61,452 nt of DNA. Source: Oscillospiraceae bacterium (GTDB lineage Bacteria > Bacillota > Clostridia > Oscillospirales > Oscillospiraceae). Positions within the stretch are counted from its first letter, which is position 1; each line of letters starts with the position of its first letter. Shown one piece after another: positions 1-61,452 of the stretch. The position numbers were made by a program, and so were the translations under genes. The notes beneath the pieces were generated by a model. It searched no databases, was not told the DNA's origin, and saw nothing but the letters and a program-made list of their open reading frames with translations. The stretch is taken from NCBI GenBank assembly GCA_009785345.1, contig WQWL01000006.1:1-61452 (forward strand), in the 5' to 3' direction.

Positions 1-2772
1 ACATTACTCTGTGACATTGAGATGCTCTCGGAGGCGGAACGCAATCAGTTGTTATATGATTTTAATGACACATATGCAGATTATCCGAGGGAGAAAACAA
101 TCCATCAACTGTTTGAGGAGCAGGTAGAGAAGACCCCTGGTAATGTAGCCCTGCTGTTTAACGGCTCAAGTATGACATATGACGAGTTGAACAAACGCTC
201 TAATCAACTTGCATGGCTGTTAAGGGATAGAGGAGTAAAGGCTGACAGTATAGTTGCTATAATGACAGAGCGTTCCTTCGAGATGATTATAGGAATATTG
301 GGTATCCTCAAGGCTGGGGGAGCATATTTGCCTATTGATCCTGAATATCCAGAAGACAGAATAGAATTTATGCTTAATGACAGTGGCGCAGATATACTTC
401 TTGCACAGACAAAGCTTAGTGCAAAGTTTACACTTGATAAATATATCATAGGACTTGATGACAGCAGCACATATACTGGAGATGCGGGTAACCTTAAACC
501 CATTTGTAATGCAAATAATTTATCATACTTAATATACACATCGGGCTCGACAGGCAAACCTAAAGCGGTCATGATAGAACATAGTGCCATTGTGAACAGA
601 CTCAATTGGATGCAAAAAGCTTATCCTCTCTCCGAAGAAGATGTCATACTTCAAAAGACAACATACACATTTGATGTTTCGCTTTGGGAACTTTTATGGT
701 GGTGTTTTGCAGGTGCAAGGACGTGTCTGCTCGAGCAAGGAAAAGAGAAAGATCCTCAGACCTTGATACAAGAAATAGAGAGAAGCAAAGTCACAGTTAT
801 GCACTTTGTGCCTTCCATGCTAACTATGTTTCTTGAGCATATCGATCAATACAGGGTAACGAATGGACTTGAGACTCTCAGGATGGTTTTTGCGAGCGGT
901 GAAGCGCTAACTGTGCAACAAGTATCAGAATTTAATAGAAATATACGTGAGGTAAATGGAACGGAACTGATTAATTTGTACGGTCCAACAGAAGCGGCCG
1001 TAGATGTGACGTATTTTAATGCATCTACAAGCAGTTTCAACAAATCGATCCCGATAGGCAAGCCAATAGACAATACTTCTCTGTATGTTTTGGACAGCAA
1101 TGATATGTTATGCCCAATTGGCATTGAAGGTGAGCTTAATATTTCTGGTATATGTTTGGCACGTGGTTATCTAAATCGTCCGGAGTTAACTGCGGAAAAA
1201 TTTGTTGGCAATCCATTCATATCCGATGAACGTCTGTATAAGACGGGTGATTTGGTTAGATGGCTTTCAGATGGTAATATAGAGTTTTTGGGGAGGATAG
1301 ACAGCCAAGTTAAAATTCGGGGTTTCAGAATAGAGCTTGGAGAAATTGAGTATCGGCTTCTGGAATTAGGGGTAATAAATGAAGTGATAGTAATGGCAAA
1401 AGAAGATGATCGGGGAGATAAGTATTTATGTGCATATGTTATCTCAGACAATGAAATTCAAGCAGGCGAGTTGCGTAAGCAACTATCGGACAATTTGCCG
1501 GACTATATGATCCCTTCGTATTTTGTTCAGTTGGATAAACTACCTTTGATGCCCAATGGCAAGGTGGATAGAAAAGCTTTGCCAAAGCCGGAAGGTGGGG
1601 TTCAAAATGATTACATTGCACCGAGAAATACTGTGGAAGAGGTTTTAGTACAGATATGGGCAGATGTGCTAGGTTGTGAAAAGGTAGGGATAAGTGACAA
1701 CTTTTTTGAACTGGGCGGTCATTCACTTAAAGCAATAACTCTACTTAACAGAATGAACAGTGAGCTTCAAGTAAATATTCCATTATCTGAGTTGTATGCG
1801 AACCCGTACATATCGCATATCGCGGAATACATCAATGTAGCACAGGAAGATAAATACAAAAACGTTGATGGGCTGTTTTTATTAAGGGGAGAGAAACAAA
1901 CGAATATGAACTTGTTTTTTGTGCATTCTGGGAGTGGCAGAGCAGTGGCGTACATGAAATTAGCCAACAATATGGATGATAAATTTAATTGTTGGGGAAT
2001 TGATTATGATAAACTTGATGCCTATGACCCATGTGTTATGCCAATAAAGGAACTAGCGGCTATATATGTTGAGAAAATAAAGCAAATTCAAGAAAGGGGA
2101 CCATATTGCATTTCTGGCTGGTGCTTGGGTGGAGTAATTGCTTTTGAAATGGCGAGACAGTTGGAGGCAGACAACGAAGAAATCAGCTTTCTTGGGCTGT
2201 ATAATTCTCCAATGGTGAACAGAGGAAAAAAATTGCATGAAGCTTTTATGAAGCCCGAAATTACACTTAAGACTGAGTTTCGCCTAATTCAAAAACTCTT
2301 TAATGAACACATTTTTTTGGAGAAGTATAGAGAAATAACTTCGCTTGAGGATTTATGGAACAAAATTGCGTGTGATTTGGAAGGTGTAGTCAGCTATGAG
2401 GAAACCAGAGAAAAAATATTTGATAGCATATGTTTAGAATCTCACTTTATAAGGAAGTTCATTAAAGACCATACGAAAGTAAAAATAAGTGATATATTAC
2501 ATCATTTCAATTTGCTCCGAGGTCTTCAGAATAATTTTTGGTGGTATCGTTCTAAAGAAAAGCTTAAGGGGAAAATCACCTATTATATTGCGGCTAGAGA
2601 AGAAGAACGGACAAGTGCATTGTGGAAGGAGCTAAGTAGAAAAGGAGTGGATTACTATAGCATAGACGCTGACCATTTTTCTATGTTTGAGGATGACGAA
2701 GACGTCAAAAAACTAGCGGTAACATTGAGGGGTTCATTAAATGAAGTGCATTACCTAGAAAGCACTATGTAG
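1..2772 (+). CDS. Nonribosomal peptide synthetase, C-terminal part: A(Ser)-PCP-TE, 5' cut by window
   Basis: The reading frame is open from base 1, so the first visible ATG at 22 is internal: the window enters in the linker that follows a condensation domain. Numbering from that ATG, the adenylation domain spans about 28-520 with core A3 (YTSGSTGKPK, ~173), A5 (NLYGPTEAA, ~316), A7 (YKTGD), A8 (IRGFRIELGEIE) and A10 (PNGKVDRKALP). The specificity residues read D-V-W-H-F-S-L-V-D-K, the serine code known from EntF. A carrier domain follows (FFELGGHSLKA, ~550), then an alpha/beta-hydrolase thioesterase (~625-905). The TE nucleophile elbow is GWCLGG with Cys701 where Ser is usual, Asn728 stands 27 residues later where Asp is usual, and His885 is present. 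A TE means this protein ends the assembly line and releases the peptide, with serine as the last residue. It lies 87 bases before the peptidase gene on the same strand. Confidence 0.93.
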   Translation, partial: TLLCDIEMLSEAERNQLLYDFNDTYADYPREKTIHQLFEEQVEKTPGNVALLFNGSSMTYDELNKRSNQLAWLLRDRGVKADSIVAIMTERSFEMIIGILGILKAGGAYLPIDPEYPEDRIEFMLNDSGADILLAQTKLSAKFTLDKYIIGLDDSSTYTGDAGNLKPICNANNLSYLIYTSGSTGKPKAVMIEHSAIVNRLNWMQKAYPLSEEDVILQKTTYTFDVSLWELLWWCFAGARTCLLEQGKEKDPQTLIQEIERSKVTVMHFVPSMLTMFLEHIDQYRVTNGLETLRMVFASGEALTVQQVSEFNRNIREVNGTELINLYGPTEAAVDVTYFNASTSSFNKSIPIGKPIDNTSLYVLDSNDMLCPIGIEGELNISGICLARGYLNRPELTAEKFVGNPFISDERLYKTGDLVRWLSDGNIEFLGRIDSQVKIRGFRIELGEIEYRLLELGVINEVIVMAKEDDRGDKYLCAYVISDNEIQAGELRKQLSDNLPDYMIPSYFVQLDKLPLMPNGKVDRKALPKPEGGVQNDYIAPRNTVEEVLVQIWADVLGCEKVGISDNFFELGGHSLKAITLLNRMNSELQVNIPLSELYANPYISHIAEYINVAQEDKYKNVDGLFLLRGEKQTNMNLFFVHSGSGRAVAYMKLANNMDDKFNCWGIDYDKLDAYDPCVMPIKELAAIYVEKIKQIQERGPYCISGWCLGGVIAFEMARQLEADNEEISFLGLYNSPMVNRGKKLHEAFMKPEITLKTEFRLIQKLFNEHIFLEKYREITSLEDLWNKIACDLEGVVSYEETREKIFDSICLESHFIRKFIKDHTKVKISDILHHFNLLRGLQNNFWWYRSKEKLKGKITYYIAAREEERTSALWKELSRKGVDYYSIDADHFSMFEDDEDVKKLAVTLRGSLNEVHYLESTM

Positions 2773-2859
2773 GTGAGGATGTCTTGTTACTATCAATGTA
2801 TAATGGTGTGCGATCCGCCTCAGAAAATGTGTTCGAAAGGATTATAAGGAGTTATCATT

Positions 2860-4317
2860 ATGAGAAATAAAGTTATATCGGCGTTAATGCTTTTTGCGTT
2901 GTTGGCTGGACTTAATACGACTGTTTTTGCACTGTCAGATGATCAATCCACAGAAATACAATTACTATTAGACGAAGCTCGCCGTGCCTCTGGTGCAGGT
3001 ATATCAGTCTCAATACTGATTGAAGATGATGAGTTTTTCTTCTCGTCGGGGTATTCTAACCGCAGAGAATCAATACTGGCAAATGAAACAACGTTGTATG
3101 AGTTGGCTTCAGTTAGCAAGGCTTTCGTAGGTTTAGGTATGTTGCTATTGGAAGACCAAGGGTATTTGTCCATGGATGATTCGATTGCAAAATATTTACC
3201 TTGGCTTACACTTCGATATGAAGGTCGACAGATTGATATGCAAGAAGTTACATTGAATCACTTTTTGCATCACACTAGCGGTTTGGTAAATAGCACCCAT
3301 CTTCAGCTAATTCCGTCGGGAGACACTCTGGAGATGCTCCAAAAAACTGTTGATGCATTGATAAATACCGAGCTGGCATTTTCACCTGGTGAACGATATG
3401 AATATGGGACAGTAAATTACAATGTCCTAGGGTTGGTCATGGAAATTGTGACGGGGCAAGATTTTGAAAGCTTTATGGAAGAACAAATATTTCGACCACT
3501 AGGCTTATATCAAACATTTGCAAATATGGTTAGTGCTCGAGCAACCGGTCAATTGGCGCAAGGCTATCGCACATCTTTTTTCATCTCAATGCAGTATGAT
3601 GCCCCAGACTTTAGAGGAAACACACCTGCTGGTTATATCATTTCATCTGCCCACGATATGGCTCGTTGGATGGGAATTCAACTGGGAACTGTTGAAGATA
3701 TTCCAGAAAATTTCCATTCACTTATAGAAATGTCTCATAGAGGGAATCAATTAGTTGCAGATGTGAACGGTTGGCGCTATGCGGCAGGTTGGCAAGTAAA
3801 TACAGATCAAGCTGTAATTTGGCATGCTGGCAGCAATCCGGCTTTTTCAACAAATGTAGCACTATTTCTTGAGGATCGAATTGCCATCGCGGTTTTATCA
3901 AACAGTGCCAGCACAAATATTGCAATTTTGGATAGTATCAAGGCGATTTTGGATGGAGACAATCTTCAGGTGTATCAAATGAGTTTTATGCGAATGATTG
4001 ATGTTATTTTTTCATGCATTGCAATTATTGCAACATTGCTAGCAGTTATGTTTTTCTCATTAGGCATGCGCAGGAGGAAAGTGAACAGCAAGCAGTCAAT
4101 GACCAGGAAGAGATGGCTTCTTATTACAATTTGGCTTTTGATATTCATTGCTACAACTGCCCTATGTTTGATTTTTCCATCGCTACTTGGCTTTGATTGG
4201 TTTGCACTTTTTGTTTGGGTACCTTGTAGTGTTCCAACGGCACTGTTTGCACTACCGATATTAGTTGCAAGCGTTATTTGGTTTATATACACTCACCGCC
4301 ATAAGATGATTAAATAA
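2860..4317 (+). CDS. Membrane-anchored beta-lactamase-fold serine peptidase, candidate ClbP-like prodrug-activating D-asparaginyl peptidase
   Basis: This is a 485-aa protein with an AAGGAG ribosome site at about 2847. A signal peptide (~1-25) leads into an extracytoplasmic class C beta-lactamase/DD-peptidase fold. SxxK is at Ser84-Lys87 (SVSK), the tyrosine motif is Y182-G-T inside PGERYEYGTVNYNVLG, HHTSG lies near 137-141, and H322-A-G stands at the third conserved motif. The C-terminus has three hydrophobic helices at about 377-400, 419-444 and 453-478. An N-terminal secreted serine hydrolase plus exactly three C-terminal helices is the architecture of ClbP, which cuts the N-acyl-D-Asn cap from precolibactin after export. 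Relatives serve zwittermicin A and xenocoumacin. Its position between a terminating NRPS and a C-A(Asn)-PCP-E NRPS supports the same job. The catalytic motifs and helices are seen directly; D-Asn specificity is inferred from context. A self-resistance esterase or DD-peptidase is the alternative. Confidence 0.8.
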   Translation: MRNKVISALMLFALLAGLNTTVFALSDDQSTEIQLLLDEARRASGAGISVSILIEDDEFFFSSGYSNRRESILANETTLYELASVSKAFVGLGMLLLEDQGYLSMDDSIAKYLPWLTLRYEGRQIDMQEVTLNHFLHHTSGLVNSTHLQLIPSGDTLEMLQKTVDALINTELAFSPGERYEYGTVNYNVLGLVMEIVTGQDFESFMEEQIFRPLGLYQTFANMVSARATGQLAQGYRTSFFISMQYDAPDFRGNTPAGYIISSAHDMARWMGIQLGTVEDIPENFHSLIEMSHRGNQLVADVNGWRYAAGWQVNTDQAVIWHAGSNPAFSTNVALFLEDRIAIAVLSNSASTNIAILDSIKAILDGDNLQVYQMSFMRMIDVIFSCIAIIATLLAVMFFSLGMRRRKVNSKQSMTRKRWLLITIWLLIFIATTALCLIFPSLLGFDWFALFVWVPCSVPTALFALPILVASVIWFIYTHRHKMIK

Positions 4318-4416
4318 CAATGATGAAATCATTTTTCTTATACAGCAATATTGAACACCATGGTGAAAATTGAAACTGTGTGTTGAGCTAACATGTTGGA
4401 AAGGAGCCTCTTGTAT

Positions 4417-7400
4417 ATGTCTGCAAAAGAAAGAACTTACTATGGTTTAACACATCCACAAAAGAGAATTTGGTACATAGACAAAATAAACTTATCTCAC
4501 TCTCTTCACAATATTTGCGCTTGTTTAAACATAAATGGTACGGTAAGTGTCGATATAATGAAAAAAGCCATTAATCTCGCGATTAGAAATAATGACGGTA
4601 TAAGGCTGAGGCTTACAGAGATAGATGGTCAGCCTATGCAATATTTAGATGAGTTTTATGAGCAAGATATAGATTTTCTTGATTTTAGCAAATATGATAG
4701 CCCGGAAAAATCGCATGAAATGTGGTTGGAAAAGATGCTTCGGGAACATTTTGAGCTATGTGGTGGTTCTCTGTTTTATTTTGCTGTGTACAAAACGGGC
4801 GATGAAAAATATGGTGTTCTGCTTAAAGTGCACCACATTATCTCTGACGGATGGGCATGTTCTTTGATTGAAAACCAGGTATGTGAATTTTATAACAATT
4901 TAATCCGCGGTGAAGACATAGCTCCTAATGGAAATTACTCATACATTAATTACATTCAAGATGAAAAAGAATACTTAGATTCAGAAAGATTTAGAAAAAA
5001 CAAAACTTTCTGGAACGAGAAACTCAATAACCCACCAGAAGAATTTTTGTATAACATGTCGGCTAGTGTGGAAGGACGGCGGCGTAGTTGTGATATAGAC
5101 ATAAGTTTATCAGGCAGAATAAAGAATGTACTAGATGAAAAGAAGTGTTCGCTAAATACATTTTTTATTGCAGCAGTCCTTATATACATGCATAAAATCA
5201 CAAACAAGGAAGACCTTGTCCTTGGAACTGCAGTGTATAACAGGACGGGTAGAGTCCAAAGACGCATGGTCGGTATGTTCACCAGTACCATGCCTTTTCG
5301 GTTTTTGTTAAATCCCGAAATGAATATTGGAGATTTACTAGATCAATTAAATAATGAGTTGAAGCGCTGTTTTATTAACCAAAAATATCCATACGATCTT
5401 TTGGTAAAAGACTTAAAATTGACTCAATCGCATTATGATAGCCTGTTCAAAATAACGGTTAATTATTATAATATGAACTTGAGCAATGAAATTGATGGTG
5501 CGGATGCTAGTGTTCACGACTATTATAGCGGTAGTCAAGGCTATTCTATGCAGATTATTGCCAGGGAATGGGGAAAAGGACACATAACACTTGACTTCGA
5601 CTATAAAACACAGGAATACACAGAACTTGAAATAGATACGATGCAAAAATCCATAATCAATATTTTAGAGCAAATAACAAAAAATGAGGAGTTGGTAATT
5701 AAGAATATTAAACTCGTCAATGAAGATGAAAGAAATTACAGACTATATGATTTTAACGCTACTCAATGTTACTACCCACACAAAACTGTATATCAACTAT
5801 TTGAAGAGCAGGTAGCAAGACATCCTGAGAAAATTGCCCTTATATTCAGAGGCATCAAGTTAACATATCGAGAGCTGAACGAAAAAGCGAATCGATTAGC
5901 ACATTATTTGATTGAAAAAGGGGTTGGTCAAGGAGCAATAGTGTCTATTTTGCAAACGCATTCACCTGAACTTGTCATCAGCATATTGGCTGTTCTAAAA
6001 TCTGAAGGTGTGTACTTACCTATTGACCCTAATTATCCTGACACAAGAATAAATTACATGCTCGAAAATTCTCAGTGTAAGTTGCTATTAACAAATTATG
6101 AAATCAACGATGCACCGTTTGATGTCGAAACAATCGACGTAAGTTGTATAGATTCGCATCTCTTCAGTGAAAAAAATCTGAGTCGCAAAAACAGTATGGA
6201 CGATTTAGCATATATAATCTATACGTCCGGTTCGACTGGGGCGCCAAAAGGTGTAATGATTAGACATAAAGGTCTTACAAACTATATTTGGTGGGCAAAC
6301 AAAACATATTTTAAGAGCGAAAATGAATCAATGGCACTATACTCTTCGATTGCATTTGATCTGACAGTCACATCCATATTTACACCTCTTATTTCTGGTG
6401 ACAGCATCGTGATTTACGATCATGACGAAAATGAGCATGTGCTGTATAAAATGTTAAGGGAAGACAAAGTTACGATTATAAAGCTTACACCTGCACACTT
6501 GGATTTACTAAGAGGTACAGACTATAGCTACTCAGGTGTAAAAAGTCTTATTGTTGGCGGAGATGATCTGAAGGTCAGCCTAGCAAAAGAAATTAGTGAT
6601 GGATTCGGTAGCGTTGAAATATATAATGAATATGGACCAACAGAAACCGTTGTTGGATGCATGATACATAAGTTTGATGCGAAAAATGACACACGAGGCT
6701 CGGTTCCAATTGGCTGCCCTATAGACAATGCCCAGATATACATACTTAATGAAGAGCTAGACGTTACTCCCGTAGGCTTGCCGGGGGAATTGTATATCTC
6801 AGGAGACGGCGTTTCTCTTGGGTATTTTAATAATGATGAGTTAACTCGAGAAAAATTCGTAAATAATCCATTCGTTGTGGGGCAAAAAATGTACAAAACT
6901 GGCGATATGGCAAGATATCTGGAAAATGACATAATTGAATACATAGGGCGAACGGATAATCAAATCAAAATAAGAGGGCATCGTATCGAGATTGGAGAAA
7001 TCGAAAAGTGTTTGACCAAGATGGAATCAATTATAAACGCTGCCGTGGCTATGAAAAAAGACTCTAATGGAAATGATGTGCTAAATGCATATGTTGTAGT
7101 TTCATCGGATATTTCAGACAAAGAATTGAGAAGCTGGCTTTCGAAGAGTTTGCCATATTATATGATTCCTTCAAATTTTGTTTTTATGAGTGAGCTTCCA
7201 TTAACTATAAACGGCAAGATAGATTTTTCGTCCTTGCCGGAAGCAGAAAAAAATAAAAATGAGTTTGAGCAAAGTGAAACTACAGTTGAAAAAGAGCTGG
7301 TGGCGGTAATGTCAGAAGTTTTGTGTGTAGACACTATTGGTATGAGTGATAACTTTTATCAGCTTGGTGGCGATTCGATAAAAGCAATTCAAATTTCTTC

Positions 7401-8883
7401 AAAGTTAAACAATATGGGGTACTCAATAAAATCGAAAGAAATTTTAACTTATGATACAATAAGAGAGATAGCAGACGGGATAGAAATTACGAACAATGCG
7501 TTGCCGAGTCAAGGCATCACTCATGGTAGCTTTGGCCAGACTCCTATCATAAAATGGTTCTTTGAACAGCAATTTGATTGCGAAGGTCACTATAATCAGT
7601 CAATCTTGCTGAAGCTTAAAGAGCACGATATTGACGAAATAAAAAAAGCCATGCTACAGCTTTTATGGCATCATGATACGTTGCGCTTAAATTACAACAG
7701 AACTAGCGGAGAATTATACTATAACAACGAAATTCCAGATGTTGAGGTGGAGTATTTTGACCTATCTATTCACCCGGAATGTATTAAGTTAGAGCAGATA
7801 AAAGAACAAGGAACCAACTTAAAATCAGGGTTTGACATTGAAAGCAATCTTCTTTTTAAGGCTGGTGTCTTTGACTTGGGTAAAGAAGGCAATCTGCTGT
7901 TGTTGACGGCACACCATTTGGTTGTCGATGGTGTTTCATGGAGAATTATTTTAGAAGACCTTGAGCATATTTTGAATCGATCAACGAATGTTCAAGGTAC
8001 AGAGCTGCCTTTGAAAACCCATTCTTTCATGGACTGGTCTAATTGGCTTAGTATGTATGCAAAAAGCAGTTTGGAACTCGAGAAATCGTATTGGACGCGT
8101 GTGCTGGAACAGGATTTTATTTTTCCAACTGACTTCAGTGATGGAGAGGATACGATGTGCAACTCATCGACATTGAGTGCAGAGCTTGATGGAGAAAAAA
8201 CGACACAATTATTAACAACAGTGACTGCCGTGTACAACATTGGTCCTCACGAAGTGGCACTTATCGCATTGGCGACAGTTCTCAAAGATCTGACAGGGCA
8301 GGAAAACATAGTGATTGAACTTGAAGGTCATGGCAGAGAAGAGATGGATAGCGAGATCAATCTATCTAGAACAGTCGGTTGGTTCACAAGTCTATATCCT
8401 GTTCACTTAGTAGTGTCAGAAGAGAGCCTTGACTTTAATATTAAATATCTAAAAGAGCAATTGAGAGGAGTTCCGAACAAAGGAATAGGTTTTGGAATAC
8501 TAAAATACTTAAAAAACGAGTTTACTGAGAGTAGAAATACCCATATAAGGTTCAATTATCTTGGGGACTATGATAACAGTCTGCGTGAGAAAATATTTCA
8601 GCTGGTTGAAGTAGATAGTGGGTCGAATGTAGGGGAAAATAATAATCTAACAGCAAATTTGGATATTAACGCGATGATTCTTAATGGTAAGCTTTCGATA
8701 CAAATCACATTTAGCAAGAACAAATTTTTTGATGAGACTGTAAAAAATTTCCTGGAGATGTACTTGGAAAAGCTTTGCGAAATAATTGAGTTTAGCGTTT
8801 CGGAAACATATAGAAAATTTACACCATCAGATTTTTCCGCTTCGAATATTTCACAAGATGACTTAGACAGTTTATTTGCTTAA
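4417..8883 (+). CDS. Nonribosomal peptide synthetase C-A(Asn)-PCP-E, likely D-Asn loading module
   Basis: The frame is open from 4393, but an AAGGAG site at 4401-4406 lies 10 bases before ATG 4417, which is the likely start. An N-terminal condensation domain (about residues 5-430) has HHIISDG. The A domain (~440-940) has YTSGSTGAPKG, NEYGPTE, YKTGDMARY and NGKIDFSSLP. Its specificity residues read D-L-T-K-I-G-E-V-G-K, very close to the known asparagine code DLTKLGEVGK. The carrier carries LGGDSIKA, the GGDSI form typical of carriers ahead of epimerases. The epimerization domain (~1060-1480) shows HHLVVDG, EGHGRE and RTVGWFTSLYP. The module would therefore offer D-Asn. With a condensation domain at its very N-terminus it resembles ClbN, which acylates Asn at the start of colibactin assembly. 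The acyl donor and the downstream partner are not visible. Gene order would then not follow module order, since the terminating NRPS lies upstream. Confidence 0.93.
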   Translation: MSAKERTYYGLTHPQKRIWYIDKINLSHSLHNICACLNINGTVSVDIMKKAINLAIRNNDGIRLRLTEIDGQPMQYLDEFYEQDIDFLDFSKYDSPEKSHEMWLEKMLREHFELCGGSLFYFAVYKTGDEKYGVLLKVHHIISDGWACSLIENQVCEFYNNLIRGEDIAPNGNYSYINYIQDEKEYLDSERFRKNKTFWNEKLNNPPEEFLYNMSASVEGRRRSCDIDISLSGRIKNVLDEKKCSLNTFFIAAVLIYMHKITNKEDLVLGTAVYNRTGRVQRRMVGMFTSTMPFRFLLNPEMNIGDLLDQLNNELKRCFINQKYPYDLLVKDLKLTQSHYDSLFKITVNYYNMNLSNEIDGADASVHDYYSGSQGYSMQIIAREWGKGHITLDFDYKTQEYTELEIDTMQKSIINILEQITKNEELVIKNIKLVNEDERNYRLYDFNATQCYYPHKTVYQLFEEQVARHPEKIALIFRGIKLTYRELNEKANRLAHYLIEKGVGQGAIVSILQTHSPELVISILAVLKSEGVYLPIDPNYPDTRINYMLENSQCKLLLTNYEINDAPFDVETIDVSCIDSHLFSEKNLSRKNSMDDLAYIIYTSGSTGAPKGVMIRHKGLTNYIWWANKTYFKSENESMALYSSIAFDLTVTSIFTPLISGDSIVIYDHDENEHVLYKMLREDKVTIIKLTPAHLDLLRGTDYSYSGVKSLIVGGDDLKVSLAKEISDGFGSVEIYNEYGPTETVVGCMIHKFDAKNDTRGSVPIGCPIDNAQIYILNEELDVTPVGLPGELYISGDGVSLGYFNNDELTREKFVNNPFVVGQKMYKTGDMARYLENDIIEYIGRTDNQIKIRGHRIEIGEIEKCLTKMESIINAAVAMKKDSNGNDVLNAYVVVSSDISDKELRSWLSKSLPYYMIPSNFVFMSELPLTINGKIDFSSLPEAEKNKNEFEQSETTVEKELVAVMSEVLCVDTIGMSDNFYQLGGDSIKAIQISSKLNNMGYSIKSKEILTYDTIREIADGIEITNNALPSQGITHGSFGQTPIIKWFFEQQFDCEGHYNQSILLKLKEHDIDEIKKAMLQLLWHHDTLRLNYNRTSGELYYNNEIPDVEVEYFDLSIHPECIKLEQIKEQGTNLKSGFDIESNLLFKAGVFDLGKEGNLLLLTAHHLVVDGVSWRIILEDLEHILNRSTNVQGTELPLKTHSFMDWSNWLSMYAKSSLELEKSYWTRVLEQDFIFPTDFSDGEDTMCNSSTLSAELDGEKTTQLLTTVTAVYNIGPHEVALIALATVLKDLTGQENIVIELEGHGREEMDSEINLSRTVGWFTSLYPVHLVVSEESLDFNIKYLKEQLRGVPNKGIGFGILKYLKNEFTESRNTHIRFNYLGDYDNSLREKIFQLVEVDSGSNVGENNNLTANLDINAMILNGKLSIQITFSKNKFFDETVKNFLEMYLEKLCEIIEFSVSETYRKFTPSDFSASNISQDDLDSLFA

Positions 8884-8979
8884 TCAATTATTGCGTGAAA
8901 ACTCCCAACGCGGAAAGCATCAGGAACAGATGCTAACAAGCTTTCTACCGAACTCAGACAGCATAGATTGCTTGCGGAC

Positions 8980-9119
8980 ACTTTCGCGAAGCAGGTGTGG
9001 AAATAGCGTCAACAGAAAATGCTAATAAAGAGCTTGATTAGGAGACAGAAAAGACCGTATTTCAAGCCTGTGCTGACACATGGAAATGGCAGAAAAATAA
9101 CCCGCATGGGTATGAGTAA
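8980..9119 (+). pseudogene. Decayed 3' end of a UDP-glucose 4-epimerase (galE) gene
   Basis: In the frame ending at TAA 9117-9119 the translation reads ACADTWKWQKNNPHGYE, matching the C-terminal signature of GalE proteins (DTWRWQ-x-NPNGY). Upstream the same frame reads REAGVEIASTENANKELD, then a TAG at 9039-9041 where GalE proteins have a conserved Trp after the KELG/KELD motif. No start or ribosome site is visible, and the frame breaks further upstream. This is a fragment only. It marks a recombination scar at the 3' edge of the NRPS cluster. Identification rests on recognising the C-terminal motif. Confidence 0.55.
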
Positions 9120-9305
9120 TGGGTAGAAGAATGTTCACAAATTAATAATAGCATTTAATGTGAGCTAACTGTGCAGGCAAATGTTCATAAACGCTTCTGT
9201 GCAGCGCCATAAATGCAGCATAGATTCTGAGCATGCCAACAGAAAATGTAGAATTGTTTGCAAAATTTTAACATTTGTGAGCTGCAAAACAATTTAGACA
9301 ACTTC

Positions 9306-9336
9306 CTGACAAATAGCAGATATATTTTTGTATAAT
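9306..9336 (+). promoter_or_regulatory. Possible promoter of the DUF805 gene
   Basis: A perfect -10 TATAAT (9331-9336) is preceded 19 bases upstream by CTGACA (9306-9311). The spacing is long, so the -35 call is weak. The site lies 78 bases before the ATG. The rest of 9120-9305 is AT-rich and shows nothing I recognise. Confidence 0.4.
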
Positions 9337-9414
9337 AATGTACTTATTTTGCTATTTACAATCGACACCTTATTTGTTAGAATAAGCCAAGTTTATTAAT
9401 TGGAGGAGATTATT

Positions 9415-9744
9415 ATGACCGAATTTGTGAACATGTGGAAAAACTACGTAAATTTCAGCGATCGCACTTCTGTACGCGGATTTTGGATGGCATTTTTGTT
9501 TAATATGATTGCTGTCACTATCATTGCAATTATCGCAGTGGTTGCAGGTATATTGTGGCTTTCAAGCATATATGCCCTCGCTGTATTTTTACCAGGACTT
9601 GCAATTGCAATTCGTCGTTTGCGCGATGCTGGAAAGAGTCCTGCGTACATTTTTATAGCACTTATACCTTTTGCAGGCGTGATTTTGTATATCATAGCAC
9701 TATGCAAAGCATCAATTCCTGACGATGGCAAACCTGTAGTTTAA
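9415..9744 (+). CDS. DUF805 family small membrane protein
   Basis: This is a 109-aa protein starting MTEFVNMWKNY. The start is ATG 9415, because GGAGGA at 9402-9407 sits 7 bases upstream; an upstream in-frame TTG at 9400 overlaps that site and is not the start. It has the DUF805 layout: an amphipathic N-terminus with conserved aromatic residues (W-K-N-Y-x-x-F), two to three hydrophobic segments (~22-60, ~75-97) and the intervening R-R-L-R-D-A-G motif. It is a cytoplasmic-membrane protein of unknown function. It stands alone, converging on dnaJ with a shared terminator between them. Confidence 0.8.
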   Translation: MTEFVNMWKNYVNFSDRTSVRGFWMAFLFNMIAVTIIAIIAVVAGILWLSSIYALAVFLPGLAIAIRRLRDAGKSPAYIFIALIPFAGVILYIIALCKASIPDDGKPVV

Positions 9745-9767
9745 GCAGTAACGTACAAAACGAAACG

Positions 9768-9795
9768 TAGGGCGAGAAGTTTTACTTCCGCCCTA
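9768..9795. terminator. Bidirectional terminator between the DUF805 gene and dnaJ
   Basis: TAGGGCG-a-GAAGT pairs with ACTTC-CGCCCTA around a three-base TTT loop. It sits between converging genes, so it can serve both. It is flanked by A-rich sequence on the left and TTAT on the right. Confidence 0.6.
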
Positions 9796-9813
9796 TTATC
9801 ATCTGGGGATATG

Positions 9814-10962
9814 TTATTTTCTGCGTTTCTTTTTTGTGTCTACGACATCACCGCCAGCTTCTGCGAATTTTCTTAGATGTTCCTTTTGTTCTTTGTTGAG
9901 TGATGTTGGAACTGTCACATTTACAGTAATGTATTGATCTCCGCGTCCTGAACCTCGTAGGTTTTGGATACCTTTATTGCGTAGTCTAAAGACTGCGCCA
10001 GTTTGCGTTCCGGCGGGTACGGAGTATTTTACTTTGCCATCCAAAGTGGGAACTTGAAGCTCTGCGCCTAGTGCTGCTTGCACAAATGAAATCGGCAAGT
10101 TAAGCAGAACAGCGTTACCTTCTCTCTCAAACACTTCGTGCGGCTTTATAGAAATAGTAACGAACAAATCACCAGCTTCACCGCCATTGACACCGGCACT
10201 GCCTTGTCCGCGCATTGATATTGTTTGTCCGTTATCAATGCCGCCCGGGATAGTAACCGTTATTGTACGGTTGCGTCTGACCATACCAAGTCCTTTACAT
10301 TTTTTGCAAGGCTGATGTATGATTTTTCCGCGACCGTGGCATCGTTGACATTCTGCAGTACTCTGCATAACACCAAATGGTGTACGTTGCTGTACTGATA
10401 CGACACCAGAACCACCACAATCTGAACATTTTTCTGCGGTTGTCCCACTTTCGCAGCCGGAACCGGAGCAATCATCACATTTTTCAATACGTTGAATACT
10501 AACATCTTTGTCACAGCCGAATGCGGCCTCTTCAAATGTTATAGCAACGCTTGCGCGAACACGCTCGCCTTTTCTTGGTGCATTGCGACTGCGACTTGTC
10601 GCTCCACCGCCACCACCAAAAATAGAACCGAATATATCGCCAAGGTCAAAGTCCATGCTTCCGCCGAACCCGCCACCATAGCTGCCTCCGCCGAATCCAC
10701 CGCCAAATGGACCACCGGCACCAAAATTAGGGTCTACTCCGGCATGCCCAAATTGATCATAACGTGATTTTTTGTCGGAATCAGAGAGCACTTCATAGGC
10801 TTCATTGATTTCTTTGAAGCGTGCCTCAGCTTTTGAATTACCCGGATTGACATCGGGATGATATTTTTTAGCTTGTTTTCTAAACGCTTTTTTTATTTCG
10901 TCGTCAGATGCACCTTTTGCTACTCCCAGCGACTCATAATAGTCTCTTTTATCAGCTGCCAT
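9814..10962 (-). CDS. dnaJ: Chaperone protein DnaJ
   Basis: This 382-aa Hsp40 co-chaperone stimulates DnaK ATPase and delivers unfolded clients in the cytoplasm. The J domain (1-~70) carries HPD within [11 protein letters not shown] Gly/Phe-rich linker follows (~75-130). Then come four CxxCxGxG zinc repeats ([32 protein letters not shown]; about 158-230) and the C-terminal client-binding domains. The length is usual for type I DnaJ. It is the last gene of the hrcA operon, separated from dnaK by a 160-base gap that holds a palindromic repeat. The start has AGAGGG upstream. Confidence 0.98.
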
Positions 10963-11036
10963 ATTTCCCTCTAGAGAGTTGTACAGTAATTAGTGTGCAA
11001 CCCTACATTCCTAATTGAAATTTATATGTTTTCGCG

Positions 11037-11110
11037 TAGGGGCGACCGTCCTTGGTCGCCCGTTGTTTGTGCTTATGTGTTTTGCGGGCGATCGAGACGA
11101 TCGCCCCTAC
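11037..11110. repeat. Palindromic intergenic repeat between dnaK and dnaJ
   Basis: The outer arms GTAGGGGCGA (11037-11046) and TCGCCCCTAC (11101-11110) are perfect complements. Each arm also folds on itself (GGCGACC..GGTCGCC and GGGCGATCG..CGATCGCCC). This looks like a small dispersed REP/MITE-type element. As RNA it could also attenuate or stabilise the dnaK-dnaJ transcript. Confidence 0.65.
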
Positions 11111-11121
11111 AAGATATATTT

Positions 11122-12978
11122 TTACTGGTCTTCGTCTACTACTTCGTAGTCTGCGTCGTATACACCGTCGTCAGATTCTCCGTCTGGAGCAGTGCCGCCG
11201 AAATCGGCTGCGTTGAAGTCTGGACCGGGTGCGCCATCTTGTGGACCAGCTTGAGCATATAGCTTTTCGCTTACTGCGTAGAATGCTTTTTCAAGCTCTT
11301 CTGCAGATTCTTTTATTGCTTGTGTATCAGTTCCATCAAGTGCAGTTTTAACTTTTTCGATAGCAGTTTCAATATTTTGCTTATCTTCTGCTTCGAGTTT
11401 GTCACCCATTTCGTCTAAGGTTTTTGCACTTTGATAGACCATTTGATCAGCATGATTGCGAGTATCAACTTCTTCTTTACGTTTTGCATCTTCTTCTGCG
11501 AATTGCTCGGCTTCTTTTACAGCTTTTTCGATATCATCTTTAGATAGATTTGCAGAAGCTGTTATTGTTATGTTTTGTACTTTTCCTGTACCAAGGTCTT
11601 TTGCAGAAACTTCTACGATACCATCTGCACTAATGTCGAATGTAACTTCGATTTGTGGAACGCCTCTGCGTGCAGGGGCAATGCCATCAAGATGGAATCT
11701 GCCGAGGGACTTATTATATTGTGCCATCTCACGTTCACCTTGAAGAACATGGACTTCAACTGATGTTTGATTATCTGCTGCAGTTGAGAAAACTTGGCTT
11801 TTCTTTGTTGGGATGGTTGTATTACGCTCGATGAGTTTTGTGCATACACCGCCCATTGTTTCAATACCGAGTGAAAGGGGAGTTACGTCAAGTAGCAAGA
11901 TGCCTTCGACATCGCCACCAAGTACGCCGCCTTGAATTGCAGCACCTGCTGCAACACATTCGTCAGGATTGATGCCGCGGAAAGGATCCTTTCCTGTAAT
12001 GCTCTTAACTGCATCTTGTACTGCCGGAATACGTGTAGAGCCGCCGACTAACAAGATTTTTGAAAGTTCATTTGCTGTTAGACCTGAATCTGATATTGCT
12101 TGTTTGACAGGTTGCATTGTTTTTTCGACGAGGTCAGCGGTTAGTTCGTTGAATTTCGCTCTTGATAATGTGTAATCCAAGTGTTTTGGACCGGTTGCAT
12201 CTGCTGTGATGTACGGTAGATTGATATTTGCTGTAGTCATACCGGACAGATCGGTTTTTGCTTTTTCTGATGCTTCACGTAGACGTTGGATTGCGATTTT
12301 GTCTGATGAAAGATCAACACCTGTGTCTTTTTTGAATTCTGTAAGTAGATATTTCATGATAGCTTCATCAAAATCGTCACCACCGAGTCTGTTGTTACCG
12401 GCTGTAGCAAGAACTTCGATAACACCATCGCCGATTTCAAGGATTGAAACGTCGAATGTACCGCCACCTAAGTCATATACCATTATTTTTTGATCATGCT
12501 CTTTATCAAGACCATATGCCAATGCTGCTGCTGTTGGTTCGTTGATGATACGTTTGACATCGAGACCTGCGATTTTACCTGCGTCTTTAGTTGCTTGGCG
12601 CTGTGAGTCTGTGAAGTATGCAGGAACTGTTATAACAGCTTCTGTTACTTTTGTTCCAAGATATGCTTCTGCGTCTGCTTTGAGTTTTTGCAAAATCATT
12701 GCAGAAATTTCTTGTGGTGTGTATTGTTTGCCGTCGATGGATACTTTATATGCAGTACCCATTTCACGTTTGACAGATTGAATAGTTCTGTCAGGATTTG
12801 TAATAGCTTGACGCTTTGCTACGTGACCGACCATGCGTTCACCTTCTGCTGAAAATGCGACGACTGATGGTGTTGTGCGGTCGCCTTCGGCGTTTGCAAT
12901 AATGACAGGCTCACCGCCCTCAATAACTGCTACGCATGAATTTGTTGTTCCTAAATCAATTCCTATAATTTTACCCAT
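11122..12978 (-). CDS. dnaK: Chaperone protein DnaK (Hsp70)
   Basis: This 618-aa ATP-dependent chaperone starts [18 protein letters not shown]. The start is set at 12978, where AGGAGGA lies just upstream; the frame extends ten codons further upstream, which is not needed. The nucleotide-binding domain (~1-360) carries the phosphate-1 motif DLGTTNS, the phosphate-2 motif [11 protein letters not shown] and the adenosine motif [13 protein letters not shown] substrate-binding domain and helical lid follow, with an acidic C-terminal tail ending EVVDEDQ. The length is typical for Firmicutes. It works with DnaJ and GrpE encoded beside it and is controlled by HrcA at the CIRCE upstream of hrcA. Confidence 0.98.
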
Positions 12979-13002
12979 TATATATTTCCTCCTAAGATTC
13001 TC

Positions 13003-13032
13003 TGTCATTCTGCGACTTCGCGCAGAATGACA
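13003..13032. repeat. Palindromic repeat (TGTCATTCTGCG family), dnaK-grpE gap
   Basis: TGTCATTCTGCG (13003-13014) pairs perfectly with CGCAGAATGACA (13021-13032) around ACTTCG. The sequence, including the following TTAGTTTTC, matches one half of the larger element at 50700-50773, so it belongs to a dispersed family. Confidence 0.7.
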
Positions 13033-13052
13033 TTAGTTTTCGTGATGTGTTT

Positions 13053-13622
13053 TTATTTTGAGTTTGCGACCACTACTGTGGAAAAACGTATTACGCGATC
13101 GCCTAGCGTAAACCCTTTTTGATATTCTTCTGCGACAATGTTTTCGCCTAAATCCGGATTTTCGATTGTCATGACTGCATTGTGAAAATTGGGGTCAAAT
13201 GGCTCCCCAACCGCAGGGATTTCTTTGATTCCCATGCTACTTAGCACGTCTAACAGTTGAGTCATAATCATTTCGATGCCCTTATAAAACGATTCGTCAG
13301 TACATTCCATTTTTAATGCACGTTCAAGATTATCATAAACGGGTAACAGCTTGTTAATTGTGTCAGTGCGAGCATCTGAATATATCATTTCGCGCTCTTT
13401 TGCACTACGTTTGCGATAATTATCATATTCGGCAGCAAGCCTCAGATACTTGTTTCGCTCGGCAGCGAGTTCACCTTGTGAATTATCTAAATTAGAATCA
13501 TCTTCTGCAACTTCGGTATTTTCTACGTCATCTTGAGTATTTTCAGTTGTCTTTATATCCTCATCAGTGATTGATTCTTGATTTTCATCTTTTGCCTTTT
13601 TATTCTTCGCCAAAATGTTCAT
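13053..13622 (-). CDS. grpE: Nucleotide exchange factor GrpE
   Basis: This is a 189-aa DnaK nucleotide-exchange factor. The N-terminal ~55 residues are acidic and disordered. Then comes the long coiled coil (ELAAERNKYLRLAAEYDNYRK), and the C-terminal beta domain includes GEPFDPNFHNAV and TLGDRVIRFSTVVVAN. It overlaps the end of hrcA by 23 bases, so the two are translationally coupled. The ATG at 13622 lies directly against its GGAG, which is too close. A TTG at 13613, nine bases after AGGAG, is a plausible real start. Confidence 0.95.
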   Translation of the reverse strand: MNILAKNKKAKDENQESITDEDIKTTENTQDDVENTEVAEDDSNLDNSQGELAAERNKYLRLAAEYDNYRKRSAKEREMIYSDARTDTINKLLPVYDNLERALKMECTDESFYKGIEMIMTQLLDVLSSMGIKEIPAVGEPFDPNFHNAVMTIENPDLGENIVAEEYQKGFTLGDRVIRFSTVVVANSK

Positions 13623-14694
13623 CTCCTAACGTGTTTTTTGTTGAGGGATTGAGTTGTAATAAATCGCTGTTTAACCCTCCAAGCAGCCAGCTTAATCCTT
13701 GTGCCATATATGAAAGGTGTGCTGCAACTTTTGAATAGTCCATTCTCGTGGGACCAACTACACCGATTAGTCCTTGTATATCATTCCCTGCGTCGTATTT
13801 GATTGCCATGACGCTTGAGTCTCGTAGTTCGTTTGCTAAATTTTCCGGACCTATTGTGATTTTCAACTCGCCGGGTGAGTTCGGTGATGGGAGCTTTGCA
13901 AGCTCTTTCTCATCAGTTAGATAGCGGATTATGCGTTGTGCTTTGTCAACATCTTTGAACTCAGGGTGACTTAAGAGATTGACTGCTCCGGAAATGTGGG
14001 TTCCTACTGTTTTTGCTTCGACTAGAAGCTCGATTGTGAACCCTGCGATTATCGCGACAATTCCGGCTGTATCACCGACTGCTCGTTCGGTAGCTGCTAT
14101 AAGTGCCGGAGTGATTCGCTCCTCAGGAATCCCGGTAAAGCTCGCGTTTAACACCGCCGAAAGCTTTGTGAGCATTGGCGGCTCGACACTTGTGGTTAGA
14201 TGCACAAGTTTGTTTTTGACTGTGTCATTACTTAAAAGTGTTACAATTATAAATGTAGAGTAATCAACGTATATTAAGTCAAACCGTGCGATGCAAACGA
14301 TTCCTGTTGCAGATGCCATTGCATAGGCTGGGTATGTTGTGAGTCGTGAAGTGAGCTTTCCAACTTTGTCAAGTAGATTAGTTGGTGTGGCTAGATGCCC
14401 GTCCAGTTCGCTGTCTATGACCTTTGCATCATCACCAGAGATATGTTGGTTTTGCATAAGCTCGTTGACATATATTCTATAGCCGTTGGAAGAAGGAATT
14501 CTTCCGGCAGATGTGTGAGGTTGTTCAAGTAACCCCATTGACTCTAAGTCAGCCATTTCGCTTCGGATTGTCGCAGATGAAACTGATGATTCCAACTTTT
14601 CGACAACAGCTCTGGAACCAACTGGTTCCGCACCTTTAACATACAGCTCTACAACTGCACGTAATATCTCTTTTTTTCTTTCACTGAGACTCAT
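13600..14694 (-). CDS. hrcA: Heat-inducible transcription repressor HrcA
   Basis: This 364-aa repressor binds CIRCE and is kept active by GroE chaperonins in Firmicutes. The N-terminal winged helix (~1-75) includes VGSRAVVEKLESSVSSATIRSEMADLE and the typical HTSAGRIPSSNGYRIYV segment. A GAF-like dimerisation domain follows. It is the first gene of the operon, 42 bases downstream of its own CIRCE operator, with GGAG ten bases before the ATG. Confidence 0.97.
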   Translation of the reverse strand: MSLSERKKEILRAVVELYVKGAEPVGSRAVVEKLESSVSSATIRSEMADLESMGLLEQPHTSAGRIPSSNGYRIYVNELMQNQHISGDDAKVIDSELDGHLATPTNLLDKVGKLTSRLTTYPAYAMASATGIVCIARFDLIYVDYSTFIIVTLLSNDTVKNKLVHLTTSVEPPMLTKLSAVLNASFTGIPEERITPALIAATERAVGDTAGIVAIIAGFTIELLVEAKTVGTHISGAVNLLSHPEFKDVDKAQRIIRYLTDEKELAKLPSPNSPGELKITIGPENLANELRDSSVMAIKYDAGNDIQGLIGVVGPTRMDYSKVAAHLSYMAQGLSWLLGGLNSDLLQLNPSTKNTLGDEHFGEE

Positions 14695-14735
14695 GGACTA
14701 AGTGCTCCGTTCTGCGTTACCATTTGTCTTTTGCG

Positions 14736-14762
14736 TTAGCACTCTCGAGTGCCGAGTGCTAA
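14736..14762. promoter_or_regulatory. CIRCE operator (HrcA binding site)
   Basis: TTAGCACTC, nine bases, GAGTGCTAA is an exact match to the CIRCE consensus. It lies between the promoter and the hrcA start and controls the whole hrcA-grpE-dnaK-dnaJ operon by autorepression. Confidence 0.98.
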
Positions 14763-14766
14763 TTAT

Positions 14767-14795
14767 AATTTAACACTATATAACGCAAATGTCAA
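14767..14795 (-). promoter_or_regulatory. SigmaA promoter of the hrcA operon
   Basis: On the minus strand there is a perfect -35 TTGACA (14790-14795), a 17-base spacer and -10 TAAATT (14767-14772), placed directly upstream of CIRCE so that the operator covers the start of transcription. An overlapping TATAAT lies 5 bases further on. Confidence 0.8.
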
Positions 14796-14862
14796 GTACT
14801 TGCGATTAATTTTTATTTTGTTCATAAAGTCGGCAATAGGATATGAAATTGAAGGCGGCGTT

Positions 14863-16275
14863 CTACTCTCTAATCTCATATCCAAAATATCGTGCGGCAT
14901 TTCGATAAGAAATGTCCTTAACTATTTCTCCTAGTATGTCTATATTTGCCGGGTATTCACCGCGTTCGACAAGTTCACCCAATAGATTGCAAAGAATGCG
15001 CCGGAAATATTCGTGGCGAGTGTATGAAAGAAATGATCTGGAATCAGTGAGCATACCAATAAATGTACCCAAGACACCTGAGTTTGCGAGGGTTGAAATT
15101 TGTTGCTCCATGCCGACCTTTGTATCGTTAAACCACCACGCCGACCCATGTTGAATTTTGCCTGACATTCCTGAATCCTGAAAGCAACCCATGATTGTGA
15201 CAAGCATTGCATTGTCATTTGGATTGAGGGAATAAAGTATGGTCCTGGGTAGCTTGCTCTCTGATTCAAGTGCGTTTAGGAAACTTGCAATTGCCTGGCT
15301 GCACTCACGCGTGCTTATAGCATCGAACCCTGTATCCGGGCCTAGAAGTTTAAACTTAGGCTCGTTATTGTTGCGCATTGCACCATAATGCAACTGCATA
15401 ACCCAACCAAGCCGTGCAAACTCTCGACCAAAAAAGAGCATGAGATTAGTTTTGAATGATTCGACTTCATTCTCACTGAGAGACTGTCCATCAAGACTCT
15501 TTTGGAATATTGACTCAATGGTAGTGTCATCTGTAGAGCGAAAAACAATATAGTCCAATCCATGATCTGAAGCGCGACATCCCATCTCGCTAAAGAACTC
15601 GATTCGGTTAAGCAAAGCCACTTTCAAGTCATCGACAGTGTGAATAGAATTGCCGGTTACTTCACCCAATTTAATGATATAATCGACGAAATCCGGCTTG
15701 TCGATATTGATTGCCTTATCCGGTCTAAAAGTTGGTGATACGACAACGTTGTTTTTTGGGTCGCGACGTAAAGCCTTATGCCAATCTAAGCTATCCAGAG
15801 GGTCATCAGTTGTACCAATTGCCTGTACGTTAGAGCTAGCTATTATTCCGCGAACTGACAGGCTGTCTTTCTTCAACTTCTCTTGTGTTATATTCCATAT
15901 CTGCCCGGCCGTATCGCCATTTATAATAAGATCGCACTCAAAGTAACGTTGCAGCTCAAGGTGTGTCCAGTGAAAGACCGGGTTGCCAATGCACATGGGC
16001 AAAATCTCGGCAAATTTTTGAAATTTTTCGCGGTCGGTGGCATCTCCGGTTATATATCGCTCATCAACTCCAGCCGCACGCATCAGACGCCATTTATAGT
16101 GATCGCCGCCTAACCAAGCTTGAGTAATGTTATCAAAGCGACGATTCTCCATTATTTCGGCAGGATTAATATGGCAGTGATAGTCGATAACTGGCATCTG
16201 CGATGCGTAATCATGATACAGCACCTCTGCCGTATTGTTATTAAGTAGAAAGTTCTTATCCATAAACGATTTCAA
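14863..16275 (-). CDS. uxaC: Glucuronate/galacturonate isomerase
   Basis: This is a 470-aa uronate isomerase of the amidohydrolase superfamily, converting D-galacturonate to tagaturonate and D-glucuronate to fructuronate. It shows PVIDYHCHINPAEI near residue 29 (metal-binding H-x-H), the family segment FDNITQAWLGGDHYKWRLMRAAGV, and a C-terminal LTDSRSFLSYTRHEYFRRILC. The start is TTG 16275: AGGAGG at 16284-16289 lies 8 bases upstream, while the ATG at 16263 is 20 bases away. It is the last gene of the kdgK-uxaB-uxaA-kdgA-uxaC operon. Confidence 0.97.
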   Translation of the reverse strand: MKSFMDKNFLLNNNTAEVLYHDYASQMPVIDYHCHINPAEIMENRRFDNITQAWLGGDHYKWRLMRAAGVDERYITGDATDREKFQKFAEILPMCIGNPVFHWTHLELQRYFECDLIINGDTAGQIWNITQEKLKKDSLSVRGIIASSNVQAIGTTDDPLDSLDWHKALRRDPKNNVVVSPTFRPDKAINIDKPDFVDYIIKLGEVTGNSIHTVDDLKVALLNRIEFFSEMGCRASDHGLDYIVFRSTDDTTIESIFQKSLDGQSLSENEVESFKTNLMLFFGREFARLGWVMQLHYGAMRNNNEPKFKLLGPDTGFDAISTRECSQAIASFLNALESESKLPRTILYSLNPNDNAMLVTIMGCFQDSGMSGKIQHGSAWWFNDTKVGMEQQISTLANSGVLGTFIGMLTDSRSFLSYTRHEYFRRILCNLLGELVERGEYPANIDILGEIVKDISYRNAARYFGYEIRE

Positions 16276-16343
16276 ATATATACCCTCCTAAAGAGATAAA
16301 ATATCGGCGAAACACTTTGATTTCTCGTCTGCGCTACACGATA

Positions 16344-16973
16344 CTAACGACAAAGAACAATCTTAGCCGCTTCGGCTGAATGTGCAGTTATTTGTTCAAA
16401 GTTGCCGCTTGCGATATCTTTTCTATCGCAGAGCCAACTACCGCCAACTGCATGTACATAAGGTGCGGAGATGTATTCTGCAAGATTCTTTTCTGAAATA
16501 CCGCCTGTTGGAATAAATTTTATATTGCCAAAAGGTCCTGAAAGCGCTTTCATGGCATCAAGACCACCGTACACATTGGCAGGGAAAAACTTTACGACCT
16601 CAATGCCGAGTAAAAGTGCTGAAGTAATCTCAGTGGGGGTCACACAACCGGGTGTTACAGCAATATCATTGCTGATGCACATCTCGACTAACTCGCGATT
16701 AATACCCGGAGAAACAATAAATTTCGCCCCGGCATCCAACGCTTGCCGCCCCTGTTCAACTGTAATTACTGTCCCGGCACCTACGCACATCTCCGGGATT
16801 TCTTTCGCCACTCGCGTAATAGATTCTAATCCCGCGCTAGTACGCAGAGTAATTTCCATTACATTTATGCCGCCGGCAAGAAGTGCATTAGCTGTCGGGA
16901 TAGCGTCCTCCACCCGATCAAGAACAACAACTGGTACAATACCGCAAGTACTAAGGGATTTTAAAACACTCAT
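16344..16973 (-). CDS. kdgA: KDPG/KHG aldolase
   Basis: This 209-aa class I aldolase splits 2-keto-3-deoxy-6-phosphogluconate into pyruvate and glyceraldehyde-3-phosphate. The TIM barrel carries the catalytic Glu in NVMEITLRT (~40) and the Schiff-base Lys in VVKFFPANVYGG (~130), plus GAGTV and the phosphate-binding PTGGIS. It follows uxaA in the operon across a gap holding half of a dispersed repeat. GAGG sits nine bases before the ATG. A perfect CcpA-type palindrome lies inside the gene (16539-16552). Confidence 0.97.
   Translation of the reverse strand: MSVLKSLSTCGIVPVVVLDRVEDAIPTANALLAGGINVMEITLRTSAGLESITRVAKEIPEMCVGAGTVITVEQGRQALDAGAKFIVSPGINRELVEMCISNDIAVTPGCVTPTEITSALLLGIEVVKFFPANVYGGLDAMKALSGPFGNIKFIPTGGISEKNLAEYISAPYVHAVGGSWLCDRKDIASGNFEQITAHSAEAAKIVLCR
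16539..16552. promoter_or_regulatory. Perfect cre-like palindrome inside kdgA
   Basis: TGAAAGCGCTTTCA fits the CcpA catabolite-responsive element consensus exactly and is fully palindromic. It falls on in-frame codons of kdgA (M-K-A-L-S), so it could be chance, or an intragenic roadblock cre for carbon catabolite repression. Confidence 0.4.
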
Positions 16974-17012
16974 TAATATATCCTCGTATTATATAGTGTA
17001 GTAGTTATTATT

Positions 17013-17096
17013 GTCCCTCTCCAAGGACGATATGCCACGCCGTATGGCGACAAAAAGACAAGTCATAATGTTCAAGTTATTGTTTGACAGTTCCTA
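17013..17096 (-). repeat. Half of a long inverted-repeat element, uxaA-kdgA gap
   Basis: Read on the minus strand, this stretch aligns with 61329-61405. Shared blocks are GGAACTGTC, AATAACTTG, ACATT, CTTGTCTTTTTG, CGCCAT, CGGC and a CCTTG..AGG core. Only one arm is present; it ends at a small GTCC..GGAC hairpin where the loop should be. It is probably a truncated MITE-like copy. Confidence 0.6.
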
Positions 17097-17104
17097 AGTA
17101 TTAG

Positions 17105-18586
17105 CTAAAGCGTCACGCCGTTTTTGAAGATTGCAAATTCGCGTACGCCTTGCTCTTCGTTCTTTGTATGAACCTGCCCACTTGCCAGAGACATTATATA
17201 ACTGTAAAATTCCTCGCCTAATTCATCTAAAGATATGCCATCAACAAGCCTTCCTGCATCAAAGTCTATCCAGTTTTTCTTGCGCCTGGCAAGGGGTGTG
17301 TTGCTTGAAACTTTGATAGTTGGTACTGGTGAGCCGAACGGCGTTCCACGTCCTGTGGTGAAAATCACCATATGTGCGCCACTCGCCGCCAGAGCAGAAG
17401 AGGCCACGAGGTCGTTTCCGGGCGAGTTCAGAAGGTTCAGCCCTTTCCGGGTTAGCGGTGCGCCATACTCCAGAACATCCATCACAGGGGCGGTACCGCA
17501 TTTTTGGATGCAGCCTAGCGATTTGTCCTCCAGTGTAGTAATCCCGCCGTCTTTATTTCCAGGCGATGGATTTTCGTAAATGGGTTGTTCATTCAAAAGA
17601 AAATAGTTTTTGAAGTTGTTAATTAGCGCTACCGTTTTTCTGAATGTTTCCTCGTCTTTGCAACGACTCATGAGTATTGTTTCAGCTCCGAACATTTCAG
17701 GCACTTCCGTTAAAATTGCCGAGCCACCCTCAGCAATAATTTTATCCGAAATGACACCGACCAACGGGTTGGCTGTAACGCCTGAAAGTCCGTCGCTTCC
17801 ACCACATTTTAGACCTAGAACAAGCTCGCTGGCAGGTGTGGGCATTCTTTGATTGCGACTTGCAAGTGTTATCAGCTCTTTGACAATTTCAAGGGAATCC
17901 CCGATGTCATCTTCAATCTCCTGCACACTCAAAAAACGTATACGTTCCTTGTCCACCGGACCCAGCACCGCTTGCAAATCTTCAATGCGGTTGTTCTCAC
18001 AGCCAAGACCCAGGACTAACACACCTCCGGCGTTGGGATGTCTAATCAGCCCACTTAATGCCTTCTGCGTGTTTTTAAGGTCATCGCCAAGTTGCGAACA
18101 TCCGTACGGATGAGGAAAGGCATGCACGCCTTGTACACTGCCGACAATAAGTTGTTGTGCGGCTTCGGCAACTGCCTGGGCAATCGAATTTATACAGCCC
18201 ACAGTTGGAACTATCCAAATTTCGTTGCGGATTCCCACTTTGCCGTCATCTCGCCTAAAACCCATAAAATTTGTGGGTTTGCTGGGGGAGAGGGCAGAGA
18301 ACTTGGGGTTATAGCTGTAATTCTTTTCCTCGCTAAGGCGGGTTTTCAGATTGTGAGTATGCACATGTTCGCCCGGCTCTATATTGGCGGTAGCAACGCC
18401 GATAGGGTGACCACACTTGATGACATTGTGGCCATTACTAATTTGAGTGATTGCGACCTTGTGCCCCAAAGCGATGTCAACATTAACGGTTAAGGTGACC
18501 TCGTCGACACGCACCTGTTCACCCTTTTTTATGTCCTTGAGTGCAACAACCACACTATCAGCCGGGTTAATCTGTAAAAGACTCAT
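17105..18586 (-). CDS. uxaA: Altronate dehydratase
   Basis: This 493-aa iron-dependent lyase dehydrates D-altronate to 2-keto-3-deoxygluconate. The N-terminal SAF domain (~1-95, with GHKVAI and GEHVHTHNL) is joined to the UxaA/GarD catalytic region (FMGFRRDDGKVGIRNEIW, HPYGCSQLGDD, GLGCENNRIE, GLKCGGSDGLSG). The length is normal for the fused form. It lies between uxaB and kdgA. Its ribosome site GAAAGGAATGG is exactly complementary to an upstream hairpin (see 18584-18659), suggesting translational control. Confidence 0.97.
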   Translation of the reverse strand: MSLLQINPADSVVVALKDIKKGEQVRVDEVTLTVNVDIALGHKVAITQISNGHNVIKCGHPIGVATANIEPGEHVHTHNLKTRLSEEKNYSYNPKFSALSPSKPTNFMGFRRDDGKVGIRNEIWIVPTVGCINSIAQAVAEAAQQLIVGSVQGVHAFPHPYGCSQLGDDLKNTQKALSGLIRHPNAGGVLVLGLGCENNRIEDLQAVLGPVDKERIRFLSVQEIEDDIGDSLEIVKELITLASRNQRMPTPASELVLGLKCGGSDGLSGVTANPLVGVISDKIIAEGGSAILTEVPEMFGAETILMSRCKDEETFRKTVALINNFKNYFLLNEQPIYENPSPGNKDGGITTLEDKSLGCIQKCGTAPVMDVLEYGAPLTRKGLNLLNSPGNDLVASSALAASGAHMVIFTTGRGTPFGSPVPTIKVSSNTPLARRKKNWIDFDAGRLVDGISLDELGEEFYSYIMSLASGQVHTKNEEQGVREFAIFKNGVTL

Positions 18587-18659
18587 ATAAAATCCATTCC
18601 TTTCGGATTACTTAGGCACAAATCGTCCATGAAAGGAATGGATTTTTTGTGCATCAATT
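18584..18659 (-). promoter_or_regulatory. Candidate RNA switch, copy A (uxaA leader)
   Basis: On the minus-strand transcript, GCACAAA..TCCAT folds with ATGGA..TTTGTGC around loop TCCTTTC (18616-18652). Alternatively AAAATCCATTCCTTTC (18646-18631) pairs perfectly over 16 bp with GAAAGGAATGGATTTT (18604-18589), which contains the uxaA Shine-Dalgarno sequence. The two folds exclude each other. Sequence and layout match copies at 21894-21979 and 53938-54016. Confidence 0.6.
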
Positions 18660-18715
18660 TCGGTTCTCGCCGAATGCGGGAAAAATTGGTATATTCTCAC
18701 GTTTAGCGTGGTTTT

Positions 18716-20125
18716 TCACGCTATCACCTCTTCAATCGCATGCCTCATACCATGTTCGTGAATACTTCGTAGAGAAGCTGTAACTGCTTCGCTTATCCCT
18801 GGGATTTTAGTTAGATCTTGCCCCCAAAAGTCTGTCCTGGATAAAAATGCATCGACATTTGTGCTACCCGCGAAGAACTCAAGTACAGAGACATCATCCT
18901 TGATCTCGTAAGGTTTTCCGGCTCTTTGACCGTCAGTGTAAAACGTTATAAGTGAAGCCAGAGAGAAGCAGAGGAGGGGTGGTACATTACCGGTTTTTTC
19001 AAATGTCTCAAGGATGGTAGGCAACACTCGCACCTTGAACTTGGAGATGCTGTTGAGTGTGATAGAAATCAGCTTGTGCCTAATAAACGGGTTCTCAAAG
19101 CGCTCTATCACCTGTGCGACAAAGGCATTGACCTCGTCATGAGGTAGTGGAACCATCGGTGCGAGTTCGCCGTAGGCAATCTTCTCAAGGAATTTGCGCA
19201 AGGTCTCATCAACCATCATTTCACCCACAGTGTCCAGACCGGAAAGAAATGCCGCCGCCGCGCATGAAGTATGAATGCCGTTGAGAATGCGAACTTTGCG
19301 CTCTCTATACGGCTGCAGATTGTCTGTAAAAATTACCGGTAGTCCGGCCTTGTCCATCGGGAATTCCTTTGCTACAGTAGGATTGGTGCTCTCTATCACC
19401 CAAAGAGCAAAAGGCTCGCCACAGACAAGCAAAGAATCGGTGTAGCCTAGCTCTTTCTCAAGTTCATCAGCTTCATCATGAGGGTAGCCGGTAACAATTC
19501 TATCTACAAGTGTATTGCAAAAAATATTAGCATCAATTATCCAGAGCTTGAACTCGTCAGGCAACCCCCAAAGCTTACATAGCTTTAAGCAGCAGTCCCT
19601 GAGGTGTTCTCCATTTTTACTTATAAGCTCGGTCGGCAAAAAAATCAGGCCTTTATCTTTGGCTCCTCCAAAGACATTATAGCGCTCATAGAGAAACTTG
19701 GTGACTTTGCCGGGGAAGGAGACGGGCGGTGTGCTCTCAAACCGGTCGTTCTCGTCGTAAACAATGCCGGCCTCGGTAGTGTTTGAAATCACAAAGCGCA
19801 GATCTGCGCTAGACGCAAATGAGATAAATTCATCATAGTCACCGTAAGAGTCGCTGATGCCATCAACACAGGTAATCACCTTCTTGTGGATGACTTGCTC
19901 CCCGCCAACTATCCCTCGAAGTAAAACGGTGTAGACGCAGCCCTGCGCTTTGAATGTCTTTGTGCTACCGAAATTTACAGGCTTTACAATTTGCACATTG
20001 CTGTCAAAAATTCCCATCTCGTTTGCAATTTCAATCTTATGCTCCACAAAGGCGCGCAGGAAATTGCCTTCACCAAACTGAAGTATCTTAATTGGGCGAT
20101 TGACTTTTTTTGCACTCACTATCAT
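18716..20125 (-). CDS. uxaB: Tagaturonate reductase (altronate oxidoreductase)
   Basis: This 469-aa NAD-dependent polyol-dehydrogenase-family enzyme reduces D-tagaturonate to D-altronate. Seen directly: ILQFGEGNFLRAFVEHKI (dinucleotide-binding start typical of UxaB), VISNTTEAGI, LPTELISKNG, and the catalytic-region motif RKVRILNGIHTSCAAAAFLSG. It is the second gene of the uronate operon, 34 bases after kdgK, with AAGGAG before the ATG. The gap to uxaA holds a small hairpin (ATTTCGG..CCGAAT, 18658-18677) and RNA-switch copy A. Confidence 0.96.
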   Translation of the reverse strand: MIVSAKKVNRPIKILQFGEGNFLRAFVEHKIEIANEMGIFDSNVQIVKPVNFGSTKTFKAQGCVYTVLLRGIVGGEQVIHKKVITCVDGISDSYGDYDEFISFASSADLRFVISNTTEAGIVYDENDRFESTPPVSFPGKVTKFLYERYNVFGGAKDKGLIFLPTELISKNGEHLRDCCLKLCKLWGLPDEFKLWIIDANIFCNTLVDRIVTGYPHDEADELEKELGYTDSLLVCGEPFALWVIESTNPTVAKEFPMDKAGLPVIFTDNLQPYRERKVRILNGIHTSCAAAAFLSGLDTVGEMMVDETLRKFLEKIAYGELAPMVPLPHDEVNAFVAQVIERFENPFIRHKLISITLNSISKFKVRVLPTILETFEKTGNVPPLLCFSLASLITFYTDGQRAGKPYEIKDDVSVLEFFAGSTNVDAFLSRTDFWGQDLTKIPGISEAVTASLRSIHEHGMRHAIEEVIA

Positions 20126-20159
20126 GCTTTCACTCCTTGTGTGTCGGAATTATATTTTA

Positions 20160-21254
20160 TTATCTTTGCACTCTCGCTCCTGCACCCTTTAGCAACCCTT
20201 CCACTTCTTTTAGCAGCGCCATTGATGTGTCGCCCGGCGTGGTCATCGCCAATGCGCCGTGGCAGATGCCATAATTGAGCGCAGTTTGGTAATCCTTGCC
20301 GGTCATCAATCCATAGATGAGTCCGGAGGCGAAGGAATCTCCACCACCGACACGATCCAAAATTTCAAGATTGTCTAGCGTCATACCTTGGTAGACCTTA
20401 CCCTGTGCCCAGCAAATGGCAGACCAGTCGTTGATTGTGGCGGTCTTCACTGTACGCAAAGTTGTTCCTATAACTTTGAAGTTTGGATAAGCATTGGCCG
20501 CAGAATCAATCATTTTTTTGTAGCCGTCTATGTTCAACTGGCTAAGATTTTCAGTATGCCCCTCAACTTCCAGACCCAAACAAGCAATAAAGTCCTCTTC
20601 GTTGCCAATCATAACATCAACATATTTCGCAATTTCTTTGTTTACTTCACGAGCCTTCTCCTGCCCGCCGATGCCTTTCCAGAGAGAAGGGCGGTAATTG
20701 AGGTCGTAACTTACGATTGTTCCATGTTTTTTGGCTGCTTTGCAAGCCTCCAGTGCGACTTGAGCACTTGTCTCAGAAAGTGCCGCGAAAATCCCGCCGG
20801 TGTGCAGCCATCGCGAGCCGCACCTGCCAAAGATGTGATCCCAGTCAATATCACCCGGTTTTAGCTGCGAAGCTGCAGAGTATGCCCGGTCGTTGATGCC
20901 CAGCGCACCACGCATACCGTAGCCGCGCTCGGTGAAGTTAAGACCGTTGCGAACATTACGCCCGATACCATCAAAAGCGGCCCATTTTATAAATCGGGTG
21001 TCTACGCCACCTTGCATAATCATATCTTCAATTAAATAGCCAACATCGTTTTGAGCAAGGGCGGTTACAATTGCGGTGTCAAACTTAAAACACTTGCGCA
21101 ATCCGCGGGCCACGTTATACTCTCCACCGCCTTCCCAAGCGGTGAAAGAGCGCGTAGTGCGGATTCGACCTTCGCCCGGATCCAGCCGCAGCATAACCTC
21201 CCCCAATGAAATCTCGTCATACATGCAATTGTCTTTTGGTTTTACAGTCAACAT
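20160..21254 (-). CDS. kdgK: 2-keto-3-deoxygluconate kinase (PfkB family)
   Basis: This 364-aa ribokinase-fold sugar kinase phosphorylates KDG to KDPG, the KdgA substrate. It shows the substrate-side motif EGGGEYNVARGL (~42), the first PfkB signature area and the ATP/anion-hole signature RVGGGDSFASGLIYG with catalytic Asp (~309). It is the first gene of the minus-strand uronate operon, served by a good promoter at 21402-21430. GAGG lies upstream of the ATG, though an internal ATG (MYDEISLGE) is also possible. Assignment to KDG over another sugar follows from motif and operon. Confidence 0.93.
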   Translation of the reverse strand: MLTVKPKDNCMYDEISLGEVMLRLDPGEGRIRTTRSFTAWEGGGEYNVARGLRKCFKFDTAIVTALAQNDVGYLIEDMIMQGGVDTRFIKWAAFDGIGRNVRNGLNFTERGYGMRGALGINDRAYSAASQLKPGDIDWDHIFGRCGSRWLHTGGIFAALSETSAQVALEACKAAKKHGTIVSYDLNYRPSLWKGIGGQEKAREVNKEIAKYVDVMIGNEEDFIACLGLEVEGHTENLSQLNIDGYKKMIDSAANAYPNFKVIGTTLRTVKTATINDWSAICWAQGKVYQGMTLDNLEILDRVGGGDSFASGLIYGLMTGKDYQTALNYGICHGALAMTTPGDTSMALLKEVEGLLKGAGARVQR

Positions 21255-21401
21255 CCTTTTTACCTCACAATGCTTATTTGGGTTGTCATGTTCCTTATTT
21301 CAGCTCGCTGATTTTCGAGTGCTCATACTCTGTGAACTCCTTTGTTTTCGCACCCATTGTCAGATAGAGCTATAGTCGGTGATTCCAACCCTGTTGCCGA
21401 T

Positions 21402-21430
21402 ATTATGCCACACCTTTTCACTGCCGTCAA
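21402..21430 (-). promoter_or_regulatory. SigmaA promoter of the kdgK-uxaBA-kdgA-uxaC operon
   Basis: On the minus strand there is -35 TTGACG (21425-21430), a 17-base spacer and -10 CATAAT (21402-21407), about 150 bases before kdgK. It is divergent from, and about 50 bases away from, the promoter of the lyase cluster. Confidence 0.65.
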
Positions 21431-21479
21431 AAGTAATATGTTGAAAATGTTGAAAAATCGCCAAAAGAATAAATTATTG

Positions 21480-21508
21480 TTGACATGAATTTGGACTTAA
21501 TGTATATT
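21480..21508 (+). promoter_or_regulatory. SigmaA promoter of the PL11 gene cluster
   Basis: There is a perfect -35 TTGACA (21480-21485), a 17-base spacer and -10 TATATT (21503-21508). The sequence from the -35 through the downstream operator is nearly identical to the GntR gene promoter at 59299-59365. It implies a ~740-base untranslated leader before the lyase gene at 22287. Confidence 0.8.
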
Positions 21509-21516
21509 TGATGTAA

Positions 21517-21546
21517 GAACGCTTGCATGCATGGATTCAAGCATTC
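21517..21546. promoter_or_regulatory. GntR-type operator downstream of the PL11 promoter
   Basis: GAACGCTTG and CAAGCATTC flank a 12-base centre, with an inner palindrome of the form TTG-x-AT-x-CATG-x-AT-x-CAA. It begins 8 bases past the -10, a roadblock position. The matching palindrome in front of the GntR gene points to that protein as the ligand. Confidence 0.7.
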
Positions 21547-21893
21547 AGGCAAGTCAGCTTGGTGTACCTTATCATGAGTAATTTATGTATATAACAGCAT
21601 GCTATGTTGACACATTTTCAGCAATTTCACAGACTTACGAATAGTCTGTTTATATATCCATATAACGCCTAAAAGTTGATAAGATTAACAGAAGTGGAAA
21701 ACCCTCTGAACCTTGAAAATTCAGTAGTTTGTGCCAGATAAAGTGTAGCAAATCTCGCTCAAAAATGTTACGGTAGATATATTACAAACCTTGTAATACC
21801 AACGGATTGAGAGGAGTTGATGTATGGGTATCATATAGTTTGAAAGACTTTAAACTAACGAGAGAATGTGCCAATTGCGATATATAGAATCGC

Positions 21894-21979
21894 AATTGAT
21901 GCACGAAATGACCATCCCCTTTCATGGTCGTTTTGTGCCAAAGGATTAAGGATTAATGAAAGGCATGGTCATTAAAATG
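21894..21979 (+). promoter_or_regulatory. Candidate RNA switch, copy B (PL11 leader)
   Basis: GCACGAAATGACCAT (21901-21915) pairs over 15 bp, including two G-U, with ATGGTCGTTTTGTGC (21924-21938). The alternative fold pairs AATGACCAT..CCTTTC with GAAAGG..ATGGTCATT (21959-21974), a Shine-Dalgarno-like segment followed by ATG 21977. A separate stem, CAATTGCGAT/ATCGCAATTG (21872-21898), precedes it. The ATG opens only a 19-codon frame (MNMTFEQEF..., stop 22034-22036) that runs into the structured RNA at 22005. It is either a leader peptide or a decapitated gene start. Confidence 0.6.
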
Positions 21980-22004
21980 AATATGACATTTGAACAAGAG
22001 TTTA

Positions 22005-22245
22005 TCTTCCCACCACTTAACGCCTCTGGCGTTTGAAGTTGGGGTCTTTTGAGTTAGGACTCACGCCTCTAAGCTTAGTGAAGGCGGAACACTTTCAGTG
22101 GGAGTACAATCCCCCTCAGAAGGAAAGTTGACTGAAATAGCCAAACCTCTACCGAGCACTTTAATTTTGGCGCTACACCAGCCGATTACTCTGGGCAATG
22201 TGAAATATCCGGCTTTCGCCGGAGCAAACATGCACAGCGCTTTCA
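22005..22245 (+). ncRNA. Structured RNA resembling HEARO / IscB omega RNA, without its nuclease gene
   Basis: The stretch has dense stems: ACTT-ACGCC/GGCGT-AAGT (22013-22040), CGCCT..AGGCG (22064-22086), GGGAG..CCCCC (22100-22115), CTTTCAGT with ACTGAAA closing around it, and a terminal CCGGC-TTTC-GCCGG (22209-22222). Single-stranded conserved-looking blocks are GTTGACTGAAATAG, AACCTCTACCGAGC and TTGGCGCTACA. From memory these blocks resemble the Rfam HEARO family, the guide RNA of IscB transposon nucleases, which often occurs without an ORF. No IscB or TnpA frame lies nearby. It sits in the 5' leader of the lyase gene, so it may alter that transcript. The family call needs a covariance search. 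Confidence 0.5.
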
Positions 22246-22286
22246 GAGTTTTTAAGGAAATTCTATATTATAATTGGAGGTAGACA

Positions 22287-25200
22287 ATGAAAATCAAGAA
22301 ATCAACCAGATTTATTTGCACGATTCTTACTTTTGTCATGCTGTTTTCGGTAGTACCGATGATGGGTATGGCAGCCGCAGATGAGCAACTCCCGGTCGAA
22401 GATGAAATGCTTCTAGTCGAGGACGAAGCGCTGCTTTTAGAAGACGAAGCATTGCCTGTCGAAGAGGAATCCCTAGAGCTTGAGTATTACGCGGAACTCC
22501 TTGAAGAGGAAGTTCAGGACAGAGGAGTACCGACTCTGGTATGGTATGAAAACTTCGAGCATAACAGCTCAGCACAGATGAGCTGGAGCTACAGGGGTGG
22601 CACAAGAGTTCCGGATGCAAACAATCGCAACAACACGATTGAGCAATCCATCGTACCCCAAGGCTTTGGTGTTGGCGGAGTGACACCGGGTCCGAACAGC
22701 GACCCAGATAGCGAATTTATGGGAAGATTTGCTTCAGTTGCCGGTAACAATCAACGGAGACAAGGAAGAGCAGTCTTTGATCAGCCGATTTTGACAAATG
22801 GAGAGGCAAATCTTACTTTTGACTGGTTCCCAGGTGTTCCCGGAGGACAACGTTACGGACAACTGGCAGTACAGTCCATTGATCATTTTAATTCTCTAAA
22901 TTATTTATCATTTGTTAATATTCCAGCGGGACTACCAGTGGCACACGCTCCTGCAGGATATGCACCGGGTCTATATTTCGTTGTAGGAACGACACGAAAT
23001 GTATTTATTCCTGATCTGGGAATTTCTGTAATGCCCGAATCACCAAACTTCATCACAGCAAATGTCAACTCATGGCTAACAATCAGCATCGATTTCGATT
23101 TCACAGCCAGAACGATGAACCTCGTGATTACAGAAGCAGTTACAGGCGCACCTGTGCTTGCACAATTACTGCAAATGGCAGACGAACCTTATGTTGCAAA
23201 TCAAGTTACAGGTCTTCAGTTTTTTGGCAACTCTTTCGCGGCAAACAGCTGGAACACATACCTTGATAATGTAAGTGTCCGCGTTTATGATGGTCTGCCC
23301 ACATCAATCAACAGAATCGCACATCCGTTCGGCATGCCACAAAATGTTGTGTACTCACCTGTTACAACAGACTCTGTAACAGTTAACTGGGACAACATGG
23401 AAGCTGATGGTTTCTATATTTACCGCCGTCATGCAACACAAGCCAGGACAGCTCTGCAAAGAATCGCAACTGTAACAGATGGCTTCAGTTTTGAAGATAC
23501 AGGCTTATCAGGCCCCTACTATTACTATCGCGTCGCCGCATTCCGTAATACAGAAAACGGCGAAGTCGAAGTATCCGAAATGACACGTGAAGCCTTCATC
23601 GTACTGGCTGCAGACCAAGAAGATGAATACGACGACTTCACATTAATCAGCGCCACAGATACAACATTTGCAGGCTTTGGTAACCGTTTACGCCTTGGCG
23701 ATCTTGACGGTGACGGACGCATGGACATCCTTCTGACAAACGTCTTGCCACAAGCCGGACGCAACTGGGCAGGCGGATTCCCGAATGCATTCCCGAATGC
23801 AGCCGGAGCTCCGGGTGTCGGCACAGGTGGTGATGGTGGAAGTCCTCGCGTTATCTACTCGCTAACAGCACTTGATATCGAAGGAAACATCCTTTGGCAA
23901 CGCTGTGCACTAACTAATTTCCGCGGTTTTGACGGACACTCAAGAGAAATCAGTACTGGTGCGGACGAGCCGGTTCAAATCGGTCGAGTTACTGCCGATG
24001 TATATAACAACGTAGTACTCGTAGCAAACCAAGGCGTACCGGCGACAGAAGCCTGGTCTGCAGCTAACCCATGGATTAACTCTGTTCCTCCGCTACTCCT
24101 CGCCAATCCGGAATTCATTATGCCAACAAATTATGTTGACAGATTCTACCAAGTGGAAGGCGATGTTTTCTACATACTTGACGGAAGAACAGGCGATCCC
24201 GCAGTTGATGTTAACGGTCGCCCAATGGAAATGACATGGACAGAACTCATTGCAATAAATCCGGATCTTCCGATAACAAATGTCCATCACCTGCATGACC
24301 AAATAACTCTTGCAAATCTCGACGGCAGAGGAGTTAATGCATATGGTGAAACAGTATTCTTAGCTGACGATCCTACAGCAGAACCTCTTCTCCAACACGT
24401 TATTGTGAGTCATCGCTACCAGCGTACAACTGCATTTGAAATGATTAACCATGATGGTGAATTCGTCATGCGTTTCATGTGGCAGTATAACGCCCACCCA
24501 CCGGGTCTTGGTGGCGGCGACACATCACCGCACTACCCACTTGCAGCACCTATGTTCCGCGATCAGGGCGATACCAGAGATTGGATTTACAACAACTGGG
24601 AACTCTTACATCCGGAAACAGGCGTTCCAATGTGGCGCGTTCCCAATGGACATAGAACATTCCAACCTGCGGGTACATGGGATCCTGGTATTCTCGTAGC
24701 CCGTGCCGCACATATGGACTCCATCTGGGTAGCAGATATGTTTGGCACAGGCGAGTATGTCATAGTCAAAGGCGTTGACTCTGATAATATGGCCGTTGTT
24801 GCGGTGACCAGAGAAGGTGAAGTGCTTTTTGCAAACTTCTGCCCGACTGAAGCCCAATCAGCAAATCCTGCATGGTTCAGAACAGATGCCGAAGGCATGA
24901 TGTCAGTAGGTCTTGACCGCAGACATCGCGGAGCATACCCACAGGGTCATGATGGATTGTTCATGCTTGATTCAACCGGTGCTACAGTTTTCACAGAGCG
25001 TTCAAATTTCCAAGGTTGGATGACTACAACATGGGCGATGAACAACTGGAACGGAACTTTCTCGCCGCTGGTATTTGCGTTCAACCGGAATCTCCATGCG
25101 ATAGAAGCTGTTGTGGGAGGACATTTCCCGCCATCTATACTCGAACAGAATCTTCCGCCGGCATTCTATGATGGCTACTTTAACCCACTCTTTACATTAC

Positions 25201-26441
25201 CGGAACTTGTCGGATGGGAAGGTCTCCGCTGGATGCAAGGTAATCTGATGGGCGACTCCCGAGATGAAATAGTATCATTCAGTGATCGTGCACATCTCTT
25301 TGTCTTTGCTAATGGCGTGCAGGATGCATTTGACGGAATCACAGGAGTTCCACGCCGCTCGACTCCGCTTCAATCAAGCTGGACACGTTACAATGTGGGC
25401 TACTTCTCAACAAACTTTGCAGATCGCGAAGCATCAACTCCGCATGCAAGAGTACTTAGCCCGACGAGCGTAGAAATAACATTAATCCCGGTCATTTTTG
25501 CTACCGGCTATACTCTATACCAAAATGGTGTAGCGATTCGCACCTTTAATCCGGATGTTGACGATCTTGTGCATGTTGTAACAGGTCTCTCTACTGATAC
25601 AATCTATGAATTCTCTGTGACAGTATCCGAGACCACAATGGCAAATGAAGTTAGAACAACACGTCCATCTGTGCCTTTCGTGTTCAACAGGCAACTGGGT
25701 GAAGTAGGATTCACAGCTGAACATTACTTTGGTGCTAACTCTTCTTACATCAGAATCACATTCGATCGCCCTGTTACCGGACTCATTGCTCAAAACATCG
25801 TAGTTCAGAGCTTTGTAGGCGACAGATATGCAGGCTTCACAACAGGTGAGCTGACAGGCAGTGGTGCAGTGTACTATCTTGAAATTACTGAAATTACAAG
25901 ACTCGGCGTATTACGTGTGATTATTGCTGACTTCAACTCATTCTTTGTAACGACAAATCCCGTAGAACTCTATCTTGTTCATCGCGTCGTTGAGTTCAAC
26001 GGCACAAGCCCTGGACAACTAAGTCGCATACTAGAGCAAGGATTTGTAAATGTTACTCTTTCAACAAGAGGTAATCTGGGTATTTTCACACAACACAGTC
26101 CGTTTGTGATTCCAGAAGGAAGCATACTCACTGTTACAACTACATTGAATGTTTCTGGAAATGCTGAACTCGTCGTTGAGGGAACACTTGTTGTAGCTGA
26201 AGGTGGCAGAGTCAACAACCAAGGTGGCTCGGGCGGTACTATAACCCTTGAAGGTGCACTTGTAAACAACGGCTGGGTAGAAAATGTAACGAACTCAACC
26301 TTTGTAAACAATGGCACAATCGAAAACAATGGCAGGTTTGAAGTACGCGCATCTGCTACATTAAATAACTACGGTGATGTAGAAGGAACCCCGCTAAACA
26401 TAAACCGCAACGCAATCGTAACCCCACCACAAGGGGAGTGA
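22287..26441 (+). CDS. Secreted multidomain beta-propeller protein, divergent PL11-like rhamnogalacturonan lyase
   Basis: This is a 1384-aa exported protein with GGAGGT 7 bases before the ATG. Signal peptide ~1-32; acidic tandem repeat (units like LPVEDE, ALLLEDEALPVEEE) ~33-75; LamG/concanavalin-like domain ~80-335; FN3 ~345-430; a large propeller region ~450-1045 with calcium-loop motifs such as DLDGDGRMD; one to two FN3-like domains ~1050-1230; and the shared C-terminal module ~1235-1384. The propeller resembles the FG-GAP-like blades of PL11 lyases but lacks the close matches seen in the four downstream paralogues, so lyase activity is inferred. No LPXTG, dockerin or SLH motif is visible. 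It is first in the cluster, behind the GntR-type promoter and the long structured leader. Confidence 0.75.
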   Translation: MKIKKSTRFICTILTFVMLFSVVPMMGMAAADEQLPVEDEMLLVEDEALLLEDEALPVEEESLELEYYAELLEEEVQDRGVPTLVWYENFEHNSSAQMSWSYRGGTRVPDANNRNNTIEQSIVPQGFGVGGVTPGPNSDPDSEFMGRFASVAGNNQRRQGRAVFDQPILTNGEANLTFDWFPGVPGGQRYGQLAVQSIDHFNSLNYLSFVNIPAGLPVAHAPAGYAPGLYFVVGTTRNVFIPDLGISVMPESPNFITANVNSWLTISIDFDFTARTMNLVITEAVTGAPVLAQLLQMADEPYVANQVTGLQFFGNSFAANSWNTYLDNVSVRVYDGLPTSINRIAHPFGMPQNVVYSPVTTDSVTVNWDNMEADGFYIYRRHATQARTALQRIATVTDGFSFEDTGLSGPYYYYRVAAFRNTENGEVEVSEMTREAFIVLAADQEDEYDDFTLISATDTTFAGFGNRLRLGDLDGDGRMDILLTNVLPQAGRNWAGGFPNAFPNAAGAPGVGTGGDGGSPRVIYSLTALDIEGNILWQRCALTNFRGFDGHSREISTGADEPVQIGRVTADVYNNVVLVANQGVPATEAWSAANPWINSVPPLLLANPEFIMPTNYVDRFYQVEGDVFYILDGRTGDPAVDVNGRPMEMTWTELIAINPDLPITNVHHLHDQITLANLDGRGVNAYGETVFLADDPTAEPLLQHVIVSHRYQRTTAFEMINHDGEFVMRFMWQYNAHPPGLGGGDTSPHYPLAAPMFRDQGDTRDWIYNNWELLHPETGVPMWRVPNGHRTFQPAGTWDPGILVARAAHMDSIWVADMFGTGEYVIVKGVDSDNMAVVAVTREGEVLFANFCPTEAQSANPAWFRTDAEGMMSVGLDRRHRGAYPQGHDGLFMLDSTGATVFTERSNFQGWMTTTWAMNNWNGTFSPLVFAFNRNLHAIEAVVGGHFPPSILEQNLPPAFYDGYFNPLFTLPELVGWEGLRWMQGNLMGDSRDEIVSFSDRAHLFVFANGVQDAFDGITGVPRRSTPLQSSWTRYNVGYFSTNFADREASTPHARVLSPTSVEITLIPVIFATGYTLYQNGVAIRTFNPDVDDLVHVVTGLSTDTIYEFSVTVSETTMANEVRTTRPSVPFVFNRQLGEVGFTAEHYFGANSSYIRITFDRPVTGLIAQNIVVQSFVGDRYAGFTTGELTGSGAVYYLEITEITRLGVLRVIIADFNSFFVTTNPVELYLVHRVVEFNGTSPGQLSRILEQGFVNVTLSTRGNLGIFTQHSPFVIPEGSILTVTTTLNVSGNAELVVEGTLVVAEGGRVNNQGGSGGTITLEGALVNNGWVENVTNSTFVNNGTIENNGRFEVRASATLNNYGDVEGTPLNINRNAIVTPPQGE
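25984..26438 (+). repeat. Shared C-terminal module, copy 1
   Basis: It begins VVEFNGTSP, then STRGNLGIF, HSPFVIP, TVTTTLN, NQGGSGGTI and Asn-rich turns (NNGTIENNGRFEV). It is the most diverged of the five copies. Confidence 0.9.
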
Positions 26442-26522
26442 GCTAATCAATCTTAATAGTCGGTAAGCTGTTGCTGATCTGATTATTGATTGACGGCGTG
26501 AGAAACAATAATGCTTGAGAAA

Positions 26523-26551
26523 AGGGGCTAACCGCAGTGCGTTTAGCCCCT
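26523..26551 (+). terminator. Hairpin after the first lyase gene
   Basis: AGGGGCTAA pairs with TTAGCCCCT; the loop holds a second small CGC..GCG stem. There is no U-run after it, so it may act as an attenuator or 3' stabiliser. Confidence 0.45.
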
Positions 26552-26610
26552 CTCACAACACCACTACTAATACTGATCACTATTAGTAGAAAATATGGAG
26601 GACTCATTAA

Positions 26611-28173
26611 ATGCGACAATTCCTTTCCAAAAAATCTTTATTGGTTATCGTTGCGTTGTTAATCATTGCTCCCAGCCTCATTACAATATTTTTTCTGGCA
26701 GGGAATTCGTACAACGGCACTGACATAGATAACGGCACTGACACAGAGGGTTCCGGTTTTACAAGTGCTGATTCGGATGGCTTTATATCTATGTTCACTG
26801 ATAGAAGCAACGTAATCATATCCCAGGGCGTTGCGGACGTGCAAGAAATAGCCGGTTCACTTCGCGGTTGGGAAGCGAGCCTTGATGGAAGCAGAGCAGC
26901 GGCGCTTGCGGGGTTTAGTGCGTCCGGAATTGGCGGGGAATTGTGGTTTGTGGATGCCTCCGGCAGTAGAATGATTGAGGATGACGTAGTATTATTCCTT
27001 ATTTCTGACACAGGCGAAGGCGTATTATACATGGCTGACTATGACATTGAAAACAGTACGGCATCACTTTTTTTGTATAACTCTTTGACAGGCACAACTG
27101 ACAAGATTGCATATGATATTGCGGCTTGGGCAGGCTTGGAAGCTGCCAGTATTTCACCGGACGGTAGAACGGTAGTGTTTATGCGTGGCACGGATAGACC
27201 GGAACTCGAAATAGAAGGTTTCGTATCCATCAATGGACAGGAGCCGGTTTCGCTTGGTGAGAGCACATTTCCGCTTGCAGTCGCAGATAATGGAGCATAT
27301 ATATACTATATGCGCTTTGTAGACATGGAATCCGGATGGTCGCTCTATGTGAGAAATGACATGGGGGAAACAGAATTAATGACATCCTGGTTAAGGGAAA
27401 ACTTGCTTTTGAGCAATGATCGTTCCGTTGCAATTATTCCGGTTTCGGATGGTGCGTATATCAGTCGTAGTGGTAGCATACCGGAAACACTGGGTGTAGG
27501 AGCACTGCGTAATGTTGTAGTGCCCAATGGGATGCCTACGAGGGATTTATTTGCAGGAATCACGGTTTTTGCGGTCGCGGCATTTGAAAATACAGCCATT
27601 ATTGGGAATGAAGGCTTCATTTTTATTGAAAGTAATGGAGAAATGAGGGCTATAGCCGGACACCACGAGTTTATACATGCAGCTTTCATCTCTGGCGATG
27701 GTGATTCTTTGTTATATTTAAATAACGAATGGCAGATAGTCAAGCATGATATGTCAGTGCCTGATTTCAACAGGACAGTGTATGGTAGCGATGTACTCGA
27801 TTTTGTAGCATCCTACGACGGAACAATAATCCATTACATAGACCATAGTAACCAACTGTGGACTTTAGGCGTGTCCGCTGAGCCAACTATGATAGCGTCG
27901 AATGTATCTGAGCATCACTTCGTAGTATCTCATGATGGAAATATAGTTTACTTCCTCGTCAATCATTGCTGGGAATTGGGTGGAGAGCTATATATGTCAA
28001 CAGGTGGTGGAGATGCAGTTCGTGTTGATGCCGGAACGAATGTTGTAAGTATTTGGACAGCGCCATCAGGAGCTTTCTTCATAACAGCAGACAATGCGCT
28101 GTACAGAAGCGGAGCTGATGGTGTATTCACATTGATTCACAGTCAAATCGATACATGGGGATTTGTATCATAA
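26611..28173 (+). CDS. Membrane-anchored TolB-like beta-propeller protein of unknown function
   Basis: This is a 520-aa protein whose single N-terminal hydrophobic segment (~9-30, no clear cleavage site) suggests a membrane anchor with the rest outside. A Ser/Thr/Asp-rich linker (~31-60) precedes repeated blade-like strands with TolB/WD-type phrases: SLDGSRAAAL, SPDGRTVVFMRG, DNGAYIYYM, SGDGDSLLYL, SYDGTIIHYID, SHDGNIVYFLV. No catalytic motif is seen. It lies between lyase genes on the same strand, about 170 bases after the first. It may be a surface-located sensing or scaffolding propeller for the pectin system. I do not recognise a specific family. Confidence 0.7.
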   Translation: MRQFLSKKSLLVIVALLIIAPSLITIFFLAGNSYNGTDIDNGTDTEGSGFTSADSDGFISMFTDRSNVIISQGVADVQEIAGSLRGWEASLDGSRAAALAGFSASGIGGELWFVDASGSRMIEDDVVLFLISDTGEGVLYMADYDIENSTASLFLYNSLTGTTDKIAYDIAAWAGLEAASISPDGRTVVFMRGTDRPELEIEGFVSINGQEPVSLGESTFPLAVADNGAYIYYMRFVDMESGWSLYVRNDMGETELMTSWLRENLLLSNDRSVAIIPVSDGAYISRSGSIPETLGVGALRNVVVPNGMPTRDLFAGITVFAVAAFENTAIIGNEGFIFIESNGEMRAIAGHHEFIHAAFISGDGDSLLYLNNEWQIVKHDMSVPDFNRTVYGSDVLDFVASYDGTIIHYIDHSNQLWTLGVSAEPTMIASNVSEHHFVVSHDGNIVYFLVNHCWELGGELYMSTGGGDAVRVDAGTNVVSIWTAPSGAFFITADNALYRSGADGVFTLIHSQIDTWGFVS

Positions 28174-28272
28174 ATATTTATAGGTAAATAAAAATTCTGC
28201 GCAGTCTATAATTAGTTATTTAATATATGATGTACTGGCAACCAAAATAACATTTAAAGGAGATAATCAGTC

Positions 28273-31200
28273 TTGAAAAAAATAGTCAATACGAAACGAA
28301 TCATAGCATTCATGTTATCAATTTTGATGGGTTTTTCTGTTCTTATCACCGGACAAATGCCTGCTTTGGCTGACGAACCGCCTGAACTTTCAATAACGGA
28401 TTATTATGATGCGGAACAGTATGAGCCATATTATGCACCACTGTCAACAGAACCTATGCCTGATTTTGAGGAGCTATTCCCATTGTTTGGTCTGGGAAGT
28501 CCCGAAGAGTGGCTCATTCCCGATTGGCCTGAGGCTGATATGAGAAATGGTTTTGCAGGCTCCAACTTTGGTACCGGTGATGTCTGGGATTTTACCGGTG
28601 AAGATACAGGAAACAACCGCAGGGAAACTTTAAGCGAAACGGTGGCTGGAGTTCAAAACAACTTTATGCAATGGTTTCTGCAAGGGCAATCGGGTTCCCG
28701 TTCAATCAGTCGGGCGCTTTCTGAGCCGTTGCAAGGCAGCAATGTGTTTGTAACCTTTGATTACAGACCGGGAACTGTTAACCAAGGTGGTACCCAACCT
28801 GCTCTTAATTTGGAATTTTCATATGGAGCTGACCCACTGATGTCTATTACAGTGGGTACCGGCACAGTCGGCACTGGCGCTGCCGCCCGTAGGATAGGTG
28901 CTTTTGCCGGGTGCGCCGCAACCGGTTCGTTTATGAACATCTCGTATAATAATCAAGTATATCAGCAAGAAAACTATGTTGATTTTCCTGAAATCAGAGC
29001 TCTCGGTACGGCAGGAGCTGCTGCATGGTGGCTCAGATGGTATACCTTTGGAATATTATTTGATTTCGACAATCAGGTAGCCTATATAAAAGCGACAGAG
29101 CGAGGGCAGGATGAACTTATTGTTGATGTCGCTGTGCCATTTGAAGGAACTGCGTTGACCGGAGTTGTTTGGAATGCGCCACGCAGACCTGCTGGTGTCA
29201 ACTTGAATTATACCGGCAACGGTCTCGACAATTTGTTCTTTTTTATGCAGGATCATTCCCCTGATACAGTTATCCAGGTAATTCCTCCTGAGTTTCTCGG
29301 CAGACCTACAGAGCCAACAGATGCCGACCCACGTGCAAACTTCTGGCAAAATTGGTTTATCTCCGCTGATAGCAGCGCTACAGTGGAGAGCCTTGGTCTT
29401 CCAACGACTATAGATGTAAGAACAGCTGTCGGTGACACTGTAGTTACACAGGTCACTTGGCGAGTGACGGATATGCCGTGGACAACTATTGCAAATAGAC
29501 CGGCTTCGTCTGATTTGGTGTTTGACTCCTCTATACCCGGTGTTTTTACATTTACCGGCACCATAGCAGATGTCCCTGGAGAGGCGTACAATCGGATGAT
29601 GCTCGCCCCTCAAATCCACGTGGAGGTACGTGAAGGTTTATTACATGATTATGCACGTCCGGTCGAGTGGTTGGATCGCGGAGTCACAGCCGTGCCAGTG
29701 CACGGAGGTGGTGGAATTTTGGTGCATTGGCGCATGCTCGTAACGGAATATGCGTTGAGTCCTGCGATGCAGTTTCGTGTATACAGAGGCAATGTTCGGC
29801 TCGCCACTACATCCGCTACTAACTTTGTAGATGTGGATGGTTCGCCCGGAGATACATATTGGGTGGTCCCGGTTGGTGTAGATCGCACCCACATCAGTGC
29901 TGGTTCGACCGTGGCATTGGAGAACAATTTTCTGGAAATTCCGGTACAAAGACCATCTTCGCGTCTTAACCCCGCCTTACAATTTGAAGGCACACTTAAT
30001 TATCCTTCAGTTGCCAACCCTTACCGGTATATCCACTATATCATCAATGATATGTCAGTAGCAGACGTAGATGGGGATGGTCAGTATGAGATACTTGTAA
30101 GGTGGACTACAAATATGCAACGTGACCCCGGTCTTCTCAGTCCGACCAGGCACACCGGTGAAACCATATTTGACCTATATACGCTTGAGGGCGATTTGAT
30201 CTGGAGAATCAATATGGGTGTCAATATCGTTTCCAGTGAGCATCATCATGTCATGAATTTCTTTGATTTGGATAACGATGGATTCGCCGAATTTGCCATA
30301 AAAACTGCGGAAGGGACGAGAGTTTATCATCCCGATCCGGAAACAGGGCTTGTTCTTGAAACTGTTGACGGCGGCACACCCGTCTACATCATAGGTGGCG
30401 ACGGTGTCAATAACTTTGTCGGCGATTTTAATTACGATGAGCTTCTTGATCGTAGTCGCGGTTTTTATGTGGGTACTTGGGTTAGCCATCCAAACAATGT
30501 ATGGACAGGCGGAACCAGGTGTCCGGTCAGACAAGTCAACAACACAGGAGCAGGTGCTCCCGTACTAGGTAGAATCAATAATGGACCGGAGTTCTTTACA
30601 GTTTTTGATGGACAAACCGGTCTTCCGATAGACACAGTAGAATACTTTGCACCATATGGCATACGTCGCGGCACATGGGGCGATACATCTCAAAACCGCA
30701 GTGATCGATTTGGTGGTACTGTCGCATTTATGCCACGAAATGGCGTGACCGGTGCAGAGCCGTGGCCTACTGTAATAGAAATTCGCCAACATTATGGTCC
30801 TCACCATGTTGCGGCTTATCAATTGATTGATGGAAGAATCACGATGATTTGGGATTTTGATTTCAGACTTTGGGGAGCGGGCAATAACAATGCCAATCAT
30901 CAGGTTACAGTCGCAGATGTGACGTTTAATGGTTATGACGATGTTATTTTTGGATCAATGGTACTTGATTATCGTGGCAATGTATTGTGGAATGCAGACA
31001 CAACAAGGGGTACGCTAATAGCAGAACATGGTGACTCAATGCACATGGCTCCGATTTTCCCGGGTAGCCCTGAGTTTTACAGGTTTGTATCACACGAAAA
31101 CGGTCCGCCTAACAACGTGACACTTTTCCATGCTTCCACCGGACGTCCGGTATGGACATTTGATTCACCGGAAGGTGATGTCGATCGAGCCAACTTGGGT

Positions 31201-32271
31201 AATATAGTGCCGTTACCGGGTTTTGAGGCATGGGCTTCATCTACAACGGTGACAAATATTTACACAGGCAATTTGATTCACGTAGTCGGAGGGTTTCCGC
31301 CTGATTCAGAGAGAAGCCATCAGGATTATATTATTCCAATAAATCATCTTGTTTACTGGACAGGTAGTCTAAACAGGCAGTTCCTCGACGGTCCGTCCGA
31401 CACGAGAGCACTGTCAATATCCGAGCTATATAACTTCAACTTCTCCTTAGAGGACTATCACAGCGGTAATCTGCCTGAAAGATTGGAAGCAGAACGCAGA
31501 ATTATCCAGACCTTTACCGGCACATCATCAAATAACGGTTGGAAATCAAACCCCGGTTTACAGGCAGATATATTTGGAGACTGGCGTGAAGAAGTGATTG
31601 TTCGCAGGACTGATAATGAAGCTATCAGGATATATATTACCGACCATCCGACTGATTATACGATATATACACTGATGCATGATCCTGCATATCGTGTTGC
31701 GGTTTCCTGGCAGAACAATATTTACAATCAACCGCCACATCTCAATTTCTACCTTGGTCCGGCTGTGAGAGAAGATGTACTGGCAAGAAACCTTCCTTTT
31801 GTAGCCACCAGGTTTACAGCACAGCCCACCGTTGAATTCAACGGTACCAGTCCGAATGCACTACAAAGACTGTTGGAAGATTACAATGCTGTTCTTTCTA
31901 CAAGGGGTAACTTAGGTATTTTTGCAAATCATAGTCCATTTGTGATTCCCGCTGGAAGAACACTTACTGTAACAACAACACTGAACATTTCCGGTAATGC
32001 TGAACTCATTGTCGAAGGTACGCTTATTGTAGCCGAAGGTGGCAGAATCAACAACCAAGGCTCAGCAGGCGGAACGATTAGGGTAGCTACTGAAGGTAAT
32101 CTTGTAAACAATGGATGGGTAGAAAACGTAACGAATTCAACGTTCGAAAACAATGGTACGATTACTAACAACGGCAGATTTGAAGTACGCGCCGGTGTCA
32201 CATTCTACGACCAAGGAACTGTAACCGGGACACCACTGAATATAAACCGCTACGCAACTGTTATCTCATAG
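28273..32271 (+). CDS. Secreted rhamnogalacturonan lyase, family PL11, multidomain
   Basis: This is a 1332-aa protein with a TTG start 10 bases after GGAG. Signal peptide ~1-34; a concanavalin-like N-terminal region ~60-335; a Big_4-like Ig domain ~345-455 (SIPGVFTFTGTI); the PL11 N-terminal beta domain ~456-565 (PVEWLDRGVTAVPV, NFVDVDGSPGDTYWVVPV); the eight-bladed PL11 propeller ~575-1175; and the shared C-terminal module ~1186-1332. The propeller shows calcium loops DVDGDGQYEILVRW, DLDNDGFAEFAIKTAEGTRV, FDGQTGLPIDTVEY, RQHYGPHHVAAYQLIDG and LQADIFGDWREEVIVR, all hallmarks of PL11. It cleaves the rhamnose-galacturonate backbone of RG-I by beta-elimination outside the cell. It pairs in architecture with the lyase at 36590. 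Confidence 0.92.
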   Translation: MKKIVNTKRIIAFMLSILMGFSVLITGQMPALADEPPELSITDYYDAEQYEPYYAPLSTEPMPDFEELFPLFGLGSPEEWLIPDWPEADMRNGFAGSNFGTGDVWDFTGEDTGNNRRETLSETVAGVQNNFMQWFLQGQSGSRSISRALSEPLQGSNVFVTFDYRPGTVNQGGTQPALNLEFSYGADPLMSITVGTGTVGTGAAARRIGAFAGCAATGSFMNISYNNQVYQQENYVDFPEIRALGTAGAAAWWLRWYTFGILFDFDNQVAYIKATERGQDELIVDVAVPFEGTALTGVVWNAPRRPAGVNLNYTGNGLDNLFFFMQDHSPDTVIQVIPPEFLGRPTEPTDADPRANFWQNWFISADSSATVESLGLPTTIDVRTAVGDTVVTQVTWRVTDMPWTTIANRPASSDLVFDSSIPGVFTFTGTIADVPGEAYNRMMLAPQIHVEVREGLLHDYARPVEWLDRGVTAVPVHGGGGILVHWRMLVTEYALSPAMQFRVYRGNVRLATTSATNFVDVDGSPGDTYWVVPVGVDRTHISAGSTVALENNFLEIPVQRPSSRLNPALQFEGTLNYPSVANPYRYIHYIINDMSVADVDGDGQYEILVRWTTNMQRDPGLLSPTRHTGETIFDLYTLEGDLIWRINMGVNIVSSEHHHVMNFFDLDNDGFAEFAIKTAEGTRVYHPDPETGLVLETVDGGTPVYIIGGDGVNNFVGDFNYDELLDRSRGFYVGTWVSHPNNVWTGGTRCPVRQVNNTGAGAPVLGRINNGPEFFTVFDGQTGLPIDTVEYFAPYGIRRGTWGDTSQNRSDRFGGTVAFMPRNGVTGAEPWPTVIEIRQHYGPHHVAAYQLIDGRITMIWDFDFRLWGAGNNNANHQVTVADVTFNGYDDVIFGSMVLDYRGNVLWNADTTRGTLIAEHGDSMHMAPIFPGSPEFYRFVSHENGPPNNVTLFHASTGRPVWTFDSPEGDVDRANLGNIVPLPGFEAWASSTTVTNIYTGNLIHVVGGFPPDSERSHQDYIIPINHLVYWTGSLNRQFLDGPSDTRALSISELYNFNFSLEDYHSGNLPERLEAERRIIQTFTGTSSNNGWKSNPGLQADIFGDWREEVIVRRTDNEAIRIYITDHPTDYTIYTLMHDPAYRVAVSWQNNIYNQPPHLNFYLGPAVREDVLARNLPFVATRFTAQPTVEFNGTSPNALQRLLEDYNAVLSTRGNLGIFANHSPFVIPAGRTLTVTTTLNISGNAELIVEGTLIVAEGGRINNQGSAGGTIRVATEGNLVNNGWVENVTNSTFENNGTITNNGRFEVRAGVTFYDQGTVTGTPLNINRYATVIS
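31831..32268 (+). repeat. Shared C-terminal module, copy 2
   Basis: Same module (VEFNGTSPNALQRLLEDY...), very close at DNA level to copies 4 and 5. Confidence 0.95.
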
Positions 32272-32448
32272 ACAACAGAGCTACGCTAACAACTGGAAAC
32301 GGAGGGATGCACGAAGATAATGCCGGGAGCAGTGAAGCGCTGCAAACACCACAACTCGCACTATTAAGATTTATGAGTGTGAGGCAGGATGTGGGAGAAC
32401 CACAAACCAAAAATAAAAGAGGCGAATGATTTAAATTGGAGGTAAATA

Positions 32449-35400
32449 ATGAATAAACGAAAGTTACGCAAAATTATTTGTACAATTCTTGTATTTGCAA
32501 TGATGTTATCTTTTGCACCGATGATGTCAGTCTTAGCAGTTGACTACGAGTATGAGAATCCACCCGTTGTAGACAATGTGATTATTGAGGATGAGTATCC
32601 GCTCGTCACAGATGAGGCAGTTGTCGAGGACGAGTATGAGAATCCGATCGCCACAAGCGATGTGATCGTCGAGGATGGATCTGAGAATCTGCCTGTCACA
32701 AACGAGGCGATTTTGGAATTACCGATATCCATGTTCCGCGTTTTTGGTGACACAATGGATAGGGGCAAAATAGTCGCTCAGGTTTCTGATGGCACTACCT
32801 TTGCAGGTGCCACAGGCACAGCCGTTCCCGGAGGTGTATTTATCGCATGGCGCTATTTCCCTAGTGAATCTATCGGACCAAACGATGATGGAACGGGTAT
32901 GGCAGGCACAAATTTTGTGATTTATAGAAATCTTGTGCGTATCACAGAGAATCCAATCACTAACAGTACAAATTTCCATGACCGTGACGGAACAGTTAGC
33001 GACAGTTATATTGTTGTCACAGTAGACGGTGTTACAGGTGCCTACCTAAGTCGCACCTATGCTGCAAATCCATTCCCTCTTGCAGCTCAAGCCGGTGGAA
33101 CAGCCGGAGCAGGAGCAACTTTAGCTTCACGCGGATATTATATCCCGGTGCCACTGGCACGCCCGGATGCAGTTTTGGTACCAAGTAACTTCCGCCTGAA
33201 TGAAACTGTACTTATGCACTATTACCCTAACGAAGTGAAAGTCGGAATTTTAGATGACAGTGGTCAGTTTAGCTTTGTTGTTGAATGGATTACAGGTAAT
33301 CCGGACGTTATCCAAGGTAGTGCTCAAGCTCCTGTTATCTATCGTGCATACACACTAACCGGTGAGATGCTATGGGAAGTTAACCTTGGTTGGAATATCC
33401 GTCCCGGGCAACACTATTCAGTACCAATGCTCTATGACTTTGACGGAGATGGCATTTACGAATTAATAGTAAAAACAGCTCCGGGCACAGTGGATGGTCT
33501 TGGTAACTATATCACAATGTCAGCGGGAAGTATTGCAGCTGGTTATTCACATCAAGACAGATTCCAAGCTGATGACGGCGCACGTTGGAGAACTGCAGAA
33601 CGTATGATTCGTAATCTTCCTGATTCAAACAATGCAGGTACAGCAGCTACGGCTCTTACTCCTGCAGTTGTAGATGCCGCTGATCCTGCAGTAGTTGCAG
33701 CAGCTGCTGCTGTAATTGAAGAAGGCACTCGTTTCCAAACTCTTGTACGTTGGTTTATGGGTTGGAATGAGCATCAAGAAGTTACAGGTCGCCAATATTG
33801 GGGCAACCCAACAGGCGAAATAGAACTTACTTGGCTTGAAGGCGAAGATCGCGAAGCAGTAGAAGGTGTACAAATCGGCTGGTGGGTACAACCTCCACAA
33901 GTAATGATGGGTATATACCAACTTGGATATGTATGCCCACTCACAGGCGAAGTTGCCAGAGTAAACGGAGCAATGTATCGTTTTGGCGGTCCTTACCAAA
34001 CAGGTGCCGGTCTTAACCATCTTGCAAACCCAATGACTCCTGCCAGCCAAAGACGCGCACCGGGCTGGAATGAAGCCACATTCAATCTTCTTAATAACCT
34101 GCCAAAATGTCCGGTAGCATTTAGAAGAATAGAAATTACCGAAGAAATTGCTACGGCTCTCACATGGCAATTGCTTCAAAATTCCTTTGCACGTGACAAC
34201 AATAACGCTCAGAACGTAAACAATCAGCGCAACTATGGTGGCATGTGGGGTGTTATTAATTGGAACGGATATATACAAAACGGACCGGAGTATATGACGG
34301 TATTTAGCGGTCGTGACGGAAGTGAGCTTGACACAATTCCTTTCGTAGTGCCTCGCGAGGATATGGGTCAAATGTGGAATGACTTTACATTCTTCAGATT
34401 TGAGCCTGACAATCGTGTAGAGCGTCATCAAGCTGCCGTGGGTTATCTTGATGGTAGAGGCGAAAATGCAAGTAAAATCACTATTAGAGGTTACTATTCC
34501 CGTCTGTCAATTACGCGTTATGACTGGGATGGAGAAAATCTCACGGGCGAACTCATTACTGATTCCGGATTTGAAGTTTTCCCGAATCCGTTTAATGCAA
34601 GACCGAAACTGGCCGACGGCACATTTGCATTCAACGGTTGGACACACATGAACACCCACGGTTCACCGGGACGTTGGGAAGCAGCATTCCATCCGGATCA
34701 TTTGATGCTGTTTTGTTTTGAACGTATTGGCGCAAATGGCGTAGCTTGCCAAGACGAGTGCTTCCGCACATCTTTCACATTGCAAGGTCAACAATCCATG
34801 AATGTAATGGATGTTGATAGCGATGGTCGTGATGAGATCAATGTCGGTGGAGCCATGTTTAATCACGATGGTAGCCTTCGCTGGAGCGCATGGTACAGAT
34901 ACTTTACAGCGGGTTCCCAACAAACAGTACCCGGCGGTGGTTGGCAAAAAGTTGGTCACGGCGACTGGATGGTAACAGGTTTCTTTACACCAGACCACTC
35001 ACGACCTGTGACATGGGCGAGCTTTGAAGGCTCTATGCTTGACTCTGCTCTCATTGATGCAGACGACGGCACAGTCATTTTCATCGATCAACCGGGAGGA
35101 GGCACGGTAGGCAATCCCACTTGGGGTAATTTCCGTGACACTCAAAGAGGTATTGCCGGTGACTTTACAAGCGAACCCGGATGGCAATTCTTTAACAACC
35201 GTGCACTGTGGCATACTCCTTTCGGACCTGCTACAGGTGGTGGTATGTGGACGATTAACCAAGATGGTGAAGATATTGGCTGGTGGAGTCCTAACGGCTT
35301 TGTAGTCGGCGGAGCAACTCGCGGTCTGCAAATCCCCGGCACAGGAAGCATTGACAACCAACTGTTCTGGAGCGGTGACCTTACAACGGCTGTGGCAACA

Positions 35401-36297
35401 AGTGGCGGTGGTGGGCATATTTCAAGAGCCGTACCTAATGCAGCAGGCACAGCTTATGTTGTACAACGCGCAATGACAGGACAAGGCAACCAAGCCCTCC
35501 ACTGGGGTCAAGCAGCCTTTATCGCTGACGTATTCGGCGACTTCCGTGAAGAGTTTGGTCTTCTCGCCAATGTTGGTACTGGTGCCTTTACAGGACCGGG
35601 TGCTGTATATGAACTACGCATATATTTCAACACCGAAGAGAGTGAACACAGACTATTCTCACTTCAAACTGACCGTCGCTACCGAGTCGAGGCAGCTCGC
35701 TATAATACGGGCTACAATATTGCAACCGTGCCTGGATTCTACCTGGGTCGCGATATGGACTTTGATATGTATTGGTCAGTGTATCAAGCACAAGCAACAG
35801 AAACATTCAACCCCTTTGCAACCCTTAATGTTGCTCCTCCCGTTGAGTTCACAGGCACCAATCCTAATACACTAAGAGGTTTATTGGCAGAGGAACATGC
35901 CAGAGTTGATCTTGCTACCAGGGGTAATTTGGGTATCTTTACTCAGCATAGCCCATTTGTGATTCCTGCCGGAAGAACGCTTACAGTAACAACAACGCTT
36001 AACATCTCAGGTAATGCCGAGCTTATTGTTGAGGGTGTACTTATTGTAGCTGAAGGTGGCAGAATCAACAACCAAGGCTCATCAGGCGGTACGATAACTG
36101 TGGCACCAGGAGGACTGCTCATAAACGAGGGATGGGTAGAAAATGTAACAAACTCGACGTTCGATAACAATGGCACAATTATCAATAACGGCAGATTTGA
36201 AGTCCGCGCAGGTGTCACATTCTATGACAGAGGTGATGTCAAAGGAGCAAATCCGCTGAATATAAATCGCAACGCAACTGTAATAGAAATAGAATAA
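32449..36297 (+). CDS. Secreted rhamnogalacturonan lyase, family PL11, acidic-repeat type
   Basis: This is a 1282-aa protein with GGAGGT before the ATG. Signal peptide ~1-30; acidic repeat ~31-85 (units YENPPVVDNVIIEDEYP, AVVEDEYENPIATSDVIVED); the PL11 N-terminal beta domain ~88-205 (MDRGKIVAQV, FIAWRYFP, NFVIYRN); a propeller ~215-1125 with large insertions and motifs LYDFDGDGIYELIVKTAPGT, NGPEYMTVFSGRDG, VMDVDSDGRDEINVGG and IADVFGDFREEFGLL; and the shared C-terminal module ~1132-1282. The N-terminal beta domain follows the acidic repeat directly, without the concanavalin part. It is paralogous to the gene at 41675 in both domains and signal peptide. The call of extracellular RG-I lyase rests on the PL11 motifs. 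Confidence 0.9.
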   Translation: MNKRKLRKIICTILVFAMMLSFAPMMSVLAVDYEYENPPVVDNVIIEDEYPLVTDEAVVEDEYENPIATSDVIVEDGSENLPVTNEAILELPISMFRVFGDTMDRGKIVAQVSDGTTFAGATGTAVPGGVFIAWRYFPSESIGPNDDGTGMAGTNFVIYRNLVRITENPITNSTNFHDRDGTVSDSYIVVTVDGVTGAYLSRTYAANPFPLAAQAGGTAGAGATLASRGYYIPVPLARPDAVLVPSNFRLNETVLMHYYPNEVKVGILDDSGQFSFVVEWITGNPDVIQGSAQAPVIYRAYTLTGEMLWEVNLGWNIRPGQHYSVPMLYDFDGDGIYELIVKTAPGTVDGLGNYITMSAGSIAAGYSHQDRFQADDGARWRTAERMIRNLPDSNNAGTAATALTPAVVDAADPAVVAAAAAVIEEGTRFQTLVRWFMGWNEHQEVTGRQYWGNPTGEIELTWLEGEDREAVEGVQIGWWVQPPQVMMGIYQLGYVCPLTGEVARVNGAMYRFGGPYQTGAGLNHLANPMTPASQRRAPGWNEATFNLLNNLPKCPVAFRRIEITEEIATALTWQLLQNSFARDNNNAQNVNNQRNYGGMWGVINWNGYIQNGPEYMTVFSGRDGSELDTIPFVVPREDMGQMWNDFTFFRFEPDNRVERHQAAVGYLDGRGENASKITIRGYYSRLSITRYDWDGENLTGELITDSGFEVFPNPFNARPKLADGTFAFNGWTHMNTHGSPGRWEAAFHPDHLMLFCFERIGANGVACQDECFRTSFTLQGQQSMNVMDVDSDGRDEINVGGAMFNHDGSLRWSAWYRYFTAGSQQTVPGGGWQKVGHGDWMVTGFFTPDHSRPVTWASFEGSMLDSALIDADDGTVIFIDQPGGGTVGNPTWGNFRDTQRGIAGDFTSEPGWQFFNNRALWHTPFGPATGGGMWTINQDGEDIGWWSPNGFVVGGATRGLQIPGTGSIDNQLFWSGDLTTAVATSGGGGHISRAVPNAAGTAYVVQRAMTGQGNQALHWGQAAFIADVFGDFREEFGLLANVGTGAFTGPGAVYELRIYFNTEESEHRLFSLQTDRRYRVEAARYNTGYNIATVPGFYLGRDMDFDMYWSVYQAQATETFNPFATLNVAPPVEFTGTNPNTLRGLLAEEHARVDLATRGNLGIFTQHSPFVIPAGRTLTVTTTLNISGNAELIVEGVLIVAEGGRINNQGSSGGTITVAPGGLLINEGWVENVTNSTFDNNGTIINNGRFEVRAGVTFYDRGDVKGANPLNINRNATVIEIE
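35841..36291 (+). repeat. Shared C-terminal module, copy 3
   Basis: VEFTGTNPNTLRGLLAEEHARV then the common core. It shares long identical DNA stretches with copies 2, 4 and 5. Confidence 0.93.
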
Positions 36298-36366
36298 TCG
36301 GTTAATCTCATTTACAGAAAACAACTAATCAGCGATTGATAATAATTCTATAGGAAGCAAAGAAAC

Positions 36367-36558
36367 GAGTGGGGGCTAAATACTAAACACCGACTAACCA
36401 GTAGACATATTTGCGGTATATTTTTCGCCATGCGCCGCGTCAAAACCTTGAAAGGTCAGTGACATTCCTTCAGTTTTGCCACGACACCTGGCAAAAAATA
36501 TCCGCACAAATCTTATCTACTGTTTAATCAGTGTTTAGTATATACTAAGCCCCTACTC
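36367..36558. repeat. 192-bp near-complete palindrome (MITE-like) between two lyase genes
   Basis: The ends are GAGTGGGGGCT and AGCCCCTACTC. About 80 bases on each side pair imperfectly (TACTAAACAC/GTGTTTAGTA, CAGTAGA/TCTACTG, TATTTTTCGCCA/TGGCAAAAAATA, TCAAAACC/AGTTTTG). The centre is CCTTGAAAGG..CATTCCTTC. Core blocks match the elements at 17013 and 61329. It could be a mobile element, or a giant RNA hairpin that limits read-through between the lyase genes. Confidence 0.75.
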
Positions 36559-36589
36559 ACACCATTTCATAATGGAGAAACGAGGTTTT

Positions 36590-39500
36590 ATGAATAAGAA
36601 ATTTATAAAAAGTTTATTTGCCTTTATGCTATCATTTATTATGATACTGTCTGCTGTTGGCTTAACTCCAATCGCAGCAACGGCTAATAATGCTATCACA
36701 GCTAATTCCCAAACAGTATGGGCACCTGTGGGTTCGGTTATTGACTTTGAAAACTTCACACCGTCACAAGCTGGCAACCTGTTTGGTAGCTCCGGTGTTA
36801 TTTTTACACAAGCGTTTGCGGGTCAAACAGTTCTCAATGCAAACCCCCTTGCCAACCATAACACTGCCAACTGGGGCAACACACATGCCAATTGGGCATT
36901 GCCTCTGGACAGCGGAGCATGGAACATAGGCACTAACGATATGGTTCGTATTGAGTTTGATCTATGGACAGAATGGAATCGTCAGCATGTTCTGGGCTGG
37001 GAAGCACGTCTAAACAGCGATGACGGCTCGACTCCGGTTGCAGGTACTATCTTTGGTGTGCGACCCACATCAAACACCTCACATCCTGCCGGTGCAAACC
37101 AAAACACACACCTTCGTTTTATTACGAGTGAAAGCCCTGGCGGCAACAATCGTAACAATGCGCCAACTACAATATTGCGCAACAATGTACCGCGCCACAC
37201 ACTTAGTCGTGTTGTGATGGAAGTTAACTTGGTAACACAAGTCGGCAGCCTTGTTGTAAATGACGCGGGTGGCAACGAAGTAGCAAGACAAAACAATATA
37301 ATGATGCCTACAGATCAGCTTCGAAGCTTTAGCTTCGGTGCTATTCGTGATGGTGGCAACACATGGGCTTACTGGGATGCTATTGCCCACGGTGTAAACA
37401 CCACATATGGTGCAAAAATCAACAACATTGCTGTATTTGGCGCCGTATACGATGGTGAAAGACCAACAGTATATCCTGCATCTGTCGCAATTTCAGGTGC
37501 ATCTGTACGCAACCTTGAATTTGGTCCAGGAGCGGATGCGGTTCTTTTGACGACTGAAGCTACAGCCACTGTATTACCTCTAAACGCCACAGACAGAGAT
37601 GTAACCTGGTCTATTGTTCCGACACCGACACCGGGTGGACAAGGCAACCCTATCGTTGTATCTCCCGTCATCGATGGTAATGATATCACACTGACAGCCG
37701 TAGGTGCCGGATCGGCCAGAGTTATTGCAACTGCCAATCTCCATCCGGATGGCTCGCAGCCTCTATCGGCAGAGTTTTTAGTGAATGTCACACATGAAAT
37801 AGGTATTACTGAGCCAATGCCAAACTTCTACACGCTGTTCCCGCGTCTTGGCGCAGGTGATTTTACGTACTGGCAAACCCCGCAATGGGGAGGTGCCAAC
37901 ATGACCGAAGGTTTTGCAGGCAGCAACTTCCCAATCAATAATTTCTGGGGCTTCGCCGGCTCCGCCACCGGTGCCACACGCAGAGTTTCTGTACATGAAA
38001 CACTTCCGGGTGGTCAATCAAACTACTTCATGGAATTTATTGTAGATAATCAGAGCGGCGGAAGATCTACCAGCAGGGCTTTTCCGGGCGAACTGCGCGG
38101 AAGCAGAGTGTTTGTTACCTTTGATTACAGACCGGGTAATGTAAACACAGGCAGTGGAGTAAACAGACCTGCCATGAACCTTGAGTTCCTTTATGGAGCC
38201 GATCCACTTCTATCGATTTCACATTGGTGGACACCGGGTGGCGCACGTCAGTTTGGTGCCTTTGCAGGTCCTGTAGGTGGTCATGATATGTCCGTAGCCA
38301 CAAACTATACACCTCTAACCGGCATACAATCTCGCGCAAATTGGTGGAGCACATGGTACACATTTGGTATAATTTTTGACTTTGATAGCCAGAATGCAAG
38401 AATTATGGCAACTGTACGTGGCACTGATGATGTCATTCTCGATGTCAATGTACCTTTTGACGGCACATCCCTTTCTGCATTATCTATTGTGGGCTTAAGA
38501 CCTCCAACCGTTAATCTTGTTTTCAACGGCAATGGATTTGACAATCTGTTTTTCTTCTACATGACTCACCTTGAAGATACGATTGTCGAAGTCGTGCCTC
38601 CTGAGTTTTTAGGCAGACCTGTAACACCGGAAAATCCAAGCCCAAGGCTCAACATTTGGCAAAACTGGTTTATGCAGGTAGATACAGGCGCAACTGTTGC
38701 TGATCTCGATCTGCCTACTACCATTGATGTAATAACCGCAGCAGGCGATACTGTAACTACAGGTGTAAGCTGGGTTGTTACGGAGATGCCGTGGACAAGA
38801 ATTGCGGATATACCGGAAAATAAAGTATTTGACTCTTCTCTACCCGGCGTGTTCGAGTTCTCCGGCATACTTGAAGATGCTGAGGGCTATGCTTACAACA
38901 GAATGGACATTACGCCGCAAATACTTGTTGAAGTACGCTCAGGATTATTACATGAATATCCACGTCCTATTGAATGGCTTGATCGTGGAGTAGTTGCAGT
39001 ACCGGTACAAGGTGGCGGAGGCAACTTAGTACAATGGCGCTTACTCGTTACAGAGTATTCAGATGTCAACCCACTAATGTTTAACATTTACAGAAACGAC
39101 ACACGCATTGCATCAGACCTTATTGCAACCAACTTTGTTGATGCTGATGGTTCTGTTGGCGATGAATATACTGTCGTTCCAACCGGGTCAGGTGTAAATG
39201 ATGCAGGCAGTGGCACAGGTATTGCCTTAGCCAGCAATTTCTTGGAAATCCCTTTACAAAGACCAACAATCCGTCCAAATCCGGCACTACAGTTTGGTGG
39301 CACACTCAACTATCCAAGTGTTGCCAATCCACAAAGATACATCTGGTATACATCAAATGACATAACAGTTGCTGATATTGATGGAGATGGTCAATATGAG
39401 ATTCTTGTAAGATGGCAGCCTAACATGCAACGGGATCCCGGGCTTCTGAACCCGACAAGGCATACCGGCGAAACTATCTTAGATTTGTATACCCTTGAAG

Positions 39501-41599
39501 GTGAACTGATTTGGAGAATTAATCTGGGTATCAATATCACCACCAGTGAACATCACAGCGTTATGCATTTCTTCGATTTAGATAATGATGGCAATGCTGA
39601 GTTTGCTATTAAGACAGCAGAAGGCACGAGAGTATATCATCCCGATCCGGTAACAGGTCTCGTCCTCGAAACCTTCGAGGGAGGCACACCTGTATATATC
39701 ATAGGTGGTGACGGTGAGAATAACTTTGCAGGTGACTTTAACTATGATGGAGTGCTTGACCGTAGCCGTGGCTTCTATCAAGGTACGTGGACAAGTAATC
39801 CGTACAATGTATGGATTGGCGGAACAACCTGTCCGGTAAGAGGCGCTACAAACACCGGAGCCGTGGGTAGAATAAATAACGGACCGGAGTTTTTCACAGT
39901 ATTTGACGGACAAACAGGTTTGCCAATCGATACTGTAGAATACTTTGCTCCATATGGTATCCGTCGCGGTGCATGGGGTGATACTGCACAAAACCGTAGT
40001 GATCGATTTAACGGTGCAGTAGCATTTATGCCTCGTGCAGGAGTATCCGGTGCAGAACCTTGGCCGACAGTCATTGAAGTTCGCCAACATTACGGTCCGC
40101 ATCATGTTGCTGCTTATCAGCTTATTGACGGTCAGATTCAAATGATTTGGGATTTCGACTTCAGAGATTGGGGTACAGGGCATAATCAAGGTAACCATCA
40201 AATGAGTGTTGCGGATACAACACGAAATGGCTATGATGATGTGCTGTTCGGCTCAGTTGTATTAGACTACAGAGGGCATGTGTTATGGAGTGCAACAAGC
40301 TCAAGGGGTACATTGTACGCAGTACATGGTGATGCCCTGCATATGTCGGTAATCTTCCCGGATTCTGACGAGTTTTACAGATTCAGTCCACATGAAGCAG
40401 GACCTCCCAACAATGTAACATTGTTCAATGCAGCAACAGGACGTCCTCACATGACATACGATGCACCGGACGATGTTGGTCGTGGTACTATGGGCAACAT
40501 CACACCGCTGCCAGGTTTCGAGTTCTGGGCATCAGGTACAGCTGTTGTTAACTCCTATACCGGTGAAAGAATTCGTATTGCAGCCGGTATCGATGAAGGT
40601 GGAATGGGTTATGGCGGAGGCTTTGTGCCGGCAAACCACATGGTTTATTGGAGTGGCACTCTTAGACGCGACTTCCTTGACGGAAATTCCGGTCAACCTC
40701 TGACAGTCTCAAGACTAGGCAATTTCAACTTTACACAACAAGATTTCCTAGATAATACGTTGCCTAATGAGCTTGTCGCAACAAGACAAAATGTGCAAAC
40801 TTTTGGAGGTACATCTTCAAACAACGGCACAAAAGCCAATCCCGGCTTGCAAGCTGATATCCTCGGCGACTGGCGCGAAAACGTCATAGTACGTGTGGCT
40901 GATGGAGTCACTCCGGGTGCGCATAACCCGACTAGGGATGCTGCAATAAGAGTGTACATCTCAAACATCCCGACAAACTACACAATGTACACGTTTATGC
41001 ATGATGCGACTTACCGTGCGGCTGTTTCCTGGCAGAACTCTGTATACAATCAGCCTCCACATCTTGGCTTCTATCTTGGAGATGCTGTACGTGATGATGT
41101 ACTGGCAAGGACACTACCGACTCCATACACCAGATTTACAGCAGAGCCGGTATCTACTACTGAATTTGATGGCACCAGCCCCAATGCATTGGGAAGATTG
41201 CTGGAAGATTACAATGTTGTTCTTTCTACCAGAGGTAACTTAGGTATATTCGCAAATCACAGTCCGTTTGTAATTCCTGCTGGAAGAACACTCACTGTGA
41301 CGACAACACTGAACATCTCCGGTAACGCTGAACTCATTGTTGAAGGTACACTTATCGTAGCCGAAGGTGGCAGAATCAATAACCAAGGTTCAGCAGGCGG
41401 AACGATTAGGGTAGCTGCCGGAGGTAACCTTGTAAACAATGGATGGGTAGAGAACGTAACGAATTCAACGTTTGCAAACAATGGTACGATTACCAACAAC
41501 GGTAGATTTGAAGTCCGTGGCGGTGTCACATTCTACGACCAAGGAACTGTAACCGGGACACCACTGAATATAAACCGCAACGCAACTGTAATATCATAG
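36590..41599 (+). CDS. Secreted rhamnogalacturonan lyase, family PL11, largest paralogue
   Basis: This is a 1669-aa protein starting MNKKFIKSLFAF. ATG 36590 is preferred because GAGG lies just upstream; an earlier ATG at 36572 has no ribosome site and would spoil the signal peptide. Signal peptide ~1-30; LamG-like domain ~35-280; bacterial Ig-like domain ~285-400; concanavalin-like domain ~410-675, homologous to the N-terminus of the 28273 gene; Big_4-like Ig ~690-800; PL11 N-terminal beta domain ~805-915; PL11 propeller ~920-1520 (DIDGDGQYEILVRW, DLDNDGNAEFAIKTAEGTRV, RQHYGPHHVAAYQLIDG, LQADILGDWRENVIVR); and the shared C-terminal module at the end. The two extra N-terminal domains are the main difference from its paralogue and may bind polysaccharide. 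It is an extracellular RG-I lyase. Confidence 0.92.
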   Translation: MNKKFIKSLFAFMLSFIMILSAVGLTPIAATANNAITANSQTVWAPVGSVIDFENFTPSQAGNLFGSSGVIFTQAFAGQTVLNANPLANHNTANWGNTHANWALPLDSGAWNIGTNDMVRIEFDLWTEWNRQHVLGWEARLNSDDGSTPVAGTIFGVRPTSNTSHPAGANQNTHLRFITSESPGGNNRNNAPTTILRNNVPRHTLSRVVMEVNLVTQVGSLVVNDAGGNEVARQNNIMMPTDQLRSFSFGAIRDGGNTWAYWDAIAHGVNTTYGAKINNIAVFGAVYDGERPTVYPASVAISGASVRNLEFGPGADAVLLTTEATATVLPLNATDRDVTWSIVPTPTPGGQGNPIVVSPVIDGNDITLTAVGAGSARVIATANLHPDGSQPLSAEFLVNVTHEIGITEPMPNFYTLFPRLGAGDFTYWQTPQWGGANMTEGFAGSNFPINNFWGFAGSATGATRRVSVHETLPGGQSNYFMEFIVDNQSGGRSTSRAFPGELRGSRVFVTFDYRPGNVNTGSGVNRPAMNLEFLYGADPLLSISHWWTPGGARQFGAFAGPVGGHDMSVATNYTPLTGIQSRANWWSTWYTFGIIFDFDSQNARIMATVRGTDDVILDVNVPFDGTSLSALSIVGLRPPTVNLVFNGNGFDNLFFFYMTHLEDTIVEVVPPEFLGRPVTPENPSPRLNIWQNWFMQVDTGATVADLDLPTTIDVITAAGDTVTTGVSWVVTEMPWTRIADIPENKVFDSSLPGVFEFSGILEDAEGYAYNRMDITPQILVEVRSGLLHEYPRPIEWLDRGVVAVPVQGGGGNLVQWRLLVTEYSDVNPLMFNIYRNDTRIASDLIATNFVDADGSVGDEYTVVPTGSGVNDAGSGTGIALASNFLEIPLQRPTIRPNPALQFGGTLNYPSVANPQRYIWYTSNDITVADIDGDGQYEILVRWQPNMQRDPGLLNPTRHTGETILDLYTLEGELIWRINLGINITTSEHHSVMHFFDLDNDGNAEFAIKTAEGTRVYHPDPVTGLVLETFEGGTPVYIIGGDGENNFAGDFNYDGVLDRSRGFYQGTWTSNPYNVWIGGTTCPVRGATNTGAVGRINNGPEFFTVFDGQTGLPIDTVEYFAPYGIRRGAWGDTAQNRSDRFNGAVAFMPRAGVSGAEPWPTVIEVRQHYGPHHVAAYQLIDGQIQMIWDFDFRDWGTGHNQGNHQMSVADTTRNGYDDVLFGSVVLDYRGHVLWSATSSRGTLYAVHGDALHMSVIFPDSDEFYRFSPHEAGPPNNVTLFNAATGRPHMTYDAPDDVGRGTMGNITPLPGFEFWASGTAVVNSYTGERIRIAAGIDEGGMGYGGGFVPANHMVYWSGTLRRDFLDGNSGQPLTVSRLGNFNFTQQDFLDNTLPNELVATRQNVQTFGGTSSNNGTKANPGLQADILGDWRENVIVRVADGVTPGAHNPTRDAAIRVYISNIPTNYTMYTFMHDATYRAAVSWQNSVYNQPPHLGFYLGDAVRDDVLARTLPTPYTRFTAEPVSTTEFDGTSPNALGRLLEDYNVVLSTRGNLGIFANHSPFVIPAGRTLTVTTTLNISGNAELIVEGTLIVAEGGRINNQGSAGGTIRVAAGGNLVNNGWVENVTNSTFANNGTITNNGRFEVRGGVTFYDQGTVTGTPLNINRNATVIS
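41157..41596 (+). repeat. Shared C-terminal module, copy 4
   Basis: TEFDGTSPNALGRLLEDY then the common core. It is almost the same DNA as copy 5 over its first ~200 bases. Confidence 0.95.
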
Positions 41600-41610
41600 G
41601 TAACAGAGAA

Positions 41611-41641
41611 TTAGCGCAGCAACTAATAATTGCTGCGCTAA
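41611..41641 (+). terminator. Hairpin between the fourth and fifth large secreted genes
   Basis: TTAGCGCAGCAA and TTGCTGCGCTAA form a perfect 12-bp stem with a 7-base loop. A U-rich stretch follows only after 10 bases, so it is a partial terminator or attenuator. Confidence 0.6.
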
Positions 41642-41674
41642 TACATTATAATTTTTAATGGAGGTAGGCAGGCA

Positions 41675-44600
41675 ATGAAGAAGCGAAGGATTCACAAAAT
41701 CATTTGCACAGTACTCATATTCGCCATGTTTTTTTCGATTATGGCAACTCCGATGGTGTCTCTGGCAGTCGAAGGCGAGTATCCAGAGCCATATTTCACA
41801 ATTGAAGGCGAGTATCCGGAACCGTATTTCACAGACGAAGACGAGTACCCGGAACTGTCTCTCGCAATCGAGGGCGAATATCCGGAACCGTCACAGGCTG
41901 TCATTAACGAAGCAATTTTGGAGCTACCAATTGCTATGTTTAGCGTTCATGGCACTCTCATGGATCGCGGTGCTATTGTACAAGAAGTTTCCAATGGTGT
42001 CTTTTTGGCGTGGAGATTCTTCCCTGTTGAAGTCACCGGAACGAGTGATACAGACGAGTATCGCGGACTCGTAGGAAATAATTTCGTGATTTACAGAAAT
42101 CTAGTGCGGATTACAGAAACCCCCATCACAGACAGCACAAACTATATTGATAGAGATGGAAATGCCGGAGATGTATATGTTATTGTTACGGTTAGTCCTA
42201 TCGGAGTATATCTAAGCCGTACGGAAGAAATCGTAGCTCGACCACAATCGGCAACTGCGGGCGATTATTTGAGTATTCCACTTATTCGTCCGGAACGTGT
42301 AGCGGTTCCACACTGGGATCTTTTGGGTGAAACCCAATGGGCCTATTACGAGCAAGACATCGTAATGGTTGGAGACCTGGATGGCAATGGACAATTAGAT
42401 TTTGTCGTAGTATGGCAAACAGACAACCCTGATGTTATCCAACCGGGTTTTAATGGTCCTGTAATTTACCAAGCATACAGACTTGACGGAACATTGATGT
42501 GGGAAGTTAGCACGGGAATAAATGTTCGTCCCGGGCAGCACTACGGTCAGCCGATTCTATATGATCTTGATGGCGATGGTATAGCTGAACTCGGCATCAA
42601 AACTGCACCGGGTGCAAAGTGGCGCACAGTTATATCGCATGAAGCAGGCAGTGCCCCTGTGTTTACTGAATGGACATACATCACACTATCCGATGAGAGC
42701 ATAGCTCTCGGTGTTACAAATCAAGATGATTTTGTTATGCGCGACCGTCTTTTCTGGAACGCAGCACAGCTAATCATCAATCCGACAGACGGTCCGAACG
42801 GTATGGCGAATAACCAAATCACTCCGGATCGTCTAGCTGCTGCATCACCACAGCAAATTGCCGATGCAATCGCAATGATTGAGCGAGGTGAGTTTTTCCA
42901 AATGATGGAAGACTTTTTCTATGGTTGGAACTCACATCCCGAAGTGACAACACGTTCTTACTGGGGTAATTTAACGGGAGAAGTACCACTGACCTGGCTT
43001 CCGAATGAGAATCAAGCAGAAGTGTCCGGCGTTAGTGTAGGTTGGTGGGTAAGCCCGCCGCAAGTTATGATGGGCATGCATGATAACACTCATTCATATG
43101 ATTTAGGGAATGGGATTGCAATGACTGCAACAGCAAACGGAAGGTCAGTCAGTTATTTAGCACCAGTCACAAATCTTGCGGTAGCTGCACGCAGACAAGC
43201 ACCGGGTTGGACGCCGGAGACCTTTGAGTTACTAAATAATCTACCTAAATGTCCGGTTGAGTTTAGAAGGATGGAAATCACCCGGGAGATTGCGAACGCT
43301 TTGACGTGGCAATTCTTCCAGTTTATGTTCTCACGCGCAGCTGCCAACTATGATGCTAACAACAGAGTTATTCCCTTGGGGATGATAGGGGATCATCCTG
43401 AGTATTTCACCATATTTGCAGGTCAAACAGGTGCTGAGTTGGCGACAATTCCTTATGTAGCTCCCCGTGGTGCGATAGGTGAAAGCTTTATCGGTCAGGG
43501 TGGCAGTATTTTGTGGAATGATTACACTTTCCATCCAAATACTGAGCCAATGAACCGCTCTGAGCGTCACACAGGTGCTGTTGCATATCTTGATGGACCT
43601 CTCGGGACTGCGAGTGCGATTCAGGGGCGTGGTCTATATTCGAGCATATTTATCCAACGTTATGATTGGGATGGCGAAAATCTGACAGGTTCGATTTTTG
43701 CAACAACAGGGCATGAAGTTATGAATAACCCATTCAACTTCAGAGCTAACTACTTAGACGGAACATCTCAAAATAACATACATGGGTCTCCGGGGCGCTT
43801 TGAATATCCTGCCTTTGAGCCTAACAATGTTTTGGCGATGACCACCGGCATGAGATTAAGTCAAGCGGCAATTGACAGGCTCAATGCGGGCGATCCGGGC
43901 AACTTGGCTGCTTCTTGGACCTGTAGCGGTCATACCAGCTTTACAATATTTGATATTGACGGTTACGGCTATGATGCACTGTCCAATGGTGGTGTCGTAA
44001 TTAATGCCGATGGTACTATCCGTTGGGTAGCTACCTACAGGCAACAAACGAATGCAGACATTATTTGGTACAATGATATTGTTGGCGGTACAATCATCGG
44101 AAATCGCCCACCAAGCGGCAACTGGGTAACTGCAGGAAAAGGTGATGCCATGCACGTTGGTTTCATGACACCCGATCAAGACAGACCTGTGTTGTTTGGG
44201 GTTACTCAAGGTGGAGTTATGCATGAATGGCTATTTGACTTTGATACAGGCGAACTCCTTTATGTGGCGCAGGGCGGCACCGCAACAACATGGGCGTCGG
44301 GCGGTGGTGTACTGCGAGCCATAGTGGGTGACTTTACGGATGACTTTGGATGGATTGGATACACTGGAACGCGTCTGCAAAGACCGGGGATGTGGATTAG
44401 AGGATCGCGCTTGATGTCAGATGGTTCGGAATCTCCTCGCACAAATCCATTCCTAGGTTCACCAACACCTGCACATGGCAGTTTGACAAATATGTCAATC
44501 AACTGGCGTCCTGATTTTTCAACGCAGATAATCCATGGGAGAAATACAGGTGCAGTTGCAAATAACGGCGAAGCTATAACGACTCCACATACTGCCGATG

Positions 44601-45586
44601 CAGTCGGTCCGCTTATATCCCATGGTGGAAACCGCGTTACAAACATTTTCTTTGATGTTTCTATATTAGCGACGCGTGTTCCTGATCATGTGCCGACATT
44701 TGCAGTCCCGTATAATATCGGCATAGGTGGAACCAGTAACATTGGTACTGGTGGAATCCCTAATCACAACAATGAACATCCAGACGGATTTAGAGCGGTT
44801 TTAGTAACAGAAGGAACCCGTAAACAAGGTGGCACAAAAGGTTATCCTTCACTTGTTGCGGATGTCTTTGGCGACTATCGTGAAGAGTTGATCCTTTCTG
44901 CCGGAACACGCACAGATAATCAAGAGTTGCGCATTTATTTCAACACGGAAGAGTCAGAACACAAAATGGTGACACTCCTCGCATGCCGTCGCTACCGCGC
45001 AGAGGTAGCGCGCCAACAAACAGGTTATACTGATCCGTCATACACGAGCTTCTACATGGGATCTGATATGATTTTTGCAAATGCATGGGCAATGTTTGAG
45101 CAGCAAATGCGTAACAATCCAAATGCTTTCCTTGATTTAACTGAAGTGGAATTCAACGGTACCAGCCCCAATGCATTGGGAAGATTGCTGGAAGAGTATA
45201 ATGTTGTTCTTTCTACCAGGGGTAACTTAGGGATATTCGCAAATCACAGTCCGTTTGTAATTCCTGCTGGAAGAACACTCACAGTAACAACAACACTGAA
45301 CATCTCAGGTAACGCTGAACTCATTGTTGAAGGTACACTTGTAGTAGCCGAAGGTGGTAGAATCAACAACCAAGGTTCATCAGGCGGAACGATTAGGGTA
45401 GCTACGGGAGGTAATCTTGTAAACAATGGATGGGTAGAGAACGTAACGAATTCGACGTTTGCAAACAACGGTACGATTACGAACAATGGCAGGTTTGAAG
45501 TTCGCGCCGGTGTCATATTCTACGACCAAGGAACTGTAACTGGGACACCACCGAATGTAAACCGCAACGCAACTGTAATTGAGTAG
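41675..45586 (+). CDS. Secreted rhamnogalacturonan lyase, family PL11, second acidic-repeat type
   Basis: This is a 1303-aa protein with GGAGGT before the ATG. Signal peptide ~1-32, closely similar to that of the 32449 gene (KIICT-x-LIFAMFFS); acidic repeat ~33-85 built from EGEYPEP-type units; PL11 N-terminal beta domain ~88-195; a propeller ~205-1155 with VGDLDGNGQLDFVVVWQ, LYDLDGDGIAELGIKTAPG, GDHPEYFTIFAGQTG, IFDIDGYGYDALSNGG and VADVFGDYREELILS; and the shared C-terminal module ~1158-1303. It is the last of the five large secreted genes and is followed by a strong nested hairpin at 45611. It is predicted to be an extracellular RG-I lyase. Confidence 0.9.
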   Translation: MKKRRIHKIICTVLIFAMFFSIMATPMVSLAVEGEYPEPYFTIEGEYPEPYFTDEDEYPELSLAIEGEYPEPSQAVINEAILELPIAMFSVHGTLMDRGAIVQEVSNGVFLAWRFFPVEVTGTSDTDEYRGLVGNNFVIYRNLVRITETPITDSTNYIDRDGNAGDVYVIVTVSPIGVYLSRTEEIVARPQSATAGDYLSIPLIRPERVAVPHWDLLGETQWAYYEQDIVMVGDLDGNGQLDFVVVWQTDNPDVIQPGFNGPVIYQAYRLDGTLMWEVSTGINVRPGQHYGQPILYDLDGDGIAELGIKTAPGAKWRTVISHEAGSAPVFTEWTYITLSDESIALGVTNQDDFVMRDRLFWNAAQLIINPTDGPNGMANNQITPDRLAAASPQQIADAIAMIERGEFFQMMEDFFYGWNSHPEVTTRSYWGNLTGEVPLTWLPNENQAEVSGVSVGWWVSPPQVMMGMHDNTHSYDLGNGIAMTATANGRSVSYLAPVTNLAVAARRQAPGWTPETFELLNNLPKCPVEFRRMEITREIANALTWQFFQFMFSRAAANYDANNRVIPLGMIGDHPEYFTIFAGQTGAELATIPYVAPRGAIGESFIGQGGSILWNDYTFHPNTEPMNRSERHTGAVAYLDGPLGTASAIQGRGLYSSIFIQRYDWDGENLTGSIFATTGHEVMNNPFNFRANYLDGTSQNNIHGSPGRFEYPAFEPNNVLAMTTGMRLSQAAIDRLNAGDPGNLAASWTCSGHTSFTIFDIDGYGYDALSNGGVVINADGTIRWVATYRQQTNADIIWYNDIVGGTIIGNRPPSGNWVTAGKGDAMHVGFMTPDQDRPVLFGVTQGGVMHEWLFDFDTGELLYVAQGGTATTWASGGGVLRAIVGDFTDDFGWIGYTGTRLQRPGMWIRGSRLMSDGSESPRTNPFLGSPTPAHGSLTNMSINWRPDFSTQIIHGRNTGAVANNGEAITTPHTADAVGPLISHGGNRVTNIFFDVSILATRVPDHVPTFAVPYNIGIGGTSNIGTGGIPNHNNEHPDGFRAVLVTEGTRKQGGTKGYPSLVADVFGDYREELILSAGTRTDNQELRIYFNTEESEHKMVTLLACRRYRAEVARQQTGYTDPSYTSFYMGSDMIFANAWAMFEQQMRNNPNAFLDLTEVEFNGTSPNALGRLLEEYNVVLSTRGNLGIFANHSPFVIPAGRTLTVTTTLNISGNAELIVEGTLVVAEGGRINNQGSSGGTIRVATGGNLVNNGWVENVTNSTFANNGTITNNGRFEVRAGVIFYDQGTVTGTPPNVNRNATVIE
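45147..45583 (+). repeat. Shared C-terminal module, copy 5
   Basis: EFNGTSPNALGRLLEEY then the common core, ending NRNATVIE. Confidence 0.95.
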
Positions 45587-45610
45587 CAGATAAGCTAAAG
45601 ATAAATACCA

Positions 45611-45669
45611 AAAGGGGTTGTATCAAAACGGCGCGTCAAGGATATCACGCGCCGTGCGACAACCCCTTT
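45611..45669 (+). terminator. Strong nested hairpin ending the lyase cluster
   Basis: The outer stem is AAAGGGGTTGT/ACAACCCCTTT (45611-45621 with 45659-45669). The inner stem is ACGGCGCGT/ACGCGCCGT. The GGTTGTATCAAAA part resembles the hairpin at 56929, suggesting a reused element. The 560 bases from here to 46230 hold no convincing gene: a small hairpin at 45781, AT-rich possible promoter sequence around 45985-46055, and the repeat at 46185. Confidence 0.75.
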
Positions 45670-45780
45670 CTCGCTCGTTGGTGCAGGAGAGGAATGTCTA
45701 ATACACATTTTAAATGTAGATGATTTTCACCCTGATTTTTCGCAAAATTACACCATACATAAATTTTCGCTTATTTAACA

Positions 45781-45813
45781 CAAACCTTGCAGTACCAAAG
45801 CTTAGAAGGTTTG
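45781..45813 (+). other. Small leader hairpin with a motif shared with the PL11 leader
   Basis: CAAACCTT (45781-45788) pairs with AAGGTTTG (45806-45813). The text ACAAACCTTG-y-A-r-TACCAA also occurs at 21784-21802 in the PL11 leader. Function unknown. Confidence 0.3.
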
Positions 45814-46184
45814 AATGGTATGATTTTGGCGGAACTCAGGTTATACACAAGACGCAAAAAATCTGCTAAGTAACAGCACAAATCAACTAGGGTGTTGAGT
45901 AGTCAATTTACAGATGCTAGAAATGGTGTCCGTGTTTCCGATTACTTGACTAAATTCGTCAATATTAACAGATTTTATCAATATAATGAAAAAAATGTTG
46001 AAAACTGTCGAAAAATGTTTGCATTTATCTTCACGACTGTGGTAGCATGGAATTATAGTGAGTTTTTAGACATTTTGAGCTTTGCTATGGCTACAACAAT
46101 TCTAGGCGAGGAGGTGGCAATTTTTAAACAACGTCAGCAACTTTAAGAGAGTTTTGTGAAGATGGCAGGTATTGTATGTATCGC

Positions 46185-46225
46185 TCCTTGCCTTCTTTAG
46201 CAAAGAAGGTGGCCCCGCGGGCCGG
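46185..46225. repeat. Double-hairpin intergenic repeat abutting the metallopeptidase frame
   Basis: CCTTCTTT-agc-AAAGAAGG (46191-46209) is followed by GGCCC-cgc-GGGCC (46211-46223). It looks like a dispersed element. The peptidase reading frame emerges directly from its right end. Confidence 0.55.
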
Positions 46226-46230
46226 ATGAT

Positions 46231-48963
46231 TTGAGCCTCAAATACTGCACAAATCTAAATGTATCACCATCAACACCTTGGACGAATTTGCCGTCAATAG
46301 GCGGTACTGTAAGGAATGTTACCGTGCATACAAATGTACCTTCAGTTACTGTATTCAGACCATCGTGGGTAGATGTAACCTTTCAAAACAACGGATTTAG
46401 CCTTACAACGCAACGCAACGACGTAGCAGCACTGCGAGCCGGAAACGTTTATGTGCAAGGTGGCGGACTGCAGCGTATAATTAATATAACTCAGCTTGGT
46501 GCTCCAGCCCATCTTTCTATATCGCCAACAACGAATTGGACTAATATACCTGCAGCAGGAGGAGCTAACGCTACAAGGACTGTCACAATTACAACAAATG
46601 TGCCAACGCCCACTGTAACTAGACCTTTGTGGCTAGATGTTGCTATTGTTAGTGGTGGATTCAGACTCACCGCTCAACGAAATGACATAGCAGGAGTGCG
46701 AACCGGAACTGTATATGTACGCGCTGGTGGACTGGAACGAAGGTTTAGTGTATCGCAATTAGGAGCTACACCACAGCTTACCATATCGCCGTCAACACCT
46801 TGGACTAATATACCTGCCGTAGGAGGTAGTGAAAGGACGGTTTTTGCATCAACAAACATACCGGGAGTCGCCACTGTATACAGACCTGGATGGTTAAATG
46901 TAACTATTATTAACGGTGGATTTGTGCTCACTGCTCAACGAAATGACATAGCAGCGGAGCGGAGTGGAACCGTTTACGTACGCGCTGGTGGACTGGAACG
47001 AAGGTTTAATGTATCGCAATTAGGAGCTACACCACAGCTCACCATATCGCCAACAACAACATGGAATTTAGCAGCAGCAGGAGGTGCTACAAGGACGGTT
47101 ACAATAACAACTAACATACCGGGAGTTACTGTGCATAGACCTGGATGGTTAGATGCAGCTATTACAAACACTGGATTCATACTTACCGCTCAACAAAATC
47201 CTATTGCAGCGATACGAACCGGGGTAGTTTCTGTTGTCGGAGGTGGAATACTACGAGAATTTCATGTGACACAGGTGGGTGCAATGCCGTATCTCAATAT
47301 ATCACCAGCAACACATTGGGACAATATACCGGCTGCAGGGGGAGCGACTCGGACTGTTACGGTATCAACAAACATACCGACTATTACTGTATTTAGACCT
47401 GAGTGGCTAGATATAACATTTTTGAACAATGCATTTAGACTCACGGCACAGCGAAATGCCACTACATCTGGGAGAGCCAGTACAGTTGTTGTTGAAGGCG
47501 GTGGTCCTACAAGGAAGCATTTTGATGTATCTCAAGTAGATGGTGCAAATTTAATCTTTTCTTGGCATTCTGACTCAGACATTGTTCGCTTACACAGTGG
47601 AATTCCCACAATAAGACTACGACAAATATGGCCAGATTATTATAGAGGATTTACTCGACCAACAGTTGAAGGTTGGCTTGAAGATGCATCTAATGCATGG
47701 AATCCAAACGTTCCAAATAGGTTTCTTGCAGGTACTGGAACCGCTACAATAGAGGTGTTTGCTGGTCGACCAGATACACTTTTTGATGAAAGGGGAGTAA
47801 ATTTGATAGGTTCAAATGGCGGTATTGTAAACGGGCTTGCTCGTATTACGCAAACTTATGTAATTGACACCCACATCATAGGAGGGCGTACACGCACTTT
47901 ACGGCGTGCCGCAGGCAGTACATTGTATATAGTAGATAGACTGAATCTTGGTGGAATTCACAGAGGTGTAAATTTTTCTGCTCGTTCTTTGACCGGTCTG
48001 AGAAATACAATATCGCATGAAGTTGGACATGGCTTAGGATTTGCCGGTCACTCAACAAACAGTGCTGACCTCATGAGAGGTAGTGGAACGAGTAACACAT
48101 ATCTGATGCTGCCAACAAGTAGGGACAGAACTCAGATAAGTCAATTTTTGAACTACCATATGGGAATTCTAGGGTTGCAAAGTTTTTATGCGAGTGCCTA
48201 TGGCTTTGAGAGAGCATTATCAGCTTCAGATAGAATAGAGTCAATAGTGAACTCTACAAGCTTCGCAAACAATATAGTTGTCGGTACACCTATTGCAAAA
48301 GTACAAGGCACATCTGAAGTATTGCCTTTTGCACACGAAGGTTGTGAAATATTAATAACGGATTATTATTTTAGGATAACAAATTGGGTTTTGGGTACAC
48401 GAGGTGAAGAAGTAGTAAGGGTACGCTCTCAAGTCGGTAATGTATTTGAATTAGGTGGAACTTATACATTTGCGACAATGCGCGTTAATAGTGTGTTTTT
48501 TGACCAATATAATGTAAATAGCCACACATGGATACTTAATAACGAAGATGTACCAGATAGAGAATTGACAAGGTTGCATAATAATCTTGGCAGAATGCGA
48601 GCAAATGCATTTGTACAAAACGAAGTCATTGACTATGCTACTCCATCTGCTGATTTCATTAACAATACCGAAGTTGCTGTAGTTGCAACAATAACGGCTA
48701 TAATACAATGTGAATTCGACAACGACAATTTTGATGCAGTGATTGATTTGAAAGAAGTTGTATATGGTGAAGTGCCAGGAAACCGATTTGAAGAGCTTAT
48801 GAGACTCAGAGGGGATGTTATTGTTGGAAACACATATCTAATATTCTTTACCAAAAATCAGGATGGTCACTTAACACTTGCTGCTCGTGACGGCGCTGTT
48901 GTTCCACACAGCAGTATTTCGTTTGATGAATTCAGGAACGCAATTAACTCTGCAACACGTTGA
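46231..48963 (+). CDS. BACON-repeat metzincin-like metallopeptidase, probably 5'-truncated
   Basis: The frame opens after a TAG at 46198. The first usable start, TTG 46231, has no ribosome site, and no signal peptide follows although the content is clearly extracellular. Five ~88-aa BACON-like beta-sandwich repeats (LxISPTTxW..IPAAGG..RTVTITTNVP..RPxWLD..RTGTVYVRAGG..VSQLG) cover residues ~5-440. A matrixin-like peptidase domain (~445-655) has HEVGHGLGFAGH: His596, Glu597, His600 and third ligand His607, with a Met-turn in ADLMRGS. This is the HExxHxxGxxGH variant, one residue longer than the classic metzincin motif. The last ~240 residues look like two copies of one small beta domain (ending GGTYTFATM and GNTYLIFFT). 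It is likely an exported protease whose start was replaced by the repeat at 46185, hence possibly silent. Confidence 0.75.
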   Translation: MSLKYCTNLNVSPSTPWTNLPSIGGTVRNVTVHTNVPSVTVFRPSWVDVTFQNNGFSLTTQRNDVAALRAGNVYVQGGGLQRIINITQLGAPAHLSISPTTNWTNIPAAGGANATRTVTITTNVPTPTVTRPLWLDVAIVSGGFRLTAQRNDIAGVRTGTVYVRAGGLERRFSVSQLGATPQLTISPSTPWTNIPAVGGSERTVFASTNIPGVATVYRPGWLNVTIINGGFVLTAQRNDIAAERSGTVYVRAGGLERRFNVSQLGATPQLTISPTTTWNLAAAGGATRTVTITTNIPGVTVHRPGWLDAAITNTGFILTAQQNPIAAIRTGVVSVVGGGILREFHVTQVGAMPYLNISPATHWDNIPAAGGATRTVTVSTNIPTITVFRPEWLDITFLNNAFRLTAQRNATTSGRASTVVVEGGGPTRKHFDVSQVDGANLIFSWHSDSDIVRLHSGIPTIRLRQIWPDYYRGFTRPTVEGWLEDASNAWNPNVPNRFLAGTGTATIEVFAGRPDTLFDERGVNLIGSNGGIVNGLARITQTYVIDTHIIGGRTRTLRRAAGSTLYIVDRLNLGGIHRGVNFSARSLTGLRNTISHEVGHGLGFAGHSTNSADLMRGSGTSNTYLMLPTSRDRTQISQFLNYHMGILGLQSFYASAYGFERALSASDRIESIVNSTSFANNIVVGTPIAKVQGTSEVLPFAHEGCEILITDYYFRITNWVLGTRGEEVVRVRSQVGNVFELGGTYTFATMRVNSVFFDQYNVNSHTWILNNEDVPDRELTRLHNNLGRMRANAFVQNEVIDYATPSADFINNTEVAVVATITAIIQCEFDNDNFDAVIDLKEVVYGEVPGNRFEELMRLRGDVIVGNTYLIFFTKNQDGHLTLAARDGAVVPHSSISFDEFRNAINSATR

Positions 48964-49012
48964 CAGCCTTATGTTCTGTTGGAGTATTTGCAAAAACACA
49001 AGGAGAATTGAT

Positions 49013-49657
49013 ATGTTGAAATTATTAGCTGTTATAGTGCTTTTATTGGTTGTACTAACAGCCTGTACATTTTTGCATGGTCTAGATGTAGGCGAGAACA
49101 TTGAGTTCGGCGAGTATAGTTGGATTGTATTAGACATACAAGGCAGAAGTGCGTTGATTATTACAGAAAATGTTATTGATATGAGACCGTTTTCAGTGGC
49201 TGATGACGCTACTACCTGGGAGAATAGCTCTATTCGTAACTGGCTGAATACTGATTTTTACTACAGCTTTGACCTTGCAGATAGAAATAGAATAATAGAA
49301 TCAGAAATAGTTAACTCTGATAATAATTGGTTTGAGTCATATGCTGGACGAGACACAGTAGACAACATTTTCTTACTAAGTATAGACGAAGCCTTACTAT
49401 ATTTCGGTGGTGGAAAAAGAGGTGATGTTTATAATGAGTACGTGGGATTAGTGGGCATATGGGGCGAAAGGGACAATGAGAGAATTGCCTATGATGCAGA
49501 TGGTCAGGCACGCTGGTGGAGATTGCGCTCTCCAGGTCAACATGATAACTTCACTGCAAATGTATCAGTAGATGGTTCTGTAAATATTCAAGGTACGAAA
49601 AACTACGGTCAAGTTGTTTGGGTACGTCCGGTCATGCGAATAAGAATTGTTCCCTAA
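49013..49657 (+). CDS. Lipoprotein with DUF6273-like domain
   Basis: This is a 214-aa protein starting MLKLLAVIVLL at ATG 49013 with AGGAGA at 49001; the frame runs further upstream but overlaps the previous gene. It has a type II signal peptide with lipobox LTAC. The mature part has the layout of DUF6273 domains: GEYSWIVLDIQGRSALIITENVI, TWENSSIRNWLNTDFY, DNIFLLSIDEALLYF, RWWRLRSPG, and GQVVWVRPVMRIR at the end. These domains occur in many Clostridia surface proteins. The molecular role is unknown. It follows the peptidase gene by 49 bases. Confidence 0.75.
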   Translation: MLKLLAVIVLLLVVLTACTFLHGLDVGENIEFGEYSWIVLDIQGRSALIITENVIDMRPFSVADDATTWENSSIRNWLNTDFYYSFDLADRNRIIESEIVNSDNNWFESYAGRDTVDNIFLLSIDEALLYFGGGKRGDVYNEYVGLVGIWGERDNERIAYDADGQARWWRLRSPGQHDNFTANVSVDGSVNIQGTKNYGQVVWVRPVMRIRIVP

Positions 49658-49767
49658 TGTATCTTAGCGTCAACAATAATAGGACTGTCGATGGAAGCAA
49701 TTCACTTAACATTCATCGTGACGCCATTTTACATGAAGATATTTTAGACGAAAATTCTGCTGAGTGA
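49657..49767 (+). CDS. Small ORF coupled to the lipoprotein stop (doubtful)
   Basis: ATG 49657 overlaps the lipoprotein stop as TAATG and opens 36 codons (MYLSVNNNRTVDGSN...). The overlap is the usual form of translational coupling, but no family is recognised and it may be the remnant of a longer gene. Nothing else is seen in 49768-49814. Confidence 0.2.
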   Translation: MYLSVNNNRTVDGSNSLNIHRDAILHEDILDENSAE

Positions 49768-49814
49768 GATGGTAATTGCCAAGAGTATCATGTGTTGTGA
49801 TGATCCAAAGACTG

Positions 49815-49842
49815 CAGGGGACGATACTTACATCGTCCCCTG
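49815..49842. terminator. Terminator between the lipoprotein gene and kduD
   Basis: CAGGGGACGAT and ATCGTCCCCTG form a perfect 11-bp stem with loop ACTTAC, followed by TGTTT. It sits between converging genes and can serve both. Confidence 0.75.
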
Positions 49843-49883
49843 TTTGCTCGATTATTACATAAAATATGTGCCAATTCTTGATG

Positions 49884-50675
49884 TTACGGTTGCTTTCCTA
49901 TGTATGCAAGGATTCCTCCGTCAACATAGAGAATATGACCATTTATAAAGTCTGATGCGCTTGATGCTAGGAAAACAACAGGACCTGCTAAGTCTCCGGG
50001 CTCTCCCCATCTTCCTGCTGGAGTCTTGGAAATTATAAAGCTGTCAAACGGATGGGGCTTTCCATCGGGCTGTTTTTCTCTGAGCGGGGCTGTTTGTGCA
50101 GTTGCAATATAACCGGGACCTATCCCATTACACTGAATATTAGCTCCACCATATTCAGATGCAATGTTTTTTGTGAGCATCTTGAGACCACCTTTGGACG
50201 CGGCATACCCTGACACTGTTTCACGACCGAGTTCACTCATCATAGAGCAAATGTTAATGATTTTGCCCCCGCCTTTTTTAAGCATTGAAGGCAACACCGC
50301 CTTTGCCATTATAAATGCCCCTGTCAAATTAATATCTACAACTTGGCGAAATTCCTCTGCACTCATTTCTGTCATCGGTATACGTTTTATGATTCCGGCA
50401 TTGTTCACTAGAATATCAACTACACCGACTTCATCTTCGATTTTTTTTACTAACTCAGTAACAGCGGTTTCGTCAGTCACATCGCATAAATAGCCATGGG
50501 CTTTTATGCCTGCATTTTCATATGCTTTCAAACCTCTATCTAAAGCTTCTGCATCTCTATCATTAAATACGACCTTGGCACCGGCCTTTGAAAGAGCTGA
50601 CGCCATTTCAAAACCAATACCGTGTGTTGCACCGGTTACAAGTGCTATTTTGCCTTTTAGTGAAAAGTAATCCAT
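49884..50675 (-). CDS. kduD: 2-keto-3-deoxygluconate 5-dehydrogenase
   Basis: This is a 263-aa short-chain dehydrogenase. The start is ATG 50675 (MDYFSLKGKIAL), with GGAGG upstream; the open frame extends 18 codons further. NAD-binding TGATHGIGFEMA (~14-25), NNAG motif, catalytic YAASKGG with the upstream Ser in INICSMMSE. It reduces or oxidises between 2,5-diketo-3-deoxygluconate and KDG, following KduI encoded next to it. A gluconate 5-dehydrogenase role is the alternative, but the kduI neighbour favours KduD. A 74-bp palindromic repeat separates it from kduI. Confidence 0.92.
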   Translation of the reverse strand: MDYFSLKGKIALVTGATHGIGFEMASALSKAGAKVVFNDRDAEALDRGLKAYENAGIKAHGYLCDVTDETAVTELVKKIEDEVGVVDILVNNAGIIKRIPMTEMSAEEFRQVVDINLTGAFIMAKAVLPSMLKKGGGKIINICSMMSELGRETVSGYAASKGGLKMLTKNIASEYGGANIQCNGIGPGYIATAQTAPLREKQPDGKPHPFDSFIISKTPAGRWGEPGDLAGPVVFLASSASDFINGHILYVDGGILAYIGKQP

Positions 50676-50699
50676 TATAGTTCCTCCCTCAAAATGCTC

Positions 50700-50773
50700 C
50701 GTCATTCTGCGCGAAGTCGCAGAATCCAAGAAATCTGCGCATACTCGATTCTGCGACTTCGCGCAGAATGACG
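50700..50773. repeat. 74-bp element with perfect 27-bp inverted repeats
   Basis: The arms 50700-50726 (CGTCATTCTGCGCGAAG...) and 50747-50773 are exact reverse complements separated by 20 bases. Each arm is also partly self-complementary. The right arm and its flank TTAGTTTTC recur at 13003-13041. It is a MITE/REP-type element between kduI and kduD. Confidence 0.85.
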
Positions 50774-50800
50774 TTAGTTTTCATGGACTATTTGACAGCT

Positions 50801-51643
50801 CTATCTCAAGTCTGTAGTATCGATTGTGTCCATATCAGTAAATTCTTGATTCTCTCCACCCATAGCCCAAATAAAACTATAATTTGACGTTCCACATCCG
50901 CTGTGGATGCTCCAAGAAGGGCTAATAACCGCTTCTTCGTTTCGTACCACAAGGTGACGGGTCTGTGTAGGTTCTCCCATCATATGAAACACCACATCGT
51001 TTTCAGGAACTTCTAAATATGTATATACTTCCATGCGACGCTCATGGGTATGTGCCGGCATTGTGTTCCAAACATTCCCGGATTCCAGACAGGTTAAGCC
51101 CATCATGAGTTGACATGTTTTGACAACATCAGGGTGAATGAATTGATATATAACGCGCTTATTTGCCGTCTCGGCTGCACCTACAGGATTCTTAGCTGCA
51201 TCATTTATGCTGATGAATTTAGTTTCATATGTGGTATGAGCGGGTGCGCTAACCATATAAAACTTGGCTGGATTTTTCTTATCCGCACTCGATAGTAGTA
51301 TTTCCTTTGTTCCACAGGCAATGTACATGCAGTCTTTGTATCCAAGCTCATAGGTTTTTCCATCGGTGACTATTTTGCCTGCTCCTCCGATATTAAATAC
51401 ACCGAGCTCCCTGCGTTCTAACAAGAATTTTGTACCAAACTTACTCCAAATATCCATGCCTTTCTCTATGGGAACCTCTTCATTTACCGGCATACAGCCG
51501 AGTGTGACCATGCGATCAATGTGGCTGTAAACGGCAACCACTTCATCCGGTTTGTACAAATCTGTAATTAAGAATTCCTCACGCATTTCTTCAGTTGTAC
51601 ATCTTTGGAACTCTCTTCGTCCTATCGAATAGCGAATATCCAT
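50801..51643 (-). CDS. kduI: 5-keto-4-deoxyuronate isomerase
   Basis: This is a 280-aa KduI cupin, starting MDIRYSIGRREFQRC. It isomerises 5-keto-4-deoxyuronate, which forms spontaneously from the unsaturated galacturonate freed by GH105, to 2,5-diketo-3-deoxygluconate. Metal-binding His/Glu residues lie in MPAHTHERRMEVYTYLEV and a downstream His in SWSIHSGCGTSNYSFIWAMGGEN. The length is standard. It lies in the minus-strand pectin operon between the TIM-barrel gene and kduD. Confidence 0.96.
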   Translation of the reverse strand: MDIRYSIGRREFQRCTTEEMREEFLITDLYKPDEVVAVYSHIDRMVTLGCMPVNEEVPIEKGMDIWSKFGTKFLLERRELGVFNIGGAGKIVTDGKTYELGYKDCMYIACGTKEILLSSADKKNPAKFYMVSAPAHTTYETKFISINDAAKNPVGAAETANKRVIYQFIHPDVVKTCQLMMGLTCLESGNVWNTMPAHTHERRMEVYTYLEVPENDVVFHMMGEPTQTRHLVVRNEEAVISPSWSIHSGCGTSNYSFIWAMGGENQEFTDMDTIDTTDLR

Positions 51644-51669
51644 TAAAAATCATCCTTTCATTAATTCCC

Positions 51670-52503
51670 TTATTTCATTAATTGCCTTATCGCATTGAGG
51701 TCACTTTGAGCACTGTTCGGGTTTATTTCTTCACGCAATAGGGGAATCGCAGTGCTATTTTTTTGTAACCAATTAAAAACGCTGCTGAGGTTAATATCGC
51801 CCTTTCCGAGATTTCGCCAAACTTTCTCATCGCCTTCAAACACAATATCTTTTACATGTAATGCAGCAATATCACTACCAATGAGCTCAAAAACATTATG
51901 ATAAATCGACTCCTGAATTTCGATGTCAGCTTGTGTGTGAATTAAGTTTACAGGGTCAAAAATGATTTTCAACTTTTTTGAAGCTACTTCATCAAGCAAC
52001 CTTCTTGCAAGTTTCGCTGAGTTAAGCACGTGGAAGGCAACAGGCTCAATAGCAATAGTAACGTCGTGCTTCTCTGCATGCTCGACCATCCTCAGAACAC
52101 TATCTTTCAGATTTTGATAGGCAGGCTCTCTGTTTTCACCATCAATCGGGAAACCGGATGTTTCTGTCCCAATGAGTCCTGCGTTTAATTCAGCAGCATG
52201 GGTGATTCCTATTTTGAATTTTTCAACTTCCTCTAAGCGTGCTTGCTTATCGGACAATCCGATTTCCATATAGCAGCCTAATACGCCTATTTCTACATTT
52301 TTTTCATTAAAAGCATCTTTAACTTGGGTCAAGATGGTACTATTAACATCATATACGGACTCAACCCCTAATATTGCTTTCGGCAGAGCCAACTGGACCG
52401 TCTCAATCCCTGCATCAGCCAATACTGTTGCAAGCTCGATAGGCTTCATGCACCCAAAATCATGAGCTCTTATTCCGACTTTACTTTTCTGAAACTCCGT
52501 CAT
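51670..52503 (-). CDS. Sugar phosphate isomerase/epimerase-like TIM-barrel protein
   Basis: This 277-aa member of the AP-endonuclease-2/xylose-isomerase-like TIM-barrel superfamily has the strand-end acidic and His residues expected for a metal site: LIGTETSG, VTIAIEPVAFHVLN (Glu), LKIIFDPVNLIHT (Asp), IAALHVKDIVFEGDE (His/Asp) and a final REE. The substrate is not evident from sequence. Its place between the GH4 and kduI genes suggests an isomerase or epimerase step on a pectin-derived sugar or uronate. Confidence 0.75.
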   Translation of the reverse strand: MTEFQKSKVGIRAHDFGCMKPIELATVLADAGIETVQLALPKAILGVESVYDVNSTILTQVKDAFNEKNVEIGVLGCYMEIGLSDKQARLEEVEKFKIGITHAAELNAGLIGTETSGFPIDGENREPAYQNLKDSVLRMVEHAEKHDVTIAIEPVAFHVLNSAKLARRLLDEVASKKLKIIFDPVNLIHTQADIEIQESIYHNVFELIGSDIAALHVKDIVFEGDEKVWRNLGKGDINLSSVFNWLQKNSTAIPLLREEINPNSAQSDLNAIRQLMK

Positions 52504-52548
52504 TGTATCCTCACTTTCTGTGTCTCAATGTTTCGTGCCCTATAACAT

Positions 52549-53940
52549 CTAGTTCCTCCACTTCTCTGGCAGAAAAGGGAGTGTGTTTGATATCATTGTG
52601 TTAAAAAGCTCTTTTGCTTCTTCAAGACTAATAGTTACAAGTGGGTCGTTTGCAAAAACAGAAAATGCCAGTTCTTTGTCACAGCTTATGGCAGCACTTA
52701 CGGTCATTTCTTGACTATAAACATGATGTGCCATGACCCCCAGGATATTTTCCGGGACTTTGCCGGATACTACCGGTCGGATTTCGCCTGATCTAAATAT
52801 CGCATTAGTCTCTACAATTGTACCGAGTGGCAAGTTGCGTACTTGACCGATGTTTGGCAAATTCACATTACTGATTATTTCTCTTATTCCTAAAAGGGCT
52901 TGCATCAATATGTGCCCTTCTTCACCTGTTGCATTCAGCACTACCGATTCTTCGCCAGTTATTAAACGCTCTCTCCGCATAAGTTTTTCTTCCAAATTAG
53001 CAACACGCCAGTCCACTGTCGTAAGTTTGAAGCGCCATCTATTTATAGATTCAGGGCTTTGAAGATACCAACTTCCGGGACAAAATTCAGCGAGATGCCT
53101 GTCACCAGCAGCAGCAATGTAGCCGTATCTGCAAAACAAGTCAAATTTTACACGTTCGGCAGATGCAAAGAGATCGCTCCTCCAATCACTACCCTTACGA
53201 AGAATATATCCTTCATCATAATGAGTTTTAACAAACTCGCTGTAAATTGGCAATAAATCTATGTCATGATAGCGTGCAAAATCAATCCATGTAAAATGAT
53301 TAATACCCAAGACATTGATGTTTATATCTTCGCGAGTTGCCTCAATTCCCTTGCAATCATAGAGCATTTGTGCCAAAAGCTTTTGTGTTTCAAAGACTTC
53401 ATGACAGCAACCAAAAGCCTTTATCTCAGGGAATACAGTATATAATGCCTTAAGCGAAACTGACATAGGATTTGTGTAGTTTATCACCCAGGCATTAGGA
53501 GAATGCTCTTTTATGGCACTCGCAATTTCGACAAACATTGGAACTGTGCGCAAGGCTCGTATGAAACCTCCAGGTCCAACCGTATCGCCTACGGGCTGAT
53601 AAATTCCATATTTTTCAGGACTGTGAACATCACTGCGCATTTGCTCAAACGTCCCCGGGAGGATAGATATAATTACAAAATCAGCATCTTGCAGAGTATC
53701 TGCCAGGTTATATGCAACTGTGTACGTCCATTCTCCTTTTGAATCCTTTAAACTACTGTATTTATTACCTATTATGCAGTTCTTTTCAGTGGACTCACTA
53801 CAAATGTCATAGAGACAGACTGTTCCATTCATGGAATCATCCATGGCAAGGTCTGACATCAGTCCCCACGCCCAGCCGCGGCTGCCTCCGCCGATATATG
53901 CAATTTTCACATCATAAGCTTTATTATTAAGTATTCTCAT
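52549..53940 (-). CDS. Family GH4 NAD-dependent glycosidase, probably alpha-galacturonidase
   Basis: This is a 463-aa protein starting MRILNNKAYDVK at 53940; an in-frame ATG at 53952 overlaps the AAAGGA ribosome site. GH4 features are the N-terminal Rossmann motif KIAYIGGGSRGW, ILPGTFEQM, GDTVGPGGFIRALRTVPMF, NYTNPMS (~155), GCCHEVFET (metal-binding Cys/His) and NVLGINHFTWI. GH4 enzymes use NAD and a divalent metal in an oxidation-elimination mechanism. Closest in motif pattern and in context are the alpha-galacturonidases/alpha-glucuronidases, so it likely frees galacturonate from imported oligomers. Its start region contains RNA-switch copy C. It is cytoplasmic, next to GH105. Confidence 0.88.
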   Translation of the reverse strand: MRILNNKAYDVKIAYIGGGSRGWAWGLMSDLAMDDSMNGTVCLYDICSESTEKNCIIGNKYSSLKDSKGEWTYTVAYNLADTLQDADFVIISILPGTFEQMRSDVHSPEKYGIYQPVGDTVGPGGFIRALRTVPMFVEIASAIKEHSPNAWVINYTNPMSVSLKALYTVFPEIKAFGCCHEVFETQKLLAQMLYDCKGIEATREDININVLGINHFTWIDFARYHDIDLLPIYSEFVKTHYDEGYILRKGSDWRSDLFASAERVKFDLFCRYGYIAAAGDRHLAEFCPGSWYLQSPESINRWRFKLTTVDWRVANLEEKLMRRERLITGEESVVLNATGEEGHILMQALLGIREIISNVNLPNIGQVRNLPLGTIVETNAIFRSGEIRPVVSGKVPENILGVMAHHVYSQEMTVSAAISCDKELAFSVFANDPLVTISLEEAKELFNTMISNTLPFLPEKWRN

Positions 53941-54016
53941 TCTTATGACCATTCCTTTCGCAGTGTTCAGTCACAAAATAATCATGGATAAGGGATGGTC
54001 GTTTTGTGCATTAATT
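53938..54016 (-). promoter_or_regulatory. Candidate RNA switch, copy C (GH4 leader)
   Basis: On the minus-strand transcript, CACAAAACGACCAT folds with ATGATTATTTTGTG around GGATAAGGG-complement loop CCCTTATCC (53972-54008). Alternatively GACCATCCCTT can pair with AAGGAATGGTC (53957-53946), which contains the GH4 Shine-Dalgarno segment ahead of ATG 53940. Layout and sequence match copies at 18584 and 21894. It begins just after the GH105 stop. Confidence 0.55.
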
Positions 54017-54019
54017 TTC

Positions 54020-55069
54020 TCAGCGTGCTTTCTTTAGTTCCTTAGAGTCACTCTCAAGCACTGCAGCAAGTTGAGCAAGAGCAAGTCCCTGCCCCCATCC
54101 TTGAGTCCAAACTTTTGGTACACTCATATAGCCGACTCTGTCGCGCATGACTGCTGTTCCACCAGATACATTCATGACGCTGCCATCTTCGGCAACATTC
54201 TCCATAACGCCTTTTAAAGCAGCCGTTGCATGAGATGTGTGCAATGGATTATTATTGAGTATCATTGCCGCACCTATTCCCGCTGAAGCAGAAACTTCAT
54301 CATAGCTCTCGTTATCGTCCAAAAGAGTTCCCCATAATCCAGAAGGTCTTTGAAGCGCTTTTAAGGCTGAGAGTTGATCACGTAACGAACAGTCTATATG
54401 CATATATGGCGGATAGAGATATGGCTCCGGCAGTACCATTCGTACACGACTCATTGTGTAAGCTGCCCAAGCATTGGCTCGTCCCCAACGAAATCCGGAC
54501 ATGTGCCCTTTTTCAATATTATTGTAGGCATGATACCAAAGTCCCGTAGATTTGCATTGCAAGAACTCCACATGATAGTAATATTGATTAAGTGCATCCT
54601 CAATTAACTTTCTGTCATCCAGAAAAACACCAAGTCTGAGCATAAAGTAAGCTGCCATAAACAGGGTGTCTGCCCAAGCCTGCTCTGGGAAGTCATTTGA
54701 CGAAGAAACTGTGTGCTGCAGAACATTGTCTCCGAATCGTTCGGCTTTATTTTGCAAATAGTCCAGTTTGCTCTTGATCAGATCCATGTATTTTTCATCG
54801 CCTGTACTTTTGTAAAGTGTCATCAAGCAATGTCCCATAGAACAGGTATTTACAGTCCAGAAAGATGGCAAACCTACATCAATTCGCAAATCAACTGCAT
54901 CTTTTAGCCTTTGGATGTATTCATCGTTTTTTGAAGCTTCATACGCACGAGATATGCCGTAAAAAGCAACACCGCAAGGCCAGTCCCACGTTAAATCCAT
55001 AGATAGGGTTTTATCGACTACTTTGTCTATTTTGCTAAGTACAAGATTTTTGTCAAATTCAAGTTGCAT
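54020..55069 (-). CDS. Unsaturated rhamnogalacturonyl hydrolase, family GH105
   Basis: This is a 349-aa (alpha/alpha)6-barrel enzyme of the YteR/YesR type. It hydrates and splits the delta-4,5-unsaturated galacturonyl residue from rhamnose in the products of RG lyases. Seen: the early WDWPCGVAFYGI region, catalytic Asp in QAWADTLFMAAYFM (~135), GLWYHAYN, FRWGRANAWAAYTMSRV, SASAGIGAAMI and GYMSVPKVWTQGWGQGLAL. There is no signal peptide, so it is cytoplasmic and follows import by the ABC permeases just upstream (24-base gap). It supplies substrate to KduI. Confidence 0.94.
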   Translation of the reverse strand: MQLEFDKNLVLSKIDKVVDKTLSMDLTWDWPCGVAFYGISRAYEASKNDEYIQRLKDAVDLRIDVGLPSFWTVNTCSMGHCLMTLYKSTGDEKYMDLIKSKLDYLQNKAERFGDNVLQHTVSSSNDFPEQAWADTLFMAAYFMLRLGVFLDDRKLIEDALNQYYYHVEFLQCKSTGLWYHAYNNIEKGHMSGFRWGRANAWAAYTMSRVRMVLPEPYLYPPYMHIDCSLRDQLSALKALQRPSGLWGTLLDDNESYDEVSASAGIGAAMILNNNPLHTSHATAALKGVMENVAEDGSVMNVSGGTAVMRDRVGYMSVPKVWTQGWGQGLALAQLAAVLESDSKELKKAR

Positions 55070-55093
55070 ACAATCACCTCATTTTTGAGTATA

Positions 55094-55951
55094 TTACGCT
55101 TTCAATCCGGATGTAGAAATACCTTCAACCAGATATTTTTGAAATAAAATGAATATCACTACTGATGGTAAGAGAGATAGTCCGCTCATGGCAAACATTG
55201 CACCCCAGTCAGTATCTGCAGCGGGATCGGCAAAAAATCTTAGTGCCAGTGTAACTGGGAAATATGACTGTCTCCCCTGTATATACAGTAACGGACCGAG
55301 GAAGTCGTCCCATCTCCATATAAATGAGAATAATGCTGATGTTATGAGAGCCGGAACCGAGAGCGGTAACATTATCTTAAGATATATTTTAGCGAATGAA
55401 CAACCATCTATTCTTGCAGCTTCATCCAGTTCTTGAGGAATCCCATTCATAAAGTTTGTAATAAGAAATATGAAGAAACCGCCTCCGAAAAATGCCGGAA
55501 CAATCAGCGGAAGATAAGAGCCTACCCATCCAAGCCAGTGAAACCAAAGATATTGCGGAATCATGAGGACTTGAGCCGGTATGAGAAGAGTGCCTATCAT
55601 AATACCAAACAAGAGTTTTCTTCCCTTATACTTACCCCTTGAGAAACTGTAAGCAATGAGTGATGATGAGGCAACAACACCGATGCTTGCCAAGCCTGCA
55701 TAAAATGCTGAGTTTAGAAAGAATGTGGTGAATGTGTACCTACCACCAATGCCTTGCCAGCCTGTTCGATAATTAGTGAAATCCCATGGATCGGGCCAAA
55801 GACTTCCGGCTGTTTCAAATACAAGTCCGCTGTTTTTAAATGAACTCATTACCATCCATACCAAAGGATAAATCATGATAAGTCCAATAGCAATGACAAT
55901 TATGTGACCGAGTATTTTTCGGACTTTTTTCGTTGTTGCGAGAGCTGTCAT
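55094..55951 (-). CDS. ABC sugar transporter permease, MalG/CarB-type
   Basis: This is a 285-aa inner-membrane protein with six predicted helices. The ABC-interaction EAA loop is ELDEAARIDGCSFAKIYLKIMLPLSVPAL (~180-210) and the C-terminus is YLVEGISTSGLKA, both standard for the MalG-like half of oligosaccharide importers. Its start overlaps the stop of the partner permease as TAATG. It imports pectin oligosaccharides by context. Confidence 0.93.
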   Translation of the reverse strand: MTALATTKKVRKILGHIIVIAIGLIMIYPLVWMVMSSFKNSGLVFETAGSLWPDPWDFTNYRTGWQGIGGRYTFTTFFLNSAFYAGLASIGVVASSSLIAYSFSRGKYKGRKLLFGIMIGTLLIPAQVLMIPQYLWFHWLGWVGSYLPLIVPAFFGGGFFIFLITNFMNGIPQELDEAARIDGCSFAKIYLKIMLPLSVPALITSALFSFIWRWDDFLGPLLYIQGRQSYFPVTLALRFFADPAADTDWGAMFAMSGLSLLPSVVIFILFQKYLVEGISTSGLKA

Positions 55952-56862
55952 TATGCAACACCCCCCTCATATACCCAAAAGCGTTTAGTGAGGAATAAAA
56001 TGCCTGTAAATACAGCAAGAATAGCAACCATGAGCCAAGCAAGCGCTGCGGAGTAACCTGCATTTCCGAATCTAAATGTCTGGTCAAACATATATAGTGC
56101 AATAAAGTTTGTCGTATCAAGAGGACCACCCTGAGTTACAAGGAATGCTTGAGTGAATGCAAGGAATCCGTTTATCATTTGCATTACGAGATTAAAGAAA
56201 ATGGTGGGAGTCAGTAGTGGTAATGTAATTGAAATGAATATTTTTACTTTATTCGCGCCATCAATCCGCGCTGCTTCATAATATGTTTCAGGTATTTGTT
56301 TCAGAGAGGCAAGAAATATTAGCATGGAAGATCCAAACTGCCAAACTGCAAGCAAAATAAGAGTCCAAATTGCTGTTCTGGGGTCACCTAGCCATGGAAA
56401 GTTTGTATTAAGTCCTACAACATCAAGCAAACTGTTTACTGTGCCGGTTACAAAGAACATTCGTCTCCATAGTATTGCTACAGCAACTGAGCTTCCGAGT
56501 ATTGAAGGCAAATAGTACATGGCTCTGTAAATGCCCATCATTTTCGTAGATTTCAATAAAAGCATTGCGACTGCCAATGCAAAGACCAATCTGAGCGGTA
56601 CAGACGTAAATGCAAAATAAAAAGTTGCTCTGAGAGAACGCATTAGTCTTTCGTCGCCTAACATACGCCTAAAATTGTCAAGTCCTACAAATCTTGGATC
56701 CCTTAATAAGTTGAAATCTGTTAAAGAATAGTAAAATGAAACTATCATTGGTACAACTAAAAAAGCTAGAAATCCAATGATGAATGGTAACGCAAAAGTC
56801 ATAGCGGCTAAATTGTCATTTTGATTAAGTCGTTTCGGTTTCAAACAATCACATCCCAACAT
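55951..56862 (-). CDS. ABC sugar transporter permease, MalF/UgpA-type
   Basis: This is a 303-aa inner-membrane partner of the MalG-type permease, with six helices and EAA loop YYEAARIDGANKVKIFISITLPLLTP (~195). The N-terminus is short, as in LplB/YtcP-like uronate-oligomer systems. No strong Shine-Dalgarno lies ahead of ATG 56862; one of the next TTG codons could be the start. A perfect hairpin separates it from the binding-protein gene. No ATPase gene is in the window, so a shared MsmK-type ATPase is expected elsewhere. Confidence 0.93.
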   Translation of the reverse strand: MLGCDCLKPKRLNQNDNLAAMTFALPFIIGFLAFLVVPMIVSFYYSLTDFNLLRDPRFVGLDNFRRMLGDERLMRSLRATFYFAFTSVPLRLVFALAVAMLLLKSTKMMGIYRAMYYLPSILGSSVAVAILWRRMFFVTGTVNSLLDVVGLNTNFPWLGDPRTAIWTLILLAVWQFGSSMLIFLASLKQIPETYYEAARIDGANKVKIFISITLPLLTPTIFFNLVMQMINGFLAFTQAFLVTQGGPLDTTNFIALYMFDQTFRFGNAGYSAALAWLMVAILAVFTGILFLTKRFWVYEGGVA

Positions 56863-56928
56863 ATATACACGGTTATACTTACATCTAATTTGAGTATATC
56901 AAAAAAATCAACGATTGTATATTATGGT

Positions 56929-56973
56929 GCGGCTGTATCAAAATGCCGTTTTTAACTGTTTTGATACAGCCGC
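56929..56973 (-). terminator. Attenuator hairpin between binding-protein and permease genes
   Basis: GCGGCTGTATCAAAA and TTTTGATACAGCCGC form a perfect 15-bp stem with a 15-base loop. Placed after the binding-protein gene, it would let more binding protein than permease be made. The arm resembles part of the 45611 hairpin. Confidence 0.75.
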
Positions 56974-57045
56974 TCATGCATTAATAATTACTTAGCAATA
57001 ACAGCGAAATCCGCTGTGCAATGCTACATAGTGGTCTGTCTTTGC

Positions 57046-58437
57046 CTATCCAATGATGCTGTTACCAAAGTTGAAGAAACTTTCTGCTGCATCTTCAGGT
57101 GACATTTGACCCATTGCTACAAGTTCGGTAAGTCTGACGAGTTCTTCAATGACTTCTGCAGAACCTTCAGGTCTTGGCGGATTAACAGGTGTGGAGTTAC
57201 CTGGCTGTTGCATCCAACCTACAAACTCTGATTGGAGTTGTGCCATTTCTGAAAGTTGTGGATATACTGCTTGTGCAATTGCGGTGTTCGGAATAACGCC
57301 ACGCTCTGCAAGCATAATTTCATGTGCTGGTTGAGAATTCATCCAGAAGTTGATTAAAGCTGCTGCAACATCGGGGTTATCACTTTGAGTTGTTATTGAG
57401 AGGAACATAGATGCACGACCAAAGTTAGATGTCGCTGGGTTTGTCGAAGGATATGTGGTCATTGCAAGTACTACGCCTTCAGGAGCTGCTTCTTGGAGAC
57501 CTACAACCATGTTTGACCATACAGGTGAGTTCCACGCGCGCAAATTCGCATCTGCTACGATATCTGTTGGATATACGAGAGGGTCTTGATCCATACCTTC
57601 ACGACCTGCCATGTCTTCTGCACGGATGTGCCAGCCTTCATCGATGCCCATACGGATTACTTCAAAGAATTCTACATAGTTTTCAGGGCTACCACCCATG
57701 CCTTGAGGTGTGAGCATTACAACACCTTGTGCTCTGAGGTGGATTTCCATTTGGTTTGCAGGATCGTTAAACGCCCAGTTGGTGCGTACGCCACTTTCTG
57801 CATATATTTCGCGGCTAAGATCGATAAATTGGTCAAGAGTCATATTTCTTGGAGCTGCAAGACCAAGATCATCTAATAATGTTTGGTTGTAAACCATTGC
57901 AGTTACATTCATTCCAATTGGAATCGCGAAGAGTCCGCCGTCAACACGACCGGCTTCGATTACGCCATCAGGAATGTTTGTTGTGTCGATAGTGCCATCT
58001 GCATAAAATGGTGTGAGGTCTACAAGTAGGTTATTTTCTGTGAACTCAAGCAAACGACTCCAGTCGTTTTGCATAACATCAGGAAGATCTCCTGCAGGAG
58101 CAAGTGTGAGAAGCATTGGCCAATAATCGCCCCAACCTGCTTGAAGCTCTTCTACGAAAATATGAGGATGCTCAGCCATGAAGAGTTCTAATACTTCTGT
58201 TGTTTGTTCATTTCTTGTCGGGTTGCCCCACCAGCCAAAAACGATATCTACAGCGTCCAATTCAACGTCTGGTTCTAGATCTGGCTCTGGTTCAGGGGTT
58301 GGTTCAGGGGTCGGTTCCGGGGTCGTCTCTACGGTTGGCTCTGGGGTTGCTTCAGGAGCTTCAGGTTCTGAGTCACAGGCTACTAATAAAGCGCCAAGCA
58401 GAAGGACTGATAGTACGACTAGTAATATTTTTTTCAT
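57046..58437 (-). CDS. ABC transporter sugar-binding lipoprotein (family 1 SBP)
   Basis: This is a 463-aa protein starting MKKILLVVLSVLL at 58437 with AAGGAG upstream; the frame extends 24 codons upstream without reason to use them. The lipobox LLVAC gives a lipid-anchored Cys, followed by a ~40-residue Pro/Glu/Thr repeat linker (TPEPTPEPTPEPEP) and then a type 1 extracellular solute-binding fold (VFGWWGNPTRNEQTTEVLELF, DLPDVMQNDWSRLLEF, PIGMNVTAMVYNQTLLDDLG, ALINFWMNSQPAHEIM). It captures pectin-derived oligosaccharides for the two permeases downstream. It is the first gene after the GntR regulator. Confidence 0.92.
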   Translation of the reverse strand: MKKILLVVLSVLLLGALLVACDSEPEAPEATPEPTVETTPEPTPEPTPEPEPDLEPDVELDAVDIVFGWWGNPTRNEQTTEVLELFMAEHPHIFVEELQAGWGDYWPMLLTLAPAGDLPDVMQNDWSRLLEFTENNLLVDLTPFYADGTIDTTNIPDGVIEAGRVDGGLFAIPIGMNVTAMVYNQTLLDDLGLAAPRNMTLDQFIDLSREIYAESGVRTNWAFNDPANQMEIHLRAQGVVMLTPQGMGGSPENYVEFFEVIRMGIDEGWHIRAEDMAGREGMDQDPLVYPTDIVADANLRAWNSPVWSNMVVGLQEAAPEGVVLAMTTYPSTNPATSNFGRASMFLSITTQSDNPDVAAALINFWMNSQPAHEIMLAERGVIPNTAIAQAVYPQLSEMAQLQSEFVGWMQQPGNSTPVNPPRPEGSAEVIEELVRLTELVAMGQMSPEDAAESFFNFGNSIIG

Positions 58438-58456
58438 TTGATAATTCTCCTTAAAA

Positions 58457-58486
58457 ATTTTATATGGTTTGTGTTCTAGCATGCAA
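58457..58486 (-). promoter_or_regulatory. Possible promoter of the transporter operon
   Basis: On the minus strand there is TTGCAT (58481-58486), an 18-base spacer and TAAAAT (58457-58462). The text AACTTGCATGC around the -35 resembles a half-site of the GntR operators at 21517 and 59299. Confidence 0.35.
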
Positions 58487-58593
58487 GTTTGCAGATGTTT
58501 TTGTTTCAATTACCCCCTTTCAAATCATCATGATGCCTTAGTTAGCTGATAATTATTACTATTCAGCTCGATAGGTATCTGTTCTCTTACTCA

Positions 58594-59274
58594 TTATACA
58601 AAGTAATCCTTATATTTACCTTCAATTACAGGAGTCAGTTTTTGTAAATTGCCGTGCAGATGGTCAAAAACAGCCTTTCTCAGCAATACTTTGTCCTCTT
58701 GCTTAAGAGCCGACAAAATTACTTCATGCTCGTTGTATAGCTCAGGATAGCGCTCCGTGGTTGCAGTATCGAGTATTCTAAAGCGCGTATAGTAAACCTG
58801 ACAATCTTGTATAATATCCATCATCTTCTCACGCTTATTTGCTTCAAATAAGATGTAGTGAAAGGTACTGTCAATTTCGTAAAATGCGGACGGATTAATA
58901 CTGTCTGAGTTAATTAATTCATATTGTTTACTCATATTTTCCTCAAGCAACTTCACTACCGCTTGAGTTTGCCCATTGTCTATAATGTTATTAATCATTT
59001 CCATTTCAAGTATTGCGCGCATATAAATTACGTCTCGTATGTATTTCATGTCCAGAAGAGTGACGAAGCTTCCTATTTGAGGTACTATTTCAATGTATTT
59101 TTCACCTTTTAACCTCAAAAACGCAGTCTTAACAGGAGTTCGGGAAACATTATATTCGTTAGCTATTTCATTCTCACTTATCATTTGTCCGGGCTTTAGT
59201 TTTAGTGTGAGGATGTCTGTTTTCAGTTTATTGTACAGGTCTTCACCATTAATATGATTGGAGTAGTTGTTCAC
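58594..59274 (-). CDS. GntR-family regulator (FadR/FCD subfamily)
   Basis: This is a 226-aa protein. The N-terminal winged helix (~10-75) carries ISENEIANEYNVSRTPVKTAFLRLKGEKYIEI, and the C-terminal all-helical FCD ligand domain (~80-215) has Asp/His residues placed to bind a metal and an organic acid, as in uronate regulators such as UxuR/ExuR. Its own promoter (59337-59365) is followed by a 30-bp palindrome that recurs at the PL11 promoter, so it likely autoregulates and controls the lyase cluster. A pectin-derived uronate or KDG is the expected inducer (inference). Confidence 0.9.
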   Translation of the reverse strand: MNNYSNHINGEDLYNKLKTDILTLKLKPGQMISENEIANEYNVSRTPVKTAFLRLKGEKYIEIVPQIGSFVTLLDMKYIRDVIYMRAILEMEMINNIIDNGQTQAVVKLLEENMSKQYELINSDSINPSAFYEIDSTFHYILFEANKREKMMDIIQDCQVYYTRFRILDTATTERYPELYNEHEVILSALKQEDKVLLRKAVFDHLHGNLQKLTPVIEGKYKDYFV

Positions 59275-59298
59275 AAGTTAAAGCTCTCTTTCATCTCT

Positions 59299-59328
59299 GA
59301 ATACTTGAATCCATGTATGCAAGTATTC
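59299..59328. promoter_or_regulatory. GntR-type operator in front of the regulator gene
   Basis: GAATACTTG and CAAGTATTC are perfect 9-bp arms around a 12-base centre. It is near-identical, on the opposite strand, to 21517-21546 and lies just downstream of the -10. Confidence 0.75.
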
Positions 59329-59336
59329 TTGCTTTA

Positions 59337-59365
59337 AATATACACCAAGTCTAAATTCATGTCAA
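59337..59365 (-). promoter_or_regulatory. SigmaA promoter of the GntR gene
   Basis: On the minus strand there is TTGACA (59360-59365), 17 bases and TATATT (59337-59342). The -35, spacer and operator align with the PL11 promoter at 21480-21546. Confidence 0.8.
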
Positions 59366-59395
59366 CAACTTTTGAAGCGTTGTTCGCCAATAATT

Positions 59396-59432
59396 AAAAT
59401 CCCTGTTTGCCTTAGGCAGTGACGGGGATTTT
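59396..59432 (-). terminator. Terminator of the GH20-like gene
   Basis: AAAATCCC-t-GT pairs with AC-g-GGGATTTT, with an inner GCCT..AGGC stem. On the minus strand it ends in TTTTAATTATT, a rho-independent layout placed 30 bases after the GH20-like stop. Confidence 0.7.
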
Positions 59433-59461
59433 CGAGTAATTATAATTTCAAATTGTTACAA

Positions 59462-61279
59462 TTATGCTAAATCATGAAGATATCCGTTTGCGCTGAAAAT
59501 TTTGAAGTATAGTATTGCTTCGGGGTATTCACCCTCTTTTACGGTATCATAAGGTAAAAGCGGAAACTCGAATTCTTCTAGTTTGTCTAGTTTACCGGCA
59601 GTATACATCTCAATGCGCTGGAGGGTTGCTTCACAGCGGGCCATAACGCCACCCAAGCGTGCATTGACAATTTCTAGTCCAAATGGTTTAGAAGTGCGGC
59701 TCCAAAGAGCAACAAAAGATTCGGTGAATACTTTTGCGAGTTCTGAACATTTTTTCAGGTCATTAATAACAGCAGTAAACGAATTAGTTTTGTACGCATT
59801 GCGTAGTTTTATGCTTAAGCCGGATTTTACGGCAAGTAAGTCAGCAAGTCCTTTGTACATATTGAAGTAATCTTTCATTTCATCATTTTTAGCCCGATTT
59901 ACAAGAACACTAATTTCATCTGCCAATCTCGTAAAGTGTTCGGGAATGTCTGGGTTGTCATAATGTAAGTCAAACATTGATGGAATATCAGTGTACAATA
60001 AAATTTTTGTGGAGTTATAGGCTTTGATGTTCGGCATATCCAAACCGGGTAGCAAGTCCAACTTTTCAATTGTCATAAAGTCATCAAGAGATGATCCTGT
60101 TAATAATTTTAGAAGTCGGTCGATGCCGACATCGCTTCCTGAGCTGTAACGTAGTTCGCCGTAGAGGGCAATTCCGGGAAGAACGGACATGAGTGGTGCT
60201 TCAGCTCCGTCATCGCCCCAGAGGGTATTGATAACGGTGTTAATACCTTGACTTACTGATGCCTCAAAACCGCATCGAGTAGTGGAATAGCTCTTTGAAT
60301 TTGCTGCAACAAATCCGCCCCACTTCCATGTTCCGCCTGCCCATGCAAGTGGTGCACCTGCGCGGCGTTGTATCTGCTGTTCATAATGTTCTTGAGTGTG
60401 ATTATAATAATCCCAATATACATATGTTATATCTTGAGGAAGAGCGGCGATTTGTTCCGGTGTTATTTCTATGCCTGAATTTGCAGCCATTAGCATATCG
60501 TCCCACATCATGGGCTTCCAGCCGTGTTTTTTCGTTAACTCAAGCACTCTGGGTAGATGTTCCATCATAATATCATAAGGTTTCTTAAATCCGTGTTTGT
60601 CTAGATATTCGCCTCGCCCAATTGTCCATGCTTCGTCCATGCCGATATGGATATTGCGTGTTTTAAATGCACTTGCCAGGCTTTTTAACATAGCATCAAT
60701 AAACTCATATGTCTTATCTTCGCCAACAAATAGAACTTCTTTGGTATCTTTCATATCTTCGCTATGGCTCCAACGTAGAGTTTTGCGTAAATGTGCGAGG
60801 GTTTGGATACAGGGCATAAGCTCAACGCCTAGGCTGTCAGCAAATTCGTCCAGTTCTTTCAATTCAGCAACGGAGTATCGCCCACGCATATAGCCAAAGT
60901 ATGGATACTCGGGTATTTCATAGGTATCTTCCATATGGAGCATGCAAGCATTGTAGCCGATTAGAGCTAATCGAGAGATAAAGCGCTTCATTTCAGGTAT
61001 TGTATAAACGGCATTGCGTGAAACATCCACGAAAGCGATGAGCTTCTTTACTCTTGCAGTCTCCGATACTACTCCTTCGCCGCCGGAGGCGAGTATACCA
61101 AAACCTCGGAAGAAATCGCTTTTTTCTTTGTAGTAAACGGTTTTATTTTCAAAATCAACGCGCAAGCTAACATCTTCATTACTGTCCAAAGCTACAGCTT
61201 GATAATTGTCCGATATATCGAAATCAACTACATTTGTACTTACCAAATTGCTCCACCCTTTTGCAATTTCTGTGTTCAT
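59462..61279 (-). CDS. Family GH20-like glycoside hydrolase (beta-N-acetylhexosaminidase type)
   Basis: This is a 605-aa protein starting MNTEIAKGWSNL at 61279 with GAGGAG upstream. An N-terminal zincin-like GH20b region (~1-90) precedes a TIM barrel starting FVDVSRNAVYTIPEMKRFISRLALIGYN. The catalytic Asp-Glu pair is in HIGMDEAWTIGRG (~215). Further barrel motifs are WKPMMWDDML, YVYWDYYNHT and TLWGDDGAEAP, then a helical C-terminal domain. There is no signal peptide, so it is cytoplasmic. The substrate could be an N-acetylhexosamine-containing oligomer, which is an odd companion to pectin genes. It has its own terminator and is probably a separate unit. Confidence 0.85.
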   Translation of the reverse strand: MNTEIAKGWSNLVSTNVVDFDISDNYQAVALDSNEDVSLRVDFENKTVYYKEKSDFFRGFGILASGGEGVVSETARVKKLIAFVDVSRNAVYTIPEMKRFISRLALIGYNACMLHMEDTYEIPEYPYFGYMRGRYSVAELKELDEFADSLGVELMPCIQTLAHLRKTLRWSHSEDMKDTKEVLFVGEDKTYEFIDAMLKSLASAFKTRNIHIGMDEAWTIGRGEYLDKHGFKKPYDIMMEHLPRVLELTKKHGWKPMMWDDMLMAANSGIEITPEQIAALPQDITYVYWDYYNHTQEHYEQQIQRRAGAPLAWAGGTWKWGGFVAANSKSYSTTRCGFEASVSQGINTVINTLWGDDGAEAPLMSVLPGIALYGELRYSSGSDVGIDRLLKLLTGSSLDDFMTIEKLDLLPGLDMPNIKAYNSTKILLYTDIPSMFDLHYDNPDIPEHFTRLADEISVLVNRAKNDEMKDYFNMYKGLADLLAVKSGLSIKLRNAYKTNSFTAVINDLKKCSELAKVFTESFVALWSRTSKPFGLEIVNARLGGVMARCEATLQRIEMYTAGKLDKLEEFEFPLLPYDTVKEGEYPEAILYFKIFSANGYLHDLA

Positions 61280-61328
61280 GTGAAATCTCCTCTTAATCAA
61301 TATACATTTATCTATTACCTAATATGTT

Positions 61329-61452
61329 AAGGAACTGTCTGGAAATAACTTGCACATTTTCCCTTGTCTTTTTGCCGCCATGCGGCACATAAAAACCTTG
61401 AAAGGCATTAGCATTACTGCGGTTTTTCTGCACCACATGACAACAAAAATCC
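61329..61452. repeat. Long inverted-repeat element, cut by the window end
   Basis: The left part aligns with the minus strand of 17013-17096. Inside, TTTTTGCCGCCATGCGG..AAAACC pairs with GGTTTT..CCACATGACAACAAAAA around CCTTGAAAGG. The outer right arm would lie past base 61452. Confidence 0.6.

Follow-up and report, generated by a model that had tools for sequence, protein, structure and literature searches.

A mobile, structured repeat placed before start codons in a genus of Oscillospiraceae

Introduction

Tolerance of small repeats usually reflects insertion at points where little harm results. The element described here occupies a highly sensitive point of a bacterial gene, the gap between the ribosome signal and the start codon, and it does so precisely and in sense in genes that include usually essential ones. 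Among the closest described systems, MITEs and the BOX, RUP, SPRITE, and REP repeats are, like this element, small and non-coding, with many dispersed copies and structured transcripts (PMC10969869). Riboswitch- or terminator-like MITE RNAs are named as possibilities in that review, the main text of which contains neither "start codon" nor "Shine-Dalgarno" (PMC10969869). Rickettsia palindromic elements, also covered in the review, resemble the present element in being small palindromic repeats tied closely to coding genes, and many of them insert in frame inside open reading frames (ORFs) and encode a peptide (PMC10969869). Translational coupling by RNA unfolding relies on a ribosome that translates an upstream frame and thereby melts a hairpin masking the following ribosome site (PMC12548453, available portion). 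Finally, the TAACTGA repeats of Beggiatoaceae lie in many copies just before the starts of unrelated genes and are suspected of a translational role (PMC4679880, available portion).

The stretch of DNA analyzed, hereafter the window, comprises 61,452 nt of contig WQWL01000006.1 from an Oscillospiraceae genome assembly (GCA_009785345.1). A first-pass annotation of its sequence had proposed, at three places, a hairpin whose 5' arm and loop can also pair with the next ribosome site, and had interpreted it as a candidate metabolite-sensing translational switch of a pectin/uronate regulon.

Layout of the element in the window

Reading of the sequence confirmed that layout for all three copies, each oriented like the ORF that follows it. 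The 5' arm plus loop indeed covers the next ribosome site, in an RNA structure that lies in the sense direction and shows covariation, both pairings exceeding column shuffles. The unit is nevertheless larger than first described, at about 135 nt, with two further hairpins upstream. Its order is H1 (e.g., TAGTTTGAATAAATTCAAACTA), ATGTGCC, H2, ATGCAC, S1 (e.g., ATGACCATCCCTTTTC), S2 (e.g., ATGGTCGTTTTGTGC), a spacer, and S3 (e.g., GAAAGGAATGGTCAT), with ATG after S3. A covariance model (R1) built from 19 copies, including window copies 1 and 2, and applied with a match threshold of E <= 0.001, finds all three window copies, copy 3 at 58.9 bits. The features are as follows.

18588..18723, minus strand: copy 1, full element, between uxaB and uxaA (R1 match, 105 bits)
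18704..18723, minus strand: copy 1 hairpin H1 (AGCGTG/CACGCT; GTG codon at 18717-18719), from sequence and covariation
18655..18688, minus strand: copy 1 hairpin H2, from sequence and the minimum-energy fold; absent from the centroid of that fold
18631..18646, minus strand: copy 1 S1 (arm plus loop), a 16-nt exact complement of S3 (inverted repeat)
18616..18630, minus strand: copy 1 S2, from sequence; pairs with S1 at 5/8 inner positions
18589..18604, minus strand: copy 1 S3, the element's ribosome site GAAAGGAATGGATTTT, from sequence; uxaA start codon at 18586
21836..21974, plus strand: copy 2, full element (R1 match, 128.8 bits); the start codon at 21977 opens just 19 codons
21836..21857, plus strand: copy 2 hairpin H1 (TAGTTTGAAAGACTTTAAACTA), from the fold
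21868..21904, plus strand: copy 2 hairpin H2 (GTGC...GCAC), from the fold
21908..21923, plus strand: copy 2 S1, from sequence
21924..21938, plus strand: copy 2 S2, from sequence
21958..21972, plus strand: copy 2 S3 (GAAAGGCATGGTCAT), from sequence
53938..54016, minus strand: copy 3, 5'-truncated (S1, S2, and S3 only), between GH88 and GH4 genes, from sequence; R1 match at 53943-54059
53945..53959, minus strand: copy 3 S3 (GAAAGGAATGGTCAT), from sequence

The assignment of H1 in copy 1 also draws on copies in two relatives (G009 and G012) that have similar TAGCGTGA starts. Copy 3, which retains the 3' half alone, has its likely start codon at 53940. When seven sequences were folded, z-scores ranged from -4.9 to -6.8 for the six full copies, a degree of structure beyond chance, and the short copy 3 gave only -1.37. 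The window contains no Rfam family at gathering score (0 matches), in agreement with the earlier statement that no known riboswitch class is involved, and a permissive Rfam search of four loci gave no match over the element.

The placement of all three copies in a pectin/uronate regulon holds for copies 1 and 3 and not for copy 2. On one side of copy 1 is a gene of the mannitol dehydrogenase family, interpreted as uxaB, and on the other an altronate dehydratase gene; UxaC and KDPG aldolase are encoded close by, as is KduI near the GH88-GH4 pair that surrounds copy 3. The next long ORF after copy 2 (22287-26441) is preceded by a Shine-Dalgarno sequence (SD) of its own and matches no Pfam family at E <= 0.001; it begins approximately 300 nt beyond the copy 2 start codon (21977-22286).

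Other repeats share the window with the element. They comprise a REP-like palindromic family (GTCATTCTGCGCGAAGTCGCAGAATC and its complement) at 50700-50773 and 13004-13044, two dispersed inverted repeat families, one of 72 nt (21477-21548 and 59297-59368) and one of 57 nt (17039-17095 and 61330-61386), and, at 22287-45586, C-terminal DNA repeats (families D1 to D3) that are common to five large ORFs, the first being the ORF with no Pfam family noted above, and show 61 to 88% identity to reference copies.

Alternative pairings of S1

We compared the two pairings open to S1 in two alignments, namely, A3, produced with MAFFT from 19 copies and independent of S1:S3, and A5, which comprises 101 copies fitted to the H1+H2+S1:S3 structure and leans towards that pairing. 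In A3, 95.8% of the structure with S1:S3 is paired, and 9 of its pairs show changes on both sides versus 2.6 in shuffles; for the structure with S1:S2, 95.4% is paired and 7 pairs show such changes versus 2.7. The contrast with shuffles overstates covariation because the copies are related. Within the two helices themselves, 96.1% and 94.4% of the cells are paired. With its bias towards S1:S3, and with the same overstatement, A5 gives 96.2% and 21 two-sided changes versus 10.1 for the former structure and 93.5% and 18 versus 10.2 for the latter.

Scoring of individual pairs in 98 copies (3 with gaps were left out) separates the two more clearly. At least 7 of the 8 S1:S3 pairs are present in 93/98 copies, and at least 7 of the 8 S1:S2 pairs are present in 66/98. 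Among the 19 copies in which S1 has changed at two or more positions, S1:S3 is kept by this measure in 16 and S1:S2 in 2. Thus, S1:S3 is the maintained pairing and S1:S2 a weaker alternative, as is also seen in copy 1, where 8/8 inner pairs form with S3 and 5/8 with S2. The proposal that both pairings are conserved therefore stands insofar as both covary and falls short insofar as diverged copies retain S1:S3 alone. In 83 copies, the mean predicted probability that the AAAGG of the ribosome site is unpaired rises from 0.25 to 0.59 when the 5' side through S1 is held open.

Copy number and distribution across genomes

The window's own assembly (G000; 3.5 Mb in 237 contigs, 86% complete) yielded 45 matches with copy 1 as the query, a few of them being the opposite strand of the same place, and 67 matches with R1. 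Hence, the element is not confined to pectin/uronate genes, and the three window copies are a small sample of a repeat spread through this genome. This offers a caution, in that a few copies within one operon family can mimic a regulon though they are sampled from a genome-wide repeat. R1 matches were recovered in 13 of the 40 relatives searched, G000 included. Eleven of the 18 other genomes of the genus have between 2 and 54 matches, with no match in the remaining 7, and one genome of the same family has 2 (best E = 1.3e-4). The totals include 54 in G010, 16 in G005, and 8 each in G004 and G009. The exact element pattern is also present on two contigs labelled as Oscillospiraceae bacterium Emb289P1 bins (a named genome collection), a label that suggests a termite gut as the probable source, and tandem copies or remnants are visible by eye on contigs C10, C114, and C29. 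The phage records searched gave no match.

Placement at start codons and the target genes

We tabulated the placement, on the element's own strand, of 117 mostly stronger matches from ten genomes, comprising 55/67 from G000, 43/54 from G010, 8/16 from G005, 4/8 from G004, 2/8 from G009, and one each from G002, G006, G007, G012, and G016. Five of these could not be judged: contig ends cut four of them, and in the fifth the contig stops after 39 open codons. Among the 112 assessable copies, 104 directly precede an ORF that has the element's orientation and at least 60 codons, with a start codon lying between 2 nt before and 8 nt after the model end; in 82 copies, an ATG lies exactly 2 nt past that end. 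Window copy 2 belongs to the 8 copies with no long ORF next to them.

Twenty of the 104 downstream proteins, chosen because they looked recognizable, were scanned against Pfam, and 18 showed a family at E <= 1e-10, the other two showing none. These scanned targets include RpoC, an Era-like GTPase, topoisomerase I, a carboxyl transferase, FolD, PlsX, riboflavin kinase, a tRNA pseudouridine synthase, and a protein of queuosine synthesis; the targets of the element are functionally unrelated. Furthermore, the targets of 47 copies in G000 and 39 in G010 have one pair in common, the Era-like gene, a difference that may be overstated because orthologs of some of the genes may be absent. One further target (ParA-like by eye) is common to G004 and G016.

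Junctions with and without the element

Comparison of orthologous junctions at rpoC, uxaA, and, in part, era revealed sites both with and without the element. The rpoC gene was found in 18/19 genomes, and in 16 of these 18 the junction, inspected by eye, consists of an SD, 7 to 10 nt, and the ATG, with nothing else. G010 has a full element between SD and ATG, and G012 has an S3-like site alone. Between uxaB and uxaA, G010 reads AAAAGGAGTGCGCAGTGAGT with the element absent, and in G000 the element stands between GAAGAGGTGAT and ATGAGT; neither the G010 nor the G015 junction orthologous to copy 1 has an element or an R1 match. At the Era-like gene, G000 has the element and G010 a different subfamily of it, with a weak R1 match in G007 (22 bits) and, by eye, S3-like sites in G004 and G005. 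A different, palindrome-rich segment lies upstream of this gene in G009.

In the 101-copy set, the closest relative of a copy lies within its own genome for 45/48 copies of G000, 27/34 of G010, 5/8 of G005, and 3/4 of G004. Identity of 95% is reached by three pairs within G000, one within G010, and none of the 1,632 G000-G010 pairs. By its distribution, the element is mobile.

Several possible origins were considered and set aside. Reverse transcriptase (PF00078) was not found in G000, G010, or G005 and is present in G003, G008, G013, and G018, which have no copies, and thus, as far as incomplete drafts allow, it does not track copy number as a group II intron or retroelement origin would suggest. 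With the same proviso, derivation from IS200/IS605 was rejected on the distribution of the Y1 transposase (PF01797), which has three matches in G000, is present in the zero-copy genomes G001, G003, and G011, and was not detected in G010 (54 copies) or G005 (16 copies). A larger, ORF-bearing version was discounted, as no 5' half lies within 1.9 kb upstream of eight truncated copies, and the junctions at rpoC and era fit a TA target duplication uncleanly. Two further possibilities were considered by eye alone, namely, integron attC cassettes and an IscB/HEARO-type insertion at ATGA, on the latter of which a literature search found nothing.

The host Shine-Dalgarno sequence and a proposed translational-coupling model

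In 77 of 95 copies (the 101 rows minus 6 with no NTGA at that place), the 16-nt segment immediately before the H1 start codon contains a strong host SD, with a pairing energy to the 16S 3' end of -5 kcal/mol or lower; three segments lying farther upstream reach this value in 12, 19, and 19 of the 95 copies (p = 2e-20 for the comparison with the middle segment). The H1 triplet is TTG in 73 copies, GTG in 13, ATG in 8, and CTG in 1, with compensatory changes in H1. In 54/95 copies, an ORF of at least 80 codons ends between -45 and +12, and 22 of these 54 stop at TAG or TGA positions inside TAGTNTGA; the stop codon of the preceding gene thus often comes from the element.

Taking together the placement, the host SD, the start codon, and the hairpin, we infer, with a probability of about 0.6, that this is a non-coding mobile repeat of approximately 135 nt that sits in sense between the host SD and the start codon in this Oscillospiraceae genus and leaves the target gene tied to its old SD by translational coupling. 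The three hairpins, the placement, the differing targets between genomes, the covariation, and the remnants with a 3' ribosome site are seen directly in the sequences, and the coupling is the proposed part. Ribosomes recruited by the displaced SD would initiate at the NTG codon within H1 and, either directly or after restarting at the ATG of ATGCAC, would run over S1 and open S1:S3, thereby freeing the element's own site (GAAAGG...), from which the target gene would then be translated. S1:S2, as a weaker local alternative, would help to hold S3 open. With this tie to the old SD retained, insertions could be tolerated even by essential genes.

A reading path through S1 is offered by 70 of the 85 copies that have ATGCAC. 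From the NTG codon, 48 read through S1 and 22 stop overlapping the ATG of ATGCAC, where a restart is possible; 13 stop early and 2 stop inside S1, and 10 further copies have no ATGCAC. The NTG frame is open to the ATGCAC point in 72/85 copies versus 38 expected in shuffles; the control frame +2 is open about as often (67/85), giving no evidence of selection for a translated leader. A conserved leader peptide was rejected, as leader lengths fall in all three frame classes (31/24/30) and the translations differ. The host SD may be a mere fossil of the insertion.

If the coupling holds, translation starts would be rewired one gene at a time by a mobile module that offers a natural and reusable translational coupler and that, on decay, would leave its ribosome site behind. 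Partial copies bear on the last point. Among eight places in G000 that match copy 1 only in its 3' part, seven precede an ORF of more than 130 codons, and six that match only its 5' part prove by eye to have S3 or to run into a contig end. The signature GAAAGGAATG-n-ATG, full copies counted, occurs 77 times in G000 and 94 times in G010, versus 2 to 10 times in seven element-free genomes. This decay pattern, in which the 3' ribosome site is kept, fits a working ribosome site.

Cousins outside the genus

Among 294 other genomes sampled from the order, R1 has one match each in G040 (E = 9e-6) and G079 (E = 4e-6). They share a core, GTGCCATTTCCTCGCCCC...GGCAACCGGAAATGATGCAC, and have different H1 and third hairpins. 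The core pattern was recovered in 5/299 other genomes of the family and a shorter version in 5/393 other genomes of the order, with all carriers (seven different genomes) belonging to this family; the core also occurs on replicons of Vescimonas fastidiosa and Pusillibacter faecalis. One 20-nt core of these cousins has no exact match in viral contigs. The putative homology of the cousins rests on the core and the order of three hairpins. In the seven cousin sites read, no S3-like ribosome site was seen. One in G040 (contig C49) stands about 20 nt behind a T-box leader (Rfam) and, by eye, before a ValRS-like ORF, and one in G079 (contig C8) about 20 nt behind a fluoride riboswitch (Rfam); in both, H1 appears by eye to begin in the T-run of the terminator. 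A third resembles the fluoride case, and most others follow terminator-like hairpins, again by eye.

A broader proposal, which we offer as tentative, is a new kind of transposable element, aimed at translation start sites, that would insert between SD and start codon, take over the host SD for a mini-frame, and keep the host gene expressed through ribosome-driven unfolding of a hidden ribosome site, even in the genes for RpoC, Era, and topoisomerase I; the low-copy cousins would then indicate that targeting shifted from transcription terminators to translation starts.

Alternative explanations

Several other readings deserve consideration. That of a riboswitch sensing a metabolite of the pectin/uronate regulon draws on the presence of two of the three window copies in uronate/pectin operons and on alternative pairings that free or hide a ribosome site. 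It is nevertheless very improbable, for the scanned targets are unrelated housekeeping genes, the 47 and 39 targets in G000 and G010 overlap in one, the nearest relatives of the copies are mostly in the same genome, and the likeliest aptamer, namely, the central hairpin, differs in sequence from one subfamily to another within the genus. Unrelated and hardly shared targets, empty junctions, and closest relatives within the same genome together point to a mobile repeat at start codons rather than a uronate riboswitch. The first-pass annotation had named, as evidence against its switch, copies mainly outside leaders and in random orientation, as in a mobile repeat; mobile behavior is what we find, with the examined copies lying not at random but at gene starts and in sense.

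If one protein or small RNA acted on all copies, the element would be a global translational switch under trans control that a mobile repeat has spread, with the network of repeats as its regulon. The conserved H2 core and the anti-ribosome-site hairpin at many genes, the alternative pairing, and the fact that the core is the part common to relatives outside the genus agree with this, but the scanned genes have no common function, few targets are common between genomes, and 7 of the 18 other genomes of the genus have no match, so that we regard it as unlikely. Somewhat more credible, though still doubtful, is a purely selfish repeat that carries a ribosome site; its hairpins would serve mobility (through recognition of single-stranded DNA or RNA), and S1:S3 would merely tolerate translation. 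Such a repeat would explain why the out-of-genus relatives keep three hairpins behind terminators with no visible ribosome site, why the leader frame is unconserved, and why remnants of the ribosome site alone persist. It sits less easily with S3 being, within the genus, ribosome site and S1 partner at once and with the nearly constant distance there between S3 and the start codon. We prefer the reading of a mobile repeat that couples its target to the old SD.

Comparison with known systems

Within the open-access literature subset searched (top-ranked titles and abstract openings), we found no description of such an element. As in MITEs, its copies are short, non-coding, and dispersed, with intragenomic spread. 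Terminal inverted repeats are not apparent, since the ends (TAGTTTGA... and ...GGTCATTA) are not complementary by eye in A3 and the palindromes are internal hairpins, and no target-site duplication is evident at rpoC, uxaA, or, in part, era, the sole junctions comparable. In contrast to MITEs and palindromic repeats, nearly every examined copy stands in sense immediately next to a start codon and supplies a ribosome site. Unlike the Rickettsia palindromic elements, it is located before the ORF and conserves no peptide. The coupling cases described in the available portion of PMC12548453 are ordinary gene pairs, whereas here the coupler would be a mobile module between the SD and the gene. The Beggiatoaceae TAACTGA sequences are heptamer direct repeats (PMC4679880, available portion), whereas the present unit has about 135 nt and three hairpins. 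In kind the element is nearest to the small palindromic repeats, and its new features are that it lies precisely, and in sense, before start codons and that it contains an anti-ribosome-site hairpin.
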